From assembly GCF_000786105.1 (NCBI RefSeq), contig NZ_JTEV01000028.1, positions 1 through 49,734 on the forward strand: a DNA stretch of 49,734 nt, given 5' to 3'. Below are positions 1 through 49,734 of this stretch, piece by piece. The position numbers and the translations under genes are program-made. The stretch comes from Bdellovibrio sp. ArHS. Lineage in GTDB: Bacteria; Bdellovibrionota; Bdellovibrionia; Bdellovibrionales; Bdellovibrionaceae. The notes under the pieces were generated by a model. That model saw nothing but the letters and a program-made list of their open reading frames with translations. It was not told the DNA's origin and did not search any database. The stretch's first letter is position 1, and each line of letters begins with the position of its first letter.

Positions 1-171
1 GAATCTGTATTCATTCGTTTTGGCAATGTAGAGATAAAGATGCAGCTCGAGATGCTTTTTGATTTTGGTGGTGCACCAGCTCTTTCTGGTGAGTCTTTTG
101 ATGTGATCTCTAAGAACGGCGCACATATGATTTACGAGGAACGACCTACTTTGGTGCCCAGGATTTTATAG
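1..171 (+). CDS. 3' end of an unidentified protein gene (partial)
   Basis: Frame 1 is open from the first base of the window to a TAG at 169-171, giving the last 56 residues of a protein whose start lies outside. The fragment is mildly hydrophobic with acidic residues and ends in VPRIL. I do not recognise it. It runs convergently into the tatD operon, with 50 bases between the two stops. It could be a chance open frame, but it is open along its whole visible length and ends just before the opposing gene, as a real convergent gene would. Confidence 0.45.
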   Translation, partial: ESVFIRFGNVEIKMQLEMLFDFGGAPALSGESFDVISKNGAHMIYEERPTLVPRIL

Positions 172-221
172 TCCTTATTTTGTAGAAATGGCCTCTTTTA
201 GAGAAGTTCTTTTCTCCACAA

Positions 222-992
222 CTACCACTGAATTTTTGGGAACATCTTTAAAGCATTAAGACGTGTCTGCTCACAAAGCTGCTCTTCAGAAACACCCTTT
301 AATTCAGCCACAAACTTCGCCGTATGAACCACATAGGCAGGGGTGTTTTTCTTGCCCCGCATAGGGATGGGCGCCAGAAACGGAGCATCGGTTTCAACGT
401 GAATGCGATCCAAAGGCAGCATCTTCACAGTTTGACGAAGACTGTCGGCATTTTTAAAGGTCACCACACCACTGATCGAAATGTTCAGACCGACATCCAA
501 CGCTTGCTTCGCCAGCCACTCGGTTCCCGTAAAACAATGCACAACCCCGGTCACGTCGCCCTGGAATTCTTTAAGAATGGCAATCGTGTCCTCTTCCGCA
601 TCCCGGGTGTGAATTTCAATGGGCAGTTTGGTGCGTTTGGCGATTTCTAGTTGCGCCCGAAAAGCCTCTTTCTGTTGCTCTCGCGGAGATTGATCGTAGT
701 AATAGTCCAAACCAATTTCGCCAATCGCAACGACACAAGGCTCGCTGGAATGCTGCTCGATAAAACGTCCCGCCTCTTCGCTATAGGCTTTTCCGTCATG
801 GGGATGAACACCCAAGGTGCAGTACACATCGGGATAATATTTGCGGGCAATGTCCAAAACAATCGGATGGTCGCCAGGCTCTGTACCAATAGTAATAATT
901 TTTCGCACGCCCGCAGCTTTGGCGTGAGCGATTGCGGCGTCAACGCCTTCTTCGAGCATATTTAAATGAGCGTGAATATCGATCCATTCCAT
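222..992 (-). CDS. tatD: TatD family metal-dependent hydrolase / DNase
   Basis: A 256-residue protein of normal TatD length. TatD enzymes are TIM-barrel hydrolases using two metal ions, with 3'-5' exonuclease or phosphodiesterase activity in the cytoplasm. The metal-site signatures are visible: HAH at residues 7-9, AIGEIGLDYY near residue 92, EIHTRDAEED near 128, VVHCFTG near 153 and VETDAPFLAP near 204. It is the last gene of a minus-strand run with holB and tmk, starting 14 bases after the holB stop. The order tmk-holB-tatD is common in bacteria and supports the family call. The physiological substrate cannot be read from the sequence. Confidence 0.93.
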   Translation of the reverse strand: MEWIDIHAHLNMLEEGVDAAIAHAKAAGVRKIITIGTEPGDHPIVLDIARKYYPDVYCTLGVHPHDGKAYSEEAGRFIEQHSSEPCVVAIGEIGLDYYYDQSPREQQKEAFRAQLEIAKRTKLPIEIHTRDAEEDTIAILKEFQGDVTGVVHCFTGTEWLAKQALDVGLNISISGVVTFKNADSLRQTVKMLPLDRIHVETDAPFLAPIPMRGKKNTPAYVVHTAKFVAELKGVSEEQLCEQTRLNALKMFPKIQW

Positions 993-1006
993 GGGGTCAG
1001 TATACC

Positions 1007-1951
1007 CTAGGGACGATGGGTAATAAAGAACTCTTCCATCACCAGTTGGGGATCGCGATTGGCGCCGAAGGCCTGCTCGACCTGCAAAGACTTTTGCATC
1101 AAAGCCAAAAGAAACTCGCGGCTGTATTCGGCCAAAGTCTTAATAATCGGCGCCTGATCCAGATTGGTGATTTGAGACTTGGCACCTTCTTGAAGATATA
1201 CAGCATCTTTCATGAGGCTGACCCAGTAAGAAACTAAACGCTGTCCTTGCGTCCGATCCTTAAATTCGGTGCGCCAGGTTTCATTCAAAAGAAAATCAGG
1301 GTCCGTCAAAAAAAGATTCAGCATTTCGACAGATTTTTGGCGCAGCTCCAGTTCAGGGCCTTCTTGCAACTGCGCCAGCTTTTCAAAACTTCCGCGCGCG
1401 GCTCGCAGCGCCCAGGCCGGAGCCTTCACTTTTTTCTGCAAGTCTTCGGCCGTCAACGGTTTAAACTGAACAATGCGCGAACGCGAACGAATGGTCTGCA
1501 TCAACCCCGCCACACTGGGCGCGATCAAAAAGAAGAAAGTCCCCTCGGGCGGCTCTTCCAAAGTTTTTAAAAGAGAGTTCGCGGCCTGTGGGTTTAAATT
1601 CTGCGCCTGATCGATAATGATAATTCGATTTCCTGAAAGACTCTTCAGGCTTAGGAATTCAATAACCTCGCGCGCCTGTTCCATCTTGATTTGCGCGCCG
1701 GCAGGCTCCACTATTTTCAAACCTTCATGAGTTCCTTGCGCCATCCGAAAACATGATGGGCATTTGCCACACCCACGAGGACTTTGGGGGCAGGCCAAAG
1801 CTTGCGCCAGGCCGTGCGCCGTCAGTTTTTTGCCAATGCCCGCAGGTCCCACAAAGAGATACGTCTGCCCTGGCTTACCCTGTTCAAAGGAAGCCACCAG
1901 CTTTGCGATAATCTCTTGATGTCCTAAGACGAAGTCGAGCAATCGGGCCAT
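1007..1951 (-). CDS. holB: DNA polymerase III delta-prime subunit
   Basis: A 314-residue AAA+ clamp-loader subunit. It belongs in the gamma/tau-delta-delta' complex that loads the sliding clamp on primed DNA. Walker A is GPAGIGKK at residues 35-42. Four cysteines at about 54, 61, 64 and 67 form the zinc module typical of gamma and delta' subunits. QAANSLLKTLEEPP is the conserved sensor-region helix. The usual SRC motif reads SRS here; the arginine is kept. An intact Walker A is not always present in delta', so an ATP-binding variant is possible, but the tmk-holB neighbourhood favours HolB over DnaX. The gene starts 6 bases after the tmk stop. Confidence 0.9.
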   Translation of the reverse strand: MARLLDFVLGHQEIIAKLVASFEQGKPGQTYLFVGPAGIGKKLTAHGLAQALACPQSPRGCGKCPSCFRMAQGTHEGLKIVEPAGAQIKMEQAREVIEFLSLKSLSGNRIIIIDQAQNLNPQAANSLLKTLEEPPEGTFFFLIAPSVAGLMQTIRSRSRIVQFKPLTAEDLQKKVKAPAWALRAARGSFEKLAQLQEGPELELRQKSVEMLNLFLTDPDFLLNETWRTEFKDRTQGQRLVSYWVSLMKDAVYLQEGAKSQITNLDQAPIIKTLAEYSREFLLALMQKSLQVEQAFGANRDPQLVMEEFFITHRP

Positions 1952-1957
1952 ATCAAC

Positions 1958-2593
1958 CTATTTCAAAATATTCTTTTCGGCCAAGGCCTTCAGAAGTTGT
2001 TGAAAAAGAACTTCCGGAGTTTCTTGCGCATTCAAAACCAGCCAAGCGTCGGCTTCGGCGCGAGCTTGTTTTAAAAAGGATTGTCGCACCTTTTCGTGGA
2101 AAGAGTCCGCCTCGGATTCAATGCGATCTTCGCTTTCTCCATTGGCAGCACCACGCCCCTGTCTTCGCGCCCGCGACTCTTCAACTGACAAATCCAAAAG
2201 GACCGTCAGATGCGGCTTCAATCCGCCCGTTGCGAAATCATTCAAAGCCATCACATCTTTTTCAGAGATATCTCGACCACCGCCTTGAAAGGCGACGGAG
2301 CTGGCCGTGAAACGATCACAAAGAACCCAGGTTCCTTGCGCCAAGGCCGGACGGATCACTTGCTCGACATGCTGAGCACGACTTGCTTCGTATAAAAGAA
2401 GTTCGGTACGGGGAAGCGGTGAAGCCCCCTCGGTACGAAGAATCATATTGCGAATTTCATCCCCCAAAGGGGTGCCTCCAGGTTCACGGGTGCGACAGAA
2501 AGCAATACCCCGACGCACCAACTCTGCTTCAAGAGAGCGCATCAAGGAACTCTTTCCAGAGCCGTCCAATCCTTCAAAAACCAAAAATTTCAT
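1958..2593 (-). CDS. tmk: Thymidylate kinase
   Basis: A 211-residue dTMP kinase making dTDP for DNA synthesis. The P-loop FEGLDGSGKSS is at residues 6-16, the DRF motif in LCDRFTASS binds dTMP, and an arginine-rich lid (RARRQGRG) follows. I place the start at the ATG at 2591-2593, so that the protein begins MKFLVFEG as the family does. An in-frame TTG three codons upstream is possible but unnecessary. It lies 12 bases after the stop of the upstream envelope gene and 6 bases before holB, so it is probably co-transcribed with both. Confidence 0.94.
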   Translation of the reverse strand: MKFLVFEGLDGSGKSSLMRSLEAELVRRGIAFCRTREPGGTPLGDEIRNMILRTEGASPLPRTELLLYEASRAQHVEQVIRPALAQGTWVLCDRFTASSVAFQGGGRDISEKDVMALNDFATGGLKPHLTVLLDLSVEESRARRQGRGAANGESEDRIESEADSFHEKVRQSFLKQARAEADAWLVLNAQETPEVLFQQLLKALAEKNILK

Positions 2594-2605
2594 TAAGGCC
2601 AACTT

Positions 2606-3769
2606 CTAATTAAAGACTAAACCGCAGCCACGACCACGGCCGTACGAAAGAACTTTGTCAGATATAGCACGATAGACGTCAACAAAACGCATTCCGACAA
2701 GGCGCATTGAACCACGAACATCGCCAAATTCGAGTCTGACATAGCCCTTAACAAGTGGGGACACCGTGACACGAATAAGACTGTGCCTTTCAAAACGATT
2801 GGTGAAGGTCAGAAGATCTGCCAACGGCGGCGGCGGAAGCCCCAGACTGGAGCTTATTCCCGCCGAAAAATACTCGGACGAGGAGGCACTGTAACCGGGA
2901 ACAGCCGGTGGATAAAACGAGTTTCCTTTTAGCACATCCGCCCCTGAACGACGCCCCAAGGTAATGCCGGCTTTGCCGACGAGGCCTAACACGGAAATTG
3001 CGGCTTTCGTGTTATCAAAGTTCTCAGAGTTATGGAAAATTTCAAATACGAAGGCGCGTTGGTTTTTATTGTAGGCCAAACTCAAACCCACTTCTTCAGC
3101 ACCCCCGCCGCCCTTGCGCAAGACGCCGGTTTCAGCCAAGGCACCGACAGAAATACTCAGACCAAATTCGTTCGAATCAATCACCAAAGGAGCCTGTGAC
3201 CACAACTTGTAGTCAATGCCTTTCAGAATTGATTGCACAGCCTGATGGCTGCGCACTGAGAAAGTTCTTTTCTCGGTTGGAGTCTCGTCGACTGTTTTGC
3301 CAATGATTTTTTGCGTTTTTATTTTCACAAAACTAAACGCATCGCCCACGAGGCTGCCCGCGCCGAAAACAAACTTGCTAGAATTCAGAATACGAGCTGC
3401 ATTGGCCAGGAACATCATGCGAACTTCATGGAATTTTTGCTTTCTTTCCTCGGGCAGACTTTCATAGCCTAATAAGGGGTCGGCTTCTTCAACGGAACCA
3501 CCACGCGCCAAGATCTGCTGCTTTACTTTTTCAGGAAGTTTAAGCCCCAAAGCCGCTTTCATTTCTTCACGATCGGGATAGCGTTCGAATTCAAAGATTT
3601 TATCATCAGCGACTTTGATAAGCGTGCGCTCTTGCTGCACTATCTGCGCCTTATCTAAGACTTTTTCCTCCACCTCTGTCTCAATACGAGACGATTCTTC
3701 AGCCCATAAGTCGACTGAAGGCAAAAGGAAGAGCAAAGCCACCATTAAGAAGCGCCATTGTGTTTTCAT
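2606..3769 (-). CDS. Exported protein of unknown function
   Basis: A 387-residue protein starting at the ATG at 3767-3769, whose first 22 residues form a signal peptide (charged MKTQWR, a leucine-rich core, cleavage near LWA-EE). A TTG nine codons upstream is also in frame but would put extra residues before the signal peptide. The mature part starts with an acidic, probably helical region (about 23-130). It continues with a glycine- and serine-rich, beta-like half containing a GGGG run near 227 and PPPP near 324. I do not recognise a domain. It lies immediately upstream of tmk-holB-tatD in the same direction, so it may be transcribed with replication genes, which is odd for an envelope protein. 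Confidence 0.8.
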   Translation of the reverse strand: MKTQWRFLMVALLFLLPSVDLWAEESSRIETEVEEKVLDKAQIVQQERTLIKVADDKIFEFERYPDREEMKAALGLKLPEKVKQQILARGGSVEEADPLLGYESLPEERKQKFHEVRMMFLANAARILNSSKFVFGAGSLVGDAFSFVKIKTQKIIGKTVDETPTEKRTFSVRSHQAVQSILKGIDYKLWSQAPLVIDSNEFGLSISVGALAETGVLRKGGGGAEEVGLSLAYNKNQRAFVFEIFHNSENFDNTKAAISVLGLVGKAGITLGRRSGADVLKGNSFYPPAVPGYSASSSEYFSAGISSSLGLPPPPLADLLTFTNRFERHSLIRVTVSPLVKGYVRLEFGDVRGSMRLVGMRFVDVYRAISDKVLSYGRGRGCGLVFN

Positions 3770-3992
3770 ACTGATCGGCCTAGGATGCAAAGCCAAGACC
3801 GACCCTTTTTATTTACTAAGTCCTTGAATGGACGCAAAAGCTCATGTCAAAGCCTTCGACAGACATCCCGTCCTGGGCACATCCGTACCTAGTTCCTGGT
3901 TTTGAATTTCAACTTTACAATAATCAGGACCCTAACGATTCCCCGTCACGCCCCTCTGTTAAAATGAAAGAGATTCATCAGCGGGAGGTCTT

Positions 3993-4214
3993 ATGGCTGA
4001 CAAATACATTAACAATATTCAACCTGTCTTCACCACACCGCAAAAGCCGATCGACAGACCCAAACAATTGCACACGATGGAAGGGCCCGCCGAAGAGTTC
4101 ATTAACGAATACGAGGGCAAAGGCAAAGTGCCAACTCCGGAAGAAAGCAAGTCTTCATCGGCCTTGCCGGGAGAGAATTTGACGAACGAGGAAAAGGACA
4201 ACTTCTCTCACTAA
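3993..4214 (+). CDS. Small hydrophilic protein, unknown function
   Basis: A 73-residue protein with no signal peptide or membrane segment. The ATG at 3993 has a strong ribosome binding site (GGGAGG, 6 bases upstream), the main argument that it is real. The sequence is proline-, glutamate- and lysine-rich, likely disordered, and ends in a charged tail (NEEKDNFSH). A longer frame at 3844-4182 overlaps it but has no ribosome binding site. I recognise no family. A short hairpin with a T-run follows the stop, and it stands alone upstream of an outer-membrane protein gene. Confidence 0.6.
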   Translation: MADKYINNIQPVFTTPQKPIDRPKQLHTMEGPAEEFINEYEGKGKVPTPEESKSSSALPGENLTNEEKDNFSH

Positions 4215-4216
4215 AG

Positions 4217-4240
4217 AAAACAGCTTCGCTGCTTTTTATT
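4217..4240 (+). terminator. Candidate Rho-independent terminator
   Basis: CAGC-TTC-GCTG at 4221-4231 forms a short stem directly after the small-protein stop. It is preceded by an A-run and followed by CTTTTTATTT. The stem is only 4 bp plus possible A-T pairs, so termination is uncertain. Confidence 0.35.
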
Positions 4241-4273
4241 TGCCATCGCCGTGGCCAAGACATAAAAAATCGT

Positions 4274-4975
4274 ATGCGTATTTTACTCTTTATATTGCTG
4301 TTTCCAGTTGGCGTTTTGGCGCAACCCACGACCACGGGAGCAGAGCTCGATGTCCAGACAGAATCGGCACCCCGTTTAGGTTTTTTGGATGAATCACCTC
4401 TGCACCGGCAGAACAGTGACTATTTTGTCCTTGGCACCTATGCCCCCTTTGATCTGTTAATTCCCAGCAAATGGGGACTCACGGCGGGAATCAACCAGGG
4501 TCCTGACACATCCTGGGAACTGGAATTCCTACAAGGCTCTTTGGCTTTACCTTTTTACGTCGATGACCTAGGAAAAATGACGGAGCGACGCATCTCCCTT
4601 GTTCGTCGCAGCTATGGAAGTCGCAATAGTTTTTACTGGAGCTATGGCCTTACTTACTTTTCCTTCAACGCGCAATTAGGGAACGAATTCGTGAACGCGA
4701 TCAGCGGCTCCTATCCCGATGCGGAAGTCGTCGGCCTGGAAGCTTGGGGATTTAATTTGGGATTGGGCAACCGCTGGACGATTCGTAAGAATTTCACAAT
4801 CGGTGTTGAGTGGTTTTCCTGGGCACAGCCAGTGCACGTGTCCAAACGCGATGACGACTACCTGAACTATGCGACGAATAACAAATATAAAGACGAAGTC
4901 GATACGACTTTGAATATCGCCTCGTACTTTCCACGCTTCACCGTGTGCAAAGTGCAATTGGGATGGATGTTTTAA
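4274..4975 (+). CDS. Probable outer-membrane beta-barrel protein
   Basis: A 233-residue protein with a signal peptide (MRILLFILLFPVGVLAQ, cleavage about residue 16-17). It is rich in aromatic, alternating segments such as FYWSYGLTYFSF and GFNLGLGNRWTI, and ends in phenylalanine (LGWMF), as many outer-membrane barrels do for BAM recognition. No known family is evident. There is no clear ribosome binding site before the ATG. Its stop codon interlocks with that of the convergent lipoprotein gene through a shared TTAA at 4972-4975, so no terminator fits between them. Confidence 0.75.
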   Translation: MRILLFILLFPVGVLAQPTTTGAELDVQTESAPRLGFLDESPLHRQNSDYFVLGTYAPFDLLIPSKWGLTAGINQGPDTSWELEFLQGSLALPFYVDDLGKMTERRISLVRRSYGSRNSFYWSYGLTYFSFNAQLGNEFVNAISGSYPDAEVVGLEAWGFNLGLGNRWTIRKNFTIGVEWFSWAQPVHVSKRDDDYLNYATNNKYKDEVDTTLNIASYFPRFTVCKVQLGWMF

Positions 4976-5436
4976 TCTAAAATCCAGTTCTTATCTGACT
5001 TGTGAAACTTGAAAATACCCAGAGGCTGGGTTTCAACTTCGCCCTTTTCCATGCCTTGCTGAATGATGAGTCCTCGCGCCTCGCTGAAATTAAAGCGACG
5101 GCTTTTGCTGGCATCAACCCGTGCAGCAATCCCCAGAATCGTCCGACGAAATCTTGTCGGATAGGTTTCAACCACCACCGCGACAGTGGCCAAAGTATCA
5201 CTTTGCATCTTGACCTCTTCCACCGAGACTTCCGAATTATTGTGAATAAACTCGGTATAGGCCTGATGCAACCAAGGCGATTGCCCCAAACTGTCGTCGG
5301 CCTCTTGCTTGATCTGCTCGGTGAACTTTTTTTCAGCCAATGCCAATGCTTTATTTTTAAGCACTTTTTCATCAGAAGTGCAGCCCCCGACAAGCAAGGA
5401 ACTAAAAAGAGCTAGGAATACCAGATGTTTTTTCAT
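4972..5436 (-). CDS. Small lipoprotein, unknown function
   Basis: A 154-residue protein from the ATG at 5434-5436. The first 20 residues are a type II signal peptide ending in the lipobox LVGGC, so the mature protein is probably lipid-anchored. The rest is mixed charged alpha/beta without a recognised domain. Its middle part (SDTLATVAVVVETYP) looks like a beta hairpin, and the C-terminal GIFKFHKSDKNWILD resembles the end of small periplasmic DUF4878/NTF2-like lipoproteins, but this is only an impression. An upstream ATG at 5460 would add eight residues before the signal peptide. It points away from secG, leaving a shared divergent control region of about 140 bases. Confidence 0.75.
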   Translation of the reverse strand: MKKHLVFLALFSSLLVGGCTSDEKVLKNKALALAEKKFTEQIKQEADDSLGQSPWLHQAYTEFIHNNSEVSVEEVKMQSDTLATVAVVVETYPTRFRRTILGIAARVDASKSRRFNFSEARGLIIQQGMEKGEVETQPLGIFKFHKSDKNWILD

Positions 5437-5480
5437 AATTCTTAGTTTAACGAGGACCATTCATTTGAAAAGGCCAGTCG

Positions 5481-5508
5481 TTGACATGAGGCATCAATGT
5501 CTTGTATT
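5481..5508 (+). promoter_or_regulatory. Candidate sigma-70 promoter of secG
   Basis: A perfect -35 TTGACA at 5481-5486, a 16-base spacer and a -10-like TGTATT at 5503-5508. Transcription would start near 5515 and give a leader of about 65 bases. Confidence 0.5.
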
Positions 5509-5519
5509 TAGGGCACTTT

Positions 5520-5559
5520 GGGGTGGACGAAGACCCCTGTTTGTCCCTATATTCAGGGA
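5520..5559 (+). other. Two small hairpins in the secG leader
   Basis: GGGGT (5520-5524) can pair with ACCCC (5533-5537), and TCCCT (5544-5548) with AGGGA (5555-5559). Both lie between the promoter candidate and the secG ribosome binding site (GGGAGA at 5565-5570). The second hairpin ends close to that site, so it could affect translation. Two 5-bp stems are weak evidence. Confidence 0.3.
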
Positions 5560-5579
5560 TCTTTGGGAGATACTAGAAA

Positions 5580-5969
5580 ATGACTACTTTCATTGGAATC
5601 CTTCATATCATCGTAGCTTTGGTCTTGATCGTTCTTGTTTTGATTCAAGATTCTAAAAGTGATGGCGCTCTTGGCATGGGTGGCGCAAGCGGTTCGAACT
5701 CATTGTTGGGTGCAACTGGCGCTCAATCTTTGGCTGGTAAAATGACAGTGTGGGCGGCGATCCTTTTTGCGGTGAGCTGTTTGACATTGTCTATTTTGAC
5801 TTCTTCTAAAACAAAATCCGTTGTTGATTCTTTGCCATTGCCTTCAGCTCCGGCAACTGCGCCCGCAGCAACAGAAGCCAACGGTGCTGCCGCTATTCCT
5901 GCGGAAACTCCAGCTGCAACTGCAACACCTGCGGCGTCTCCTGCAGCGACTGCAACTCCTGCTAAGTAA
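5580..5969 (+). CDS. secG: Preprotein translocase subunit SecG
   Basis: A 129-residue membrane protein. SecG associates with SecYE and assists SecA-driven export. Two membrane segments are visible (about residues 3-22 and 55-75), joined by the family loop with SKSDGALGMGGASGSNSLLG. Residues after about 85 form an alanine/proline/threonine-rich tail of about 45 residues, seen in several SecG proteins but long here. The ATG is preceded by GGGAGA. It is followed 41 bases later by the FecR/AgmX-like gene and may be co-transcribed with it. Confidence 0.93.
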   Translation: MTTFIGILHIIVALVLIVLVLIQDSKSDGALGMGGASGSNSLLGATGAQSLAGKMTVWAAILFAVSCLTLSILTSSKTKSVVDSLPLPSAPATAPAATEANGAAAIPAETPAATATPAASPAATATPAK

Positions 5970-6010
5970 TTTTAGTACATCTTCAAAAAGTTCTTCGCTA
6001 TAGTTTCTCT

Positions 6011-6817
6011 ATGGCGAAGAACAACTGGTTGATTTCCACTCTGATTATTTTAGGTCTTGTAAGCGTAGGCCTTTCTCTTTTCGTAGCAACACAAACTGAA
6101 AAGCAAAAACCAGGCGCCCGTCCTTTAGCCCGTATTGAACTGAATCTGGGTAAGGTCTTTGTCTTACGCAAAAATCTGACACAAAAAGAAACTCTGACCC
6201 GCAAATCCACTCTTTTTGCACTGGACTCTGTCGAGACCGGAGTCGACGGCGATGCGACCATGGAGTTCGATTCGGCCTATCGAATCCGTATTCCTGAAAA
6301 CTCTTTGATCACAATCGACGAAGAAAGCGATCGGATCGTCCTGATTATTAAGCGCGGGGATCTTCAAGTTGAAAACTTCGGTCGCGAAGGCAGTGTCTAC
6401 ATTTCCCGAGACGGTGTGCGCTGGAATGCCACCGACTATGAAATGAACTACAAAAAGCAGACGCCGGCAGAAACCTTGCCTGATCTGGCCCCTGCAGAGC
6501 CCCCCACGACTCAGCCAACACCGAATATTCAGGAAGGCCTGACGTCCGAATTTATTCAGGACACTTTAAAAACTCATCGTGGCTCGTTCTTTAAATGCTA
6601 CACTCAACTTCTTCAGAAAACGCCGGGCGTGACAGGCCAAGCCTCGATCACTTTCACCATCGAACGCACCGGAAAAGTGAATCAGGCGGAAATCGCTTCT
6701 TCAAGCATCAACGACGCCGGTTTCAAAAAATGTTTGTTGGAGGCCACCCGTCGGGTCGAATTCAAATCGTTCAATGGCGATCCCATTTCAACCGTCTTCC
6801 CTTTGCGCTTCGAATAG
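6011..6817 (+). CDS. FecR-like protein with AgmX/PglI C-terminal domain
   Basis: A 268-residue protein with one N-terminal membrane segment (about residues 7-25) and the rest probably periplasmic. Residues 40-150 resemble FecR-type beta domains (a run from LNLGKVFVL to LIIKRGDLQVENF). A proline-rich linker follows at about 152-170. Residues 176-268 match the AgmX/PglI C-terminal domain, with FFKCYTQLLQ, GQASITFTIERTGKV and the closing FPLRFE. This TonB-like domain is known from Myxococcus gliding proteins. Its two cysteines (CYTQ and KKCLLE) are the pair usually conserved. The exact role is unknown; envelope anchoring or force coupling is inference. No good ribosome binding site is visible. 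Confidence 0.8.
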   Translation: MAKNNWLISTLIILGLVSVGLSLFVATQTEKQKPGARPLARIELNLGKVFVLRKNLTQKETLTRKSTLFALDSVETGVDGDATMEFDSAYRIRIPENSLITIDEESDRIVLIIKRGDLQVENFGREGSVYISRDGVRWNATDYEMNYKKQTPAETLPDLAPAEPPTTQPTPNIQEGLTSEFIQDTLKTHRGSFFKCYTQLLQKTPGVTGQASITFTIERTGKVNQAEIASSSINDAGFKKCLLEATRRVEFKSFNGDPISTVFPLRFE

Positions 6818-6836
6818 CGCAAGCCGCACGGGTCCG

Positions 6837-7913
6837 CTAGCGGTAGTCGTGAAGATAGTCGATACGATCAGGAATCCAGGGCTCATGCACGCCTTCCATT
6901 TCATAGACGCGCCCCTCTTGCACAGTTTTTTCCTTAAGAGGACTGACCGAGGGTTCGTAAGAGATGTGCAATAAACCTTTTTCGTTGAAGAATGGTTTTA
7001 CTTCCTGAAAAGCTCGTTCACCTAAGACACCACGCCGGATGAATTCATCAAAACTTTTCATCAGTTCTTCGGGCGTATAGCCGTAGTTGTAAATCATGTC
7101 CTGAATAACGGAATAGATACCCTCAAGTCCTAGGCGGTGATCTTGATACAGGTCCAAAGCGACTTGGAACGTGTTGTAGGTTGCAAGAGTGCGACGACCG
7201 AACTTTAAGTAGTAATCAGGATCGGTGTCGGTCGCTAGATTGATATAGATCTTTTCAACCGGATCTTGTTCAGGAATATCAGCTTGTAAATCCAAAATCG
7301 TATTCACCTGCTCACCTGTGACATTCAGACCTTCCAATGTTGTACGAATGTCGTGAGCTCCCATGCGACGGGAACAAATGTCTGAATATAAATTGTAAAT
7401 GATGGCGTCAGTCTCGCTATCATCGCCCCAACAGATTTGGCGGACGTTTTCAGAAAGACGAGTTCTTAATTGCATCAGGGCCTGAAGTTTATAACCCACC
7501 TGCTTAGTCAGCCGCCAAAAGCGCCCTGGACGAAGATTGGCAAGATTGTCCTTATAGAAGCAGCCAAAAGGGCGGATATTATCCAAAGCGAATTTTTCAG
7601 AGATACGTTCTTCCATCTGCGGCGGCGAAGCCGTGATGAAGTAAATCGGAAAATACATGTAGCCTTTTTGCTGCTTGCGATATTCCGACAAGGACTGCAT
7701 CAGAACATTGGTGCCCGGAATGTTTTTTTTATTCAATGCTCGTTCAAGAATGGTGGTCATCAAGCCGGAAAGAGAATCGATGGTGGTGTCCAAATAAGTC
7801 TTATCCAAATCCCAGATAAAAACTTCTTCGTGGCTTTTTTCCATTCCTTCCGAAACATAGCGGAAAAACACCACGTCGCCATTCATTTCACTTCGATCAC
7901 GCCAATCAGCCAT
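6837..7913 (-). CDS. HAD-like / App1-type phosphatase family protein
   Basis: A 358-residue protein without a signal peptide. HAD motif I is WDLDKTYLDT (about residues 34-43, with the DxDxT nucleophile pattern). Motif II is FITASPP, and motif IV reads WGDDSETDAIIY. The arrangement resembles the catalytic domain of App1/DUF2183 phosphatidate phosphatases, which act on phosphatidic acid, but substrate is not shown here. The N-terminal beta domain common in App1 relatives is absent, and about 130 C-terminal residues have no recognised domain. The first ATG has only a weak ribosome binding site; later methionines at residues 10 and 24 are possible. Nineteen bases separate its stop from that of the convergent gene. 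Confidence 0.75.
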   Translation of the reverse strand: MADWRDRSEMNGDVVFFRYVSEGMEKSHEEVFIWDLDKTYLDTTIDSLSGLMTTILERALNKKNIPGTNVLMQSLSEYRKQQKGYMYFPIYFITASPPQMEERISEKFALDNIRPFGCFYKDNLANLRPGRFWRLTKQVGYKLQALMQLRTRLSENVRQICWGDDSETDAIIYNLYSDICSRRMGAHDIRTTLEGLNVTGEQVNTILDLQADIPEQDPVEKIYINLATDTDPDYYLKFGRRTLATYNTFQVALDLYQDHRLGLEGIYSVIQDMIYNYGYTPEELMKSFDEFIRRGVLGERAFQEVKPFFNEKGLLHISYEPSVSPLKEKTVQEGRVYEMEGVHEPWIPDRIDYLHDYR

Positions 7914-7945
7914 GCTTTAAAGTGTGACAGTCTTCCGAGGATTCG

Positions 7946-9472
7946 TCAAAAACAACCCGACCCCGAGGCAGGCTCTGCCATTTGGCGGCAACGCACCTGA
8001 GCACTTGAGCATTTCACCCGCAAATGGAAATGGTTGTGGTGATCAGTATCGGCGACCAGACGGCGCAGTGTCTCGTACGCCAATCCTTCATTTTTACCTT
8101 TTTGCAGCTCCCCATTCTTGATCGCAATATTACAAAGTGATTTTTTTAAAACCTTGTGAATAAAAATTCGATCAATCAGTTGCGTCTTTACCACGTGTTT
8201 AAAAAGCTTCCACTGCTCTTCCGCCATCCAGTTGGCGTGGGGTTTATCCACGGTCACGGCCGAAGCAAAAAAGCCCTGGAAAGATTTGTTATTAAAGAAA
8301 AGGGCTACATCCGCATCTAAACCATTCTGATGCGATTTGTGTGATCCCAACTTCCCGCCTTTTTCACGCGACAAATCGCCAACGGATAAAACATAACCGG
8401 GCATTTCCTGTTTCGTGAAAAGGCCCATTTGGGCGATGATGTACCCCAATTCGTTCGTTGCAAAATGAGTGAGCCTTGCCGGACGCATGATACTGAATCC
8501 CGCCGGAGAATGATTTTCCTGAAAGCGCAGCATGTTCATCGCATTTTCCAGACGGCCTTGATTCACCGGTCCGATGGCCTGACTGGCTTTCTTTATTTCA
8601 GGTCGAGAGTCCGCCTTAGGCTCCTGCCGCTGAGGCTCATCCTTCTTAGGGTCCTCTTTTTTGGGCTCATCCTTAGGGCGAGGCGTAGGAATAGGAACTT
8701 TGGAATCTTCCATTTTGCCATCGTCTTTTTTCGGATCGTCTTTTTTGGGTTCTTCCTTCTTCGGCTCTTCTTTCTTCGGTTCTTCTTTCTTGGGGTCCTC
8801 TTTTTTGGGCGTTTCCGAGCTCTGGGCTGGAGCTTTAGGTTCTTCTTTTTTTGGCTCGGGCTTTACTTCGAGAAGAGTCTCAATATCTTCCTTAATACTT
8901 CCCACGTATTGTCCAGGATCGCCTTCGACGTCATCGGCGCCACCTTCAGATTCCAATTCCTCTTCGGGAGTTACTTCCGGACCGGTTTGTGGTGGTTGTT
9001 CTTGTTGAGATTCGATCTGATGGTGGTATACCACGCCGTCAGCATAAAGATAAACGTCGATAAAGGAAGATTGGCAACTTCCTTCTTCACTGAGACACGT
9101 GGCTTTGGCTGCCAACTGAAGCCCCTGGGGCAGACTTAAATCTTTGCGATGATTTCTTAGTTGAATAAATCCATCCGAATCCAATATACCCGACAGATCC
9201 ACTTCAATGGTTTGTAAGGACGTTGCACGCATGGGCAGATATTCGATTTTACCTTTAAGGGCCATGGCCTTAGTCGTTGCATCGAAAACCACCTTCATGT
9301 CGATAAGACGAGTGGCCCCGCGTGCGATCCTATAACCATCTTGTTCTGTGACGGTGGGCCGAGGTGGCTCGTAAGTTGTAACCGGTGTAGAACCTTGATC
9401 ACGCTGATCCGGAGCACAAGCACTCAGTACTAAGGGGAACGAAAAAATAAGAGTTAGAAAGCGGTTCTTCAT
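7946..9472 (-). CDS. MepA-type murein endopeptidase lipoprotein with charged repeat linker
   Basis: A 508-residue protein from the ATG at 9470-9472, with ribosome binding site AGAGGAG. The signal peptide ends in a lipobox LSAC at about 15-18. The middle of the protein is a Lys/Glu/Pro repeat. The C-terminal 140 residues match peptidase family M74 (MepA), penicillin-insensitive D,D-endopeptidases that cut peptide cross-links. Zinc-site motifs are HKSHQNGLDAD (H378, H381, D386) and HHNHFH (478-483). The protein is about twice the usual MepA length because of the N-terminal domain and linker. An envelope-remodelling or prey-wall role is inference from the suspected host. It follows an alpha/beta hydrolase gene by about 57 bases. 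Confidence 0.88.
   Translation of the reverse strand: MKNRFLTLIFSFPLVLSACAPDQRDQGSTPVTTYEPPRPTVTEQDGYRIARGATRLIDMKVVFDATTKAMALKGKIEYLPMRATSLQTIEVDLSGILDSDGFIQLRNHRKDLSLPQGLQLAAKATCLSEEGSCQSSFIDVYLYADGVVYHHQIESQQEQPPQTGPEVTPEEELESEGGADDVEGDPGQYVGSIKEDIETLLEVKPEPKKEEPKAPAQSSETPKKEDPKKEEPKKEEPKKEEPKKDDPKKDDGKMEDSKVPIPTPRPKDEPKKEDPKKDEPQRQEPKADSRPEIKKASQAIGPVNQGRLENAMNMLRFQENHSPAGFSIMRPARLTHFATNELGYIIAQMGLFTKQEMPGYVLSVGDLSREKGGKLGSHKSHQNGLDADVALFFNNKSFQGFFASAVTVDKPHANWMAEEQWKLFKHVVKTQLIDRIFIHKVLKKSLCNIAIKNGELQKGKNEGLAYETLRRLVADTDHHNHFHLRVKCSSAQVRCRQMAEPASGSGCF
8620..8875. repeat. Degenerate 15-bp tandem repeat coding for EEPKK units
   Basis: Inside the endopeptidase gene the minus strand repeats a 15-base unit encoding EEPKK, or EDPKK/DDPKK variants. 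It is most regular at about 8722-8812. The protein segment is a highly charged, proline-rich spacer between the lipid anchor side and the catalytic domain. Such repeats can change copy number by slippage. They also create meaningless long open frames on the opposite strand. Confidence 0.85.
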
Positions 9473-9529
9473 CCTGCAGGCTCCTCTTGCAGGAAACATG
9501 CTTTCTGAAATGCAATAAAGGCGCTTTTA

Positions 9530-10387
9530 TTACTTTGTGACTGTCAAAGTTTTAGATAGATAGGCCAATAATTGGTCGCGAAGCTCGCCGTTACGAAGTT
9601 CATAAAGATCCCCATGATGGCCTCCGGGAACCACCCAAAATTCTTTCGGACTGCGGGCCGCTGCAAACATCTTTTCTGAATTTTTAAGCTCAACCGCTTG
9701 ATCATCACTGCCATGAATGAACAATAACGGAACGGGCGAAATCTCACTCAAGGATTTTGGTGCGTAACTATCGCTGATAACCAGGTAACTGATGGGTTGC
9801 AAGGGCCACGTCCACCAACGACGACTTAAGACGTTGCGGGCCATTTGCTGATAAGAAGAAAAGCTGGCTTCAACAATCACATTCCGAATCGGAACTTGAT
9901 TTTTTATTTCCTCGACAGTTTTCAGCGCGACAATCCCGCCAAGGCTGTGACCATAAATGATCAACGGGCGCGAGTCCTTTTTTAAATACAACCATTCGGC
10001 TGCGGCCATACCGGCTTCCACCGTACTTTCTGGAGTTGGCGCCCCCGTAGACAAGCCATAACCGGGGTAATCAAAAATGAAATAGTTGTATCCCTTGGCG
10101 GGAAGCCAATGGAACATTAAAAAATGGGACGTCAGGTTTTCGGCATTACCGTGAAAGAAAAGCAACGTGCCTTTGCTTTCCGCCAAAGTCGTCGCCGGAA
10201 AATACCAGCCATGAATCGTATTCCCACTTTGAGTTTTCAAAAAAACATCTTCAGGCTGCATTTTTATCTTCGCCGGATCAAAAAGCTTTTCCTTCATTGG
10301 AAAATAGAAATAAGACTGGCAGCCCGTTAAAAATAGCAACGCAATGCATTTGAAAAAGGTACGGCGAAGCCCAAAAAACTTTGTCAT
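9530..10387 (-). CDS. Alpha/beta hydrolase lipoprotein
   Basis: A 285-residue protein from the ATG at 10385-10387, with a signal peptide ending in the lipobox FLTGC. The fold is a serine hydrolase. The oxyanion segment is LLFFHGNAENL. The nucleophile elbow is YGHSLGG, the acid lies in FIHGSDDQAVE, and the histidine in VPGGHHGDLYE. This matches the BEM46/YqkD-like group of unknown substrate. The start lies only 9 bases from the divergent corA start, so each promoter must sit within the neighbour's coding sequence. Longer in-frame starts at 10414 or 10423 would overlap corA. Confidence 0.85.
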   Translation of the reverse strand: MTKFFGLRRTFFKCIALLFLTGCQSYFYFPMKEKLFDPAKIKMQPEDVFLKTQSGNTIHGWYFPATTLAESKGTLLFFHGNAENLTSHFLMFHWLPAKGYNYFIFDYPGYGLSTGAPTPESTVEAGMAAAEWLYLKKDSRPLIIYGHSLGGIVALKTVEEIKNQVPIRNVIVEASFSSYQQMARNVLSRRWWTWPLQPISYLVISDSYAPKSLSEISPVPLLFIHGSDDQAVELKNSEKMFAAARSPKEFWVVPGGHHGDLYELRNGELRDQLLAYLSKTLTVTK

Positions 10388-10396
10388 ACTGGGATC

Positions 10397-11323
10397 ATGA
10401 AACGGTTTGAGCATCAATGGCAAGACTTTAAGTGGGTCGACTGTGAAGCACCTTCACAAGAAAATTTCGTGCAACTGGCGGAAGAGTTTTCCATACCTTT
10501 ACAGGTGTTATCCAGCTCATTAGATCCTGAGCACTTACCGACGGCCGAGTTCTTCGAAAGATGTCTGATGTTGATTTTGCGACATCAGGATCTTCATGCC
10601 AAAGCCAAAGCAGCGACGATGCAGGAACTGACGACAAAACTGGTGGTTTTTATCGGCAAAGATTTTGTGCTGACCATTCACCGTGCCGCCCTGCCTTGCA
10701 CTTCGGAAAAAATCGAAAAGGCGGCTTTTGAACAACACACTTTGAATTCGTTGGTAAAAGCGCTTGTCTTGCAAACCATCAAAAGTTTCGACGCCCCTTT
10801 GGATCAACTGGATTCCAAGACGGATGTCATCGAAGAGCGGGTTTTTGCCTTAAAAAGACGAAACATTCTGCGTGAAGGTTACACCATAAAACGCAAAATC
10901 TCGTCTTATCGCAAAGTTTTTAAATTCACCGCCGATATCCTGAATAAGGTCAGTCGCGAAGTGACTATTCCTTTGCGCGATCTGACCCATGTCCGCGAGC
11001 CTTTGGATAAACTGATTTTTTACGCTGACGGAATCCATGAAGAAATCACAGGGTTATTAAATCTGCATTTATCCCTGATGTCACAAAAGACCAACGAAGC
11101 CTCCTATCGCACCAACGAAGTGATGCGCGTTCTGACTGTTTTTTCGATCTTCTTTTTGCCTTTGAATTTTATCGCCGGAATTTATGGGATGAATTTCGAA
11201 AATATGCCCGAGCTGCACACTCAGAATGGCTACTATATCATTCTGGGAGTGATGTTGGTTGTGGTTCTGACGATCACCTACTGGATCTTCAAAAAAGGTT
11301 GGCTTAAAAAAGACAACCTTTAG
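10397..11323 (+). CDS. corA: CorA family magnesium/divalent cation transporter
   Basis: A 308-residue inner-membrane protein. CorA forms pentameric channels for Mg2+ (some relatives move Co2+, Ni2+ or Zn2+). The hallmark GMN motif is at 264-266, at the end of TM1 (about 245-262). It is followed by TM2 (about 278-297) and a lysine-rich tail. The long N-terminal part is the cytoplasmic alpha/beta funnel. There is only a weak ribosome binding site (GGGAT). The stop interlocks with that of the convergent methyltransferase gene in TTAG at 11320-11323. Metal specificity cannot be inferred. Confidence 0.93.
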   Translation: MKRFEHQWQDFKWVDCEAPSQENFVQLAEEFSIPLQVLSSSLDPEHLPTAEFFERCLMLILRHQDLHAKAKAATMQELTTKLVVFIGKDFVLTIHRAALPCTSEKIEKAAFEQHTLNSLVKALVLQTIKSFDAPLDQLDSKTDVIEERVFALKRRNILREGYTIKRKISSYRKVFKFTADILNKVSREVTIPLRDLTHVREPLDKLIFYADGIHEEITGLLNLHLSLMSQKTNEASYRTNEVMRVLTVFSIFFLPLNFIAGIYGMNFENMPELHTQNGYYIILGVMLVVVLTITYWIFKKGWLKKDNL

Positions 11324-12141
11324 GTGTAGGCTTTGGCTTGCACAAAGGAATAATAGAAAACGGCATTGGGATCACCAGCGACTTTTGCCATTTCATCCTT
11401 CATTCCCTGCACCACCTCTTCCGACACATATTGAGCTTGCACCAACTGCTCACTGGCGCTCAATAAAAGCTCCGTCCAATATTCGATGCAATCTTTGCGA
11501 GCCTGCGGCAAGCGGTTGTCCAAGAACCAGGTTTTTACTTCGGTTTGAATATCTTTGTAACCCAATTGCATAAGAAAATTTCCCAGCTTGGCACCAACGA
11601 AAGGGTCTCCTTTTTGCGTCAACTGATATTCGTTAAAGGCCATCCAATATTTGGAGACATTCGGAGAATACGGGTCCAAAAAGAACGAGGCGTTCATCAC
11701 TTCTGTAATGTAGATCACTGATCCCGGGCGCAAGACCCGTCGGACCTCTGACAGCACCCGAATGGGATCGGGCACATGTTCCAAGATCCAGCATAAAAAG
11801 GCCCCGTCAAACGAGTTTGCCGAAAACTTCATCGCAGTCGCATCCATCTCTTGCAACTGAAATCGCTCGCGGGCAAAGGGCAATTGCGAGAGATGGTGGC
11901 GAGCCGATTCTAGCTGCTTCGTACTGCGATCGATTCCCGTCAACTGCAAATCGGGAAAGCGGCGTAAGATGATCTCGCTTTGCGCTCCCACCCCACAGCC
12001 GACTTCTAAAAGATTTTGGACAGCAGACAAATTTATATTCTGATAAACGGTGAATTCCCCGAACCGCGCCTGCTTACGCAAGCGCTCTTGTTCATCTTTT
12101 GAAAAACCATGCAGGTAAGGAAAGGCGGATGACTGCGACAT
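11320..12141 (-). CDS. Class I SAM-dependent methyltransferase
   Basis: A 273-residue cytoplasmic protein. Motif I LLEVGCGVGAQ (about residues 43-53) binds S-adenosylmethionine. GIDRSTKQL supplies the acidic residue of motif II, and FDGAFLCWILEHV with VLRPGSVIYITE completes the Rossmann core. The substrate is unknown; the fold group resembles Methyltransf_11/25 enzymes acting on small molecules, quinones or lipids. Ribosome binding site GGGAG lies 7 bases before the ATG. The DUF4105 gene is 33 bases upstream on the same strand, so the two may share a transcript. Confidence 0.85.
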   Translation of the reverse strand: MSQSSAFPYLHGFSKDEQERLRKQARFGEFTVYQNINLSAVQNLLEVGCGVGAQSEIILRRFPDLQLTGIDRSTKQLESARHHLSQLPFARERFQLQEMDATAMKFSANSFDGAFLCWILEHVPDPIRVLSEVRRVLRPGSVIYITEVMNASFFLDPYSPNVSKYWMAFNEYQLTQKGDPFVGAKLGNFLMQLGYKDIQTEVKTWFLDNRLPQARKDCIEYWTELLLSASEQLVQAQYVSEEVVQGMKDEMAKVAGDPNAVFYYSFVQAKAYT

Positions 12142-12174
12142 ACCAAGCTCCCTGGATCGTGAACATTGAAATCG

Positions 12175-14097
12175 TCAGTAATAATTAAACAGCTGCAAAC
12201 TTGTTTCCTCAAGAAATCTCTCGTTCCGATAGCTGGCTCTAACTCCCCACGTCTTGGAAAAGCTGTATTGCGTTTCGATTTGGGTTCTAAAATAGTCCTG
12301 CCGATCCCACGCCGAGTCACGACGATAGAAAAGTCCCGCTTGCCATAACCACCAAGAATTCCAGCGATAGTGCAATTCCACCAAAGGCCCAGCACCACCC
12401 CAAAGTTTGTTGTCTGACAAAGTGGGACCGTAATGCACTTCGCCTTGGACCTGCGCGGAAATGTCAAAAGACCCGTAGTCGAAAGTCCATCCACCACCCA
12501 GTCGTAAAATTCCTTCGTGGGTTGGAAGAAAGTTTTCATTGCGAGTTCTTTCCACGCCCAGTTTGAACCTCCAGGAATGATCGGGAATCAAAGTGGACCA
12601 GGGACTCGCAGAGACAAGTTCAAAGGCCGCAAAGTTTTCCAACTCAAATTTTTTTTCACCGGGGTCACCGAATGAATCACCGTAAGAAAAACCCAAATCA
12701 AAAAAAGTGATTTGTGAATAAGTGGGATAACCCCAGGCAGGGTCCAAACGATCATGCAAGGCAAATCGATGCGTTAGCAACGTCCAACTTCTATCCGCAG
12801 TATCCTGTGAATAGCCCATCCCCCAGCGTCCTGAGGAATGCGCCAGATGCGGCCGTTCTTCCGGAACCGGATCAATGCGAATGTCTTGAGGCTGCACAGA
12901 AATTTCACTGCGCTTACCCAGAACACGCATTTTGAGCTGAGCTTCGCGGCCCGCCTCCTGCACTTCTTTAGAGTATTGAAAGTCAATAAAGTCGATAAAA
13001 GCATCTAAGATACGAGCCTGAGATTCTGAAGATCTTTTCTGAAAAGAGGGACCATAATAAATTTCATCCTGAGTGCGAATCTGGTGAACCAGCTCGGCAA
13101 ACTCGTTTTTTTCCTCTTCATTCAAAAGTTTGCCGCGTTCAAAATAAACCTGACGAATCGAAGGTCGATATTTATATCTCTTCACCAAAGATGTCTTAGT
13201 CCATAGAACGCGAATCGTATCCGCGGGTATCACATAGTGATCCAAGTGCGCCAGCACATCCACTTGGGGGTCGGCGGCTTCAAGAATCGAAAGCATGTGA
13301 TAAGAGCAATTTTCCGTAAGATACCAGTAGTCAATTTGCGCAGGTCCAAGTTCCCAGACATGGGCAATCAACATTTCAACAGCCGCAGGTTTGATATCCA
13401 GTTCGTACTCCCACAGATCGCGTGATTCGGCGTTGTTGTATTCACGCACCTTGTAGTAATAAGGGATCGAGCGGAACTGACCTGGAAACAAACCGAAAAG
13501 CCCCTTGAATCCATACAAGAAAGCATTGTTGGTGTCGGACTCGGCCGCGTAGTTCAAACCATAGTCCAACAATTCATGACGTTGACCGTCTGCTCCCGCC
13601 GACTTATTCACGCGCAAGAAGGTGTGGCCAAACGCAGAAGACGGATTATTCAGATAGTAACTGGAGAAAACCAAAGACACAGACTCGCCTTGCAGACCTT
13701 TGGCAAAAGCCAGATAGCGGTCACAGACCAGATCTTTCCAGGGAACATTTTGATTTTTTAGTTTTTCCTTCAACCAACGATAGCGGGCGGGAAATTTACA
13801 TTGGGCGTGTTCGTTGATATCTGTTGGCGGCGCCTGAAAAAAAGCCACGATTGTCGCCTCTAGTTCGGCAGCAGGGTCTTTTTTTCCGCCCTTCGAAAAA
13901 AAGAAGCCGGGGCTGTCGATCTGACTTTCCTGCACAAAAAAAGTGTCACGCTCAAAATGCAAAAGTTTGCGCCATTGACGATCTTCAGAAAGCTTTTGTG
14001 AGCGTGAAATTTGCAAAACACGATCTTGCGCAGACGCTTCTGTCGCGAGGGAAACACCGGGGATTAAAAAAAGAAAAGTAAGGACTGAAAAACGCAT
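12175..14097 (-). CDS. DUF4105 domain envelope protein with probable C-terminal barrel
   Basis: A 640-residue protein with a signal peptide (cleavage near SLATEASA). Residues about 130-330 match DUF4105 (Lnb-type N-terminal periplasmic domain), with SSYYLNNPSSAFGHTFLRV and a later LTENCSYHMLSIL, both carrying the conserved His and Cys residues of that family. DUF4105/Lnb domains are suspected cysteine-hydrolase-like proteins, but no activity is established. Residues about 420-640 alternate aromatic and polar residues (RWGMGYSQ, HYRWNSWWLWQAGLFY) and end in aromatic residues (NYY), suggesting an outer-membrane barrel. The methyltransferase gene follows downstream. Confidence 0.8.
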   Translation of the reverse strand: MRFSVLTFLFLIPGVSLATEASAQDRVLQISRSQKLSEDRQWRKLLHFERDTFFVQESQIDSPGFFFSKGGKKDPAAELEATIVAFFQAPPTDINEHAQCKFPARYRWLKEKLKNQNVPWKDLVCDRYLAFAKGLQGESVSLVFSSYYLNNPSSAFGHTFLRVNKSAGADGQRHELLDYGLNYAAESDTNNAFLYGFKGLFGLFPGQFRSIPYYYKVREYNNAESRDLWEYELDIKPAAVEMLIAHVWELGPAQIDYWYLTENCSYHMLSILEAADPQVDVLAHLDHYVIPADTIRVLWTKTSLVKRYKYRPSIRQVYFERGKLLNEEEKNEFAELVHQIRTQDEIYYGPSFQKRSSESQARILDAFIDFIDFQYSKEVQEAGREAQLKMRVLGKRSEISVQPQDIRIDPVPEERPHLAHSSGRWGMGYSQDTADRSWTLLTHRFALHDRLDPAWGYPTYSQITFFDLGFSYGDSFGDPGEKKFELENFAAFELVSASPWSTLIPDHSWRFKLGVERTRNENFLPTHEGILRLGGGWTFDYGSFDISAQVQGEVHYGPTLSDNKLWGGAGPLVELHYRWNSWWLWQAGLFYRRDSAWDRQDYFRTQIETQYSFSKTWGVRASYRNERFLEETSLQLFNYY

Positions 14098-14159
14098 AGA
14101 ACCATCTTTCTGGCTCTCTGGACTTTTGACAAGAACTATCCCTTTGCGAGATTCGTTTT

Positions 14160-14197
14160 AAAAATAAAAAACGCAGGGGCCGAAGCCACTGCGTTTT
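14160..14197 (-). terminator. Rho-independent terminator of the DUF3015 gene
   Basis: On the minus strand, CGCAG-TGGC-TTCG-GCCC-CTGCG (14172-14193) forms a stem closed by a UUCG tetraloop, with one internal mismatch. It is followed by a T-rich run (TTTTTTATTTTTA). It lies about 30 bases past the DUF3015 stop and ahead of the DUF4105 gene's 5' end. Confidence 0.85.
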
Positions 14198-14227
14198 AAG
14201 ATTTCTTTTTAAAAGAAAATCTAACGA

Positions 14228-14719
14228 TTAAGCACCACAAACGTTGTTTTGAAGAACAACTGCGTTGATGTTAGCTTCGATAGCTGCAGGTTGCATGTTT
14301 GTTTCAACAAAGATTTTGTTGTAATTCTTTTTCATCGCAGGAGCCAATGCAGAAGATTTGCAACCCATCAAGTTCGCAAGACCCGCCAAAGTTTCACCTT
14401 GTCCACGAGCTGCATCGTTAGCCAAAGCCAACTTGTTCACTTCGATGAAAGCAGGAACTTCACGGCCTGATTTGAAGATACCGTCTTGTTGGCAATTCAA
14501 TGTCCCAGTAGAGATACCGAATGTTTGCGAACCAGAAGTACCGTTTGTAGTTGCAGCAAGAACTTGGTTGCCATCAGAACCCATAACGATTGAACCGAAA
14601 CCACAACCCGCTGAGCCATAACCTTGGCCAGAAACTTGTGATAAAAGACCGCTCTTCTTTTGCGCATGAGCGACACCAGCTACCAACATTGCTACTAGAA
14701 CTACATTTACCAATTTCAC
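14228..14719 (-). CDS. DUF3015 family exported protein
   Basis: A 163-residue protein starting at GTG (14717-14719), with a strong ribosome binding site GGAGG 7 bases upstream. The signal peptide is MKLVNVVLVAMLVAGVAHAQ. The mature part begins with a glycine-rich segment GYGSAGCGFGSIVMG and has cysteines placed as in DUF3015 proteins (CGFG, LNCQQ, MGCKS, NNVCGA), likely disulfides. DUF3015 proteins are small periplasmic or secreted proteins of unknown function. It has its own promoter candidate and a strong terminator, consistent with independent, possibly high expression. Confidence 0.85.
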   Translation of the reverse strand: MKLVNVVLVAMLVAGVAHAQKKSGLLSQVSGQGYGSAGCGFGSIVMGSDGNQVLAATTNGTSGSQTFGISTGTLNCQQDGIFKSGREVPAFIEVNKLALANDAARGQGETLAGLANLMGCKSSALAPAMKKNYNKIFVETNMQPAAIEANINAVVLQNNVCGA

Positions 14720-14756
14720 TGAAAACCTCCGTGTGTGATTTGGTTAGACATCCAAA

Positions 14757-14785
14757 ATTGTGAAGGCACTTTGCCACAGAGGCAA
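14757..14785 (-). promoter_or_regulatory. Candidate promoter of the DUF3015 gene
   Basis: On the minus strand a -35-like TTGCCT (14780-14785), a 17-base spacer and a -10-like CACAAT (14757-14762), each 4 of 6 to consensus. A perfect inverted repeat TTTGCC-ACAGA-GGCAAA (14770-14786) overlaps the -35 element and could be an operator. Confidence 0.35.
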
Positions 14786-14835
14786 ACAAAAATCGAGCTA
14801 GCTTTAGCGAAGGACCTGATTGCAAGAATTATGTT

Positions 14836-15777
14836 TCAAAAAGAGTCCCACTTAATGGATATCTGGGGAAAGGCGATCCAATCTTCCCGGCGAGGAAAGT
14901 CCAGAGGTCGAGGTTCCGTCAAGCCTTTGAACTGAAGAAAGGCCGTGAGCGCACAGATGAAGGATTCGAAAGCATGGTTATTTTCAATCATCAGCTTCAC
15001 GTCCTGATCATACACGAAGGCGACGTTATGAGTGCTCAGGGCATTCAGAATCTCTCGGCGACTTTCATCACCACCAATGGAGTGCTTATGAAAACGCAAA
15101 TGACTTTTCATAACATTTAAAGAGCGCCCCACCCGCCAAACAGAAAGTTTCGGAAACACCTCGAGACAAGGCATCTTAAGACGCCGACGCAGGAACATCG
15201 CGCGCGCCAAAAGAGGCGCGGTATTAGCGCCCATGGCGTGCTGAATATTGAAAGGCTCTTCCAATTCGGTGGAAAGGAACAACTCCACGCAGCGCTGAGT
15301 GTAAGGCGTAAACAGCTTGCGCGGCTTCTTTTTTTTATGCAGCTTGCGGGTGTATTCCCACATCCATTTCACGTGCTCTTCGGGACAGCCTTCGATGCCC
15401 GGGCAATGCGGAACACAGTTCAGGCAAAAGGGTGGATTAAAAGGGACATCGAAAGCCACGCTTTCGACTTCCTGATGATACTGCTGAATGATTTCCAGAA
15501 TTTTAAAATCGGCAGAGTGAACTTCATCGCTTTTAATCTTCTCGACCAGGCGGGATAGAAAAACTTTTTTGTGCTTGGGATAGTACTCTAAAACTGAAAT
15601 GCAGGCTTTGTCGGATTTCCCGCCGCCTAACGAAATGCCAATAAAACGATGCACTTCACCTGCATGCGATGCACTGGTCGCCGCCGTTTTTTTTACAGCG
15701 GCTTTCTTCGTCGTTTTTTTCTTTACAGTGGATCGACGGGTTTTGCGTCCATCACCTGAAAGCCGGCTTCTTGGCAT
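14836..15777 (-). CDS. DUF429-like predicted nuclease/RNase H-fold protein
   Basis: A 313-residue protein. A basic Lys/Ala-rich N-terminus (about residues 12-38) looks like a histone-tail-type nucleic-acid-binding extension. The body has DUF429-like motifs: FIGISLGGGKSD, VAFDVPFNPP, LEVFPKLSVW and FICALTAFLQF, in the expected order. DUF429 is predicted to have an RNase H fold and nuclease activity; this is not demonstrated. Four cysteines (CLNCVPHCPGIEGC) near 120-135 form a possible metal site not typical of the family. The ATG lies 55 bases inside the GHMP kinase gene, so it is the translationally linked last gene of the operon. The divergence from DUF429 makes the call tentative. Confidence 0.65.
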   Translation of the reverse strand: MPRSRLSGDGRKTRRSTVKKKTTKKAAVKKTAATSASHAGEVHRFIGISLGGGKSDKACISVLEYYPKHKKVFLSRLVEKIKSDEVHSADFKILEIIQQYHQEVESVAFDVPFNPPFCLNCVPHCPGIEGCPEEHVKWMWEYTRKLHKKKKPRKLFTPYTQRCVELFLSTELEEPFNIQHAMGANTAPLLARAMFLRRRLKMPCLEVFPKLSVWRVGRSLNVMKSHLRFHKHSIGGDESRREILNALSTHNVAFVYDQDVKLMIENNHAFESFICALTAFLQFKGLTEPRPLDFPRREDWIAFPQISIKWDSF

Positions 15778-16715
15778 GCTTGAGAGACCCCTTTGCGTTT
15801 TTCAGGAGGACACCAGACTAGAACACAGCCGCCGCCCCCTGCTCCACAAATTTTAACAGCCTCGGCCCCATTCTGCAAAGAGACTTCCGCAAGCTTTGAG
15901 ATCTCAGGACTTGAAAACTCCGGGGCCAAGCGCACTCGGGCTTCGAATTCCCGTTTAAAAAGTGTGCCAAGTTCATTCCAATTGCCTGAGCGCACGGCAT
16001 GCTCTGTCTCTATTGCAATGACTTTGAGGTCACGCAAAGCCTGAAGAGTGGTCGCGTCTTTCGCCACAGAATCTTTCATCACTTCAAAGTTGTTGAGGCC
16101 TGAATGATGCGCTTTGCCCGTATACACCAACATAAACTTGTCAGCCAACGGCGTGTGCGCCACCTTCAAAACATCTTGTTCAATACCGTCATATCCGTAA
16201 CGAAGAACATTGATCCCCCCGGAAGCTGCAGGATAATAGTCTTGCGTTCCTGTGGGCGTGTTCAAAATCTCGGCCTCGATATTGTGAGCGGCATGCACCA
16301 TTTGATGAATGTCTTTAAAAGGCCGGCCGCAGAATAAAGAAAAAGCTTTCATCAAACTGATGGTCAAGCTGGAACTTCCCCCCAAGCCGCCACCAACGGG
16401 ACTCTCGGAAGACGTCTTCAAAGTGAAGCCTTTGGTCGGCATCCAATAGCGAAGCTGCGTTTGCAAAAGTACCATGCGCGGATCGGTGTCAGACAGAGCA
16501 TCCACTAAATTAGAATAACTCTTTTTTAGCTTAAGATCCGCCGATTCCAGAACAATGCTTGCATCCGCATGAGGAGTCAGTTCCGCCACCGTATATATAT
16601 CTATCGCGACATTCACCGTAGATGCCCCGTTGATGAACAGATAAAGAGGCCACAAATCCAGTGTACCTCCGGCTAAATCCACGCGTGTCGGCGATTTGAC
16701 TACAATCTTTTGCAT
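15723..16715 (-). CDS. GHMP family sugar kinase (heptose/fucose kinase-like)
   Basis: A 330-residue cytoplasmic kinase. The N-terminal substrate motif PTRVDLAGGTLDLWP (about 9-23), ATP motif SPVGGGLGGSSSL (about 104-116) and C-terminal KICGAGGGGCVLVW are diagnostic of the GHMP superfamily. The form PTRVDLAGG...GGLGGSS is closest to D-glycero-D-manno-heptose 7-phosphate kinases (HddA) and fucose/galactokinase-like enzymes, so a sugar-1-phosphate product for surface glycans is a reasonable guess. The start overlaps the DUF4340 stop by one base (TAATG). Its place at the end of a transporter operon is unusual for a heptose pathway. Confidence 0.85.
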   Translation of the reverse strand: MQKIVVKSPTRVDLAGGTLDLWPLYLFINGASTVNVAIDIYTVAELTPHADASIVLESADLKLKKSYSNLVDALSDTDPRMVLLQTQLRYWMPTKGFTLKTSSESPVGGGLGGSSSLTISLMKAFSLFCGRPFKDIHQMVHAAHNIEAEILNTPTGTQDYYPAASGGINVLRYGYDGIEQDVLKVAHTPLADKFMLVYTGKAHHSGLNNFEVMKDSVAKDATTLQALRDLKVIAIETEHAVRSGNWNELGTLFKREFEARVRLAPEFSSPEISKLAEVSLQNGAEAVKICGAGGGGCVLVWCPPEKRKGVSQACQEAGFQVMDAKPVDPL

Positions 16716-17707
16716 TATTTTGTTTCTTTCTTACCGGCCCCGGCTTGTTGCTGATCCGCACCCTCTTTAGTTTCCGGTTTGGCCGGAGGAGTTTCTTTAA
16801 GATCATCTGGTGATATTTTAATAAACTTGTCCAAGGCACCTGGTTCCATTTTCAGTTGCAATGAGGGCTCGGTCACCTTCGCATAAATCGCAAGATCTGC
16901 GGCCTGGGTGACTTCTGCCTTCCAGGATTTTTCCGCAAGCTGCAAGTTCATCGTGAATAAGGATTTTCCCGCGGGAATTTTGGCATCACTTCTCAAAATA
17001 TCCGCTGCCTTTGCTTCTGAAATCGCCGTCAGGGCTTCACGAACTTTATTTTGATCCAGCTTATAGTCTTTGGGTGCGCCCACCCATTGCCACAGGCCTT
17101 CGACTCTTTTTAACTGGAAGCTCCCCTTCGAGTTCTTAAGCTGGATTGCATCCACGCTGGCAATTTTATGGCGAAAGAACCGGCGGTCGCGAAAATCCAA
17201 TGCTGTTTTATTCGCACGCGATTGCCAAATCGAGTTCACCACCAACACCCGGTTTTCATTTCCGCGACGGGCAAAGGTATTGTCTTCGAAATTCTTTTTG
17301 TCAGAGATCTGAAAAACATTTTCCTGACCATCCGAGGTTTTGAAGGTGATTTGCGCTAAAGGCTTATCTAAGCCGTACATCGACCAATCAATGTCACCGC
17401 CTTCGCGCGCCACTTCGATCACACGCTCAGGAAAAACATTCTTAACGAAATCATCCGCCACGACATTGTCCGCCAGATCCTTGTAAGGTTCGCTCAGTTC
17501 CCAGCCATCCACACTGCGTTTTAGGACAATCTTTTGTTCGCCTTTTTTAATCTCAAAGGAATCGACATGTTCAAAATTCAAGGTCATCAGACGGGCTTGT
17601 TCCATGTTCTTTTCTTCGCTCTTTTTATCGCGAAGATAATCCCAATAGGCATAACCACCAAAAACCAAAAGACAAAGAACTAGAATCGTACGACCTTTGA
17701 GCTTCAT
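16715..17707 (-). CDS. DUF4340 domain membrane-anchored protein
   Basis: A 330-residue protein with one N-terminal membrane segment (about 7-24) and a large, probably periplasmic part. The repeated pattern of IKKGEQKIVLKRSVDGWELSEP, GLDKPLAQITFKT and FQLKRVEGLWQWVG is typical of DUF4340, a family regularly found next to GldG-like ABC auxiliary proteins. The C-terminal 35 residues are proline-, lysine- and glutamine-rich. It starts in TAATG overlapping the gldG-like stop and ends in TAATG with the GHMP kinase. It is likely a subunit or partner of the ABC complex encoded upstream; the function of the complex is unknown. Confidence 0.85.
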   Translation of the reverse strand: MKLKGRTILVLCLLVFGGYAYWDYLRDKKSEEKNMEQARLMTLNFEHVDSFEIKKGEQKIVLKRSVDGWELSEPYKDLADNVVADDFVKNVFPERVIEVAREGGDIDWSMYGLDKPLAQITFKTSDGQENVFQISDKKNFEDNTFARRGNENRVLVVNSIWQSRANKTALDFRDRRFFRHKIASVDAIQLKNSKGSFQLKRVEGLWQWVGAPKDYKLDQNKVREALTAISEAKAADILRSDAKIPAGKSLFTMNLQLAEKSWKAEVTQAADLAIYAKVTEPSLQLKMEPGALDKFIKISPDDLKETPPAKPETKEGADQQQAGAGKKETK

Positions 17708-19245
17708 TAGGCGTTTCTCCTTCTAAAGTACAGCCCGACACTTGCTCCCAAGAGCAAAAGAGGCAGGGGAATAATGAATGCGAACAAAAAGACACCGAAC
17801 TTGGTTTCCGTCAGCAACATCTGCGTCGCCGCTGGATCTTTCGGAGTGATGCTAATCAGATTCTCTTCTTTGGCCAGGGCGGCGATCGAATTGAGTACCA
17901 AATCACGATTCAAATTTTGATAAAGCATCTGATTGGACATAAAATCCACATCACCAGCGACGATGACGGAAAAAGACTTCGCGTCTTCCGGAGTGCCAGG
18001 GAAACGTCCCACCACTTCGTCAACCAGGGCAAAGCTGCCCTCGGGACCGTCACCTGTGATTTTCATGCTTGGAAAAGCCATGCTGTTCACGGGCGTCTTC
18101 ACTATTTCTTCCACAATCATAGTCTCAGGCACTTTGGTCTTTTTCAAAGACTGTGGATAACGGAATAAAGTGACTTCACTGCGCGCAAAACTTTTTGTGA
18201 TTTGATTCGTCTGCGAGAACACCCCACCCACCGTAGGGCCTTGGTTAATCCCGCGCCCCATCACTGTGTCAACGATGGTCATCACGTAGTTGTTTTCAAG
18301 TTGAACGCCCAACTTAGCGGCCAAACCCTCAAGTCCCGCAGGGTTCTGGGATTCAAGCGCCAAAAACAGACTGCCGCCTTTTTTCAGGTAGTCTTCAAGA
18401 GCCGTGACTTCATAAGCCTGGAAACCTTGAATCGGGCCTGCGATAACTATCACAGCCGCGTCTTCGGGAATTTTAGGATTTTGAATCAGCGGCAGTTCCT
18501 TCACAAGGTAGCGATTGTTTTCCAGCATCAGCTTCAGGGAACCCAAACCCAAACCCTCTTTAGCGTCATTCAGGTCTTTCTCGCCATGTCCCACGGTGAA
18601 ATAGATGGTCTTCGTCTTTTCGCGCGTGACCTTAACAAGAGCGCTTGTAAACTCCTGCTCGTCAATTCTTTCCACACGGTTGCGTCGACCCTTGTAGTCC
18701 AAGAACACCACACCGCTGCCTTTGTCGACACCATAGTCTTTGGCAAGATCGGGACGTTCATTCACCTCGACAAAGTCCAATTGAACTTTGGCGCTTTGGT
18801 CCTGATACTTTTTAATGAGTTCCCGGAACAAACGGCGGTTTTCTTCGTTTCCTTCTACGCCTTTTTTGTAAAAGAAAAGCACCTTTAAATCCGAGTCCAA
18901 AGATTTAACAAGCTTCACCGACTGCTCAGACAAAGTGTTCGCTTGCGCGGAAGAAAAGTCCCAGGTTTTATAGTGTTTGACGCCCAAATAGTTCACCACG
19001 GCTAGCACCGCCAGCATCAGGACGATCAACACCCCCATGCTCATGCCCTCTTTCGTGGTCTTCATCACAAAGAACTCTTTGAAGAAGACGCGATCCTTGA
19101 TCAGCCCCAAGGCCAGGAAGAAGATAGCCAACCCTAAAGCCAACCAGCAAAACGGCACCCAATCACCCAAAAGGTAACGAGTGATCGACATAGACACCAG
19201 GGAAATACCAGCAAAGAGAAATGAAATTTTACCAAGTTTGCTCAT
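17707..19245 (-). CDS. GldG-like ABC transport auxiliary protein
   Basis: A 512-residue membrane protein from the ATG at 19243-19245. Its ribosome binding site GGAG is embedded in the end of the permease gene. Membrane segments lie at about 8-26, 29-47 and 68-88, with a C-terminal one at about 485-507 followed by RRRNA. The long intervening region has the ABC-type uncharacterised transport (GldG/IFT52-like) signatures. Examples are SEQSVKLVKSLDSDLKVLFFYKKG split over residues 104-127, VIVIAGPIQGF and LEDYLKKGGSLFLAL. In Bacteroidetes GldG partners GldA and GldF in gliding motility; elsewhere the role is unknown. The stop overlaps the DUF4340 start by one base. Confidence 0.88.
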   Translation of the reverse strand: MSKLGKISFLFAGISLVSMSITRYLLGDWVPFCWLALGLAIFFLALGLIKDRVFFKEFFVMKTTKEGMSMGVLIVLMLAVLAVVNYLGVKHYKTWDFSSAQANTLSEQSVKLVKSLDSDLKVLFFYKKGVEGNEENRRLFRELIKKYQDQSAKVQLDFVEVNERPDLAKDYGVDKGSGVVFLDYKGRRNRVERIDEQEFTSALVKVTREKTKTIYFTVGHGEKDLNDAKEGLGLGSLKLMLENNRYLVKELPLIQNPKIPEDAAVIVIAGPIQGFQAYEVTALEDYLKKGGSLFLALESQNPAGLEGLAAKLGVQLENNYVMTIVDTVMGRGINQGPTVGGVFSQTNQITKSFARSEVTLFRYPQSLKKTKVPETMIVEEIVKTPVNSMAFPSMKITGDGPEGSFALVDEVVGRFPGTPEDAKSFSVIVAGDVDFMSNQMLYQNLNRDLVLNSIAALAKEENLISITPKDPAATQMLLTETKFGVFLFAFIIPLPLLLLGASVGLYFRRRNA

Positions 19246-19247
19246 AC

Positions 19248-20021
19248 TTATCTCCAACGTGATGATTCAACAACGCGTTCCGCAAGGAAGCAGAACAACA
19301 CAATGATGCTTAGGAAGAAGACCAAACCATTGGTGCGAACCGTGCCTTCCACCAAACTTGAAAGATGGCTGCTTAACGAAACATGCTCAAACACTTTTCG
19401 CGCCATTTCACCGTCGACGACTTCCGCGCCAATACCGATAAACCAGATCGAAACATTGAAGATCACCGAGGTCACGTAAGCAACGATGCTGTTTTCTGTT
19501 AACGAAGACGAAAACAAGTCCATCGCTGCGTAAACTCCGCCAACAAGGAAGATACCAAAGAAAGCAATGATCAAGGGCATCCAGTTGATTGTTGCCAGTG
19601 TCGAGGTCGCCAAAGGATAAAGCATTGCCAAAATGACAATTCCCAACACCGCACCTAGGGCCGCAAAATATTTCCCTAAGACGATTTGCAAAGATGTCAC
19701 CGGCGAGGTTAACAGCAAATCAAACGTGCGCAGCTTTTTTTCTTCCGCAAAGAGTTTCATCGTCAACGCCGGCACGACGAAGATCAGAAGCAGATTCAAA
19801 TAGGAAAGCTGCCTTAGGAAAACTCCATAGTGGATATTCAGTTGATTGGACGGGACACCCTGTTGCATCACGTAGTTGGTCAAGAGCTGCGCAAACAAGT
19901 TCAACTGAATAGGATACACCCAGCTAAAAACCAAACTGACCAAAAAACAAATCACCCAAAAAGTGGGGTTGGCATAGAAGCCTTTGAGTTCTTTTTTAAG
20001 GATTGTCAAAGTTCCATTCAT
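19248..20021 (-). CDS. ABC-2 family permease (GldF-like)
   Basis: A 257-residue membrane protein with about six hydrophobic segments (starts near 18, 58, 103, 137, 175 and 228). The FAEEKKLRTFDLLLTSPVTSLQIVLGKY region is the conserved cytoplasmic loop of ABC-2/GldF permeases; positions are about 90-118. Its ATG overlaps the ATPase stop as ATGA (20018-20021), and it is followed after two bases by the GldG-like gene. It would form the membrane pore with the upstream ATPase. The cargo is unknown. Confidence 0.9.
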   Translation of the reverse strand: MNGTLTILKKELKGFYANPTFWVICFLVSLVFSWVYPIQLNLFAQLLTNYVMQQGVPSNQLNIHYGVFLRQLSYLNLLLIFVVPALTMKLFAEEKKLRTFDLLLTSPVTSLQIVLGKYFAALGAVLGIVILAMLYPLATSTLATINWMPLIIAFFGIFLVGGVYAAMDLFSSSLTENSIVAYVTSVIFNVSIWFIGIGAEVVDGEMARKVFEHVSLSSHLSSLVEGTVRTNGLVFFLSIIVLFCFLAERVVESSRWR

Positions 20022-20959
20022 ACTTCACGTCCTTGTTCTTTTCCGTAAGTCAATTTCAAGAACACGTCTTCCAGATCCACTTTGGAAGGACTGAGTTCCA
20101 GCAAGCCATAACCATTCGTCACCAAGCGAGAAGAAATGGCTTCCACCACGTCCTCGCCGCCCTTGACATCGATATTCCATTCTTTTTGTGAAGTTCCCGA
20201 ATTGACAGAGACCACTTGTTGAATGTCCCCCAAAACCGACTTCATATCCGACACTTCTTTGCGCAAGCGAATGTGCAAACGGCTTTGGCCTTTTTCCATC
20301 GTCGCCAGATTATGAATGCTGTCTTCCACGACGATCTGGCCTTTGTTGATAATGATGACTTTTTCACACGTCGCTTCCACTTCCGAAAGGATGTGCGTGG
20401 AAAGAATAATCGTGTGCTGTCCCTTAAGAGCCTTGATCAGATCACGGATCTCAGCCACTTGTTTTGGGTCCAAGCCGACAGTCGGCTCATCCAGGATCAA
20501 AACCTCAGGATCAGAGACAATCGCCTGAGCAATGCCCACACGTTGCTTAAAACCTTTGGAAAGATGTTGAATCAGACGCTTTTGCACTTCATGCAAATTC
20601 GTCTTTTCGATCGCCATGTCCACGGCACTTTCAATTTTATTTTTGGGAACCTGCTTAAGAGCGGCCACATAACGCAAATAATCGCGCACATACATGTCGC
20701 CATACACGGGCGGGGTTTCCGGCAGATAACCGATGCGCTTTTTAACTTCTAGTGGATTCTCGAAAACATCATAGCCTGCAACGGATGCCGTTCCGTGGCT
20801 GGGAGCCATAAAACCCGTGATGATTTTCATGGTTGTGGATTTTCCAGCTCCATTAGGTCCTAAGAAACCAACAACGTCTCCTTTTGAAATGGAAAAGTTG
20901 AGCTTATTGATGGCACGTCTTGGGCCGTAATCCTTCGTGAGATCTCTGACTTCAATCAT
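20018..20959 (-). CDS. ABC transporter ATP-binding protein (GldA-like)
   Basis: A 313-residue ATPase from the ATG at 20957-20959, with ribosome binding site GAGGAG. Walker A is GPNGAGKSTT, the signature is LSKGFKQRVGIAQAI, and Walker B is VLILDEPTVGLDP, with the switch histidine in LSTHILSEV. The extra C-terminal region of about 90 residues after the nucleotide-binding fold is typical of ABC-2-type export ATPases. It is the first gene of a tightly overlapped six-gene operon. The rqcH stop is 69 bases upstream of its start, so rqcH may be transcribed with it. Confidence 0.92.
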   Translation of the reverse strand: MIEVRDLTKDYGPRRAINKLNFSISKGDVVGFLGPNGAGKSTTMKIITGFMAPSHGTASVAGYDVFENPLEVKKRIGYLPETPPVYGDMYVRDYLRYVAALKQVPKNKIESAVDMAIEKTNLHEVQKRLIQHLSKGFKQRVGIAQAIVSDPEVLILDEPTVGLDPKQVAEIRDLIKALKGQHTIILSTHILSEVEATCEKVIIINKGQIVVEDSIHNLATMEKGQSRLHIRLRKEVSDMKSVLGDIQQVVSVNSGTSQKEWNIDVKGGEDVVEAISSRLVTNGYGLLELSPSKVDLEDVFLKLTYGKEQGREV

Positions 20960-21028
20960 GGTGAATCTCCTCTGCTGCAAAATGAACTTTAGAAATTTTA
21001 GACTCAGCAGAGAACCAGTCAAGAGGCC

Positions 21029-22291
21029 TTAAGTATGACGCAAGGTAAAACTCAGCGTTCTTTCAGAATGATAGGTCACCCGGCCCAGCTTGTCTCCCTT
21101 GATGGGGCGAACAAAGCGGCATTCCACAATCACCACAGCGACCTTTTGCCCCACCATCAGGGTCTTCGCCGAAAGAGACTCCTTGGCCACCCATTCGGCC
21201 ACCTCCTGAATCTCTTTTTCCGAGATTAATTGGTCGCGCTGACGGTGAATAATGGCGTGCGCGCCTGGATAATCTCGAAGATGCATCCAATAATCCCAGG
21301 CTTTCGCCTGTCGAAGCAGGGCAAGATTGTCGGCCGCTGATTTCCCGCAATAGGCCAAGGCTCCGTTTTCTAGATGCAGTTTGCGGCCACGCGCCTCTGC
21401 CTTTTGCATCAAATCCACAAGCGCGGGCTTCTTGACCTTGTCCTGATAGCGGGACTTTTCAAGCTGCGCAATTTCGACGACAAGCTCGTCAAATCTTTCC
21501 CGCGCCCCGTCCTTTTTCCCGGCGAGTTGTTTGGCCTTGGCAAAACACTGTTCGATATTCCAGCTTAAAGACTCTTTTTCATTGATGCATGACTTAAGAT
21601 GGTCGGGCACCTGCAAAGTCCCGTGCGTCTTCAGATAAAGACCCGCCTCATACCACAAATCTTCTTTATCACTCTCAATTTGCTTTTGAATTTCGGAAAG
21701 GGCTTTGCGCTTTTTCGCCAGATCCTTTTCTTTTTGCTTTTCCCACTGCGCTACCGGATCTAAAGACGACTTTTTCTGCGAGCCCTGTTCCTGCAACCAC
21801 TCTTCATGAATCTCTTCAATAGAGCGGGGAACCGGCGGCTGTTCCACCTTTGGCGGCGGCGTCAGCGCCAACGGTTTTTCCCAGGCGATCTGCTTACCCT
21901 GAGCTTTGACGATCAGATTGCACTGTTTGGGAATCAGGCGCACTTCCAATTCGCAATCCGAAGAGGAATTACGTAACTCCAATTTCACAACCCGACCGTA
22001 CTCTTCTTGCACCGTCATCTTTGTCAGATAAAGATTTTTCGCGTGCGAATTTAAAAACAGACTGACCGGCTTTGTCTTGGGACCCTTTTTAAAGGGACAT
22101 TCTTCCTCAAAAAGCAGCAACATCGGGGCATTGGGCACAAGGTCCAGAATCATCCAAAAATGCACATCCTTGCGAAACCCCAAAGCCAGACCTCGGTCAT
22201 TGACCAGGACATCCTGCAACTGGGCACCGTCCAATATTGGTGCGAAGTAGTGAACAAATTGCTGCAATTCTTGCTGGGTCAGGGCTTTCAT
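21029..22291 (-). CDS. rqcH: RqcH/NFACT family ribosome quality-control protein (short form)
   Basis: A 420-residue protein. RqcH (Rqc2/NEMF homologue) binds stalled 50S subunits and, in Bacillus subtilis, recruits tRNA-Ala for C-terminal alanine tailing. The C-terminal NFACT-R domain is clear (about 310-405): a GRKLHLENG stretch, YWMHLRDYPGAHAIIHRQ, then VAVVIVECRFVRPIKG. A charged coiled-coil region lies at about 160-300. The N-terminal NFACT-N domain (1-145) is divergent. At the position of the catalytic-type Asp-Arg pair (D97-R98 in B. subtilis) it has GR (G99-R100). It is shorter than the approximately 570-residue Bacillus protein. Alanine tailing is therefore uncertain. Confidence 0.85.
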   Translation of the reverse strand: MKALTQQELQQFVHYFAPILDGAQLQDVLVNDRGLALGFRKDVHFWMILDLVPNAPMLLLFEEECPFKKGPKTKPVSLFLNSHAKNLYLTKMTVQEEYGRVVKLELRNSSSDCELEVRLIPKQCNLIVKAQGKQIAWEKPLALTPPPKVEQPPVPRSIEEIHEEWLQEQGSQKKSSLDPVAQWEKQKEKDLAKKRKALSEIQKQIESDKEDLWYEAGLYLKTHGTLQVPDHLKSCINEKESLSWNIEQCFAKAKQLAGKKDGARERFDELVVEIAQLEKSRYQDKVKKPALVDLMQKAEARGRKLHLENGALAYCGKSAADNLALLRQAKAWDYWMHLRDYPGAHAIIHRQRDQLISEKEIQEVAEWVAKESLSAKTLMVGQKVAVVIVECRFVRPIKGDKLGRVTYHSERTLSFTLRHT

Positions 22292-22372
22292 CAGTCTATT
22301 GAAACATCCTTTGGACCAAATTTCTATGGGTGATGCTCAGGTTCGTAAAAGGAAATCCGATAGTTGTTTTGT

Positions 22373-22642
22373 ATGAACACAGATTTACTGCTTAAAATTA
22401 TCGAGACCCAGCTAAAAGAAACAAAGAACATGCGGGAAAAGACCCCCGACTTTATCAATAAGGTCGTGCATCTTTACACCCTTCAACTGATGAAGCTGGG
22501 AAACATTCCTCTGGATTTTATGGAAGACGTTCTGGCTGATGTGGAAGCCGAAACCATCGAGATCTACCGCAAAAAAACGTATGGGTATCTGACTCTCGAA
22601 GAATATCGCCGCCACAAGTTTCGCCAAAAGAACGACAACTAA
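22373..22642 (+). CDS. Small helical protein, unknown function
   Basis: An 89-residue, charged, probably all-helical protein (MNTDLLLKIIETQLKETKN...), with a basic C-terminus EEYRRHKFRQKNDN and no signal peptide. It is divergent from rqcH and convergent with an rRNA methyltransferase gene, sharing the stop overlap CTAA at 22639-22642. Two starts compete. The ATG at 22373 has no ribosome binding site nearby, whereas an in-frame TTG at 22364 lies 10 bases after AAGGA. I kept the ATG. I recognise no family; the neighbours hint at a ribosome or RNA context but nothing more. Confidence 0.6.
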   Translation: MNTDLLLKIIETQLKETKNMREKTPDFINKVVHLYTLQLMKLGNIPLDFMEDVLADVEAETIEIYRKKTYGYLTLEEYRRHKFRQKNDN

Positions 22643-23517
22643 GTTTTTTCGATAATGGAAAAATAAAGGGGTCCGAAGCCACAACGGTCCGGCAAATAGA
22701 TTACGCCATAGTCTGTGCGCTCTCCCCCGACACCTAAAGACGCCTCCACTAATTTCACGGCGTCTTTTTTCTTTTTTAAAAGCTTACGGATCACTTCATC
22801 ATTTTCACTGGGGCTGATGGAACACGTTGAATACACGATGCGACCGCCCGGCTTCACCGCCAAAAGGGCTGCCGCCAACAGCGAGTACTGCCGCGCTGCC
22901 AGGTGTTCGGTACGACGCGGACTCCACTCTTGCTGAGCCGCCTTGTTTTCCAGGATATGGCGTTCTCCCGAACAGGGGGCGTCCAGCAAAATCCGATCAA
23001 AGCTGTTGGCTTCCTTCAGACCGAATTGCACGCCGTCTTTTCCCGTGACCCACACCCGGTCCCGCACATGGCGAGGCACATACTGTTGAATCACTTTTTT
23101 TAAGCGCTCCCGCCGCTCTGGCGAAAGGTCATTGCAAAAGATTTCGCCCTCGTCCTGCAAAGACTCAATCAAGACCAAACTTTTTCCACCAGGGGCCGCG
23201 CACATATCTAAAACCCGATCCCCCGGCTGAACTTGCAGGGCGCGTGCGACCATAACACTTGCGGGGTCCATAATGTAAACGTCCAAAAGGTCGTCGGCGT
23301 TTCTTTCCGGCTGCAAAGACTGGCCTGCGGGAATCCAATAGCAGCCGGGAAGCTCGGGCTTTTCGGCCAACGAGCTCCATTTTTTCACGGAAAGATCTTC
23401 CACGGGACTTAAAATATTTCGGCGCGCGACCTGCTGCTCGCTGTTCACCAGCGATTCATAAAGTGTCGGCCAGCGTTCTCCGTAGATTTTTTGAAAGTGG
23501 TCGTAAAATGACTGCAT
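22639..23517 (-). CDS. RsmB/NOP2/Sun family RNA (cytosine-C5) methyltransferase
   Basis: A 292-residue SAM-dependent enzyme making 5-methylcytosine in rRNA or tRNA. The SAM motif is VLDMCAAPGGKS, catalytic motif IV is LLDAPCSGE, and motif VI is YSTCSISPSENDEV. These provide the two cysteines used by the family (one for attack, one for release). The NusB-like N-terminal domain of RsmB is missing; the short N-terminus resembles NSUN4-like or RsmF-core proteins. The exact target is unknown. It starts 57 bases after phoR on the same strand and may be read from the pho operon. Confidence 0.9.
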   Translation of the reverse strand: MQSFYDHFQKIYGERWPTLYESLVNSEQQVARRNILSPVEDLSVKKWSSLAEKPELPGCYWIPAGQSLQPERNADDLLDVYIMDPASVMVARALQVQPGDRVLDMCAAPGGKSLVLIESLQDEGEIFCNDLSPERRERLKKVIQQYVPRHVRDRVWVTGKDGVQFGLKEANSFDRILLDAPCSGERHILENKAAQQEWSPRRTEHLAARQYSLLAAALLAVKPGGRIVYSTCSISPSENDEVIRKLLKKKKDAVKLVEASLGVGGERTDYGVIYLPDRCGFGPLYFSIIEKT

Positions 23518-23574
23518 CGACGCATTATAAGACGCGCCGATGTGGATGGCAAGATCGGGTCCAAAGGGAAGGAC

Positions 23575-25005
23575 TTAGGTTTTTAAAGGGAACGTGCAGA
23601 TAAACTCGCACCCTTTATCCGGCGCGCTCTTCACCATCACCGTCCCACCGTGGCTTTGCATAATATGCTTCACAATTGCCAAGCCTAAACCGGTTCCCCC
23701 GGCGTCTCGCGTACGTCCTTTGTCCACGCGGTAGAAGCGCTCAAAAAGACGATCCAGATGTTCTTGAGGGATACCAGGCCCGTCATCAATAACACGTAAA
23801 ACTACGGTTTCTTTGCCAGCACCTTCCCAGCGAATTTGCACTGTTTTGCCTGACGGAATGAATTTAATGGCGTTGGAAACAAGATTGCGCAGAACTTGTT
23901 CAACTTTATGGGCATCCGCCATAAACGGCGGCACTTCACCGATCACACGAATCGCAATATTCTTTTCCGCCGCCAAAACAGCCAGCTCTGCCAGAATCTG
24001 CTCGGAAATCTGCAAAGGATGGATCAACTCCAATTTTAGCGCGGCGTGGGACTCTAAGGTGCTAAGACTGAGAAGGTCGTTCACCAGATCCATCAGACGA
24101 TCGATGTTGCGAGACACGATATCAAGAAATTTACCTGCCTGTTGAATTTGCCCTGTGCGCACATCTTCTTTCAACGTATCGACATAACCTTTAATGGAAG
24201 TCAGCGGTGTGCGCAGTTCGTGAGAAGCATTCCCCACAAAGTCGATGCGGATCTGCTCGACTTTTTTAAGTTCGGTGATGTCATGAAAGATTCCCACGAC
24301 ACCATAGATGTTTTTGGTTTTTTCGTTGCGAATCGGATTCACCGAAACGGCAAAATAACGGGGCTGATTGTCCACCAAAGTGGGCAGCTTGACAGTGAAA
24401 CGCTGAACTTTCCCCTCTTGAATTGTCTTCGCAAAACCTTCCAACACATCGGACGAACGAATCGCATCTTTAAGCCGCAGAACCGAAGAATTCACCAGAC
24501 TCGGCGGAATAAACTGCGCCGCAAACTGAGAATTGAAATAAAGAATCTTTTCATCCAGACTGACGCTGACCAAGCCTTCTGCCACCGCACTCATGAAGGC
24601 CTGAGATTCCTCTTGCGCCTGAAGAAATTGAGCTTTGCGTTTTTTCATCTTGCGATGAATGTGGTTCAGCGCCACATCAAGCTCAGAAATATCGTCAACC
24701 TCATCGTCCAACAGATCATCTTCCTGAGGATCAACAAGGTCGCCGTAAGTGCGTTTGCTGGAAATTCTTAAAGCTTTCAGGATCATCCTATGAATCGGTC
24801 GCGCAAAGCGGTACGACGTCAGAGCCGCCACGAATAAACTGAACAGAAAGAAATTTAAAAGGGCTTCATTATAGACAAAGGGACGAACCCGATAACGAAT
24901 ATCAATGACCGAGATGACACCTACAAATAGAACATTGAAGGCCACCAGTTGAATAAAAAAGAATTTCCAATATACGCGCCAAGGGAATCTTACAAATCGC
25001 TTCAT
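23575..25005 (-). CDS. phoR: PhoR-type phosphate sensor histidine kinase
   Basis: A 476-residue membrane kinase. Two membrane segments (about 14-34 and 48-66) flank a very short external loop, as in E. coli PhoR. A cytoplasmic HAMP-like helix and PAS domain (about 125-245) follow. The H-box is ASHELRTPLTS, with the phosphorylated histidine at 262. The ATPase domain shows LRNLVSNAIKF (N-box), DDGPGIP (G1) and GTGLGLAIV (G2). Such kinases respond to phosphate status through PhoU and the Pst transporter. The ATG overlaps the phoB stop as ATGA. The assignment over other PAS kinases rests on the adjacent phoU and phoB. Confidence 0.9.
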   Translation of the reverse strand: MKRFVRFPWRVYWKFFFIQLVAFNVLFVGVISVIDIRYRVRPFVYNEALLNFFLFSLFVAALTSYRFARPIHRMILKALRISSKRTYGDLVDPQEDDLLDDEVDDISELDVALNHIHRKMKKRKAQFLQAQEESQAFMSAVAEGLVSVSLDEKILYFNSQFAAQFIPPSLVNSSVLRLKDAIRSSDVLEGFAKTIQEGKVQRFTVKLPTLVDNQPRYFAVSVNPIRNEKTKNIYGVVGIFHDITELKKVEQIRIDFVGNASHELRTPLTSIKGYVDTLKEDVRTGQIQQAGKFLDIVSRNIDRLMDLVNDLLSLSTLESHAALKLELIHPLQISEQILAELAVLAAEKNIAIRVIGEVPPFMADAHKVEQVLRNLVSNAIKFIPSGKTVQIRWEGAGKETVVLRVIDDGPGIPQEHLDRLFERFYRVDKGRTRDAGGTGLGLAIVKHIMQSHGGTVMVKSAPDKGCEFICTFPLKT

Positions 25006-25700
25006 GCGAAATCTACTTTAACCCTATAACCCACACCTCGGATAGTCTCAATTCGATCGCCCCACTCGCCTAACTTCTTGCGTAATCCAAAAACGTGGGT
25101 GTCGATAGTGCGTCCAACGACGTTGATGCCTTCGCCCTGAATATTCTCAATCAACTGTTCCCGGGTAAGAACCACACCCTGATTCTGTACCAAAGTCCCT
25201 AAAAGCTTGAATTCGGACGGAGTTAAATGAAGAGGCTCGCCATTATAGGAGATCTCATAAGTTTTAAAATTAATACGCAATCCAGACAACACGACGTCAT
25301 TTTGGTCTGAAGCAGGGGCCGCCGCCACTTGAGTTCTTCTTAAAAGGGCCTTCACCCGAGCCAAAAATACAGAAGGGTTAAAAGGCTTCGTCAGATAGTC
25401 ATCCGCGCCTTTTTCCAGTCCCGCCACAATATCCTGAGGTTCCGCTTTCGCCGTGACCATCAGAACTGAAGTTTGAGAATTTTGGCTTTTGATTTTTTCT
25501 ACGATTTCAACGCCGCTAAGCCCAGGCAGCATCCAGTCCAGAACATAGACGTGAAAGTTTTGGCGATTCATTTCGTTCAGTGCTTCTTCAGCCGACGAAC
25601 ATTCGGTGACGCGATAACCTTGTCTTAAAAGATGCAAGGCCATGAGCTCGCGGATTTCCTGCTCATCTTCCACCACTAGCACTTGAATCGAATTGTCAGC
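25002..25700 (-). CDS. phoB: PhoB-type response regulator
   Basis: A 232-residue OmpR/PhoB-family regulator. The receiver has the acidic pair in VVEDEQE, the phosphorylated aspartate at 56 (VLDWMLPG) and the lysine at 106 (TKPFNP). The C-terminal winged helix ends with RETIRGVGYRVKVDF-type wing residues (ETIRGVGYRV). The start is a judgement: a TTG at 25698-25700, overlapping the phoU stop and preceded by GGGGG, fits receiver length. A TTG at 25742 would add 14 residues. No ATG exists nearby. It would bind the Pho-box-like repeats ahead of phoU. Confidence 0.88.
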   Translation of the reverse strand, partial: ADNSIQVLVVEDEQEIRELMALHLLRQGYRVTECSSAEEALNEMNRQNFHVYVLDWMLPGLSGVEIVEKIKSQNSQTSVLMVTAKAEPQDIVAGLEKGADDYLTKPFNPSVFLARVKALLRRTQVAAAPASDQNDVVLSGLRINFKTYEISYNGEPLHLTPSEFKLLGTLVQNQGVVLTREQLIENIQGEGINVVGRTIDTHVFGLRKKLGEWGDRIETIRGVGYRVKVDFA

Positions 25701-26361
25701 CAAACTTGCCCCCGTGTCGCACGTCTTTACCTGTAAATGCAAAAATCACGTCTTCAGCGATGTTCGTTGCATGGTCGCCTAAACGCTCTAAATTTCTTGC
25801 GATTAAAATCAAATCCAAACCCGCCTCGACATCTTCTGAGTGGGCTTTCATATGAGCCAGGCAGTCTTTAAAAACTTTGTTCTTCAGATGATCGACTTCA
25901 TCATCCATCATCAAAATCTGCTTCGCTTGCTCAATGTCCCCGCGAACAAAGCTATCCAGTGAACCCTTGACCATGCGCCCGGCAATCTCGGACATTTTTT
26001 GAATGTCGCCCAATTGTGCCGGAATAGGTCTGCGGCCTAAATAATCTTTGCCCGTGTATGAAATGTTCACTGCCTGATCGCCCATTCTTTCAAGGTCGTT
26101 ATTAATTTTAATAACTGATAGAATCAGACGCAGATCCTTCGCTACCGGACCTTGCTTCGCTAAAAGCTGCATACAGGCATTATCGACCTTGACGTGATCT
26201 TCGTTGACGAGTTTTTCAATGGCGTGAACGCCGTCAAACATTGAAAGGTCTTTCGACAGCAAGGCTGCCGTCGCCTGGGCCAAAGATTTCTCCACATGAC
26301 CACCCATAAGAAGAATCATCTTTTTTAGGTCTTCAATAAGAGTATCAATCGCTCTTTCCAT
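25696..26361 (-). CDS. phoU: Phosphate signalling regulator PhoU
   Basis: A 221-residue, all-helical two-repeat protein. PhoU links the Pst transporter to PhoR and dampens the pho response. The conserved acidic/metal-binding helices are seen as KVDNACMQLLAKQGP with DLRLILSVIKINNDLERMGDQAVNI in the first repeat (split across about 70-110). The second repeat has DLILIARNLERLGDHATNIAED. I take the ATG at 26359-26361 (GGA box 8 bases upstream); a GTG at 26379 would add six residues. PhoU leads the phoU-phoB-phoR order, with PhoB starting inside its stop region. Confidence 0.92.
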   Translation of the reverse strand: MERAIDTLIEDLKKMILLMGGHVEKSLAQATAALLSKDLSMFDGVHAIEKLVNEDHVKVDNACMQLLAKQGPVAKDLRLILSVIKINNDLERMGDQAVNISYTGKDYLGRRPIPAQLGDIQKMSEIAGRMVKGSLDSFVRGDIEQAKQILMMDDEVDHLKNKVFKDCLAHMKAHSEDVEAGLDLILIARNLERLGDHATNIAEDVIFAFTGKDVRHGGKFG

Positions 26362-26419
26362 GGCATTCCAATCCAGCACTTGGCTTTGGTTATAGTTATT
26401 TACAAAATAAAAGCACCGC

Positions 26420-26459
26420 TTAACACGGCATCTCTTTGGATTCTAACAGAATCCTAACA
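26420..26459 (-). promoter_or_regulatory. Candidate Pho box (PhoB binding site) upstream of phoU
   Basis: Read on the minus strand, TGTTAG occurs at 26454-26459 and again at 26443-26448, exactly 11 bases apart. That is the spacing of the two direct-repeat units in the E. coli Pho box (consensus unit CTGTCAT). A third, TGTTAA at 26420-26425, sits 17 bases before a weak -10-like TAAATA. The middle copy lies in the loop of an inverted repeat GGATTC-TAACA-GAATCC (26438-26454), which could instead be a hairpin after the porin gene. Confidence 0.45.
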
Positions 26460-26462
26460 CAT

Positions 26463-27518
26463 CTAAAAGAGAACTTGCGCCGCCAACTCAACTTTGGAGC
26501 GATCCCGCACTCCTGGCGCATAGTTTTCAGCATAACGAGTGTGGTCGACCGCCAAGGCCGCCTTGATATCCTCGGTCACCTGATATCCTAAAGACACTAT
26601 GACGGTCTGCAAATCCTTGCCGTCCTCAGAGGCCAGCGCATCCAAGTAGTCATAACGAAGCAGAACCTCTGCCTTAGGCCCGGTACTGATGACGGTATAA
26701 AAGCTGGCACCACGACCGTCGACAGATTGGCCCAGAAAATCCGTGACGTCCACGCCTTCGGCCATTTTGTAATCACTCAAAGCATCCGCGGGATCTTTCG
26801 TCAGCAAAAGCTCCAGACCAGCCAACCAGCTTTCCTCTTTTTGATATTCCAGCAAAGCCTGGATACGTTCTTTCAAAGCCATGCTGCCAGAATATTTGTC
26901 GTAACTTCCTCGGACGTAATTAAATGAAACACTTAAAGGCGACCACAAGGTGAAGCGGGCAAATAAGGCCGCTTCTTTGTGAGAACCTTTTTCTTTTTCG
27001 TTAGCACCTTCCCCATTGGCAAGATTAAAAGCCCATTCGCCCCAATCCTGAGGAAGTTGCGACATGAAGGAAAATCCCAAGTCAGAATAATTCAGGTACT
27101 TCCATTTTTCTGTCGGCGCCCAGGCATCCGTCCCTAAAAAACGATAACCATACTGCTCATATTGCGCCTCTTGCCAGGTCTGCGGGATCAACCCGACGCG
27201 CAGGGCGTGCATTCCTGAAAATTCGCTCACTAAATCCAGATAAGCCTCACGAACACGCATTTCGAAACGCTCTTCCGAATTTACTTCCTGCTCAGAACCT
27301 TCCAAAGTCAAAACCAACAAATTGTCGTCTTTTAAAGGCGCTTCAAGATCCAAAAACAGGCTGGGAACATTGAAGGCGCTGTTACCGCGCTCGCCGGTAG
27401 GAAGCTGCCAAACCGAAGCGGTGACGTCGACCTCCCCTGAGATCTCTATGTCCGACAAGGCCTTTGCCTGCAAAGAGGCAAAAAGCAAAAATAATAAGGC
27501 TCCGCTGTATTTTTTCAT
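26463..27518 (-). CDS. Porin-like outer-membrane beta-barrel protein
   Basis: A 351-residue protein from the ATG at 27516-27518, with a signal peptide MKKYSGALLFLLFASLQAKA. The body has porin features: an N-terminal IEISGEVDVTASVWQ strand, then repeated strands with aromatic girdles (AWAPTEKWKYLNYSDLGF, VSFNYVRGSYD). It ends in phenylalanine after VELAAQVLF. The location before phoU-phoB-phoR suggests a phosphate-responsive channel of the OprP/O type, but I cannot confirm selectivity. The ribosome binding site AGAGG lies unusually close to the start. It diverges from ppx across 53 bases. Confidence 0.75.
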   Translation of the reverse strand: MKKYSGALLFLLFASLQAKALSDIEISGEVDVTASVWQLPTGERGNSAFNVPSLFLDLEAPLKDDNLLVLTLEGSEQEVNSEERFEMRVREAYLDLVSEFSGMHALRVGLIPQTWQEAQYEQYGYRFLGTDAWAPTEKWKYLNYSDLGFSFMSQLPQDWGEWAFNLANGEGANEKEKGSHKEAALFARFTLWSPLSVSFNYVRGSYDKYSGSMALKERIQALLEYQKEESWLAGLELLLTKDPADALSDYKMAEGVDVTDFLGQSVDGRGASFYTVISTGPKAEVLLRYDYLDALASEDGKDLQTVIVSLGYQVTEDIKAALAVDHTRYAENYAPGVRDRSKVELAAQVLF

Positions 27519-27540
27519 GCCTCTTATGCTGCCAGTTTTA

Positions 27541-27546
27541 TATACT
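27541..27546 (+). promoter_or_regulatory. Candidate -10 element for ppx
   Basis: TATACT matches the -10 consensus at 5 of 6 positions, but no good -35 is seen 17 bases upstream. Transcription would start near 27553, after the ATG codons at 27548 and just before that at 27557. This favours the GTG start at 27572. Confidence 0.3.
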
Positions 27547-27571
27547 AATGCCAAGGATGGAGAAGCTTACT

Positions 27572-28492
27572 GTGTCACGTCGTTTATCTGCCATAGATAT
27601 TGGGTCTAACGCTATTCGCATGATGATTGCGGATGTTTCTTCTGACTCCCCGACATTGCATGTAGTAAAAAAATTCCGGGCTGCCGTTCGTCTGGGCCAT
27701 GATGTTTTTACGGAAGGCCTTATCACCCCGGGCACGATTGAAAGTGCCAAAGCCGCCTTTCATCAATATGCCGAAACCAATCACAAAGAAGGTGTTCAGC
27801 GCTGCCGGGCTGTGGCGACAAGTGCCTGCCGAGAAGCCAAAAACCGACAACACTTTGTGGATGAAATCTTCCGCAGCTCTGGAGTTAAAATTGAAATTAT
27901 CGATGGTGCCGAAGAAGGGCGCCTGATTCATCAGGCGGTTCGCAACGAAATCGACCTGGACCATAAAAAAAGCATGCTTATCGATATCGGCGGAGGAAGC
28001 GTCGAAGTCACTTTTTCCAAAGGTGATAAAATGATGGCAACAAAATCTTTCCCGATGGGCACCGTGCGGGTTTTAGAAAACCTCACCAAAAGAAAACTCG
28101 ACGAAAGCCATCTGAATATTGTCCTGGGCGAATTTTTGGCCGACCTTGGCGAGCATATTTATAAAAACTGTGACCACGACCCTGTGGACTTTGCAATTGG
28201 AACCGGCGGAAACCTCGAGTGCCTGGGAAAGCTGAAAGTGGACCTGTTGAAAAAAAGCCCTCATACTTTTTTAACCCTGCAAGAACTTTCCGAGATCATC
28301 ACCAAGCTGCGCGCTCTTAAAGTCAAAGAACGCATCGAGAAGTTAAAGCTGCGTCCTGATCGGGCCGATGTCATCGTCCCGGCAGCAATGTTGGTGGAAA
28401 CCATCATGCGCCAGGCGGAAACCCAAAAAATTCTTATCCCCAGCGTCGGTCTGCGTGACGGTCTTATTTGGGATATGGCTAAATCCAACTGA
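27572..28492 (+). CDS. ppx: Exopolyphosphatase (Ppx/GppA family)
   Basis: A 306-residue single-domain Ppx/GppA enzyme, which removes phosphate from polyphosphate ends or the gamma phosphate of pppGpp. The ASKHA-fold phosphate loops are AIDIGSNAIRMMIAD (about 6-20) and LIDIGGGSVEVTF, with FAIGTGGNLECLG later. I prefer the GTG at 27572, preceded by GGAG at a proper distance. The ATGs at 27548 and 27557 lack spaced ribosome binding sites. It lacks the C-terminal HD-like domain of E. coli Ppx, as short homologues do. It is convergent with sixA, two bases between stops, and lies between the porin-pho genes and ppk1. Confidence 0.9.
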   Translation: MSRRLSAIDIGSNAIRMMIADVSSDSPTLHVVKKFRAAVRLGHDVFTEGLITPGTIESAKAAFHQYAETNHKEGVQRCRAVATSACREAKNRQHFVDEIFRSSGVKIEIIDGAEEGRLIHQAVRNEIDLDHKKSMLIDIGGGSVEVTFSKGDKMMATKSFPMGTVRVLENLTKRKLDESHLNIVLGEFLADLGEHIYKNCDHDPVDFAIGTGGNLECLGKLKVDLLKKSPHTFLTLQELSEIITKLRALKVKERIEKLKLRPDRADVIVPAAMLVETIMRQAETQKILIPSVGLRDGLIWDMAKSN

Positions 28493-28494
28493 AA

Positions 28495-29001
28495 TTAATC
28501 GATAAGAAATTTGGGCGGAATTGAATACAGTAATTGAGCGGCACCCGCTTCTGCGTGGGCAAACGACTCCAGCTCTAAGGCAATGACGCCACTTTTTTTC
28601 AGATCAATGAAACTTTCCGTTTTCCCCGTCAACATATAGCTGGCAAAAGAACTCAAGTGAGGCTCGTGCCCCACGATCGCAATACGCTTTTGCTGGCGGA
28701 CTTGCGTCCGCAGCCATTTCAAAAAGGCCTGTGGAGGACTGTGAGGCACAAGTTCTGGTGCTTCGACAACTTTGGTTTCAAAATAAATTTGCGAAATGAT
28801 CTCGGCCGTCTGCCGAGCCCGCGTGAGCGGACTTGAAACAATCAGATCCAGCTCTTTAACGTGATCTCTTAAATCGACGCAGACTTTTTGCATCTTCTTG
28901 CGGCCTTTTAAAGTCAAAGGACGCAAGTGATCCTCCAAGCCTTTCTTTTTGAATTCTTCGCGCTCTACTGCTATGGCATGTCGAATGATGATAAGTTCCA
29001 C
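28495..29001 (-). CDS. sixA: SixA-type phosphohistidine phosphatase
   Basis: A 168-residue histidine-phosphatase-superfamily protein. The active-site motif is IIRHAIAVER (His at residue 8), followed by the LDLIVSSPLTRARQTAEI arginine motif and IVGHEPHLSSF with the second histidine. SixA removes phosphate from phosphohistidines of signalling or PTS proteins. The start is a GTG at 28999-29001, with AGGGG 9 bases upstream. It lies one base past the ppk1 stop, so the two are in one operon. An earlier in-frame start would overlap ppk1. Linkage to ppk1 is common and may reflect control of histidine-phosphate chemistry. Confidence 0.9.
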   Translation of the reverse strand: MELIIIRHAIAVEREEFKKKGLEDHLRPLTLKGRKKMQKVCVDLRDHVKELDLIVSSPLTRARQTAEIISQIYFETKVVEAPELVPHSPPQAFLKWLRTQVRQQKRIAIVGHEPHLSSFASYMLTGKTESFIDLKKSGVIALELESFAHAEAGAAQLLYSIPPKFLID

Positions 29002-29002
29002 G

Positions 29003-31168
29003 TTAATCGGCCCCTGAGTGACTTTCCTCAACCAATGTAACGCGTGCTTTCGCCATTTGCATCAAAGTTTGATGAATTCCCACGTCCGTAGAGTTGCGTC
29101 GTGTGTAGGTGCCATCCGAGTTCATCTGCCAAGACTGACGTTGTTCTTTCACGCAGAGATTCAAAATCTCCCAGCACTTTTCCTTCAAATTCCGATCCAA
29201 AATCGGCACAATGGCTTCGACCCGCGCATGCAGATTGCGATACATCCAATCCGCCGACCCCAGATAAAACTCGCCGTCGATCGGGTCCTTTGCGCCGTTA
29301 CGGAAGTAAAAAAGTCGCGAATGCTCTAAGAATCGACCGATAATGGAGCTCACACGAATGCGTTCACTCATCCCGGGGACGCCGGGACGAAGGCAGCAGA
29401 AACCGCGAACGATCATGTCAATTTCCACGCCCTTTTGCGAAGCCGCATAAAGCGCAACAGCGATGTCGTTTTCTTCAAAATTATTGAACTTCGCGATGAT
29501 CTGCGCGGGCTTCCCCTGTTTGGCGTGCTCGGCCTCGCGCTCAATCATTGCCTTAAAACGCGTGAACATATTCACGGGCGCAATCAACAGATTCTGATAG
29601 TTGCTCTTTAATGAACGCCCCGTCAGATAATGAAAGAATTCGACGATGTCGCTCGTGATCTCTTCGCGCGCAGTCAGAAGTCCCAAGTCCGTGTAAAAAC
29701 GTGACGTCGTGACATTGTAGTTTCCCGTTCCGATATGCGCGTAACACTTCAGTCCCTCTTGTTCCTGCCGCACGACTAAAGCCGTTTTCGCGTGCGTTTT
29801 CAAACCCACCACTCCATAGACCACGTGAACGCCAGCATTTTCCAGCTCTGTTGCCCAATAAATATTTCGCTCTTCATCAAAACGCGCTTTCAGCTCAACC
29901 AGGCAGACGACTTGTTTGCCCTGTTCGGCGGCGCGAATTAAAGCTTTAATGAAAGGGCTGTTGTCCCCGGTACGATACAAAGTCATTTTAATAGCAAGAA
30001 CCTTCGGATCCTCCGAAGCCACGCGAATGAAACTTTCCACCGAGGCTTTAAAGCTCTCGTAAGGATTGTGCACCAATTGATCTGACATCTTGATCGCATT
30101 GAAAATCCCCGCGCCGTCTTCGGCAAAGGCGGGACTGACCACGGGTGTATAGGGTTCAAACTTCAACTTAGGACGATTCAAATCCGCGATAATACCCAGA
30201 TCCGTAAAATCAAGCATACTGGGCAACTCGTAAATATCATCTTCCGTCAGCTCTAACTCTTCCATCAGAAACTTCAGCATCCAGGGATCTGGCTTCGGCC
30301 CGTGTTCTAATCGCACCACCTCGGCAAAACGTCGTTGGCGCAGTTCTTCTTCGATGGCCTCTAACAAATCTTCGGCATCTTCCTGATCCTGATCGGAATC
30401 CGCATTTCGTGTCAGACGAAAAGGCATGACATCTAAAACCTGCATCGATGGAAAAAGATCGGCCAAGTTTTCTTTGATCACTTCCAATAAGCTGACAAAA
30501 CGATACACCGAAGACTCGGGGTCCACACGAATCCACTGCGGCAAAACCTTAGGGATTTTAACCCGCGCGAAAAGTTTTTCTTCGTTATGAGGCGGCTTTA
30601 AGGTCACCCCTAAGGAAATCGACAGATTGGAGATAAAAGGAAAAGGATGCCCCGGGTCCACCGAGAGCGGCGTCAAAACAGGGAACACATTTTTATGGTA
30701 GTACTTTTTGACCTGTTCTTTTTCCTTTTCCGACAGTTCTTTCCAGGAAAGCAAATAGATCTCTTCTTTTTCCAGAGCAGGCTTCAGGTTTTTACTAAAG
30801 CACTGCGCCTGATCTTGCAGCATCGGAATGACAACTTGTCGAATCTCCTGCAACTGATGCAGCGGCGTTTTTCCATCGGCAGACTTGGGGGAAATTCCAT
30901 AAGCCACGTGGCGCTTTAAGCCGCCCACACGTTTCATGAAAAACTCATCCAGATTGGAGCCGGAGATACTTAGAAAACGCACCCGCTCTAAAAGAGGGTT
31001 GCGGGCATCTTCGGCCTCGGCCAAAACGCGACGATTGAAATTCAGCCAGCCAATTTCACGACTGGAAAAAAGACTTTCAGATGACAGAGGATGTTCAACA
31101 ACCTTCGGCTTGCGCGTGGACTGTTTTTTAGATGTTCTTTTCGGCGAAGCCACTTTCGGCGTGTTCAA
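29003..31168 (-). CDS. ppk: Polyphosphate kinase 1
   Basis: A 721-residue enzyme that polymerises the gamma phosphate of ATP into polyphosphate, usually membrane-associated. It shows the N-terminal domain (SLFSSREIGWLNFNRRVL), then the catalytic HKD-like region. VGLKTHAKTALV contains H459 and YAHIGTGNYN contains H478, with the same 19-residue spacing as E. coli H435 and H454. The C-terminal DWMYRNLHARVEAI is conserved. A basic 25-residue N-terminal extension precedes the domain. The start is TTG (31166-31168), with a perfect AGGAGG 5 bases upstream. sixA follows directly. Confidence 0.95.
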   Translation of the reverse strand: MNTPKVASPKRTSKKQSTRKPKVVEHPLSSESLFSSREIGWLNFNRRVLAEAEDARNPLLERVRFLSISGSNLDEFFMKRVGGLKRHVAYGISPKSADGKTPLHQLQEIRQVVIPMLQDQAQCFSKNLKPALEKEEIYLLSWKELSEKEKEQVKKYYHKNVFPVLTPLSVDPGHPFPFISNLSISLGVTLKPPHNEEKLFARVKIPKVLPQWIRVDPESSVYRFVSLLEVIKENLADLFPSMQVLDVMPFRLTRNADSDQDQEDAEDLLEAIEEELRQRRFAEVVRLEHGPKPDPWMLKFLMEELELTEDDIYELPSMLDFTDLGIIADLNRPKLKFEPYTPVVSPAFAEDGAGIFNAIKMSDQLVHNPYESFKASVESFIRVASEDPKVLAIKMTLYRTGDNSPFIKALIRAAEQGKQVVCLVELKARFDEERNIYWATELENAGVHVVYGVVGLKTHAKTALVVRQEQEGLKCYAHIGTGNYNVTTSRFYTDLGLLTAREEITSDIVEFFHYLTGRSLKSNYQNLLIAPVNMFTRFKAMIEREAEHAKQGKPAQIIAKFNNFEENDIAVALYAASQKGVEIDMIVRGFCCLRPGVPGMSERIRVSSIIGRFLEHSRLFYFRNGAKDPIDGEFYLGSADWMYRNLHARVEAIVPILDRNLKEKCWEILNLCVKEQRQSWQMNSDGTYTRRNSTDVGIHQTLMQMAKARVTLVEESHSGAD

Positions 31169-31245
31169 AGAATCCTCCTTGACTCTTGCTTAGTCTATTT
31201 CACAATAAAGCCAATTTTTTGGCAATGTCTTCCCAGGAAAACGGC

Positions 31246-32196
31246 ATGCGCAATACACCGAAAGAATGGACACTCATAGATAAAATCCGACACAGGGTCC
31301 AACGGCCTAATGAACACACTGTGGTTCCATTGGGCGATGACGCCTTTGTCTTTAAAAACTTTCCCGGCTATTCCGTGATCTGCCAGGATATGATGGTTGA
31401 AAATGTCCACTTTCGACTCGACTACTGTTCAGCTGAAGACCTCGGGTACAAGGCTCTGGCCGTGAATTTGAGCGACGTTTCTGCCATGGGAGCTCGACCT
31501 CACTTCGTCCAAGTGTCTTTGGCCTTGCCGAAGAAACTAACGGAATCTTGGCTTGACGATTTTTATAAAAGCATGGCCCAACTAGCAGACAACACACAAT
31601 GTGAAATCGTCGGCGGTGACCTGACCTTTTCCGAAGATAAACTGATTATCGACGTCAGTGTCCACGGTTCTTGTGAAAAACCTCTCACGCGCAAAGGCGC
31701 CTGTGTCGGAGATCTTCTTTTAAGCAGCGGCCCCTTGGGGCTTTCCTACATAGGATTATTGGCCTTACAAAAAAATCAACCGGGCTTCTTGGCAGCCAAG
31801 ATGAAACATCGGCGCCCCACACCCCGTCTGGATTTAGTGCCGGACCTTCTGGAGCGACGCTTTGAGGTTCATGCAATGATGGATTGCAGTGACGGATTGA
31901 TCAACGATGGCCTGCGCATGCTTCCCGCTGACGCAGGACTGGTTCTATTCAAAGAAAACCTTCCTCTTCACGCAGACACTTTAGAGTGGGCTCGCCTGCA
32001 CCACCAAGACGCAACGGATTTTGTACTTTGGGGTGGCGAAGACTACGAGTTGCTTATCGCCATTTCACCAGATCTGTATGGCCACTTTTCGAAATGGCAT
32101 CTGGTCGGCCAGTTTACAGAGGAAAAAGGCGTGTTTTTAAGTGATAAACATTCGAAAAAAGAAATTAGCGAATTTAAAGGCTGGAAGCACTTCTAG
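31246..32196 (+). CDS. thiL: Thiamine-monophosphate kinase
   Basis: A 316-residue kinase converting thiamine phosphate to thiamine diphosphate with ATP. It has the PurM/ThiL-type fold: VVPLGDDAFVF and ALAVNLSDVSAMGA bind the nucleotide-metal site. GGDLTFSEDKLIIDVSVHG and MMDCSDGLINDGLRM follow, and FVLWGGEDYELL is the conserved GGEDYEL motif. The ATG at 31246 has AGGAA 8 bases upstream and gives the family N-terminus; ATGs at 31225 and an earlier in-frame start lack this. Divergent from ppk1, with a 77-base gap. Probably an isolated thiamine gene; no other thi gene is nearby. Confidence 0.93.
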   Translation: MRNTPKEWTLIDKIRHRVQRPNEHTVVPLGDDAFVFKNFPGYSVICQDMMVENVHFRLDYCSAEDLGYKALAVNLSDVSAMGARPHFVQVSLALPKKLTESWLDDFYKSMAQLADNTQCEIVGGDLTFSEDKLIIDVSVHGSCEKPLTRKGACVGDLLLSSGPLGLSYIGLLALQKNQPGFLAAKMKHRRPTPRLDLVPDLLERRFEVHAMMDCSDGLINDGLRMLPADAGLVLFKENLPLHADTLEWARLHHQDATDFVLWGGEDYELLIAISPDLYGHFSKWHLVGQFTEEKGVFLSDKHSKKEISEFKGWKHF

Positions 32197-32278
32197 TTGA
32201 GTGTTTCAGTTTGAGAATCACCTGCGAAATACGCGAAAGCTTCTTCAGACGTCGAGTGATTTTTCCGAAAAGTCAGAT

Positions 32279-32818
32279 ATGACCAGTCTAGCTCGCTATC
32301 ATGGCAGATCTCCGCGATACATTCTCGACACCGAGGACGAAAGTCTGATTCGTGTCGCGGGTCCCAAACAGGTTCCTTGGGAAGAAGGGACCGAGATCAA
32401 AAATGTCTCGTTAACCGGCCTGGCATTCACCGCGCCCGATGATCTTTGTCCTTTGTTAGGAGAAGTCGTTAAAATTCAATTTGTTCCGCCCGGAGCAAAA
32501 CAAATGGCGTGTTATGGCATCGTCACGCGATTGGAAAACATCTCGGACTCGCGCACGCTGGTGGGAGTCCACTTCTATAAGCTGGAAATGTCTCAACGAA
32601 TTGTTCTGGCTCAGGGCCTGGCTCGGAAGTTTAAAGAAAACCAGGAACGCAGTGAAATCGACGGCCTTTTAAATCGCACCCGTCCCAATATCAGTCTGGC
32701 CAACTTGCCCCAACTGGTGATGATGGGACTGTTGGCGACGCTATGGTGTGGCACCGTCTGGAGCCTTTTGCGCTTCGAATATGTCGGCCTTTACAAAATG
32801 CTTTTGGCTCTTTTTTAA
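32279..32818 (+). CDS. PilZ domain protein with C-terminal membrane segment
   Basis: A 179-residue protein. PilZ domains bind cyclic di-GMP. The first motif RxxxR appears as RYHGR near residue 6, and the second, NxSxxG, as NVSLTG at about 44-49. LVGVHFYKLE closes the barrel. The C-terminal about 25 residues contain a membrane segment (LVMMGLLATLWCGTVWSLL). This start (ATG 32279) gives the domain a usual N-terminus but has a weak ribosome binding site; a GTG at 32201 would add 26 residues. It is convergent with a LysR gene and shares TTAA at 32815-32818. Function downstream of c-di-GMP is unknown. Confidence 0.75.
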   Translation: MTSLARYHGRSPRYILDTEDESLIRVAGPKQVPWEEGTEIKNVSLTGLAFTAPDDLCPLLGEVVKIQFVPPGAKQMACYGIVTRLENISDSRTLVGVHFYKLEMSQRIVLAQGLARKFKENQERSEIDGLLNRTRPNISLANLPQLVMMGLLATLWCGTVWSLLRFEYVGLYKMLLALF

Positions 32819-33714
32819 GATGGCGCCAACGTCTCTTTAAATCTCTTAGCAATAAACTCCGTGAATTTTTTGATTTTTAGCGGAACCTCTTTTTGATCCG
32901 GCGTCACGATGTTGATCGGCACTTCGGGCCCGCGAAGGTTTCTATGAATATGCACTAGGCGCCCCGATCGCAAGTGATCCATACACAAAAATTCAGGAAC
33001 AAAGGCGATCCCCTTCCCTAACAGCGCGAACTCCACCAGCGCCCCGGGATTATTTGCGCGAAAGATATAATTCGGTTTAATGTCCACTTTCTTCGAATCC
33101 GACGCACGCAGCACCTCGATGCCTTTGCCTGACATTCCCACAAACGGCAAAGAGCTGAGCTGTGAAAGTTCCTCCCAGCCGCGATAACGCTCTAAAAAAC
33201 CCGGAGTCGCGACAAAGATGTTTTTGACCGAGCCCACCTTGCGCGCCTTCAAGGAACTGTCTTTCAAGACGCCCACGCGAATCGCCACATCCACAGACTC
33301 TTTCACCAGATCGACATAAGCCTGACTTAGATGCAGCTCAAAATAAACCAACGGATAGATTTTCGAAAACTCATCCAAAAGCGGGGGCAGATTTTTTACG
33401 CCCATGTCATCCGGAGCCGTCACCTTGATCAGACCCGAAACTTCGGCGGTCGCTTCACTGACTTCGTTGGATAAATTTTCGAGCCCTTCGATCAGGCCTT
33501 GGGCCCGCTCATAGAATTGGCGTCCCGTCTCGGTCAGTTGGAATTGCCGCGTCGTTCGATAAATCAACTGCACGCCCAAATCCTTTTCTAAGGCCGCCAG
33601 CTTGCGACTGATCCGGGATTTAGGTTGGCGCATTAACTGCGCGGTTTTCGTGAAGCTTCCGGTTTTAACTAGTCTCACAAAGGTACGGATTTGGTTTAAA
33701 TCTAATTGTTCCAT
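32815..33714 (-). CDS. LysR family transcriptional regulator
   Basis: A 299-residue regulator. The N-terminal helix-turn-helix (about 1-60) has FVRLVKTGSFTKTAQLM and SRISRKLAALEKDLGVQL. The C-terminal effector-binding domain has the two-lobed pattern (LIKVTAPDDMG, DVAIRVGVLKDSSL). It diverges from yceI and the DODA gene across about 100 bases, the standard LysR arrangement in which it autoregulates and controls its neighbour. A palindrome (33722-33741) begins 7 bases upstream of its ATG. The inducer is unknown. Confidence 0.9.
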   Translation of the reverse strand: MEQLDLNQIRTFVRLVKTGSFTKTAQLMRQPKSRISRKLAALEKDLGVQLIYRTTRQFQLTETGRQFYERAQGLIEGLENLSNEVSEATAEVSGLIKVTAPDDMGVKNLPPLLDEFSKIYPLVYFELHLSQAYVDLVKESVDVAIRVGVLKDSSLKARKVGSVKNIFVATPGFLERYRGWEELSQLSSLPFVGMSGKGIEVLRASDSKKVDIKPNYIFRANNPGALVEFALLGKGIAFVPEFLCMDHLRSGRLVHIHRNLRGPEVPINIVTPDQKEVPLKIKKFTEFIAKRFKETLAPS

Positions 33715-33721
33715 ATGTGCA

Positions 33722-33741
33722 ACAGTCTATCGCGATACTGT
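33722..33741. promoter_or_regulatory. Palindromic operator candidate between lysR-type gene and yceI
   Basis: A perfect 10-base palindrome TATCGCGATA (33728-33737) is flanked by ACAG and CTGT, giving a 20-base near-palindrome. Its right half CGATACT recurs at 33768-33774, 35 bases downstream, between it and yceI, as for LysR recognition plus activation sites. Confidence 0.5.
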
Positions 33742-33814
33742 CACCTTACGCAATAATCAAAATCACACGATACTAAACAGGTCTTAACGGACTTAAATAA
33801 AAGGAGAACACATT

Positions 33815-34414
33815 ATGAAAAAGTTAGTACTCAGCGCGTTTGTAACCTTGATCAGCGCCACATCTTTCGCCAAAACAATCCCTGCGGGAACTTACGCCAT
33901 TGACGCCGCCCACTCTAAGATCGGATTTGAAATTCCTCACTTGGTGATTGCCACAGTGGAAGGACGTTTTACCAAATTCGATGGCTCTATCGTCATTGAT
34001 CCTAAGCTGGAAAAATCCAAGGCCAATTTGAACGTGGACGTTGCCACCATCAACACGGACAACAAAGACCGTGACGATCACTTAAAAAGCCCTGACTTCT
34101 TTGACGTTGCCAAGAATCCAAAAATGACATTTGTCACAAAGAAAATTGTCGGAACCGCTGACAATTTGAAATTGATTGGCGATTTGACTTTAAAAGGAAA
34201 AACTAAGGAAGTGACCTTGGATGTAAAATATCTGGGTGATGTGAACGATCCGTTTGGAAATCACAAAGTGGCGTTTTCAGCCAGCGGCCTGATCAACCGT
34301 AAAGATTTCGGTTTGACCTGGAGCAAAGCTGTCGAAGCCGGCCCTGTAGTTGGTGATGAAGTGACTTTGATTATTAAGATTGAAGCCAATAAACCGATCG
34401 AAAAGAAAGGTTAA
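33815..34414 (+). CDS. YceI family periplasmic protein
   Basis: A 199-residue protein with a signal peptide (MKKLVLSAFVTLISATSFA). The YceI lipocalin-like fold shows as AGTYAIDAAHSKIGFEIPHL, VEGRFTKFDGSI and the closing EAGPVVGDEVTLII. YceI proteins bind isoprenoid-like ligands in several bacteria; the ligand here is unknown. The ribosome binding site AAAGGAG is strong. It is followed 4 bases later by the DODA-like gene with the same orientation, and controlled most likely by the divergent LysR protein. Confidence 0.9.
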   Translation: MKKLVLSAFVTLISATSFAKTIPAGTYAIDAAHSKIGFEIPHLVIATVEGRFTKFDGSIVIDPKLEKSKANLNVDVATINTDNKDRDDHLKSPDFFDVAKNPKMTFVTKKIVGTADNLKLIGDLTLKGKTKEVTLDVKYLGDVNDPFGNHKVAFSASGLINRKDFGLTWSKAVEAGPVVGDEVTLIIKIEANKPIEKKG

Positions 34415-34418
34415 TCTT

Positions 34419-35186
34419 ATGAAAATGCCTGTGGTGTTTGTAGGTCACGGGTCTCCGATGAACGCCCTCGACTTGAATCCCTTCACGGAGTCCTTAAAGG
34501 AGCTTGGGAATAAACTTCCCAAGCCACAGGCTATTTTATCTATCTCGGCTCACTGGGAAACCCGCGGCACGCAGGTGCTCTACCATGAAACTCCTCCGAC
34601 AATTCACGACTTCTATGGGTTTCCTAAGGCCTTGTTTGACATGCAATACCCGGCGCGCGGCCCTTTGGCTTTAGCGAAAGAAACACAGGCTCTGGTTCCA
34701 CATTCTGAGCTGACGGTAAAGTGGGGCCTTGATCACGGCACGTGGTCTGTTCTGGTGCACATGTTTCCTGAAGCAGACATTCCCGTCTATCAACTTAGTC
34801 TGGATGTGACAAAAACTGCGCAGGAACACCTGGAAATCGGTCGTCAATTGCGAAGTCTGCGCGAAAAAGGCGTACTTATTCTGGGAAGTGGAAACATCGT
34901 TCACAATTTACGCGTGATCAACTGGAGAGAGCTCAATGCCGCTTACCCCTGGGCCCAAGAGTTTGATCTGGCCATTAAGAAAGCCCTGGAAGAAAAAGAC
35001 GAAACTCTGTTAACTCAATACGAAAAAAAGTTAGGCGAAGTGGCTTCGATGTCCGTGCCCACGCCCGAACACTATCTGCCACTTCTTTACTGTTACGGAG
35101 CCACAGTCCCCGAAGATCGAATCTCTTACCCCTTTGAAGGCTACCAGATGGGCAGCCTTTCTATGCGCTCCGTACTGTGGTCCTAG
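34419..35186 (+). CDS. DODA-type extradiol dioxygenase (YgiD-like)
   Basis: A 255-residue cytoplasmic protein of the class III extradiol dioxygenase family (4,5-DOPA dioxygenase/YgiD). Motifs are VFVGHGSPMNAL, ILSISAHWET, TIHDFYGFP, LDHGTWSVL and LGSGNIVHNL, providing the conserved metal-binding histidines. I use the ATG at 34419 (AAAGG about 8 bases upstream) just after the yceI stop; an earlier in-frame ATG at 34380 would overlap yceI. The natural aromatic substrate is unknown. The lysR-yceI-DODA layout suggests control by an aromatic or redox signal, which is inference. Confidence 0.9.
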   Translation: MKMPVVFVGHGSPMNALDLNPFTESLKELGNKLPKPQAILSISAHWETRGTQVLYHETPPTIHDFYGFPKALFDMQYPARGPLALAKETQALVPHSELTVKWGLDHGTWSVLVHMFPEADIPVYQLSLDVTKTAQEHLEIGRQLRSLREKGVLILGSGNIVHNLRVINWRELNAAYPWAQEFDLAIKKALEEKDETLLTQYEKKLGEVASMSVPTPEHYLPLLYCYGATVPEDRISYPFEGYQMGSLSMRSVLWS

Positions 35187-35232
35187 AAACTGATCCAGGA
35201 GTCTGGTTGTAGCGCGGGGCAAGTGGTCCAGT

Positions 35233-38200
35233 TTAAACGTCCAAAGCCTCATTGCCGACCGCCGCAAATGCCTGCTTGGTCTTTTCACGAACTTCATCGC
35301 GGGTTTTAAACTTATCCATTAAAGAGTAAACCACCGGAACAACAAACAAAGTCAACGCGGTCGAAACAAGGACACCACCGATCAAACAGATCGCCATAGG
35401 TCGCATGGTTTCAGAACCCGCTCCCGTCGCCGTCGCCGATGGAATCGCCGCTGCAATCGTCGCAATCGACGTCATCAAAATAGGACGCAGACGAATCGGA
35501 CAAGCTTCAATCAACGCCGCCTTCGCATCACTGGTTCCGCGATCCCGCACGGTGTTGGTAAATTCAATCAAAAGAATCGAGTTCTTCTTCACGATCCCCA
35601 TCAAAAGAAGCAAACCAATCATCGAGAACATGTTCAACGACTGCCCCGTCAAAAGAAGCGCGAAGAAAGCTCCACTGAAACTGAATGGCAAGGCCATCAG
35701 GATCGTGACTGGATCAATAAATGAATTGAACTGACTTGCCAAAACCATGTAGGCAATAATCAAGCCCAAGACCAACGCAAAGATCAAACTTTGGAAAGAC
35801 TCTTTAAAGGTCTTCGAGCTTCCACCCTGATCAATCATATAGCCGGGCTCTAACATTTTTTTCGCGGCAGCTTCCACGAAATTCATGGCCGCCTGTTGGG
35901 AAACGCCCGGTTTCATATTCGCGGTGATCGTGATCGCCCGTTGACGATTAGAACGCGAAATCGACTGCAGACTGGAACCTTCCACCTCTTTAGTCACACG
36001 TGGAAGCGGAATCAGATTTCCGCGACTGTTACCCACGAATAAAGTTTTGATTTCATCCATGGGCTTGCCCTGATCCAAAAGCTTCACTTTGATATCATAG
36101 CGATGGCCACCTTGCGGATATTCGCCGACTTTCACGCCGCCGATCAGCGCATTCACGGTAGAACCAATCGAATTGATGCTCACGCCGTGCTGAGCCGCTG
36201 CCACGCGGTCTGGCTGTACTTGAATTTCCGGCATCCCCAAAAGATAGTTGGAATCCACGTCGACCATCAGGCCGCTGTTTTCCATCTCTTTCATCATTTG
36301 TTCGGTGTATTTTGCAAGCTTGCCCCAGTCTGATCCTAAAAGAGTAAACTCGATCGGATAACCTCGGCCTCCAGAAAACCCTTGCTGTGATAAATCCATC
36401 AGGACCGGGCGCACATCAGGAATTTTCGCCAGCTCTTTACGGGCAACTTGCATGAACTCCTGTTGCGACAGAACTTTGCCCGAAGCCGGATCTTTTCCAC
36501 GAAGATGTTTTTCTTTCAAGGTCACGAACATCATGGTCGTATTGGCGTCGGAAACACCTCCGCCAAAGCCGCCGATGGCCGCATAGACTTTTTCAACTTC
36601 GGGACGGGCCATCAACCACTTTTCTGCCTGAAGCGTCTGGGCATTAGTATAAGCCAGAGAGGTTCCCACGGGCAGCATCAGACGAGCGATGAAAATACTT
36701 TGATCTTGCGCCGGAGACATTTCCTTATTCAAGAATTTAATCGAAACGAATGAGACCGCCACAAACACCAAAGATCCGACAAGAACCTTCCAGCGATGTT
36801 CAAGACACACGCGCAACCATTTGTCATAACCGACTTTTAAAGACTCCATAAAGGCTTCAAAGGCCCGACCGATTTTTGTGGTTCTTTCACCATGATGAAC
36901 AAAACCCGCACAACGCATCGGAGTGATCGTCAAAGATTCCACCAAAGACAAGAACACGGCGATAGAAATCGTCACCCCGAACTGCATGAAGAACTTTCCG
37001 ATGATACCTTTCATGAAGGCCACAGGCAGGAAAATCGCGATCACGGCGGCGGTTGCTGCCATCGCTGCGAAAGAAATCTCGCGCGCGCCCAGAATCGCGG
37101 ACTCGATACGTCCACGGCCATTTTCATTGTAGCGGAAGATGTTTTCCAGAACCATGATGGCATCGTCAACAACGATACCGATCGCCAAGGTCAAGCCCAA
37201 CAAAGTGAAGGTGTTTAACGTATAACCCAAGAAATAAAGACCGATGAACGCCCCTAACAATGATGTTGGGATGGACAAAAGAACGTTGAAGGTCGCCGAC
37301 CAACTGCCCAAGAAGAGCCAGCAGACAAGTGATGTTAATACGACCGCCAACATCAAGTGCTTATTCAATTCGTGCACCGACTGTTCGATAAATTTGGTGC
37401 TGTCAAAGTTCACATGAATCTTCATACCCTCGGGCAACTGGGGCTGAATCTCTTCAATTTTCAATTTCACTGCTGTCGCGACGGCCACCGCATTGGTTCC
37501 ACGCTGTTTGCGAATCCCCACCCCCAGGGCCGGCTGCCCGTTGAAGCGGGACATGCGAGTGATTTTATCAAGGCCCATGCTGGCGTCCGCCACCTGATGG
37601 ATTTTCACCATATTGGTAGGATCTGCCACCGTAAGACCGGCACGACGACTGATCACGATGGAACGGAACTCTTCTTCCGTTTTTGCCTCCCCCATCGTTC
37701 GCACGTTGAAAGTTTTTTTGTCCGTCTCAATGTAGCCGCCGGGCAGCTCTGAGTGCTCGTTTCTGACTGCATCCATCACGTCGTTGACAGAGATATTGTA
37801 ACGCAAAAGATCTTTAGGGCGCACATGCACACGCATGACCGGGTCCGTGTATCCCCCTAAGAAAATATCCCCGACCCCTTCGACCGTGGTGAAGCGATCG
37901 CGCAGATAATCACGGGCGTAGCTCATCATGAACTCGGGATCGTTTTTATCGTAAGTCAAAGCCAGCCACAAAATCGGCTGATCATCCGGATTTGTTTTTG
38001 ATAAGGTCGGGGGATCTACGTCGTCAGGTAACAGGCGCTGAGTTGCCGCCACCTTGGCCTGAACATCCTGCAAAGCGACGTCAATATTACGATCCAAGTC
38101 AAACTCGACAGTGATGGTTGCATTGCCCGTTTTACTGCTGGACTTGATGGATTGAATCCCTTCCACCGTCATCAAGGCACTTTCAATAGGATCGACGACC

Positions 38201-38385
38201 TGGGTTTCCATGACCTCCGGTGCCGCGCCGTCCAATGTAACGCTCACGTTCACCGTCGGGAAATCGACGTCAGGCATTTGGCTCACGCCCATTCTTGAGA
38301 ACGAGATCAGCCCGAACATCATCAGACCAAACATCAACATCCAGGCAAAAACGGGATTCTTAATCGAAATATCAGAAAGCTTCAT
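35233..38385 (-). CDS. RND family efflux pump, inner-membrane subunit (HAE1-like)
   Basis: A 1050-residue transporter of normal RND length. The N-terminus MKLSDISIKNPVFAWMLM starts TM1. GIVVDDAIMVLENI carries the paired proton-relay aspartates near residue 405, and MGIVKKNSILLIEF the TM10 lysine region; the C-terminus ends cytoplasmic. These pumps are proton-driven and need an adaptor and a TolC-like channel. No adaptor gene is seen beside it; a TolC-family gene is divergent. The ribosome binding site GAGGT is good. Downstream is the convergent DODA gene after 46 bases. Drug or metal specificity cannot be read. Confidence 0.93.
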   Translation of the reverse strand: MKLSDISIKNPVFAWMLMFGLMMFGLISFSRMGVSQMPDVDFPTVNVSVTLDGAAPEVMETQVVDPIESALMTVEGIQSIKSSSKTGNATITVEFDLDRNIDVALQDVQAKVAATQRLLPDDVDPPTLSKTNPDDQPILWLALTYDKNDPEFMMSYARDYLRDRFTTVEGVGDIFLGGYTDPVMRVHVRPKDLLRYNISVNDVMDAVRNEHSELPGGYIETDKKTFNVRTMGEAKTEEEFRSIVISRRAGLTVADPTNMVKIHQVADASMGLDKITRMSRFNGQPALGVGIRKQRGTNAVAVATAVKLKIEEIQPQLPEGMKIHVNFDSTKFIEQSVHELNKHLMLAVVLTSLVCWLFLGSWSATFNVLLSIPTSLLGAFIGLYFLGYTLNTFTLLGLTLAIGIVVDDAIMVLENIFRYNENGRGRIESAILGAREISFAAMAATAAVIAIFLPVAFMKGIIGKFFMQFGVTISIAVFLSLVESLTITPMRCAGFVHHGERTTKIGRAFEAFMESLKVGYDKWLRVCLEHRWKVLVGSLVFVAVSFVSIKFLNKEMSPAQDQSIFIARLMLPVGTSLAYTNAQTLQAEKWLMARPEVEKVYAAIGGFGGGVSDANTTMMFVTLKEKHLRGKDPASGKVLSQQEFMQVARKELAKIPDVRPVLMDLSQQGFSGGRGYPIEFTLLGSDWGKLAKYTEQMMKEMENSGLMVDVDSNYLLGMPEIQVQPDRVAAAQHGVSINSIGSTVNALIGGVKVGEYPQGGHRYDIKVKLLDQGKPMDEIKTLFVGNSRGNLIPLPRVTKEVEGSSLQSISRSNRQRAITITANMKPGVSQQAAMNFVEAAAKKMLEPGYMIDQGGSSKTFKESFQSLIFALVLGLIIAYMVLASQFNSFIDPVTILMALPFSFSGAFFALLLTGQSLNMFSMIGLLLLMGIVKKNSILLIEFTNTVRDRGTSDAKAALIEACPIRLRPILMTSIATIAAAIPSATATGAGSETMRPMAICLIGGVLVSTALTLFVVPVVYSLMDKFKTRDEVREKTKQAFAAVGNEALDV

Positions 38386-38513
38386 TCAGACCTCACCAAA
38401 AAGGAATCTAGGGAATTAATGTAAAATAGTCATTACGAAATTCACGACAGGACGCCCTGCAAAGCCTTGAAATCAAATAAAAATTTGGCCCCCTTAGGAG
38501 GCTAATGGAAGTG

Positions 38514-38542
38514 TTGACAGCGCGGGGGACGGCGGCTATTCC
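38514..38542 (+). promoter_or_regulatory. Candidate promoter for outer-membrane/TolC/lipoprotein genes
   Basis: A perfect -35 TTGACA (38514-38519), a 17-base GC-rich spacer and TATTCC (38537-38542, 3 of 6). A GCGGC/GCCGC inverted repeat (38532-38551) overlaps the -10. The same stretch is also a possible upstream in-frame start region (ATG 38505 preceded by AGGAGG), so its role is uncertain. Confidence 0.35.
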
Positions 38543-38588
38543 TGACGCCGCATTTAAACTAAGTTCAGTAGTATCAAGGGGTGGGATC

Positions 38589-39362
38589 ATGAAACTATCG
38601 CTTCTTTTGGCTCTTACACTTTCAGCAGGTGTGTGCGCGGCTCAAAGCACATCAAAAATCAAAGCCCCCCTTGCTCCGGAACCCACTTTGCGCGAAAAGG
38701 CCATTCAAGAAGCACAATCTGAAAGTAAAAACCAGGTTTCAGCCAGCGACGCGCAAGTTTCTGGAATGCTGACACTTAAAGATCCGCGCCCAGAAGTGGT
38801 GACACGCCCCTGGTCTTATTTCGCCGCTTTTACTGGCCAGACTTTTCAGGCCGAGGGCAACGTCACAAAAGAGGGCGCCGGCACCTTCAACCTTGCCAAT
38901 AACAGCCAAACCTTCATGCCTGGTATCGAGTTGGGAGTCCTCAGTCACCCGCTGCAAACAAAGGCTCTTCTTTGGAAGTTCGGTCTGCGCGCCAAAGCGG
39001 GTTTCAGCTCACAGGAAACCGACGTTCAACTGCAGTCAGGCTATGACATTGACGACGCTCGTTTGAACACGATGATTTTCAGCGGCGGTCCCCTGTTGAC
39101 CCTCTCCTGGGAGCAGTTGCAATGGTTGTCTTTGACGGTGTCGCCGCAATTTGGCAGCGTGAACTACACACAATCCAGCTCTAACGACTTTGCGGCCTTT
39201 TCAAAACAGGCGGGCTTTGAGTCTTGGGGTTACGGATTGGACTTCGCATTTTCAAAAAAATGGTCGGTATTTACAGAATGGTCTCAAAAGAATCTTAAAG
39301 GCAGCAACGAAATCGCACTTCAACGCGACAACTTCGAGTTAGGAACAAAAGTCACATGGTAA
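38589..39362 (+). CDS. Probable outer-membrane protein, unknown family
   Basis: A 257-residue protein from the ATG at 38589, with a signal peptide (MKLSLLLALTLSAGVCAAQ). The mature part has a disordered stretch (20-65) and then beta-rich segments with aromatic residues (PWSYFAAFTGQTF, LLWKFGLRAKAGF, SWGYGLDFAFSKKW). It ends in tryptophan (KVTW). An upstream in-frame ATG at 38505, with AGGAGG only 3 bases away, would add 28 residues before the signal peptide; I consider the shorter form likelier. The stop overlaps the TolC-family start (39356), so the two are coupled. Confidence 0.75.
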   Translation: MKLSLLLALTLSAGVCAAQSTSKIKAPLAPEPTLREKAIQEAQSESKNQVSASDAQVSGMLTLKDPRPEVVTRPWSYFAAFTGQTFQAEGNVTKEGAGTFNLANNSQTFMPGIELGVLSHPLQTKALLWKFGLRAKAGFSSQETDVQLQSGYDIDDARLNTMIFSGGPLLTLSWEQLQWLSLTVSPQFGSVNYTQSSSNDFAAFSKQAGFESWGYGLDFAFSKKWSVFTEWSQKNLKGSNEIALQRDNFELGTKVTW

Positions 39363-40816
39363 AAACATTTCTTGCTCTTCTTAGTACGACAGCTATGCAA
39401 GGAGCTTACGCCCAAGCTCCCAAGGAAATCACTTTATCGCAAAAAAACGTGGCCGAACTGGTTTTAAAGCAAGGCTCTAAAACCAAAGAGGTGAATCTTC
39501 GCTATCAAACATTGCGTTTGACCCCGGTTCAGGCCTTGTCTGCATATGACTGGAATTTGACTGTTGAAACCGGCTTTGAGTACGACAAATCCGTGGGCCT
39601 GTTACAGTCATCCACGGCCGCGAATACTAAGTATGAGCGCTACAAAACCACCGCCAGTCTGCAAAAGAATTTCACCTCCGGAACACTTCTGGGTGTGGAA
39701 CTTAGCCGTCTTTCGCAAAAAGCCGATACGGATGGTTTTGCTACCAATCCTCCTCCCGCGCAGCAGACTCTGGACAGTGCGGGGCTCATTCTTGAGCAGG
39801 CGCTTTTAGGCAATTTCTTCGGGGTTGCGGACCGTGGCAATGTGAATGCCGCCGAATTGACTTATGAATCGCAAACTGTCGCGCGAGCGAATGAATTGGA
39901 AGATGTCGTCTTGGATGCTATCCGCCAATTTTGGAACGCCTATGTTGCGCAAGAAAGCTTCAAGGAAGCTGTGAATTCCCGCGACCGCTATAAAAAGCTG
40001 GTTGATGCGGTAAAAAGAAAAACCTCTTTGGGTTATTCAAATCCCGGGGACTTGCCCCAGGTGCAGGCCGAGTTTGAAACCCGCGAACAAAGAGTCAAAA
40101 CCACATCGCGCGACTACTTAAGCTCCGTTGAAAATCTTTTGACGCTTTTAAATCTAGAGCCGGGAACGGACATCAAGTTTGAAATTCCAAATGAGATCCC
40201 TCCGGTTCCCAAGCTTATCGAAAAAAAGATTGAAGAACTGCGCATGATCCGCGCGCAAAAGCTGAAAGTGGAAGCGGCCAAAGAATCTTTGGCGGCAGCG
40301 GAATCTCTTTCCTATCCAGAGTTGGATTTTGTCGGTCGCGTTTACACCACTGGTGTCGACGAAGATGCCGGCAACTCTTACTCGGAAGTGGTTTCAGGAA
40401 CTCAGCCGAAATACTATATGGGACTTCGTTTCCGTTATTACTTCGGATCTGATTTGCAAAACGAAACGGTCATCAATCGCAAAATGACCAAAGATCTGGA
40501 AGAAACCCGTCTGCACCGTGCGCTTTTGGAAGCGAAGGATCTTGAGTTTCAATCGGAACGCAAAGTGCATGCGGCTTATGCGATTGCAACAAGCTCGAAG
40601 AAGCAGCGTGAATTCCGCGAGCGTGCCTCTCAAGAGCTGAACCGCTCTTACAATCAGGGCCGCACGGATATTCAAATTTTAATTACAGCGATGAATAATT
40701 ATTTCGATTCTGAAGTCCAGTACTACCGTTCCTTGGGTGATTACGCGATTGCCCTGAACGAATGGGCCGCGACCAGAGACGAACTCATTCCTGACGAACC
40801 AGCGACGGGAAAGTAA
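39356..40816 (+). CDS. TolC family outer-membrane efflux protein
   Basis: A 486-residue protein with a signal peptide (MVKTFLALLSTTAMQGAYAQ). It is helical with the two-repeat TolC pattern: a long helical region, then KTSLGYSNPGDLPQVQAEFETREQ (split over about 222-245) and a second repeat with SYNQGRTDIQIL (about 438-449). Such proteins form the trimeric channel-tunnel for RND or MFS exporters. It begins 7 bases inside the preceding gene, and is followed by a lipoprotein gene. The divergent RND gene at 38385 is the obvious partner, but no adaptor is present. Confidence 0.9.
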   Translation: MVKTFLALLSTTAMQGAYAQAPKEITLSQKNVAELVLKQGSKTKEVNLRYQTLRLTPVQALSAYDWNLTVETGFEYDKSVGLLQSSTAANTKYERYKTTASLQKNFTSGTLLGVELSRLSQKADTDGFATNPPPAQQTLDSAGLILEQALLGNFFGVADRGNVNAAELTYESQTVARANELEDVVLDAIRQFWNAYVAQESFKEAVNSRDRYKKLVDAVKRKTSLGYSNPGDLPQVQAEFETREQRVKTTSRDYLSSVENLLTLLNLEPGTDIKFEIPNEIPPVPKLIEKKIEELRMIRAQKLKVEAAKESLAAAESLSYPELDFVGRVYTTGVDEDAGNSYSEVVSGTQPKYYMGLRFRYYFGSDLQNETVINRKMTKDLEETRLHRALLEAKDLEFQSERKVHAAYAIATSSKKQREFRERASQELNRSYNQGRTDIQILITAMNNYFDSEVQYYRSLGDYAIALNEWAATRDELIPDEPATGK

Positions 40817-40831
40817 AACTTGGGGGGAACT

Positions 40832-41722
40832 ATGTTGAAAAAACTAATCCTGGCAACAGCGCTTTTAGGAGTCGTGGGTTGTGCTTTTAATAAAGACAAT
40901 CCAAATAACAACGCGACGGAAGTTGCTGACAGACAAAACCAATTGAGCACGTACAACCGTGTCGTTGGATTTTACACTGGCAAGCTGACTACCACGGTGA
41001 CCCAACAAGATGTTGAACTCAGACTTTTCACTTTGGAAAACGAGTCCGGCACAAATGCCAATGGTGAAGAACGCTACCGCATTGTTTTACGCGGTAAATT
41101 TCAGTTCAATAGCAACAAGTTGCAATTGTTCAATATGAAGGCTCGTTACATTCCCGAGACTTCCGAACTGATCTTAAGAAACGAAGCCGCGTCCCCCGGC
41201 ATCGATGATGTTCATACGATTAACGCTAAGGTTGTCGGACAAAAGATCGTCGGAGAAGTAAAATCCATTTCAGGCGTGATCGGCGTTTTGGATTTAACTC
41301 TTTCTTCCAATCAGTCATCCGCCCCCGGCAACACAGAGGAAAACGAGTTCTACGAAAGACTTCGTCGTCAATATGAGTCTTTCGCGGGCGTCTATTCGGG
41401 CACCAACGTTAAAGACGGCAAAGCCGCTTTCCAATTCCAGATTCGTTTGCAAGTTGTGAAAGAAGGCCTTGTTCCTAAAATCATTGGTGAACTGACTCGT
41501 GCCGATGATCCTAAAAATACGGCGACTTTGACTTTGACAGGTTTGTTCCGTGGCGAGACGACTCCTCCAGGCCTGGTCCTGACGGGAACTCCTCGTCTTT
41601 TCCCGTCCTCACCTTACAAAGCGACCATAGACGGCGTTCTTGACGGTGACACTTTTAAAGGAACCTGGGTTTCCAATGTGAATGGGCTTGAAGGCGAATT
41701 TATTCTAAATAAAATCAAATAA
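40832..41722 (+). CDS. Lipoprotein with two homologous beta domains, unknown function
   Basis: A 296-residue protein from the ATG at 40832 (GGGGGG ribosome binding site). Its lipobox is GVVGC (Cys at about residue 17). Residues about 45-155 and 185-296 look like an internal duplication. Each half begins with a GFYTG/GVYSG-like strand and ends with IVGEVKSISGVIGVLDL or FKGTWVSNVNGLEGEF. I recognise no named family. It follows the TolC-family gene by 15 bases and ends before a strong bidirectional terminator, so it is probably the last gene of that operon. Confidence 0.78.
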   Translation: MLKKLILATALLGVVGCAFNKDNPNNNATEVADRQNQLSTYNRVVGFYTGKLTTTVTQQDVELRLFTLENESGTNANGEERYRIVLRGKFQFNSNKLQLFNMKARYIPETSELILRNEAASPGIDDVHTINAKVVGQKIVGEVKSISGVIGVLDLTLSSNQSSAPGNTEENEFYERLRRQYESFAGVYSGTNVKDGKAAFQFQIRLQVVKEGLVPKIIGELTRADDPKNTATLTLTGLFRGETTPPGLVLTGTPRLFPSSPYKATIDGVLDGDTFKGTWVSNVNGLEGEFILNKIK

Positions 41723-41723
41723 G

Positions 41724-41753
41724 AAAAAAGGGAGCTGCAAGCTCCCTTTTTTT
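41724..41753. terminator. Bidirectional Rho-independent terminator
   Basis: GGGAGCT-GCA-AGCTCCC (41730-41746) is a perfect 7-bp stem with a 3-base loop, flanked by six As (41724-41729) and seven Ts (41747-41753). It works on both strands, for the lipoprotein gene (plus) and the ABC-F gene (minus), whose stop overlaps the T-run. Confidence 0.92.
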
Positions 41754-43566
41754 ATGTTCCTGAACTTTTCTTTTCCAGTTCCGCCCAGCGTGCGTAAAGT
41801 CTTTCCAACTCGACCTGGATCTTGGAAATCTCTGCGTAGAGTTCCTGAACTTTCGAAGCCTGACTAACGACTTCGGGCTTGCCTGCCTCGGCCTGCAACT
41901 GCCCGAGTTTTTCTTCCAAACCCAGGATTGTGCTTTCCATGTTTTCCAGCTCGAACTTTTCTTTGAAAGACAATTTTCCCGGTTTACTGGAAGCTTTAAC
42001 TTCTGTTTCGGCTTTGGCCTTCTTTTGTTCTAAAGCTTCCAATTCTTTTTGTTCTTCATACCACTCTTCCCACTGCAAGTAGCCCGCGAAATTTTCCAGA
42101 CTTGTTGTCCCGTCAGATTTTTTGTGGAAAGCCAAGATTGTGGACGCGACCTGATCCATAAAGTAACGATCATGTGTCACCAAAATGACAGCGCCGTTAA
42201 ATTCCTTCAAAGAATCTTCTAGCACCGTCAAGGTACCGACATCTAAATCGTTAGTCGGCTCATCCAGAATAAGAACCTGCGCTTCATTCAACATCAGTTG
42301 CGCCAAACGCAGACGGCTTTGTTCACCGCCCGAAAGTTTTTCGACCGGTAGATCCATTTGCTGGCGATTGAACAAGAACCTTTCCAGATAACTGCGCGCA
42401 AAGACATATTGTCCCTGATAATGAACATAGTCGCCTTCCGGGCAGATATTCTTTAACACAGACTCTTTAGGCTTTAAGGTTTCCCGGTTCTGTTCAAAGT
42501 AGGCCACCTTCAACTTATCAGCGCGCGCCACGCGGCCCGTGTCAGGAAGCTCCTCACCCAGAAGAATGCGGATCAACGTGGATTTACCCGAGCCGTTATC
42601 CCCCAACAATGCCAGGCGTGTTTTCGGGTTTACAAGATAAGAAAAATCCTTAAAGAGCACTCGGCCATTGTAAGCTTTGGTGACGTGATCCACTTCAATC
42701 AACTTTTGCGGATTTCTTTCCGCGTCTTTGAATTCGATCCTGGCTACACGTGCTGCATTTTTCGCCGACAATTCCTGCACGTCATCTTTCAAATCACCGG
42801 CTCTTTCAATACGCGCTTTTTGTTTCGTCTGACGAGCCTTGGCGCCCCGACGCAACCACTCGGTCTCGCGACGAAGGGTGTTTTTTAAAACGACCTCGCG
42901 CTGCTCTTGTGCCTGTAGAAGCTGGTCTTTTGCCTCAAGATATTCAAGGTAACCGCCCTTGACAGACAAAAGGTAGTTGGGATTTTTAGGATCAAGATCA
43001 AAAATTTTATTGGTGGCCCTTTGTAAAAACAATCGATCATGCGTGATAATCAGGGTTGCAAAAGGGGCCCGAGATAAAAATTCTTCAAGCCACAGAATGC
43101 TGGTTACATCCAGATGATTCGTTGGTTCATCCAACATCAGAAGCTCAGGGTCCAAGACCAGCTCGCGCGCCAAAGCCACGCGCTTACGCCAACCTCCGGA
43201 TAGATCCTTGACCAAAAAACTCTCACCAAACTGCGACAACTCTAGGCGCGCCATCCACTCATAGGCCGCCGCCAATGATTCATGATGATCAACACACTTG
43301 CTTAAGATCGCATCCAAAATTGTTTCATTTTCACTGAACAAAGGCGTCTGCTCCAAAAATCCCAGACGCAAGCCTTTCTTCGCTGTGACGTCGCCGGCGT
43401 CAGCTTCCATTTTTCCGGCCAGGATGCGCAAAAGCGTGGACTTCCCCGCCCCATTGGGACCGACAAGACCGACTCGCTCACCTTCTTCAATGCCAAGGCT
43501 GACATTTTTAAAAAGAGTTTTTCCGGCAAAGGCTTTTTCTAATTTATAGGTACTGATCAGAAGCAT
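41752..43566 (-). CDS. uup: ABC-F family ATPase (Uup-like)
   Basis: A 604-residue soluble protein with two ABC domains and no membrane segments. Each has a Walker A (GPNGAGKSTLL near 36; GDNGSGKSTL near 340) and a signature (LSGGWRKRVALAREL, LSGGEQSRLRLAQLM), with VLILDEPTNDLDV as second Walker B. The linker has a charged helix between. The C-terminal charged coiled coil, from about 510, is typical of Uup, which acts on DNA/ribosome-associated functions. ABC-F proteins act on the ribosome; whether this one is Uup, EttA-like or an antibiotic-resistance type is not certain, but the C-terminal domain favours Uup. Confidence 0.88.
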   Translation of the reverse strand: MLLISTYKLEKAFAGKTLFKNVSLGIEEGERVGLVGPNGAGKSTLLRILAGKMEADAGDVTAKKGLRLGFLEQTPLFSENETILDAILSKCVDHHESLAAAYEWMARLELSQFGESFLVKDLSGGWRKRVALARELVLDPELLMLDEPTNHLDVTSILWLEEFLSRAPFATLIITHDRLFLQRATNKIFDLDPKNPNYLLSVKGGYLEYLEAKDQLLQAQEQREVVLKNTLRRETEWLRRGAKARQTKQKARIERAGDLKDDVQELSAKNAARVARIEFKDAERNPQKLIEVDHVTKAYNGRVLFKDFSYLVNPKTRLALLGDNGSGKSTLIRILLGEELPDTGRVARADKLKVAYFEQNRETLKPKESVLKNICPEGDYVHYQGQYVFARSYLERFLFNRQQMDLPVEKLSGGEQSRLRLAQLMLNEAQVLILDEPTNDLDVGTLTVLEDSLKEFNGAVILVTHDRYFMDQVASTILAFHKKSDGTTSLENFAGYLQWEEWYEEQKELEALEQKKAKAETEVKASSKPGKLSFKEKFELENMESTILGLEEKLGQLQAEAGKPEVVSQASKVQELYAEISKIQVELERLYARWAELEKKSSGT

Positions 43567-43581
43567 GGACTTAAAGTACGT

Positions 43582-44445
43582 CTATTTAGGCAGGTCCGCT
43601 AGGACTTTTTCGATAGGAACAATAAATTCGCCTGTACAACCATGATCGTCACAGACTTTCAGATTGTCTTGAGAGGGCTCCGACTCGTCCGCCTCAAAAT
43701 CTCTTTCGCCAGAGGAAAGAAGCCCGATCAATTCGTGCGTTTGCGCATCAAACACCGGCGAACCCGAGTTGCCTTCGAAAACATCCAAATTCGAAATGAT
43801 CACGGAAGGACTGCTCCAAAGTTCTCGCACGTTCCCTTCCGCATATTTTTTTAAGCTTCCCAAAGGATAGCCTAGTGAATAAATTTTTTGACCTGCCAGC
43901 AAAGTCTTCTTTGAAAACTTGACGGAAGCGGTCGCGACCTTCTGACTTAAGCGGATCAGCGCGTAGTCTAATCCTTCATGCAAGGCATTTTTCGCCGCCA
44001 CGACTTCTTGGCAATCCACAACGACACGCTTTTGCGATTGGGAGTCTTTTTGGTAGTTGAATACGAACGCTAGGTCCTCACATTTTATGCGCTCCAGGCA
44101 ATGTCCCGCCGTCAACACCAGATCAGAAGATACCAAAACACCCGAACAGAACGCCAGCGAAGGCTGATCCATCCACGTCAAGCCCAAGGCCCCAAACACG
44201 TCTTGAACCGTTTGTAAGTTTTCATTCTTTTGCCAGCGGGCCGCCGAGGCTTTAGTCATTAGAGCCACACTGGAATCCACATTCATATTTCCGGAAACAA
44301 CGTCTTTGATAGAGTCTGCACCATAAATAACATGCGCTTGATTGTTAGGACTTGAAGTAAAAGAAGATGTGGGTGCGGCATCAAACCCGCACCCTGCCAT
44401 CTGAATTAAAAAGATTCCCAGAAAGGCTTTCGCCCACTTGTTCAT
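43582..44445 (-). CDS. Trypsin-like serine protease lipoprotein
   Basis: A 287-residue protein from the ATG at 44443-44445. A signal peptide ends in MAGC (Cys 19), so it is likely a lipoprotein. The triad is visible: H115 (LTAGHC), D160 (GLDYALIRL) and S229 (GNSGSPVF). The family is S1 chymotrypsin-like, and CSGVLVSSDLVLTAGHC includes the disulfide around the His loop. The ATG overlaps the stop of the upstream polysaccharide-deacetylase-like gene in TAATG, so translation is coupled. A longer in-frame start would overlap the upstream gene by 64 bases. The substrate and the significance of the pairing are unknown. Confidence 0.88.
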   Translation of the reverse strand: MNKWAKAFLGIFLIQMAGCGFDAAPTSSFTSSPNNQAHVIYGADSIKDVVSGNMNVDSSVALMTKASAARWQKNENLQTVQDVFGALGLTWMDQPSLAFCSGVLVSSDLVLTAGHCLERIKCEDLAFVFNYQKDSQSQKRVVVDCQEVVAAKNALHEGLDYALIRLSQKVATASVKFSKKTLLAGQKIYSLGYPLGSLKKYAEGNVRELWSSPSVIISNLDVFEGNSGSPVFDAQTHELIGLLSSGERDFEADESEPSQDNLKVCDDHGCTGEFIVPIEKVLADLPK

Positions 44446-46088
44446 TAATGTCCTCGTGTAAAGTCCAAGTCGCCCTGATGAGCTTCCGGCAAGTGACCTT
44501 GTGTCCAACGCTCTTCAATATTTTCTTCGCTGACAAACTCATCCTTAGTTCCAACATTCAACACCTTATAAGTCGCCGTCGCCACTTCTTTGCCGCTGAA
44601 ATCATAGATGGCCATACGCACATCCGCGGACTCACCTTTCGGGGTGACACGACGAACTTCAGACAATTTCGTCTCTAAACTGTTGGAAACCACCTGACCA
44701 TTCACCGTCGTCAATTGCGTCAAACCACGACGGGAAGCATCTCTTCCGTCCAAAGAAAACTTCAAACTATCGCGATCCGACGTCATGGAAACCTCAAGAT
44801 TCCAATGGCGGGCGATCGTCAAAGATTTAGGACGAGGCAACTTGGCGAAATTTCCTTTCTTATATGCTTCAATCTCAGAAGAAGATTTAGAATTCATGAA
44901 GCTCATAAGTTCTGCATAAGTCACACATCTGACTTCGGGTTTGCGGCATACCTCATTGGCAAATTCAAAGAAGGTTTCGAAGTAAGCTCCCCCCATCCAC
45001 TGAGAGAAATGGTGTCCGATATGCAAGGGGGCACGGTTTCCATAGTAGTTACGGTCGAAATAGGCACGATATAAAGCCATCATGTTATTCTTGGCTTTAG
45101 TCTTTTGTTTGGACGATACCATGTTCAGACAGTCGCGAGCCTTATTGGCTTTCACTTGCTGTCCATGCGCATCGCGCTTCAAAATATTCATCGTCTCGGG
45201 TTCTTCACTTAAAACCCGTGCGGAATCGCGCACACAGAAATTGTAGTCCATCGAAATCCAGCGGCGCGCGCCACCGGGCTCAAGAATTTCCGCTAAAGGA
45301 AAATTCCAGGTCCCGAATTCGTTACGCTGAGGCCAATAGTTTTCGAAGTTTGTTTTCGAAGTGTCATATTGAATTCCGAATTTGGGTAAGTTCGGCCACA
45401 ACCCATCACTGATACCAAGAACGGGAGCTCTGAAGCCTTTGATCTCTTGACGGAATAAAAGACCGCGGCTTTGTTTCGCCGTCGGACGAAGATGATTGAA
45501 AGAAAACACATTGTCCAAGATACGATAGAACTGTTCAAATTCAGACTTCCAGTCTGCCTCAGACCAACGCAGGTCCCACTTCCATACAATCTTATTGTTT
45601 GCATCGCGGTCGCATTTACGAGTGAACGGATTCATCGCGCACTGAGAATAACCCGCATCAAAATGTCCCACAGCATGCGAGCCAATTTCATGCCCTTCAA
45701 GATAAGCATCATTCATGTGATCAATACGGGTAGACACATCCTGGTTGTCATCGCCCCAACCAATGGCGGAACCCCGATTTTTCACCGCCACGGTTTTGCC
45801 ATTGCGGGTTTCCAAACGCTGACCTGGCGGCTGGTAGTTTCCTTTCGAATCCGGAGTCAAAAAATAAACAGGATTAATAAAATAAGTGAAGCGACTATCG
45901 ACGCCCTGATTCTTTTGATGTTTGGAAAAGTCGCGTGAATATTGCCACACTTCATTATTGTAGGAACCATCGAATGCCAACAGGACAAATTGGGGAGGTC
46001 TTTGCGTACCCTGAGACTGCGCAAAGGCGAACTCCTGACCAAGCATGGATAAAGCCATTAAACTCTTGGTAATCCAACTTTTACGCAT
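44445..46088 (-). CDS. Polysaccharide deacetylase-like exported protein
   Basis: A 547-residue protein with a signal peptide (MRKSWITKSLMALSMLGQEFAFAQ). Residues about 30-380 resemble the NodB/chitin-deacetylase fold. FVLLAFDGSYNN (about 34-45) matches motif 1, TFDDxxN, and GHEIGSHAVGH (about 132-142) matches motif 2 with the H-x3-H metal pair (H138, H142). The second motif-1 Asp, a metal ligand, is Gly41 here; D40 is kept. C-terminal residues from about 450 look like a separate beta domain. A perfect TAAGGAGGT ribosome binding site precedes the ATG. Activity is uncertain because of G41. Confidence 0.78.
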   Translation of the reverse strand: MRKSWITKSLMALSMLGQEFAFAQSQGTQRPPQFVLLAFDGSYNNEVWQYSRDFSKHQKNQGVDSRFTYFINPVYFLTPDSKGNYQPPGQRLETRNGKTVAVKNRGSAIGWGDDNQDVSTRIDHMNDAYLEGHEIGSHAVGHFDAGYSQCAMNPFTRKCDRDANNKIVWKWDLRWSEADWKSEFEQFYRILDNVFSFNHLRPTAKQSRGLLFRQEIKGFRAPVLGISDGLWPNLPKFGIQYDTSKTNFENYWPQRNEFGTWNFPLAEILEPGGARRWISMDYNFCVRDSARVLSEEPETMNILKRDAHGQQVKANKARDCLNMVSSKQKTKAKNNMMALYRAYFDRNYYGNRAPLHIGHHFSQWMGGAYFETFFEFANEVCRKPEVRCVTYAELMSFMNSKSSSEIEAYKKGNFAKLPRPKSLTIARHWNLEVSMTSDRDSLKFSLDGRDASRRGLTQLTTVNGQVVSNSLETKLSEVRRVTPKGESADVRMAIYDFSGKEVATATYKVLNVGTKDEFVSEENIEERWTQGHLPEAHQGDLDFTRGH

Positions 46089-46105
46089 CCGGTGACCTCC
46101 TTAAA

Positions 46106-46128
46106 TTGCACTTAGAACAATTGTGCAA
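46106..46128. promoter_or_regulatory. Inverted repeat ahead of the deacetylase-like gene
   Basis: TTGCAC (46106-46111) and GTGCAA (46123-46128) form a 6-bp inverted repeat with an 11-base spacer, just upstream of the strong ribosome binding site. It could be an operator or a hairpin. No convincing promoter is seen around it. Confidence 0.3.
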
Positions 46129-46199
46129 CCGGTGTGCCGCAGGAAAATCACTTTGCGCTAGCTTAAGATGTCGAGAATTTAATCAAGGAACAATTAAGG

Positions 46200-46230
46200 C
46201 CCTACACTGTCTCGGATTGAGACACTAGGG
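46200..46230. other. Stem-loop overlapping the aat stop codon
   Basis: CCCTA (46200-46204) pairs with TAGGG (46226-46230) and TGTCTC (46208-46213) with GAGACA (46219-46224), around a 5-base loop and a small internal loop. The stop codon of aat (46225-46227) is inside. There is no T-run on either side, so it is not a classical terminator. It may protect mRNA ends or dampen readthrough into the next gene. Confidence 0.4.
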
Positions 46231-46884
46231 AATACCCAATTCATGGTGACGCTCTTCGAGCATTTTTAAATAAGTCTCGCGATCCACGTACTTACCACCC
46301 ATGCTGGCCACGACCGGAGTCACCATCTGAACATCAATCCACTGATGCCCTTGTTGCTGCAGAAGCTCCACCAAAGCCCACAAGGCGATCTTAGAAGCGT
46401 TGGGCTTTTTATAAAACATGCTTTCACCACTGAACACCCCTTGAACCAGAACGCCATAGATGCCACCGATCATAATGTTGTTTTCGCGAACCTCGACACA
46501 AAAACAAAAACCTTCTTTAAAGAAATCCACATAGGCCCGTCTCATCGCTGGGATGATCCAAGTGCCATCCTGGCCCGGGCGCGGCTGCTTTGAACATTCT
46601 TCGATCACCTGGTGAAAATCCGTATTGACGGTGATATGGATCTGCGGATTTTTGCGACGAAAACGACGAAGACTTTCGGGAACTTTAAAATCTTTAAATT
46701 CTAAAATGCCGCGTTTTTCCGGCGAAAACCACAGCATCGGCAGCCCCGGTTGAGGCCACGGAAAAATTCCCCGCGAATAAGCGGCAAACAAGGTGCCGAC
46801 ATCAAGGCGCCCACCAACGGCGATAATACCTTCCGCCAAAGTATCACGAGGATCAGGAAATTCGACTGATGACCGCCGGTGCAT
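46225..46884 (-). CDS. aat: Leucyl/phenylalanyl-tRNA-protein transferase
   Basis: A 219-residue enzyme that adds Leu or Phe to N-terminal Lys/Arg of proteins, feeding them to ClpS/ClpAP (N-end rule). Conserved features are FPDPRDTLAEGIIAVGG, AYSRGIFPW, MLWFSPEKRG, ESMFYKKPNASKIAL and the QWIDVQMVTP segment, with the Gly-rich closing region. Length is normal. Its ATG overlaps the upstream dehydrogenase-like stop in TAATG (46882-46886), so it is the last gene of the recQ-linked group. A stem-loop covers its stop. Confidence 0.93.
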   Translation of the reverse strand: MHRRSSVEFPDPRDTLAEGIIAVGGRLDVGTLFAAYSRGIFPWPQPGLPMLWFSPEKRGILEFKDFKVPESLRRFRRKNPQIHITVNTDFHQVIEECSKQPRPGQDGTWIIPAMRRAYVDFFKEGFCFCVEVRENNIMIGGIYGVLVQGVFSGESMFYKKPNASKIALWALVELLQQQGHQWIDVQMVTPVVASMGGKYVDRETYLKMLEERHHELGIP

Positions 46885-47954
46885 TATTTCCCCTGATAGG
46901 TGATCTGATAGATCACCCCCGCTTTATCATCAGACACCAAGAGCGAACCGTCCTTAAGAACTTCCACATCCACGGGACGTCCCCAGGCCGAATCCCCTTG
47001 CAACCAACCCTCTACAAAGGTTTCGGTCTTTTGTACATTTGATCCATCCACCTTCACAAAGGTCAGGCGATAACCCTGCGGCGTCGAACGATTCCAAGAG
47101 CCGTGCTCGGCCAAGATGATGCTGTTTTGATATTCGGCCGGAAACCTTTTGCCGGTGTAAAAACGCATTCCCAAGGGCGCGACATGGGCACGCAACTCTA
47201 CCACGGGAGCGGTGTAGTTTGCGCAGTTTTTTCCTTTGCCAAACTCAGGGTCTAAAGTGTCTTTTCCGTGGCAATAAGGAAAACCAAAGTTCTCGCCGAC
47301 CTTCGTCAGACGATTGACCTCACAGGGCGGACGATCATCGCCCATCCAATCGCGACCATTATCAGTGAACCACAGCTCTTTGGTTGTTGGGTGAAAGTCA
47401 AACCCCACCGTATTACGCACTCCCTGGGCCACTTCTTCCTTGCTGGTGCCATTCACGTCGATACGATAAATACGGGCATAATCTTTTTGGGGATCACAGA
47501 TATTGCAGTTCGCTCCGACAGGGACATACAGTTTACCGTCAGGGCCAAAACGAATAAATTTCCAACCATGATGAGTATCGCTGGGAAATTTCTGAGCTAG
47601 AACGCGAAGAGGTTTTAACGGTTTGGTGATCGGCTTTGCGACATCGTATTCCTTGATCTGACTGACTTCGGCTACGTAGAGCTTGCCCTCACGGTAAGCG
47701 ACGCCATTGGGAGTATCCAGGCCTTCCGCCACCACAGAGACTTTACCATTTTGCACCACATAGACCTTATCGCCAGTGCGCGAGCCCACAAAGATCCGGC
47801 CATCCTCTGCCTGCGCCAAAGAACGAGCGCCAGGCACCGTCGCCCATACGGAGATTTTAAAACCTTTCGGCATTTTTAATTTTTCAAGAGGCGGCTTCAC
47901 CGCAAACGAATTCAGTGAAATCAGCAATACCGCCGCAAAAATAAAAGATCCCAT
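46884..47954 (-). CDS. Periplasmic PQQ-type sugar (sorbosone/glucose) dehydrogenase-like protein
   Basis: A 356-residue protein from the ATG at 47952-47954, with a signal peptide (MGSFIFAAVLLISLNSFA). The body is a beta-propeller matching L-sorbosone/soluble glucose dehydrogenase proteins: KMPKGFKISVWATVPGARSL, FGPDGKLYVPVGANC, TVGFDFHPTTKELWFTDNG and a closing VEVLKDGSLLVSDDKAG. A PQQ-type cofactor is a family expectation; no oxidoreductase activity is shown. Two cysteines (CNIC) lie close together. The ATG overlaps the recQ stop as TGATG with GGAAG upstream, so earlier in-frame starts within recQ are unlikely. Confidence 0.88.
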   Translation of the reverse strand: MGSFIFAAVLLISLNSFAVKPPLEKLKMPKGFKISVWATVPGARSLAQAEDGRIFVGSRTGDKVYVVQNGKVSVVAEGLDTPNGVAYREGKLYVAEVSQIKEYDVAKPITKPLKPLRVLAQKFPSDTHHGWKFIRFGPDGKLYVPVGANCNICDPQKDYARIYRIDVNGTSKEEVAQGVRNTVGFDFHPTTKELWFTDNGRDWMGDDRPPCEVNRLTKVGENFGFPYCHGKDTLDPEFGKGKNCANYTAPVVELRAHVAPLGMRFYTGKRFPAEYQNSIILAEHGSWNRSTPQGYRLTFVKVDGSNVQKTETFVEGWLQGDSAWGRPVDVEVLKDGSLLVSDDKAGVIYQITYQGK

Positions 47955-49399
47955 CAACTTCCTCGATTCCGACACACGTCGCATTTTCCACAAGGCTCTG
48001 TATGAATATGTCCAAAATAGGCGTAAATAAGATTCATCCGGCACGTCGAATCCTGGGACGCCCATTGCACCATCTTCAAAAGTTTGGTGTTCTGAGCTTT
48101 CAAGATTTCGACACCGTTTTCAGTCTGAAACTGCTCATCCGTCGGCGCGCTCACACAGGCATACGGGAAGGGATCATCGGATTTCGTCAAACATCCCCAG
48201 CGCTCCAAAATACTGACGGCCGCTTCCGAGCGAAAATCCCGGCGATTGCGAAAGTTCATTTGTTCTCGCAGAAAATCAAAACCGCCCTGATCCACCTGAA
48301 GACGTTTTTCTTCGATCAGCTGATAGATCTTCCGAATGAACTCCGGCTCCGGATGGGACCATTTTAAAAATTCCATCTGAATGGTGACATCGTCCTGATC
48401 ATAGAGCAAATGGCAAGACGATTCTTTGCCATCTCTGCCGGCGCGTCCCACCTCTTGGAAATAAGATTCCAACGCATTGGGTGTTTCCACATGGATAAGA
48501 AGGCGCACATTTTCTTTGTCAATCCCCAAGCCAAAAGCCGGCGTGGCAATCATAAGCGGATTTTCTTCGCTGATGAAACGGGTTTGATTGCGTTTCCTAT
48601 CCTGGGGCGACAGATCGCCATGATAGACCAGATGGGGAATATTCATTCTGTACAAAGCCGCCGAAATTTTTTTCAAAGTCTGAATCAGCGAGCAGTAAAT
48701 GATACTCGCGCCCGGTGTCTGATGGCGCAAGCCCACGATCGCGCGAATCTTTTCGTCGATTCCATAAATGTCGTGAACATGAAGCCCCAGATTTGTTCTT
48801 TCAATCCCCGCCGAAATGAGGGTCGCCTCGGGTATAAAAAGTTTTGCGAGAATATCTTTTTGCACCTCGGGCGTTGCCGTGGCTGTTAAAGCTAGCGTGG
48901 GCGGATTTCCCAGAATTTTTCGAAACTCCCCCACCCGTGAATAATCAGGCCGGAAATCATGCCCCCACTGTGAAATACAGTGCGCTTCATCCACCGCCAG
49001 AAGTTGAATTTTTCTGCCTTCGATGGCCTTTAAAAATTCGGGTTTGCGAAAACGCTCGGGGGTCACGTAAAGAAGTTTATACTCGCCCTGGGCCAGGCGT
49101 TTTTGCCGGGCCTCCCTTTCGTCCTTGCCTAAAGTGGAGCTAAGAAATGTTGCCGGGATGCCGAAAGCCTCGGCCTTGAAAACCTGATCCTGCATCAGGG
49201 CAATCAAAGGCGAAATGACCACCACCAATCCATCCCGGATCTTAGCCGGGAACTGAAAGCAGAGACTTTTTCCCATTCCGGTTGGCATTAATGCGAGTAA
49301 GTCTTCGTTTGCCCAGACTTTTTGCAGGATATGTTCTTGCTCGCCCCGAAATGAATCAAAGGGGAAGGCGGTTTTCAAAAGGCTTTTTAAATCGGTCAT
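47954..49399 (-). CDS. recQ: RecQ family DNA helicase (short form)
   Basis: A 481-residue ATP-dependent 3'-5' helicase. Walker A is MPTGMGKSLCFQFP, the DExH box is VDEAHCISQWGHDFRPDY, and helicase motifs include STLGKDE and IGRAGRDGK-like VGRAGRDGKESS. The zinc cysteines at the end (STCRMN, PCGKCDVC) begin the RQC domain, where the protein stops; the winged-helix and HRDC domains of E. coli RecQ (about 610 residues) are missing. Such short RecQs are seen in other bacteria. No clear ribosome binding site. It heads the recQ-dehydrogenase-aat chain of one-base overlaps. Confidence 0.9.
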   Translation of the reverse strand: MTDLKSLLKTAFPFDSFRGEQEHILQKVWANEDLLALMPTGMGKSLCFQFPAKIRDGLVVVISPLIALMQDQVFKAEAFGIPATFLSSTLGKDEREARQKRLAQGEYKLLYVTPERFRKPEFLKAIEGRKIQLLAVDEAHCISQWGHDFRPDYSRVGEFRKILGNPPTLALTATATPEVQKDILAKLFIPEATLISAGIERTNLGLHVHDIYGIDEKIRAIVGLRHQTPGASIIYCSLIQTLKKISAALYRMNIPHLVYHGDLSPQDRKRNQTRFISEENPLMIATPAFGLGIDKENVRLLIHVETPNALESYFQEVGRAGRDGKESSCHLLYDQDDVTIQMEFLKWSHPEPEFIRKIYQLIEEKRLQVDQGGFDFLREQMNFRNRRDFRSEAAVSILERWGCLTKSDDPFPYACVSAPTDEQFQTENGVEILKAQNTKLLKMVQWASQDSTCRMNLIYAYFGHIHTEPCGKCDVCRNRGS

Positions 49400-49512
49400 G
49401 TTTTGAGGTTATCATAGGGGGCATTTAGGAGAAGGTTTTACCCCCCGCCAAAGGAATTTTGTAGCATTGCGTCAGAAGGGGCCCTAGAATCTTCTTTTGC
49501 ACTTATTTGTAA

Positions 49513-49540
49513 TTGATGGTACTTCGAATACTTTCATAAA
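49513..49540 (+). promoter_or_regulatory. Candidate fusA promoter and leader
   Basis: TTGATG (49513-49518), a 16-base spacer and CATAAA (49535-49540) give a modest promoter match. The leader also contains a small hairpin ACTCC-GAAGC-GGAGT (49568-49582) before the AAGGGT ribosome binding site. The 224-base recQ-fusA gap holds no gene I can see. Confidence 0.35.
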
Positions 49541-49567
49541 AGTTAACAAAATCAGTGGCTAAAATCG

Positions 49568-49582
49568 ACTCCGAAGCGGAGT
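49568..49582 (+). other. Small hairpin in the fusA leader
   Basis: ACTCC (49568-49572) pairs with GGAGT (49578-49582) around a GAAGC loop, about 40 bases before the start codon. The stem is only 5 bp and has no T-run, so it is not a terminator. It may be a chance structure or part of leader control. Confidence 0.25.
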
Positions 49583-49623
49583 TTGGATAAATCACTTAAC
49601 GACCAAATACGAAGGGTAAAGAT

Positions 49624-49734
49624 ATGTCCAAAAAGTGGAATATTGATATGGTCAGAAACATCGGTATCTCGGCTCACATCGACTCGGGAAAAACGACGAC
49701 TTCTGAGCGTATTCTGTTCTATGGAGGCAGAATC
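49624..49734 (+). CDS. fusA: Elongation factor G, N-terminus (partial)
   Basis: The first 37 codons, running off the end of the window. The ATG at 49624 has AAGGGT 6 bases upstream. EF-G is the GTPase driving translocation on the ribosome. The G1 loop is [17 protein letters not shown]. Classical bacterial EF-G usually reads [20 protein letters not shown] here; the [10 protein letters not shown] form is more like mitochondrial EFG1 and the related spd type. Whether a second EF-G gene exists cannot be seen. Confidence 0.93.

Follow-up and report, generated by a model that had tools for sequence, protein, structure and literature searches.

The window analysed here, a 49,734-nucleotide stretch of the 3.54-Mb genome of Bdellovibrio sp. 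ArHS (G000 in our genome set), carries on its minus strand phoU, a PhoB-like regulator gene and a PhoR/PnpS-like kinase gene, in this order. A gap of 83 bp separates phoU from a porin-like gene ahead of it on the same strand (26463-27554), and further upstream are a ppx-like gene on the plus strand and genes for a histidine phosphatase and ppk on the minus strand. The phoU gene (25696-26379, minus) matches PF01895 and passes the curated cut-off of the TIGR02135 PhoU family (201.1 versus 130.25 bits), and comparison with relatives puts its probable conserved start codon at 26361, the ATG that begins MERA. The second gene of the operon (25002-25742, minus) encodes an OmpR-family response regulator whose best NCBIfam hit is TIGR02154 PhoB, at 207.5 bits and below the equivalog cut-off of 296.2, and the sensor kinase gene behind it (23575-25005, minus) scores 311.1 bits with PnpS and 273.7 bits with PhoR (cut-offs 400 and 334.2, respectively). 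At E 0.001 the product of the upstream gene matches nothing in Pfam or NCBIfam, and its predicted structure (pLDDT 80.9) features a general-porin fold for which Foldseek returns Omp-Pst1 as the nearest (E 6.1e-12, TM 0.69).

The gap (26380-26462), bounded by the stop codon of the porin-like gene (26463-26465) and by phoU, contains in minus-strand order two tandem units, TGTTAGGATTC (26449-26459) and TGTTAGAATCC (26438-26448), a hairpin with TGTTAA in its loop, and a TATAAC hexamer. Minus strand 26459 down to 26438 reads TGTTAGGATTCTGTTAGAATCC, and the elements that had caught the attention of the earlier note are found there directly: TGTTAG at 26459-26454 and, with a period of 11, again at 26448-26443, followed by TGTTAA at 26425-26420, 23 bases past the second copy. 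The tandem has the architecture of a Pho box, with two 7-bp cores and a 4-bp spacer, i.e. two 11-bp direct repeats, and its unit differs, as had been pointed out, from the enterobacterial one: the E. coli-type core CTGTCAT is absent from the phoU box, whose own core is TGTTAR in a consensus of about TGTTARGGTTT. The exact TGTTAG-N5-TGTTAG pattern occurs once in the window against 0.0074 copies expected from base composition on both strands, whereas with two mismatches allowed its 3 matches against 2.3 expected are unremarkable. Repetition of any 6-mer at a distance of 11 is seen in 4 of 599 window tiles of 83 bp, and at each of the other distances from 8 to 15 in 6 to 18 tiles. Taken by itself, the repeat is therefore only suggestive, and conservation has to decide.

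The alignment of phoU upstream regions that the earlier note had proposed finds the 11-base repeat in every congeneric locus compared and in several other Bdellovibrionaceae. PhoU was detected in 54 of 59 relatives, and upstream sequence was compared for 30 loci, 23 congeneric and 7 from other genera. The exact 11-base period is present in 23/23 congeneric loci, 80-97 bases ahead of the PhoU match, with the first TGTTA retained in all 23, the second in 21 and (N)GTTA at the second position in all 23; these counts come from related and hence statistically dependent genomes, and the same applies to orthologous hits within the 23. Inspection by eye of the seven other-genus loci reveals a complete repeat in two (L024, L028), a partial one in three (L025, L029, L030) and no box in two (L026, L027). 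That the repeat is a chance match, a reading to which the ordinary frequency of the two-mismatch pattern lends itself, has negligible probability given how few exact copies are expected, and the 23/23 conservation rules it out. A second set comprised the best 80 PhoU loci from named genomes, with mononucleotide shuffles as background; the five closest PhoU relatives among them (81-88% identity) are four Bdellovibrio, including B. bacteriovorus strain kdesi, and one Bdellovibrionaceae bacterium. Of the 16 among these 80 loci with at least 59% PhoU identity, 12 have a box at p<0.01, and the number rises to 14 at p<=0.015, always in direct orientation; nine of the 16 were already in the first set, and five of the seven new ones pass p<0.01 (L243-L246 and L248). 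Of the remaining 64 of the best 80, 3 pass p<0.01.

The second copy of the repeat is also part of a perfect inverted repeat, GGATTC-TGTTA-GAATCC, with its TGTTA as the loop, and the earlier note had accordingly set hairpin and operator readings in competition. If the inverted repeat were the functional element, acting as a terminator, an attenuator or another RNA structure, the direct repeat would be incidental. The 6-bp stem of the window does fold better than most shuffles (z -2.57, with 4 of 200 as good), but among the 23 congeneric loci it is complete in 4, retains at least 5 pairs in 9 and falls to 3 pairs or fewer in 6, whereas both repeat cores are kept in 23/23; the inverted repeat is, moreover, not followed by a T tract, and a like tandem reappears at pstS and at PF07510 genes (see below). 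The decay of the stem alongside persistent repeat cores largely refutes this alternative, which we consider very improbable. Either loss of the repeat in relatives or conservation of the hairpin arms only had been named beforehand as the outcome that would count against an operator, and the relatives display the converse of both. A search for Rfam RNAs in 26300-26600 returned no match up to E 1.

The third copy, TGTTAA at 26425-26420, occupies the loop of a predicted terminator-like hairpin (26409-26436, minus) whose stem of up to 11 pairs is followed by T-rich sequence, and which is better conserved than the inverted repeat around the second copy. Its stem, T tract and position behind a gene are those of an intrinsic terminator, and it is the probable terminator of the upstream porin gene: 22 of the 23 congeneric loci have the end of this gene upstream of phoU, and the sole locus that lacks the gene (L018) is also the one with a disrupted right arm of the hairpin. 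Three stem pairs feature two-sided changes, a count reached by 60 of 500 shuffles, with the covariation score reached by 17 of 500 and slid versions reaching at most 4. The earlier note placed the third copy correctly but did not mention this hairpin, by which the copy is better explained, so that its role as a box is doubtful; by eye it also has no clear partner unit at 11 bases that would make it a full second operator. The loop core GTGTTA is nonetheless kept in 23/23 congeneric loci, a degree of conservation that termination would not call for, and this copy may have a further role.

Recurrence upstream of phosphate-regulon genes, notably pst, characterises a Pho box and is observed for the tandem. 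We sought pstS at 27 loci and found it at 26, consisting of 21 congeneric loci, 1 second congeneric copy and 4 other-genus loci. In all 26 pstS regions the best match to a matrix derived from phoU sites only lies on the reverse strand, within a conserved block and opposite to the E. coli-type direction; the chance expectation is 0.008-0.094 per region, calculated on a background that includes loci picked for carrying the pattern. The boxes read TGTTAGGTTTGTGTTAG in G028, TGTTAGGGAATTGTCAG in G024 and TGTTAGGGAATTGTTAG at the second PstS of G021, with a box at the second PstS of G011 as well, while in congeneric first copies of pstS the second unit is degenerate (e.g. TATTAT or TATTTAG). In G004 (locus L086), a search of the 1.5 kb upstream of pstC found no PstS, and it is pstC that is preceded by a box, TGTTAAGGTATTGTTAA. 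A scan of 500 bp upstream of pstC alone misses most pst boxes because pstS lies between. At one locus (L134:840-2372) a gene for a PAS-domain histidine kinase is divergent from pstS and shares the box region, and that pst box therefore points toward the kinase.

For genome-wide searches we used a sequence-only model, R1, built from 28 phoU and pst sites and run on 24 genomes, with its reversed counterpart, R2, as control; the high ranks of phoU and pst sites are circular, as these are the training sites. R1 gives 24 other hits of at least 13.1 bits, of which 23 were examined (G011:C1:3021611 was left out), several of them mutually orthologous. Promoter or intergenic placement, as for a Pho box, is found for 21 of these 23 (13.1-17.5 bits) as opposed to 3 of 20 control hits (20 of the top 21 for R2, 12.5-16.1 bits, with G011:C1:3534260 left out), the coding fraction by the same rule being 0.893. 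Relative to open reading frames of at least 140 aa within 350 bp, 13 of the 23 boxes are reverse, 4 direct, 2 both, 2 without such a gene and 2 inside one; at a length of at least 80 aa, 11 are reverse, 7 both, 3 direct and 2 inside. The bare pattern TGTTARN5TGTTAR is a weak discriminator, with 66 matches in the 24 genomes and 35 for the same pattern read backwards, and in G000 the one-mismatch pattern is not enriched (5 matches versus 10 for the control). The genome scan suggested in the earlier note succeeds with a model of the box, which recovers pstS, nuclease and other intergenic sites.

Several R1 hits lie ahead of genes whose products contain the GmrSD_C nuclease domain (PF07510), and many of these proteins have signal-peptide-like starts. 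The 24 genomes contain 46 listed PF07510 places, 45 with enough upstream sequence, mostly two per genome and hence not independent. For 34 of these 45 genes the box score exceeds the 95th percentile found for 46 window genes, and in each of the 34 the box is reverse, located 85-118 bases before the predicted start in 26; scores above 9 bits are reached by 29 of the 45 and by a single window gene out of 46, phoU itself. In the neighbour control, which covered 45 loci, 82 separate neighbour genes with no common upstream stretch include 4 above the pass mark of 6.1 bits and 3 above 9 bits (95th percentile 5.8), and another 29 neighbours share the upstream stretch of the nuclease gene (median 11.6); an earlier control with 111 genes in nuclease loci was poor (90th percentile 13.8, 95th 17.1). 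The 11 PF07510 genes below the mark include some whose products, one of them GmrSD-like, have no signal-like start, as judged by eye. In B. bacteriovorus the secreted nucleases Bd0934 and Bd3507, which we do not equate with the PF07510 genes, are described as acting in the bdelloplast (PMC7925074). The situation recalls Vibrio cholerae xds, an extracellular nuclease gene reported to be induced via PhoB (PMC6746945); the link in Bdellovibrio is a predicted one, and we equate neither the nuclease family nor the box.

Boxes were also observed at further genes. A direct box abuts the -35 of purF-like genes at five loci (G000:C37:3006 (L163), L122, L127, L150 and L152; Pfam assignment checked for L127), with a leader of roughly 230 nt that by eye ends in a GC-rich hairpin and a T run and is possibly an attenuator; four of the five loci gave no Rfam match at gathering score. 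At L133, L136 and L154 (from G001, G018 and G000), a terminator-like hairpin, seen by eye, comes no more than about 20 nt after a reverse box and precedes a gene whose product of about 275 aa looks secreted; that of L133 has no Pfam match. TGTTAA-N5-TGTTAG lies between divergent PotD-like and PotA-like genes at L091 (G000:C26:10207), L060, L109 and L110, the binding-protein and ATPase families having been checked in L091, where they score below the curated NCBIfam cut-offs. A box precedes an MFS transporter gene in four genomes (L158 by Pfam; L145, L159 and L161 by similar N-termini), and at L131 and L135 (G003 and G013) strong reverse boxes stand ahead of genes for small proteins that look secreted, are about 90 aa long and contain YSMNDC (no Pfam match for L135). 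Finally, at L037, L111 and L114 a further response regulator gene has TGTTAA-N5-TGTTAA in its upstream region, directed away from the gene, with the OmpR-type DNA-binding domain of this regulator checked in L037.

Overall, we propose, with a probability of about 0.85, that the 22-bp tandem at 26438-26459 is the operator of a Bdellovibrio-type PhoB, through which the latter would regulate its own operon, pstSCAB and nuclease genes. The notion of a lineage-specific Pho box put forward in the earlier note is supported by conservation at phoU (23/23), by recurrence at pstS (26/26) and PF07510 genes (34/45) and by the intergenic placement of other hits (21/23). The obvious candidate to bind the box is the operon's own response regulator (25002-25742). 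Among the 22 congeneric loci covering this part of phoB, 21 share an identical recognition helix, GRTIDTHVFGLRKKL, and L017 has I for V (L016 is truncated and outside the 22). E. coli PhoB has DRTVDVHIRRLRKAL at the same place (PDB 3t72 alignment), the two residues past HV/HI being RR in E. coli and FG here, a difference that might, conjecturally, account for TGTTA in place of TGTCA. The box could instead be the operator of another OmpR-family response regulator, or common to several: direct repeats are described as general in the OmpR/PhoB family (PMC4832192), TGTTAAAGCTATGTTAA stands upstream of the gene for a different OmpR-type regulator (L037), and MCP, MFS or polyamine-transporter-like genes follow some of the box hits. 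Boxes are nonetheless strongest, and recur most often, at phoU-phoB-phoR, pstS, pstC and the nuclease genes, phoU and pst being R1 training sites, and we regard regulation by a protein other than the operon's PhoB as quite improbable.

Box orientation is not fixed, as the pstS and nuclease boxes are opposite to the phoU box, and the spacing to the promoter was considered jointly with it. The TATAAC at 26389-26394 (minus), 48 nt past the 17-bp repeat, is a predicted and uncertain -10 of phoU: over the 23 loci, scoring of the -10 alone places it best at 48 nt, whereas with the -35 included 42 nt leads (1.6 versus 0.8), the phoU -35 being poor and the hairpin of the porin gene lying between box and -10. 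With -35 and -10 both scored, the predicted -10 lies 22 nt from the box edge at pstS, 32 nt in nuclease group 1 and 34 nt in nuclease group 2, all with reverse boxes, and 29 nt at purF and 42 nt at phoU with direct ones; with the -10 alone the distances become 22 (pstS), 32 (group 1), 12 with 34 second (group 2), 29 (purF) and 48 nt (phoU). In the five purF loci, the abutting -35 is a good one, TTGACC or near. A difference of about half a turn between the two orientations holds with phoU at 48 nt, but phoU does not fit at 42 nt; all -10 positions being predictions, this geometry is a lead. In Salmonella PhoP promoters, direct boxes are reported to act at 12 and 23 nt and reverse ones at 27, 37 and 48 nt from the -10 (PMC3335776), distances similar to those predicted here (reverse 22 and 32-34 nt, direct 29 and 42 or 48 nt) with the orientation labels swapped. 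The opposite orientation of the phoU box relative to the pstS and nuclease boxes, kept across genera, could alternatively reflect negative feedback, with PhoB repressing its own operon and reverse boxes activating pstS and nuclease genes. The phoU box, however, stands at some distance ahead of the predicted -10 (42 or 48 nt) and does not overlap it, both orientations activate in a phasing-dependent manner at Salmonella PhoP promoters (PMC3335776), and the direct box at purF stands ahead of a good -35, so that repression at phoU appears unlikely and autoactivation the more likely sign. More ambitiously, a single 11-bp tandem might serve in two orientations, with distances to the -10 about half a turn apart so that the regulator always reaches RNA polymerase from a suitable face, in a regulon centred on secreted nucleases that digest prey DNA; we put this forward tentatively, as a possibility on the unlikely side.

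In E. coli, PhoB controls phoBR and pst, and its box at pst is directed toward the gene; the PhoP box of Bacillus subtilis consists of TTAACA repeats that also point toward the gene. The Bdellovibrio tandem shares with the E. coli box its 11-bp period, the TGT-A core and the apparent connection to phoBR and pst, and differs from the TGTCAT core by T for C at the fourth base and by G or A at the end; unlike in E. coli, the boxes of pstS and of the nuclease genes face away from the gene, and phoB and phoR follow phoU, separately from pst. Read on the opposite strand, TGTTAA becomes TTAACA, and the gene-ward direction of these B. subtilis repeats is as at Bdellovibrio pstS, although B. subtilis belongs to another phylum and the Bdellovibrio phoU sites point the other way. 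The E. coli box, CTGTCAT-N4-CTGTCAT, is described as two direct 7-bp cores with an 11-bp period, within a Pho-box consensus that varies by species (PMC4415409). For Desulfovibrio vulgaris a PhoB box of (c/t)GT(n)AC with a 4-bp spacer is reported (PMC3333781), likewise a short repeated GT-n-A core with a short spacer at pst and phoU genes, whereas Bdellovibrio has R (A/G) in place of a conserved C past the A. The Salmonella PhoP box, with the half-site (T/G)GTTTA, resembles the present one in being used in both orientations, location and orientation acting jointly, but serves a magnesium rather than a phosphate regulon (PMC3335776). A literature search, covering mostly top-ranked results, found no Pho box for Bdellovibrio. 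In our assessment it is well supported, on comparative sequence grounds, that the box is a lineage-specific variant of a known operator, and in that sense ordinary.

In the mechanism that we envisage, the response regulator made from the operon's second gene would bind the two 11-bp direct repeats as a head-to-tail dimer. Phosphorylated when phosphate is short, this PhoB would act on phoU-phoB-phoR itself, on pstSCAB and on genes for nucleases that would release phosphate from DNA, including that of the prey. A defined box would provide a predicted phosphate regulon for a predatory bacterium, would link nucleases to phosphate sensing, and bears on whether a predator inside its prey runs a phosphate-starvation programme. 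The two-orientation geometry makes a separate point on how OmpR/PhoB regulators may contact RNA polymerase, and it is this geometry together with the nuclease link that lifts an otherwise ordinary operator variant. If true, a nuclease-centred regulon would tie phosphate hunger to predation.
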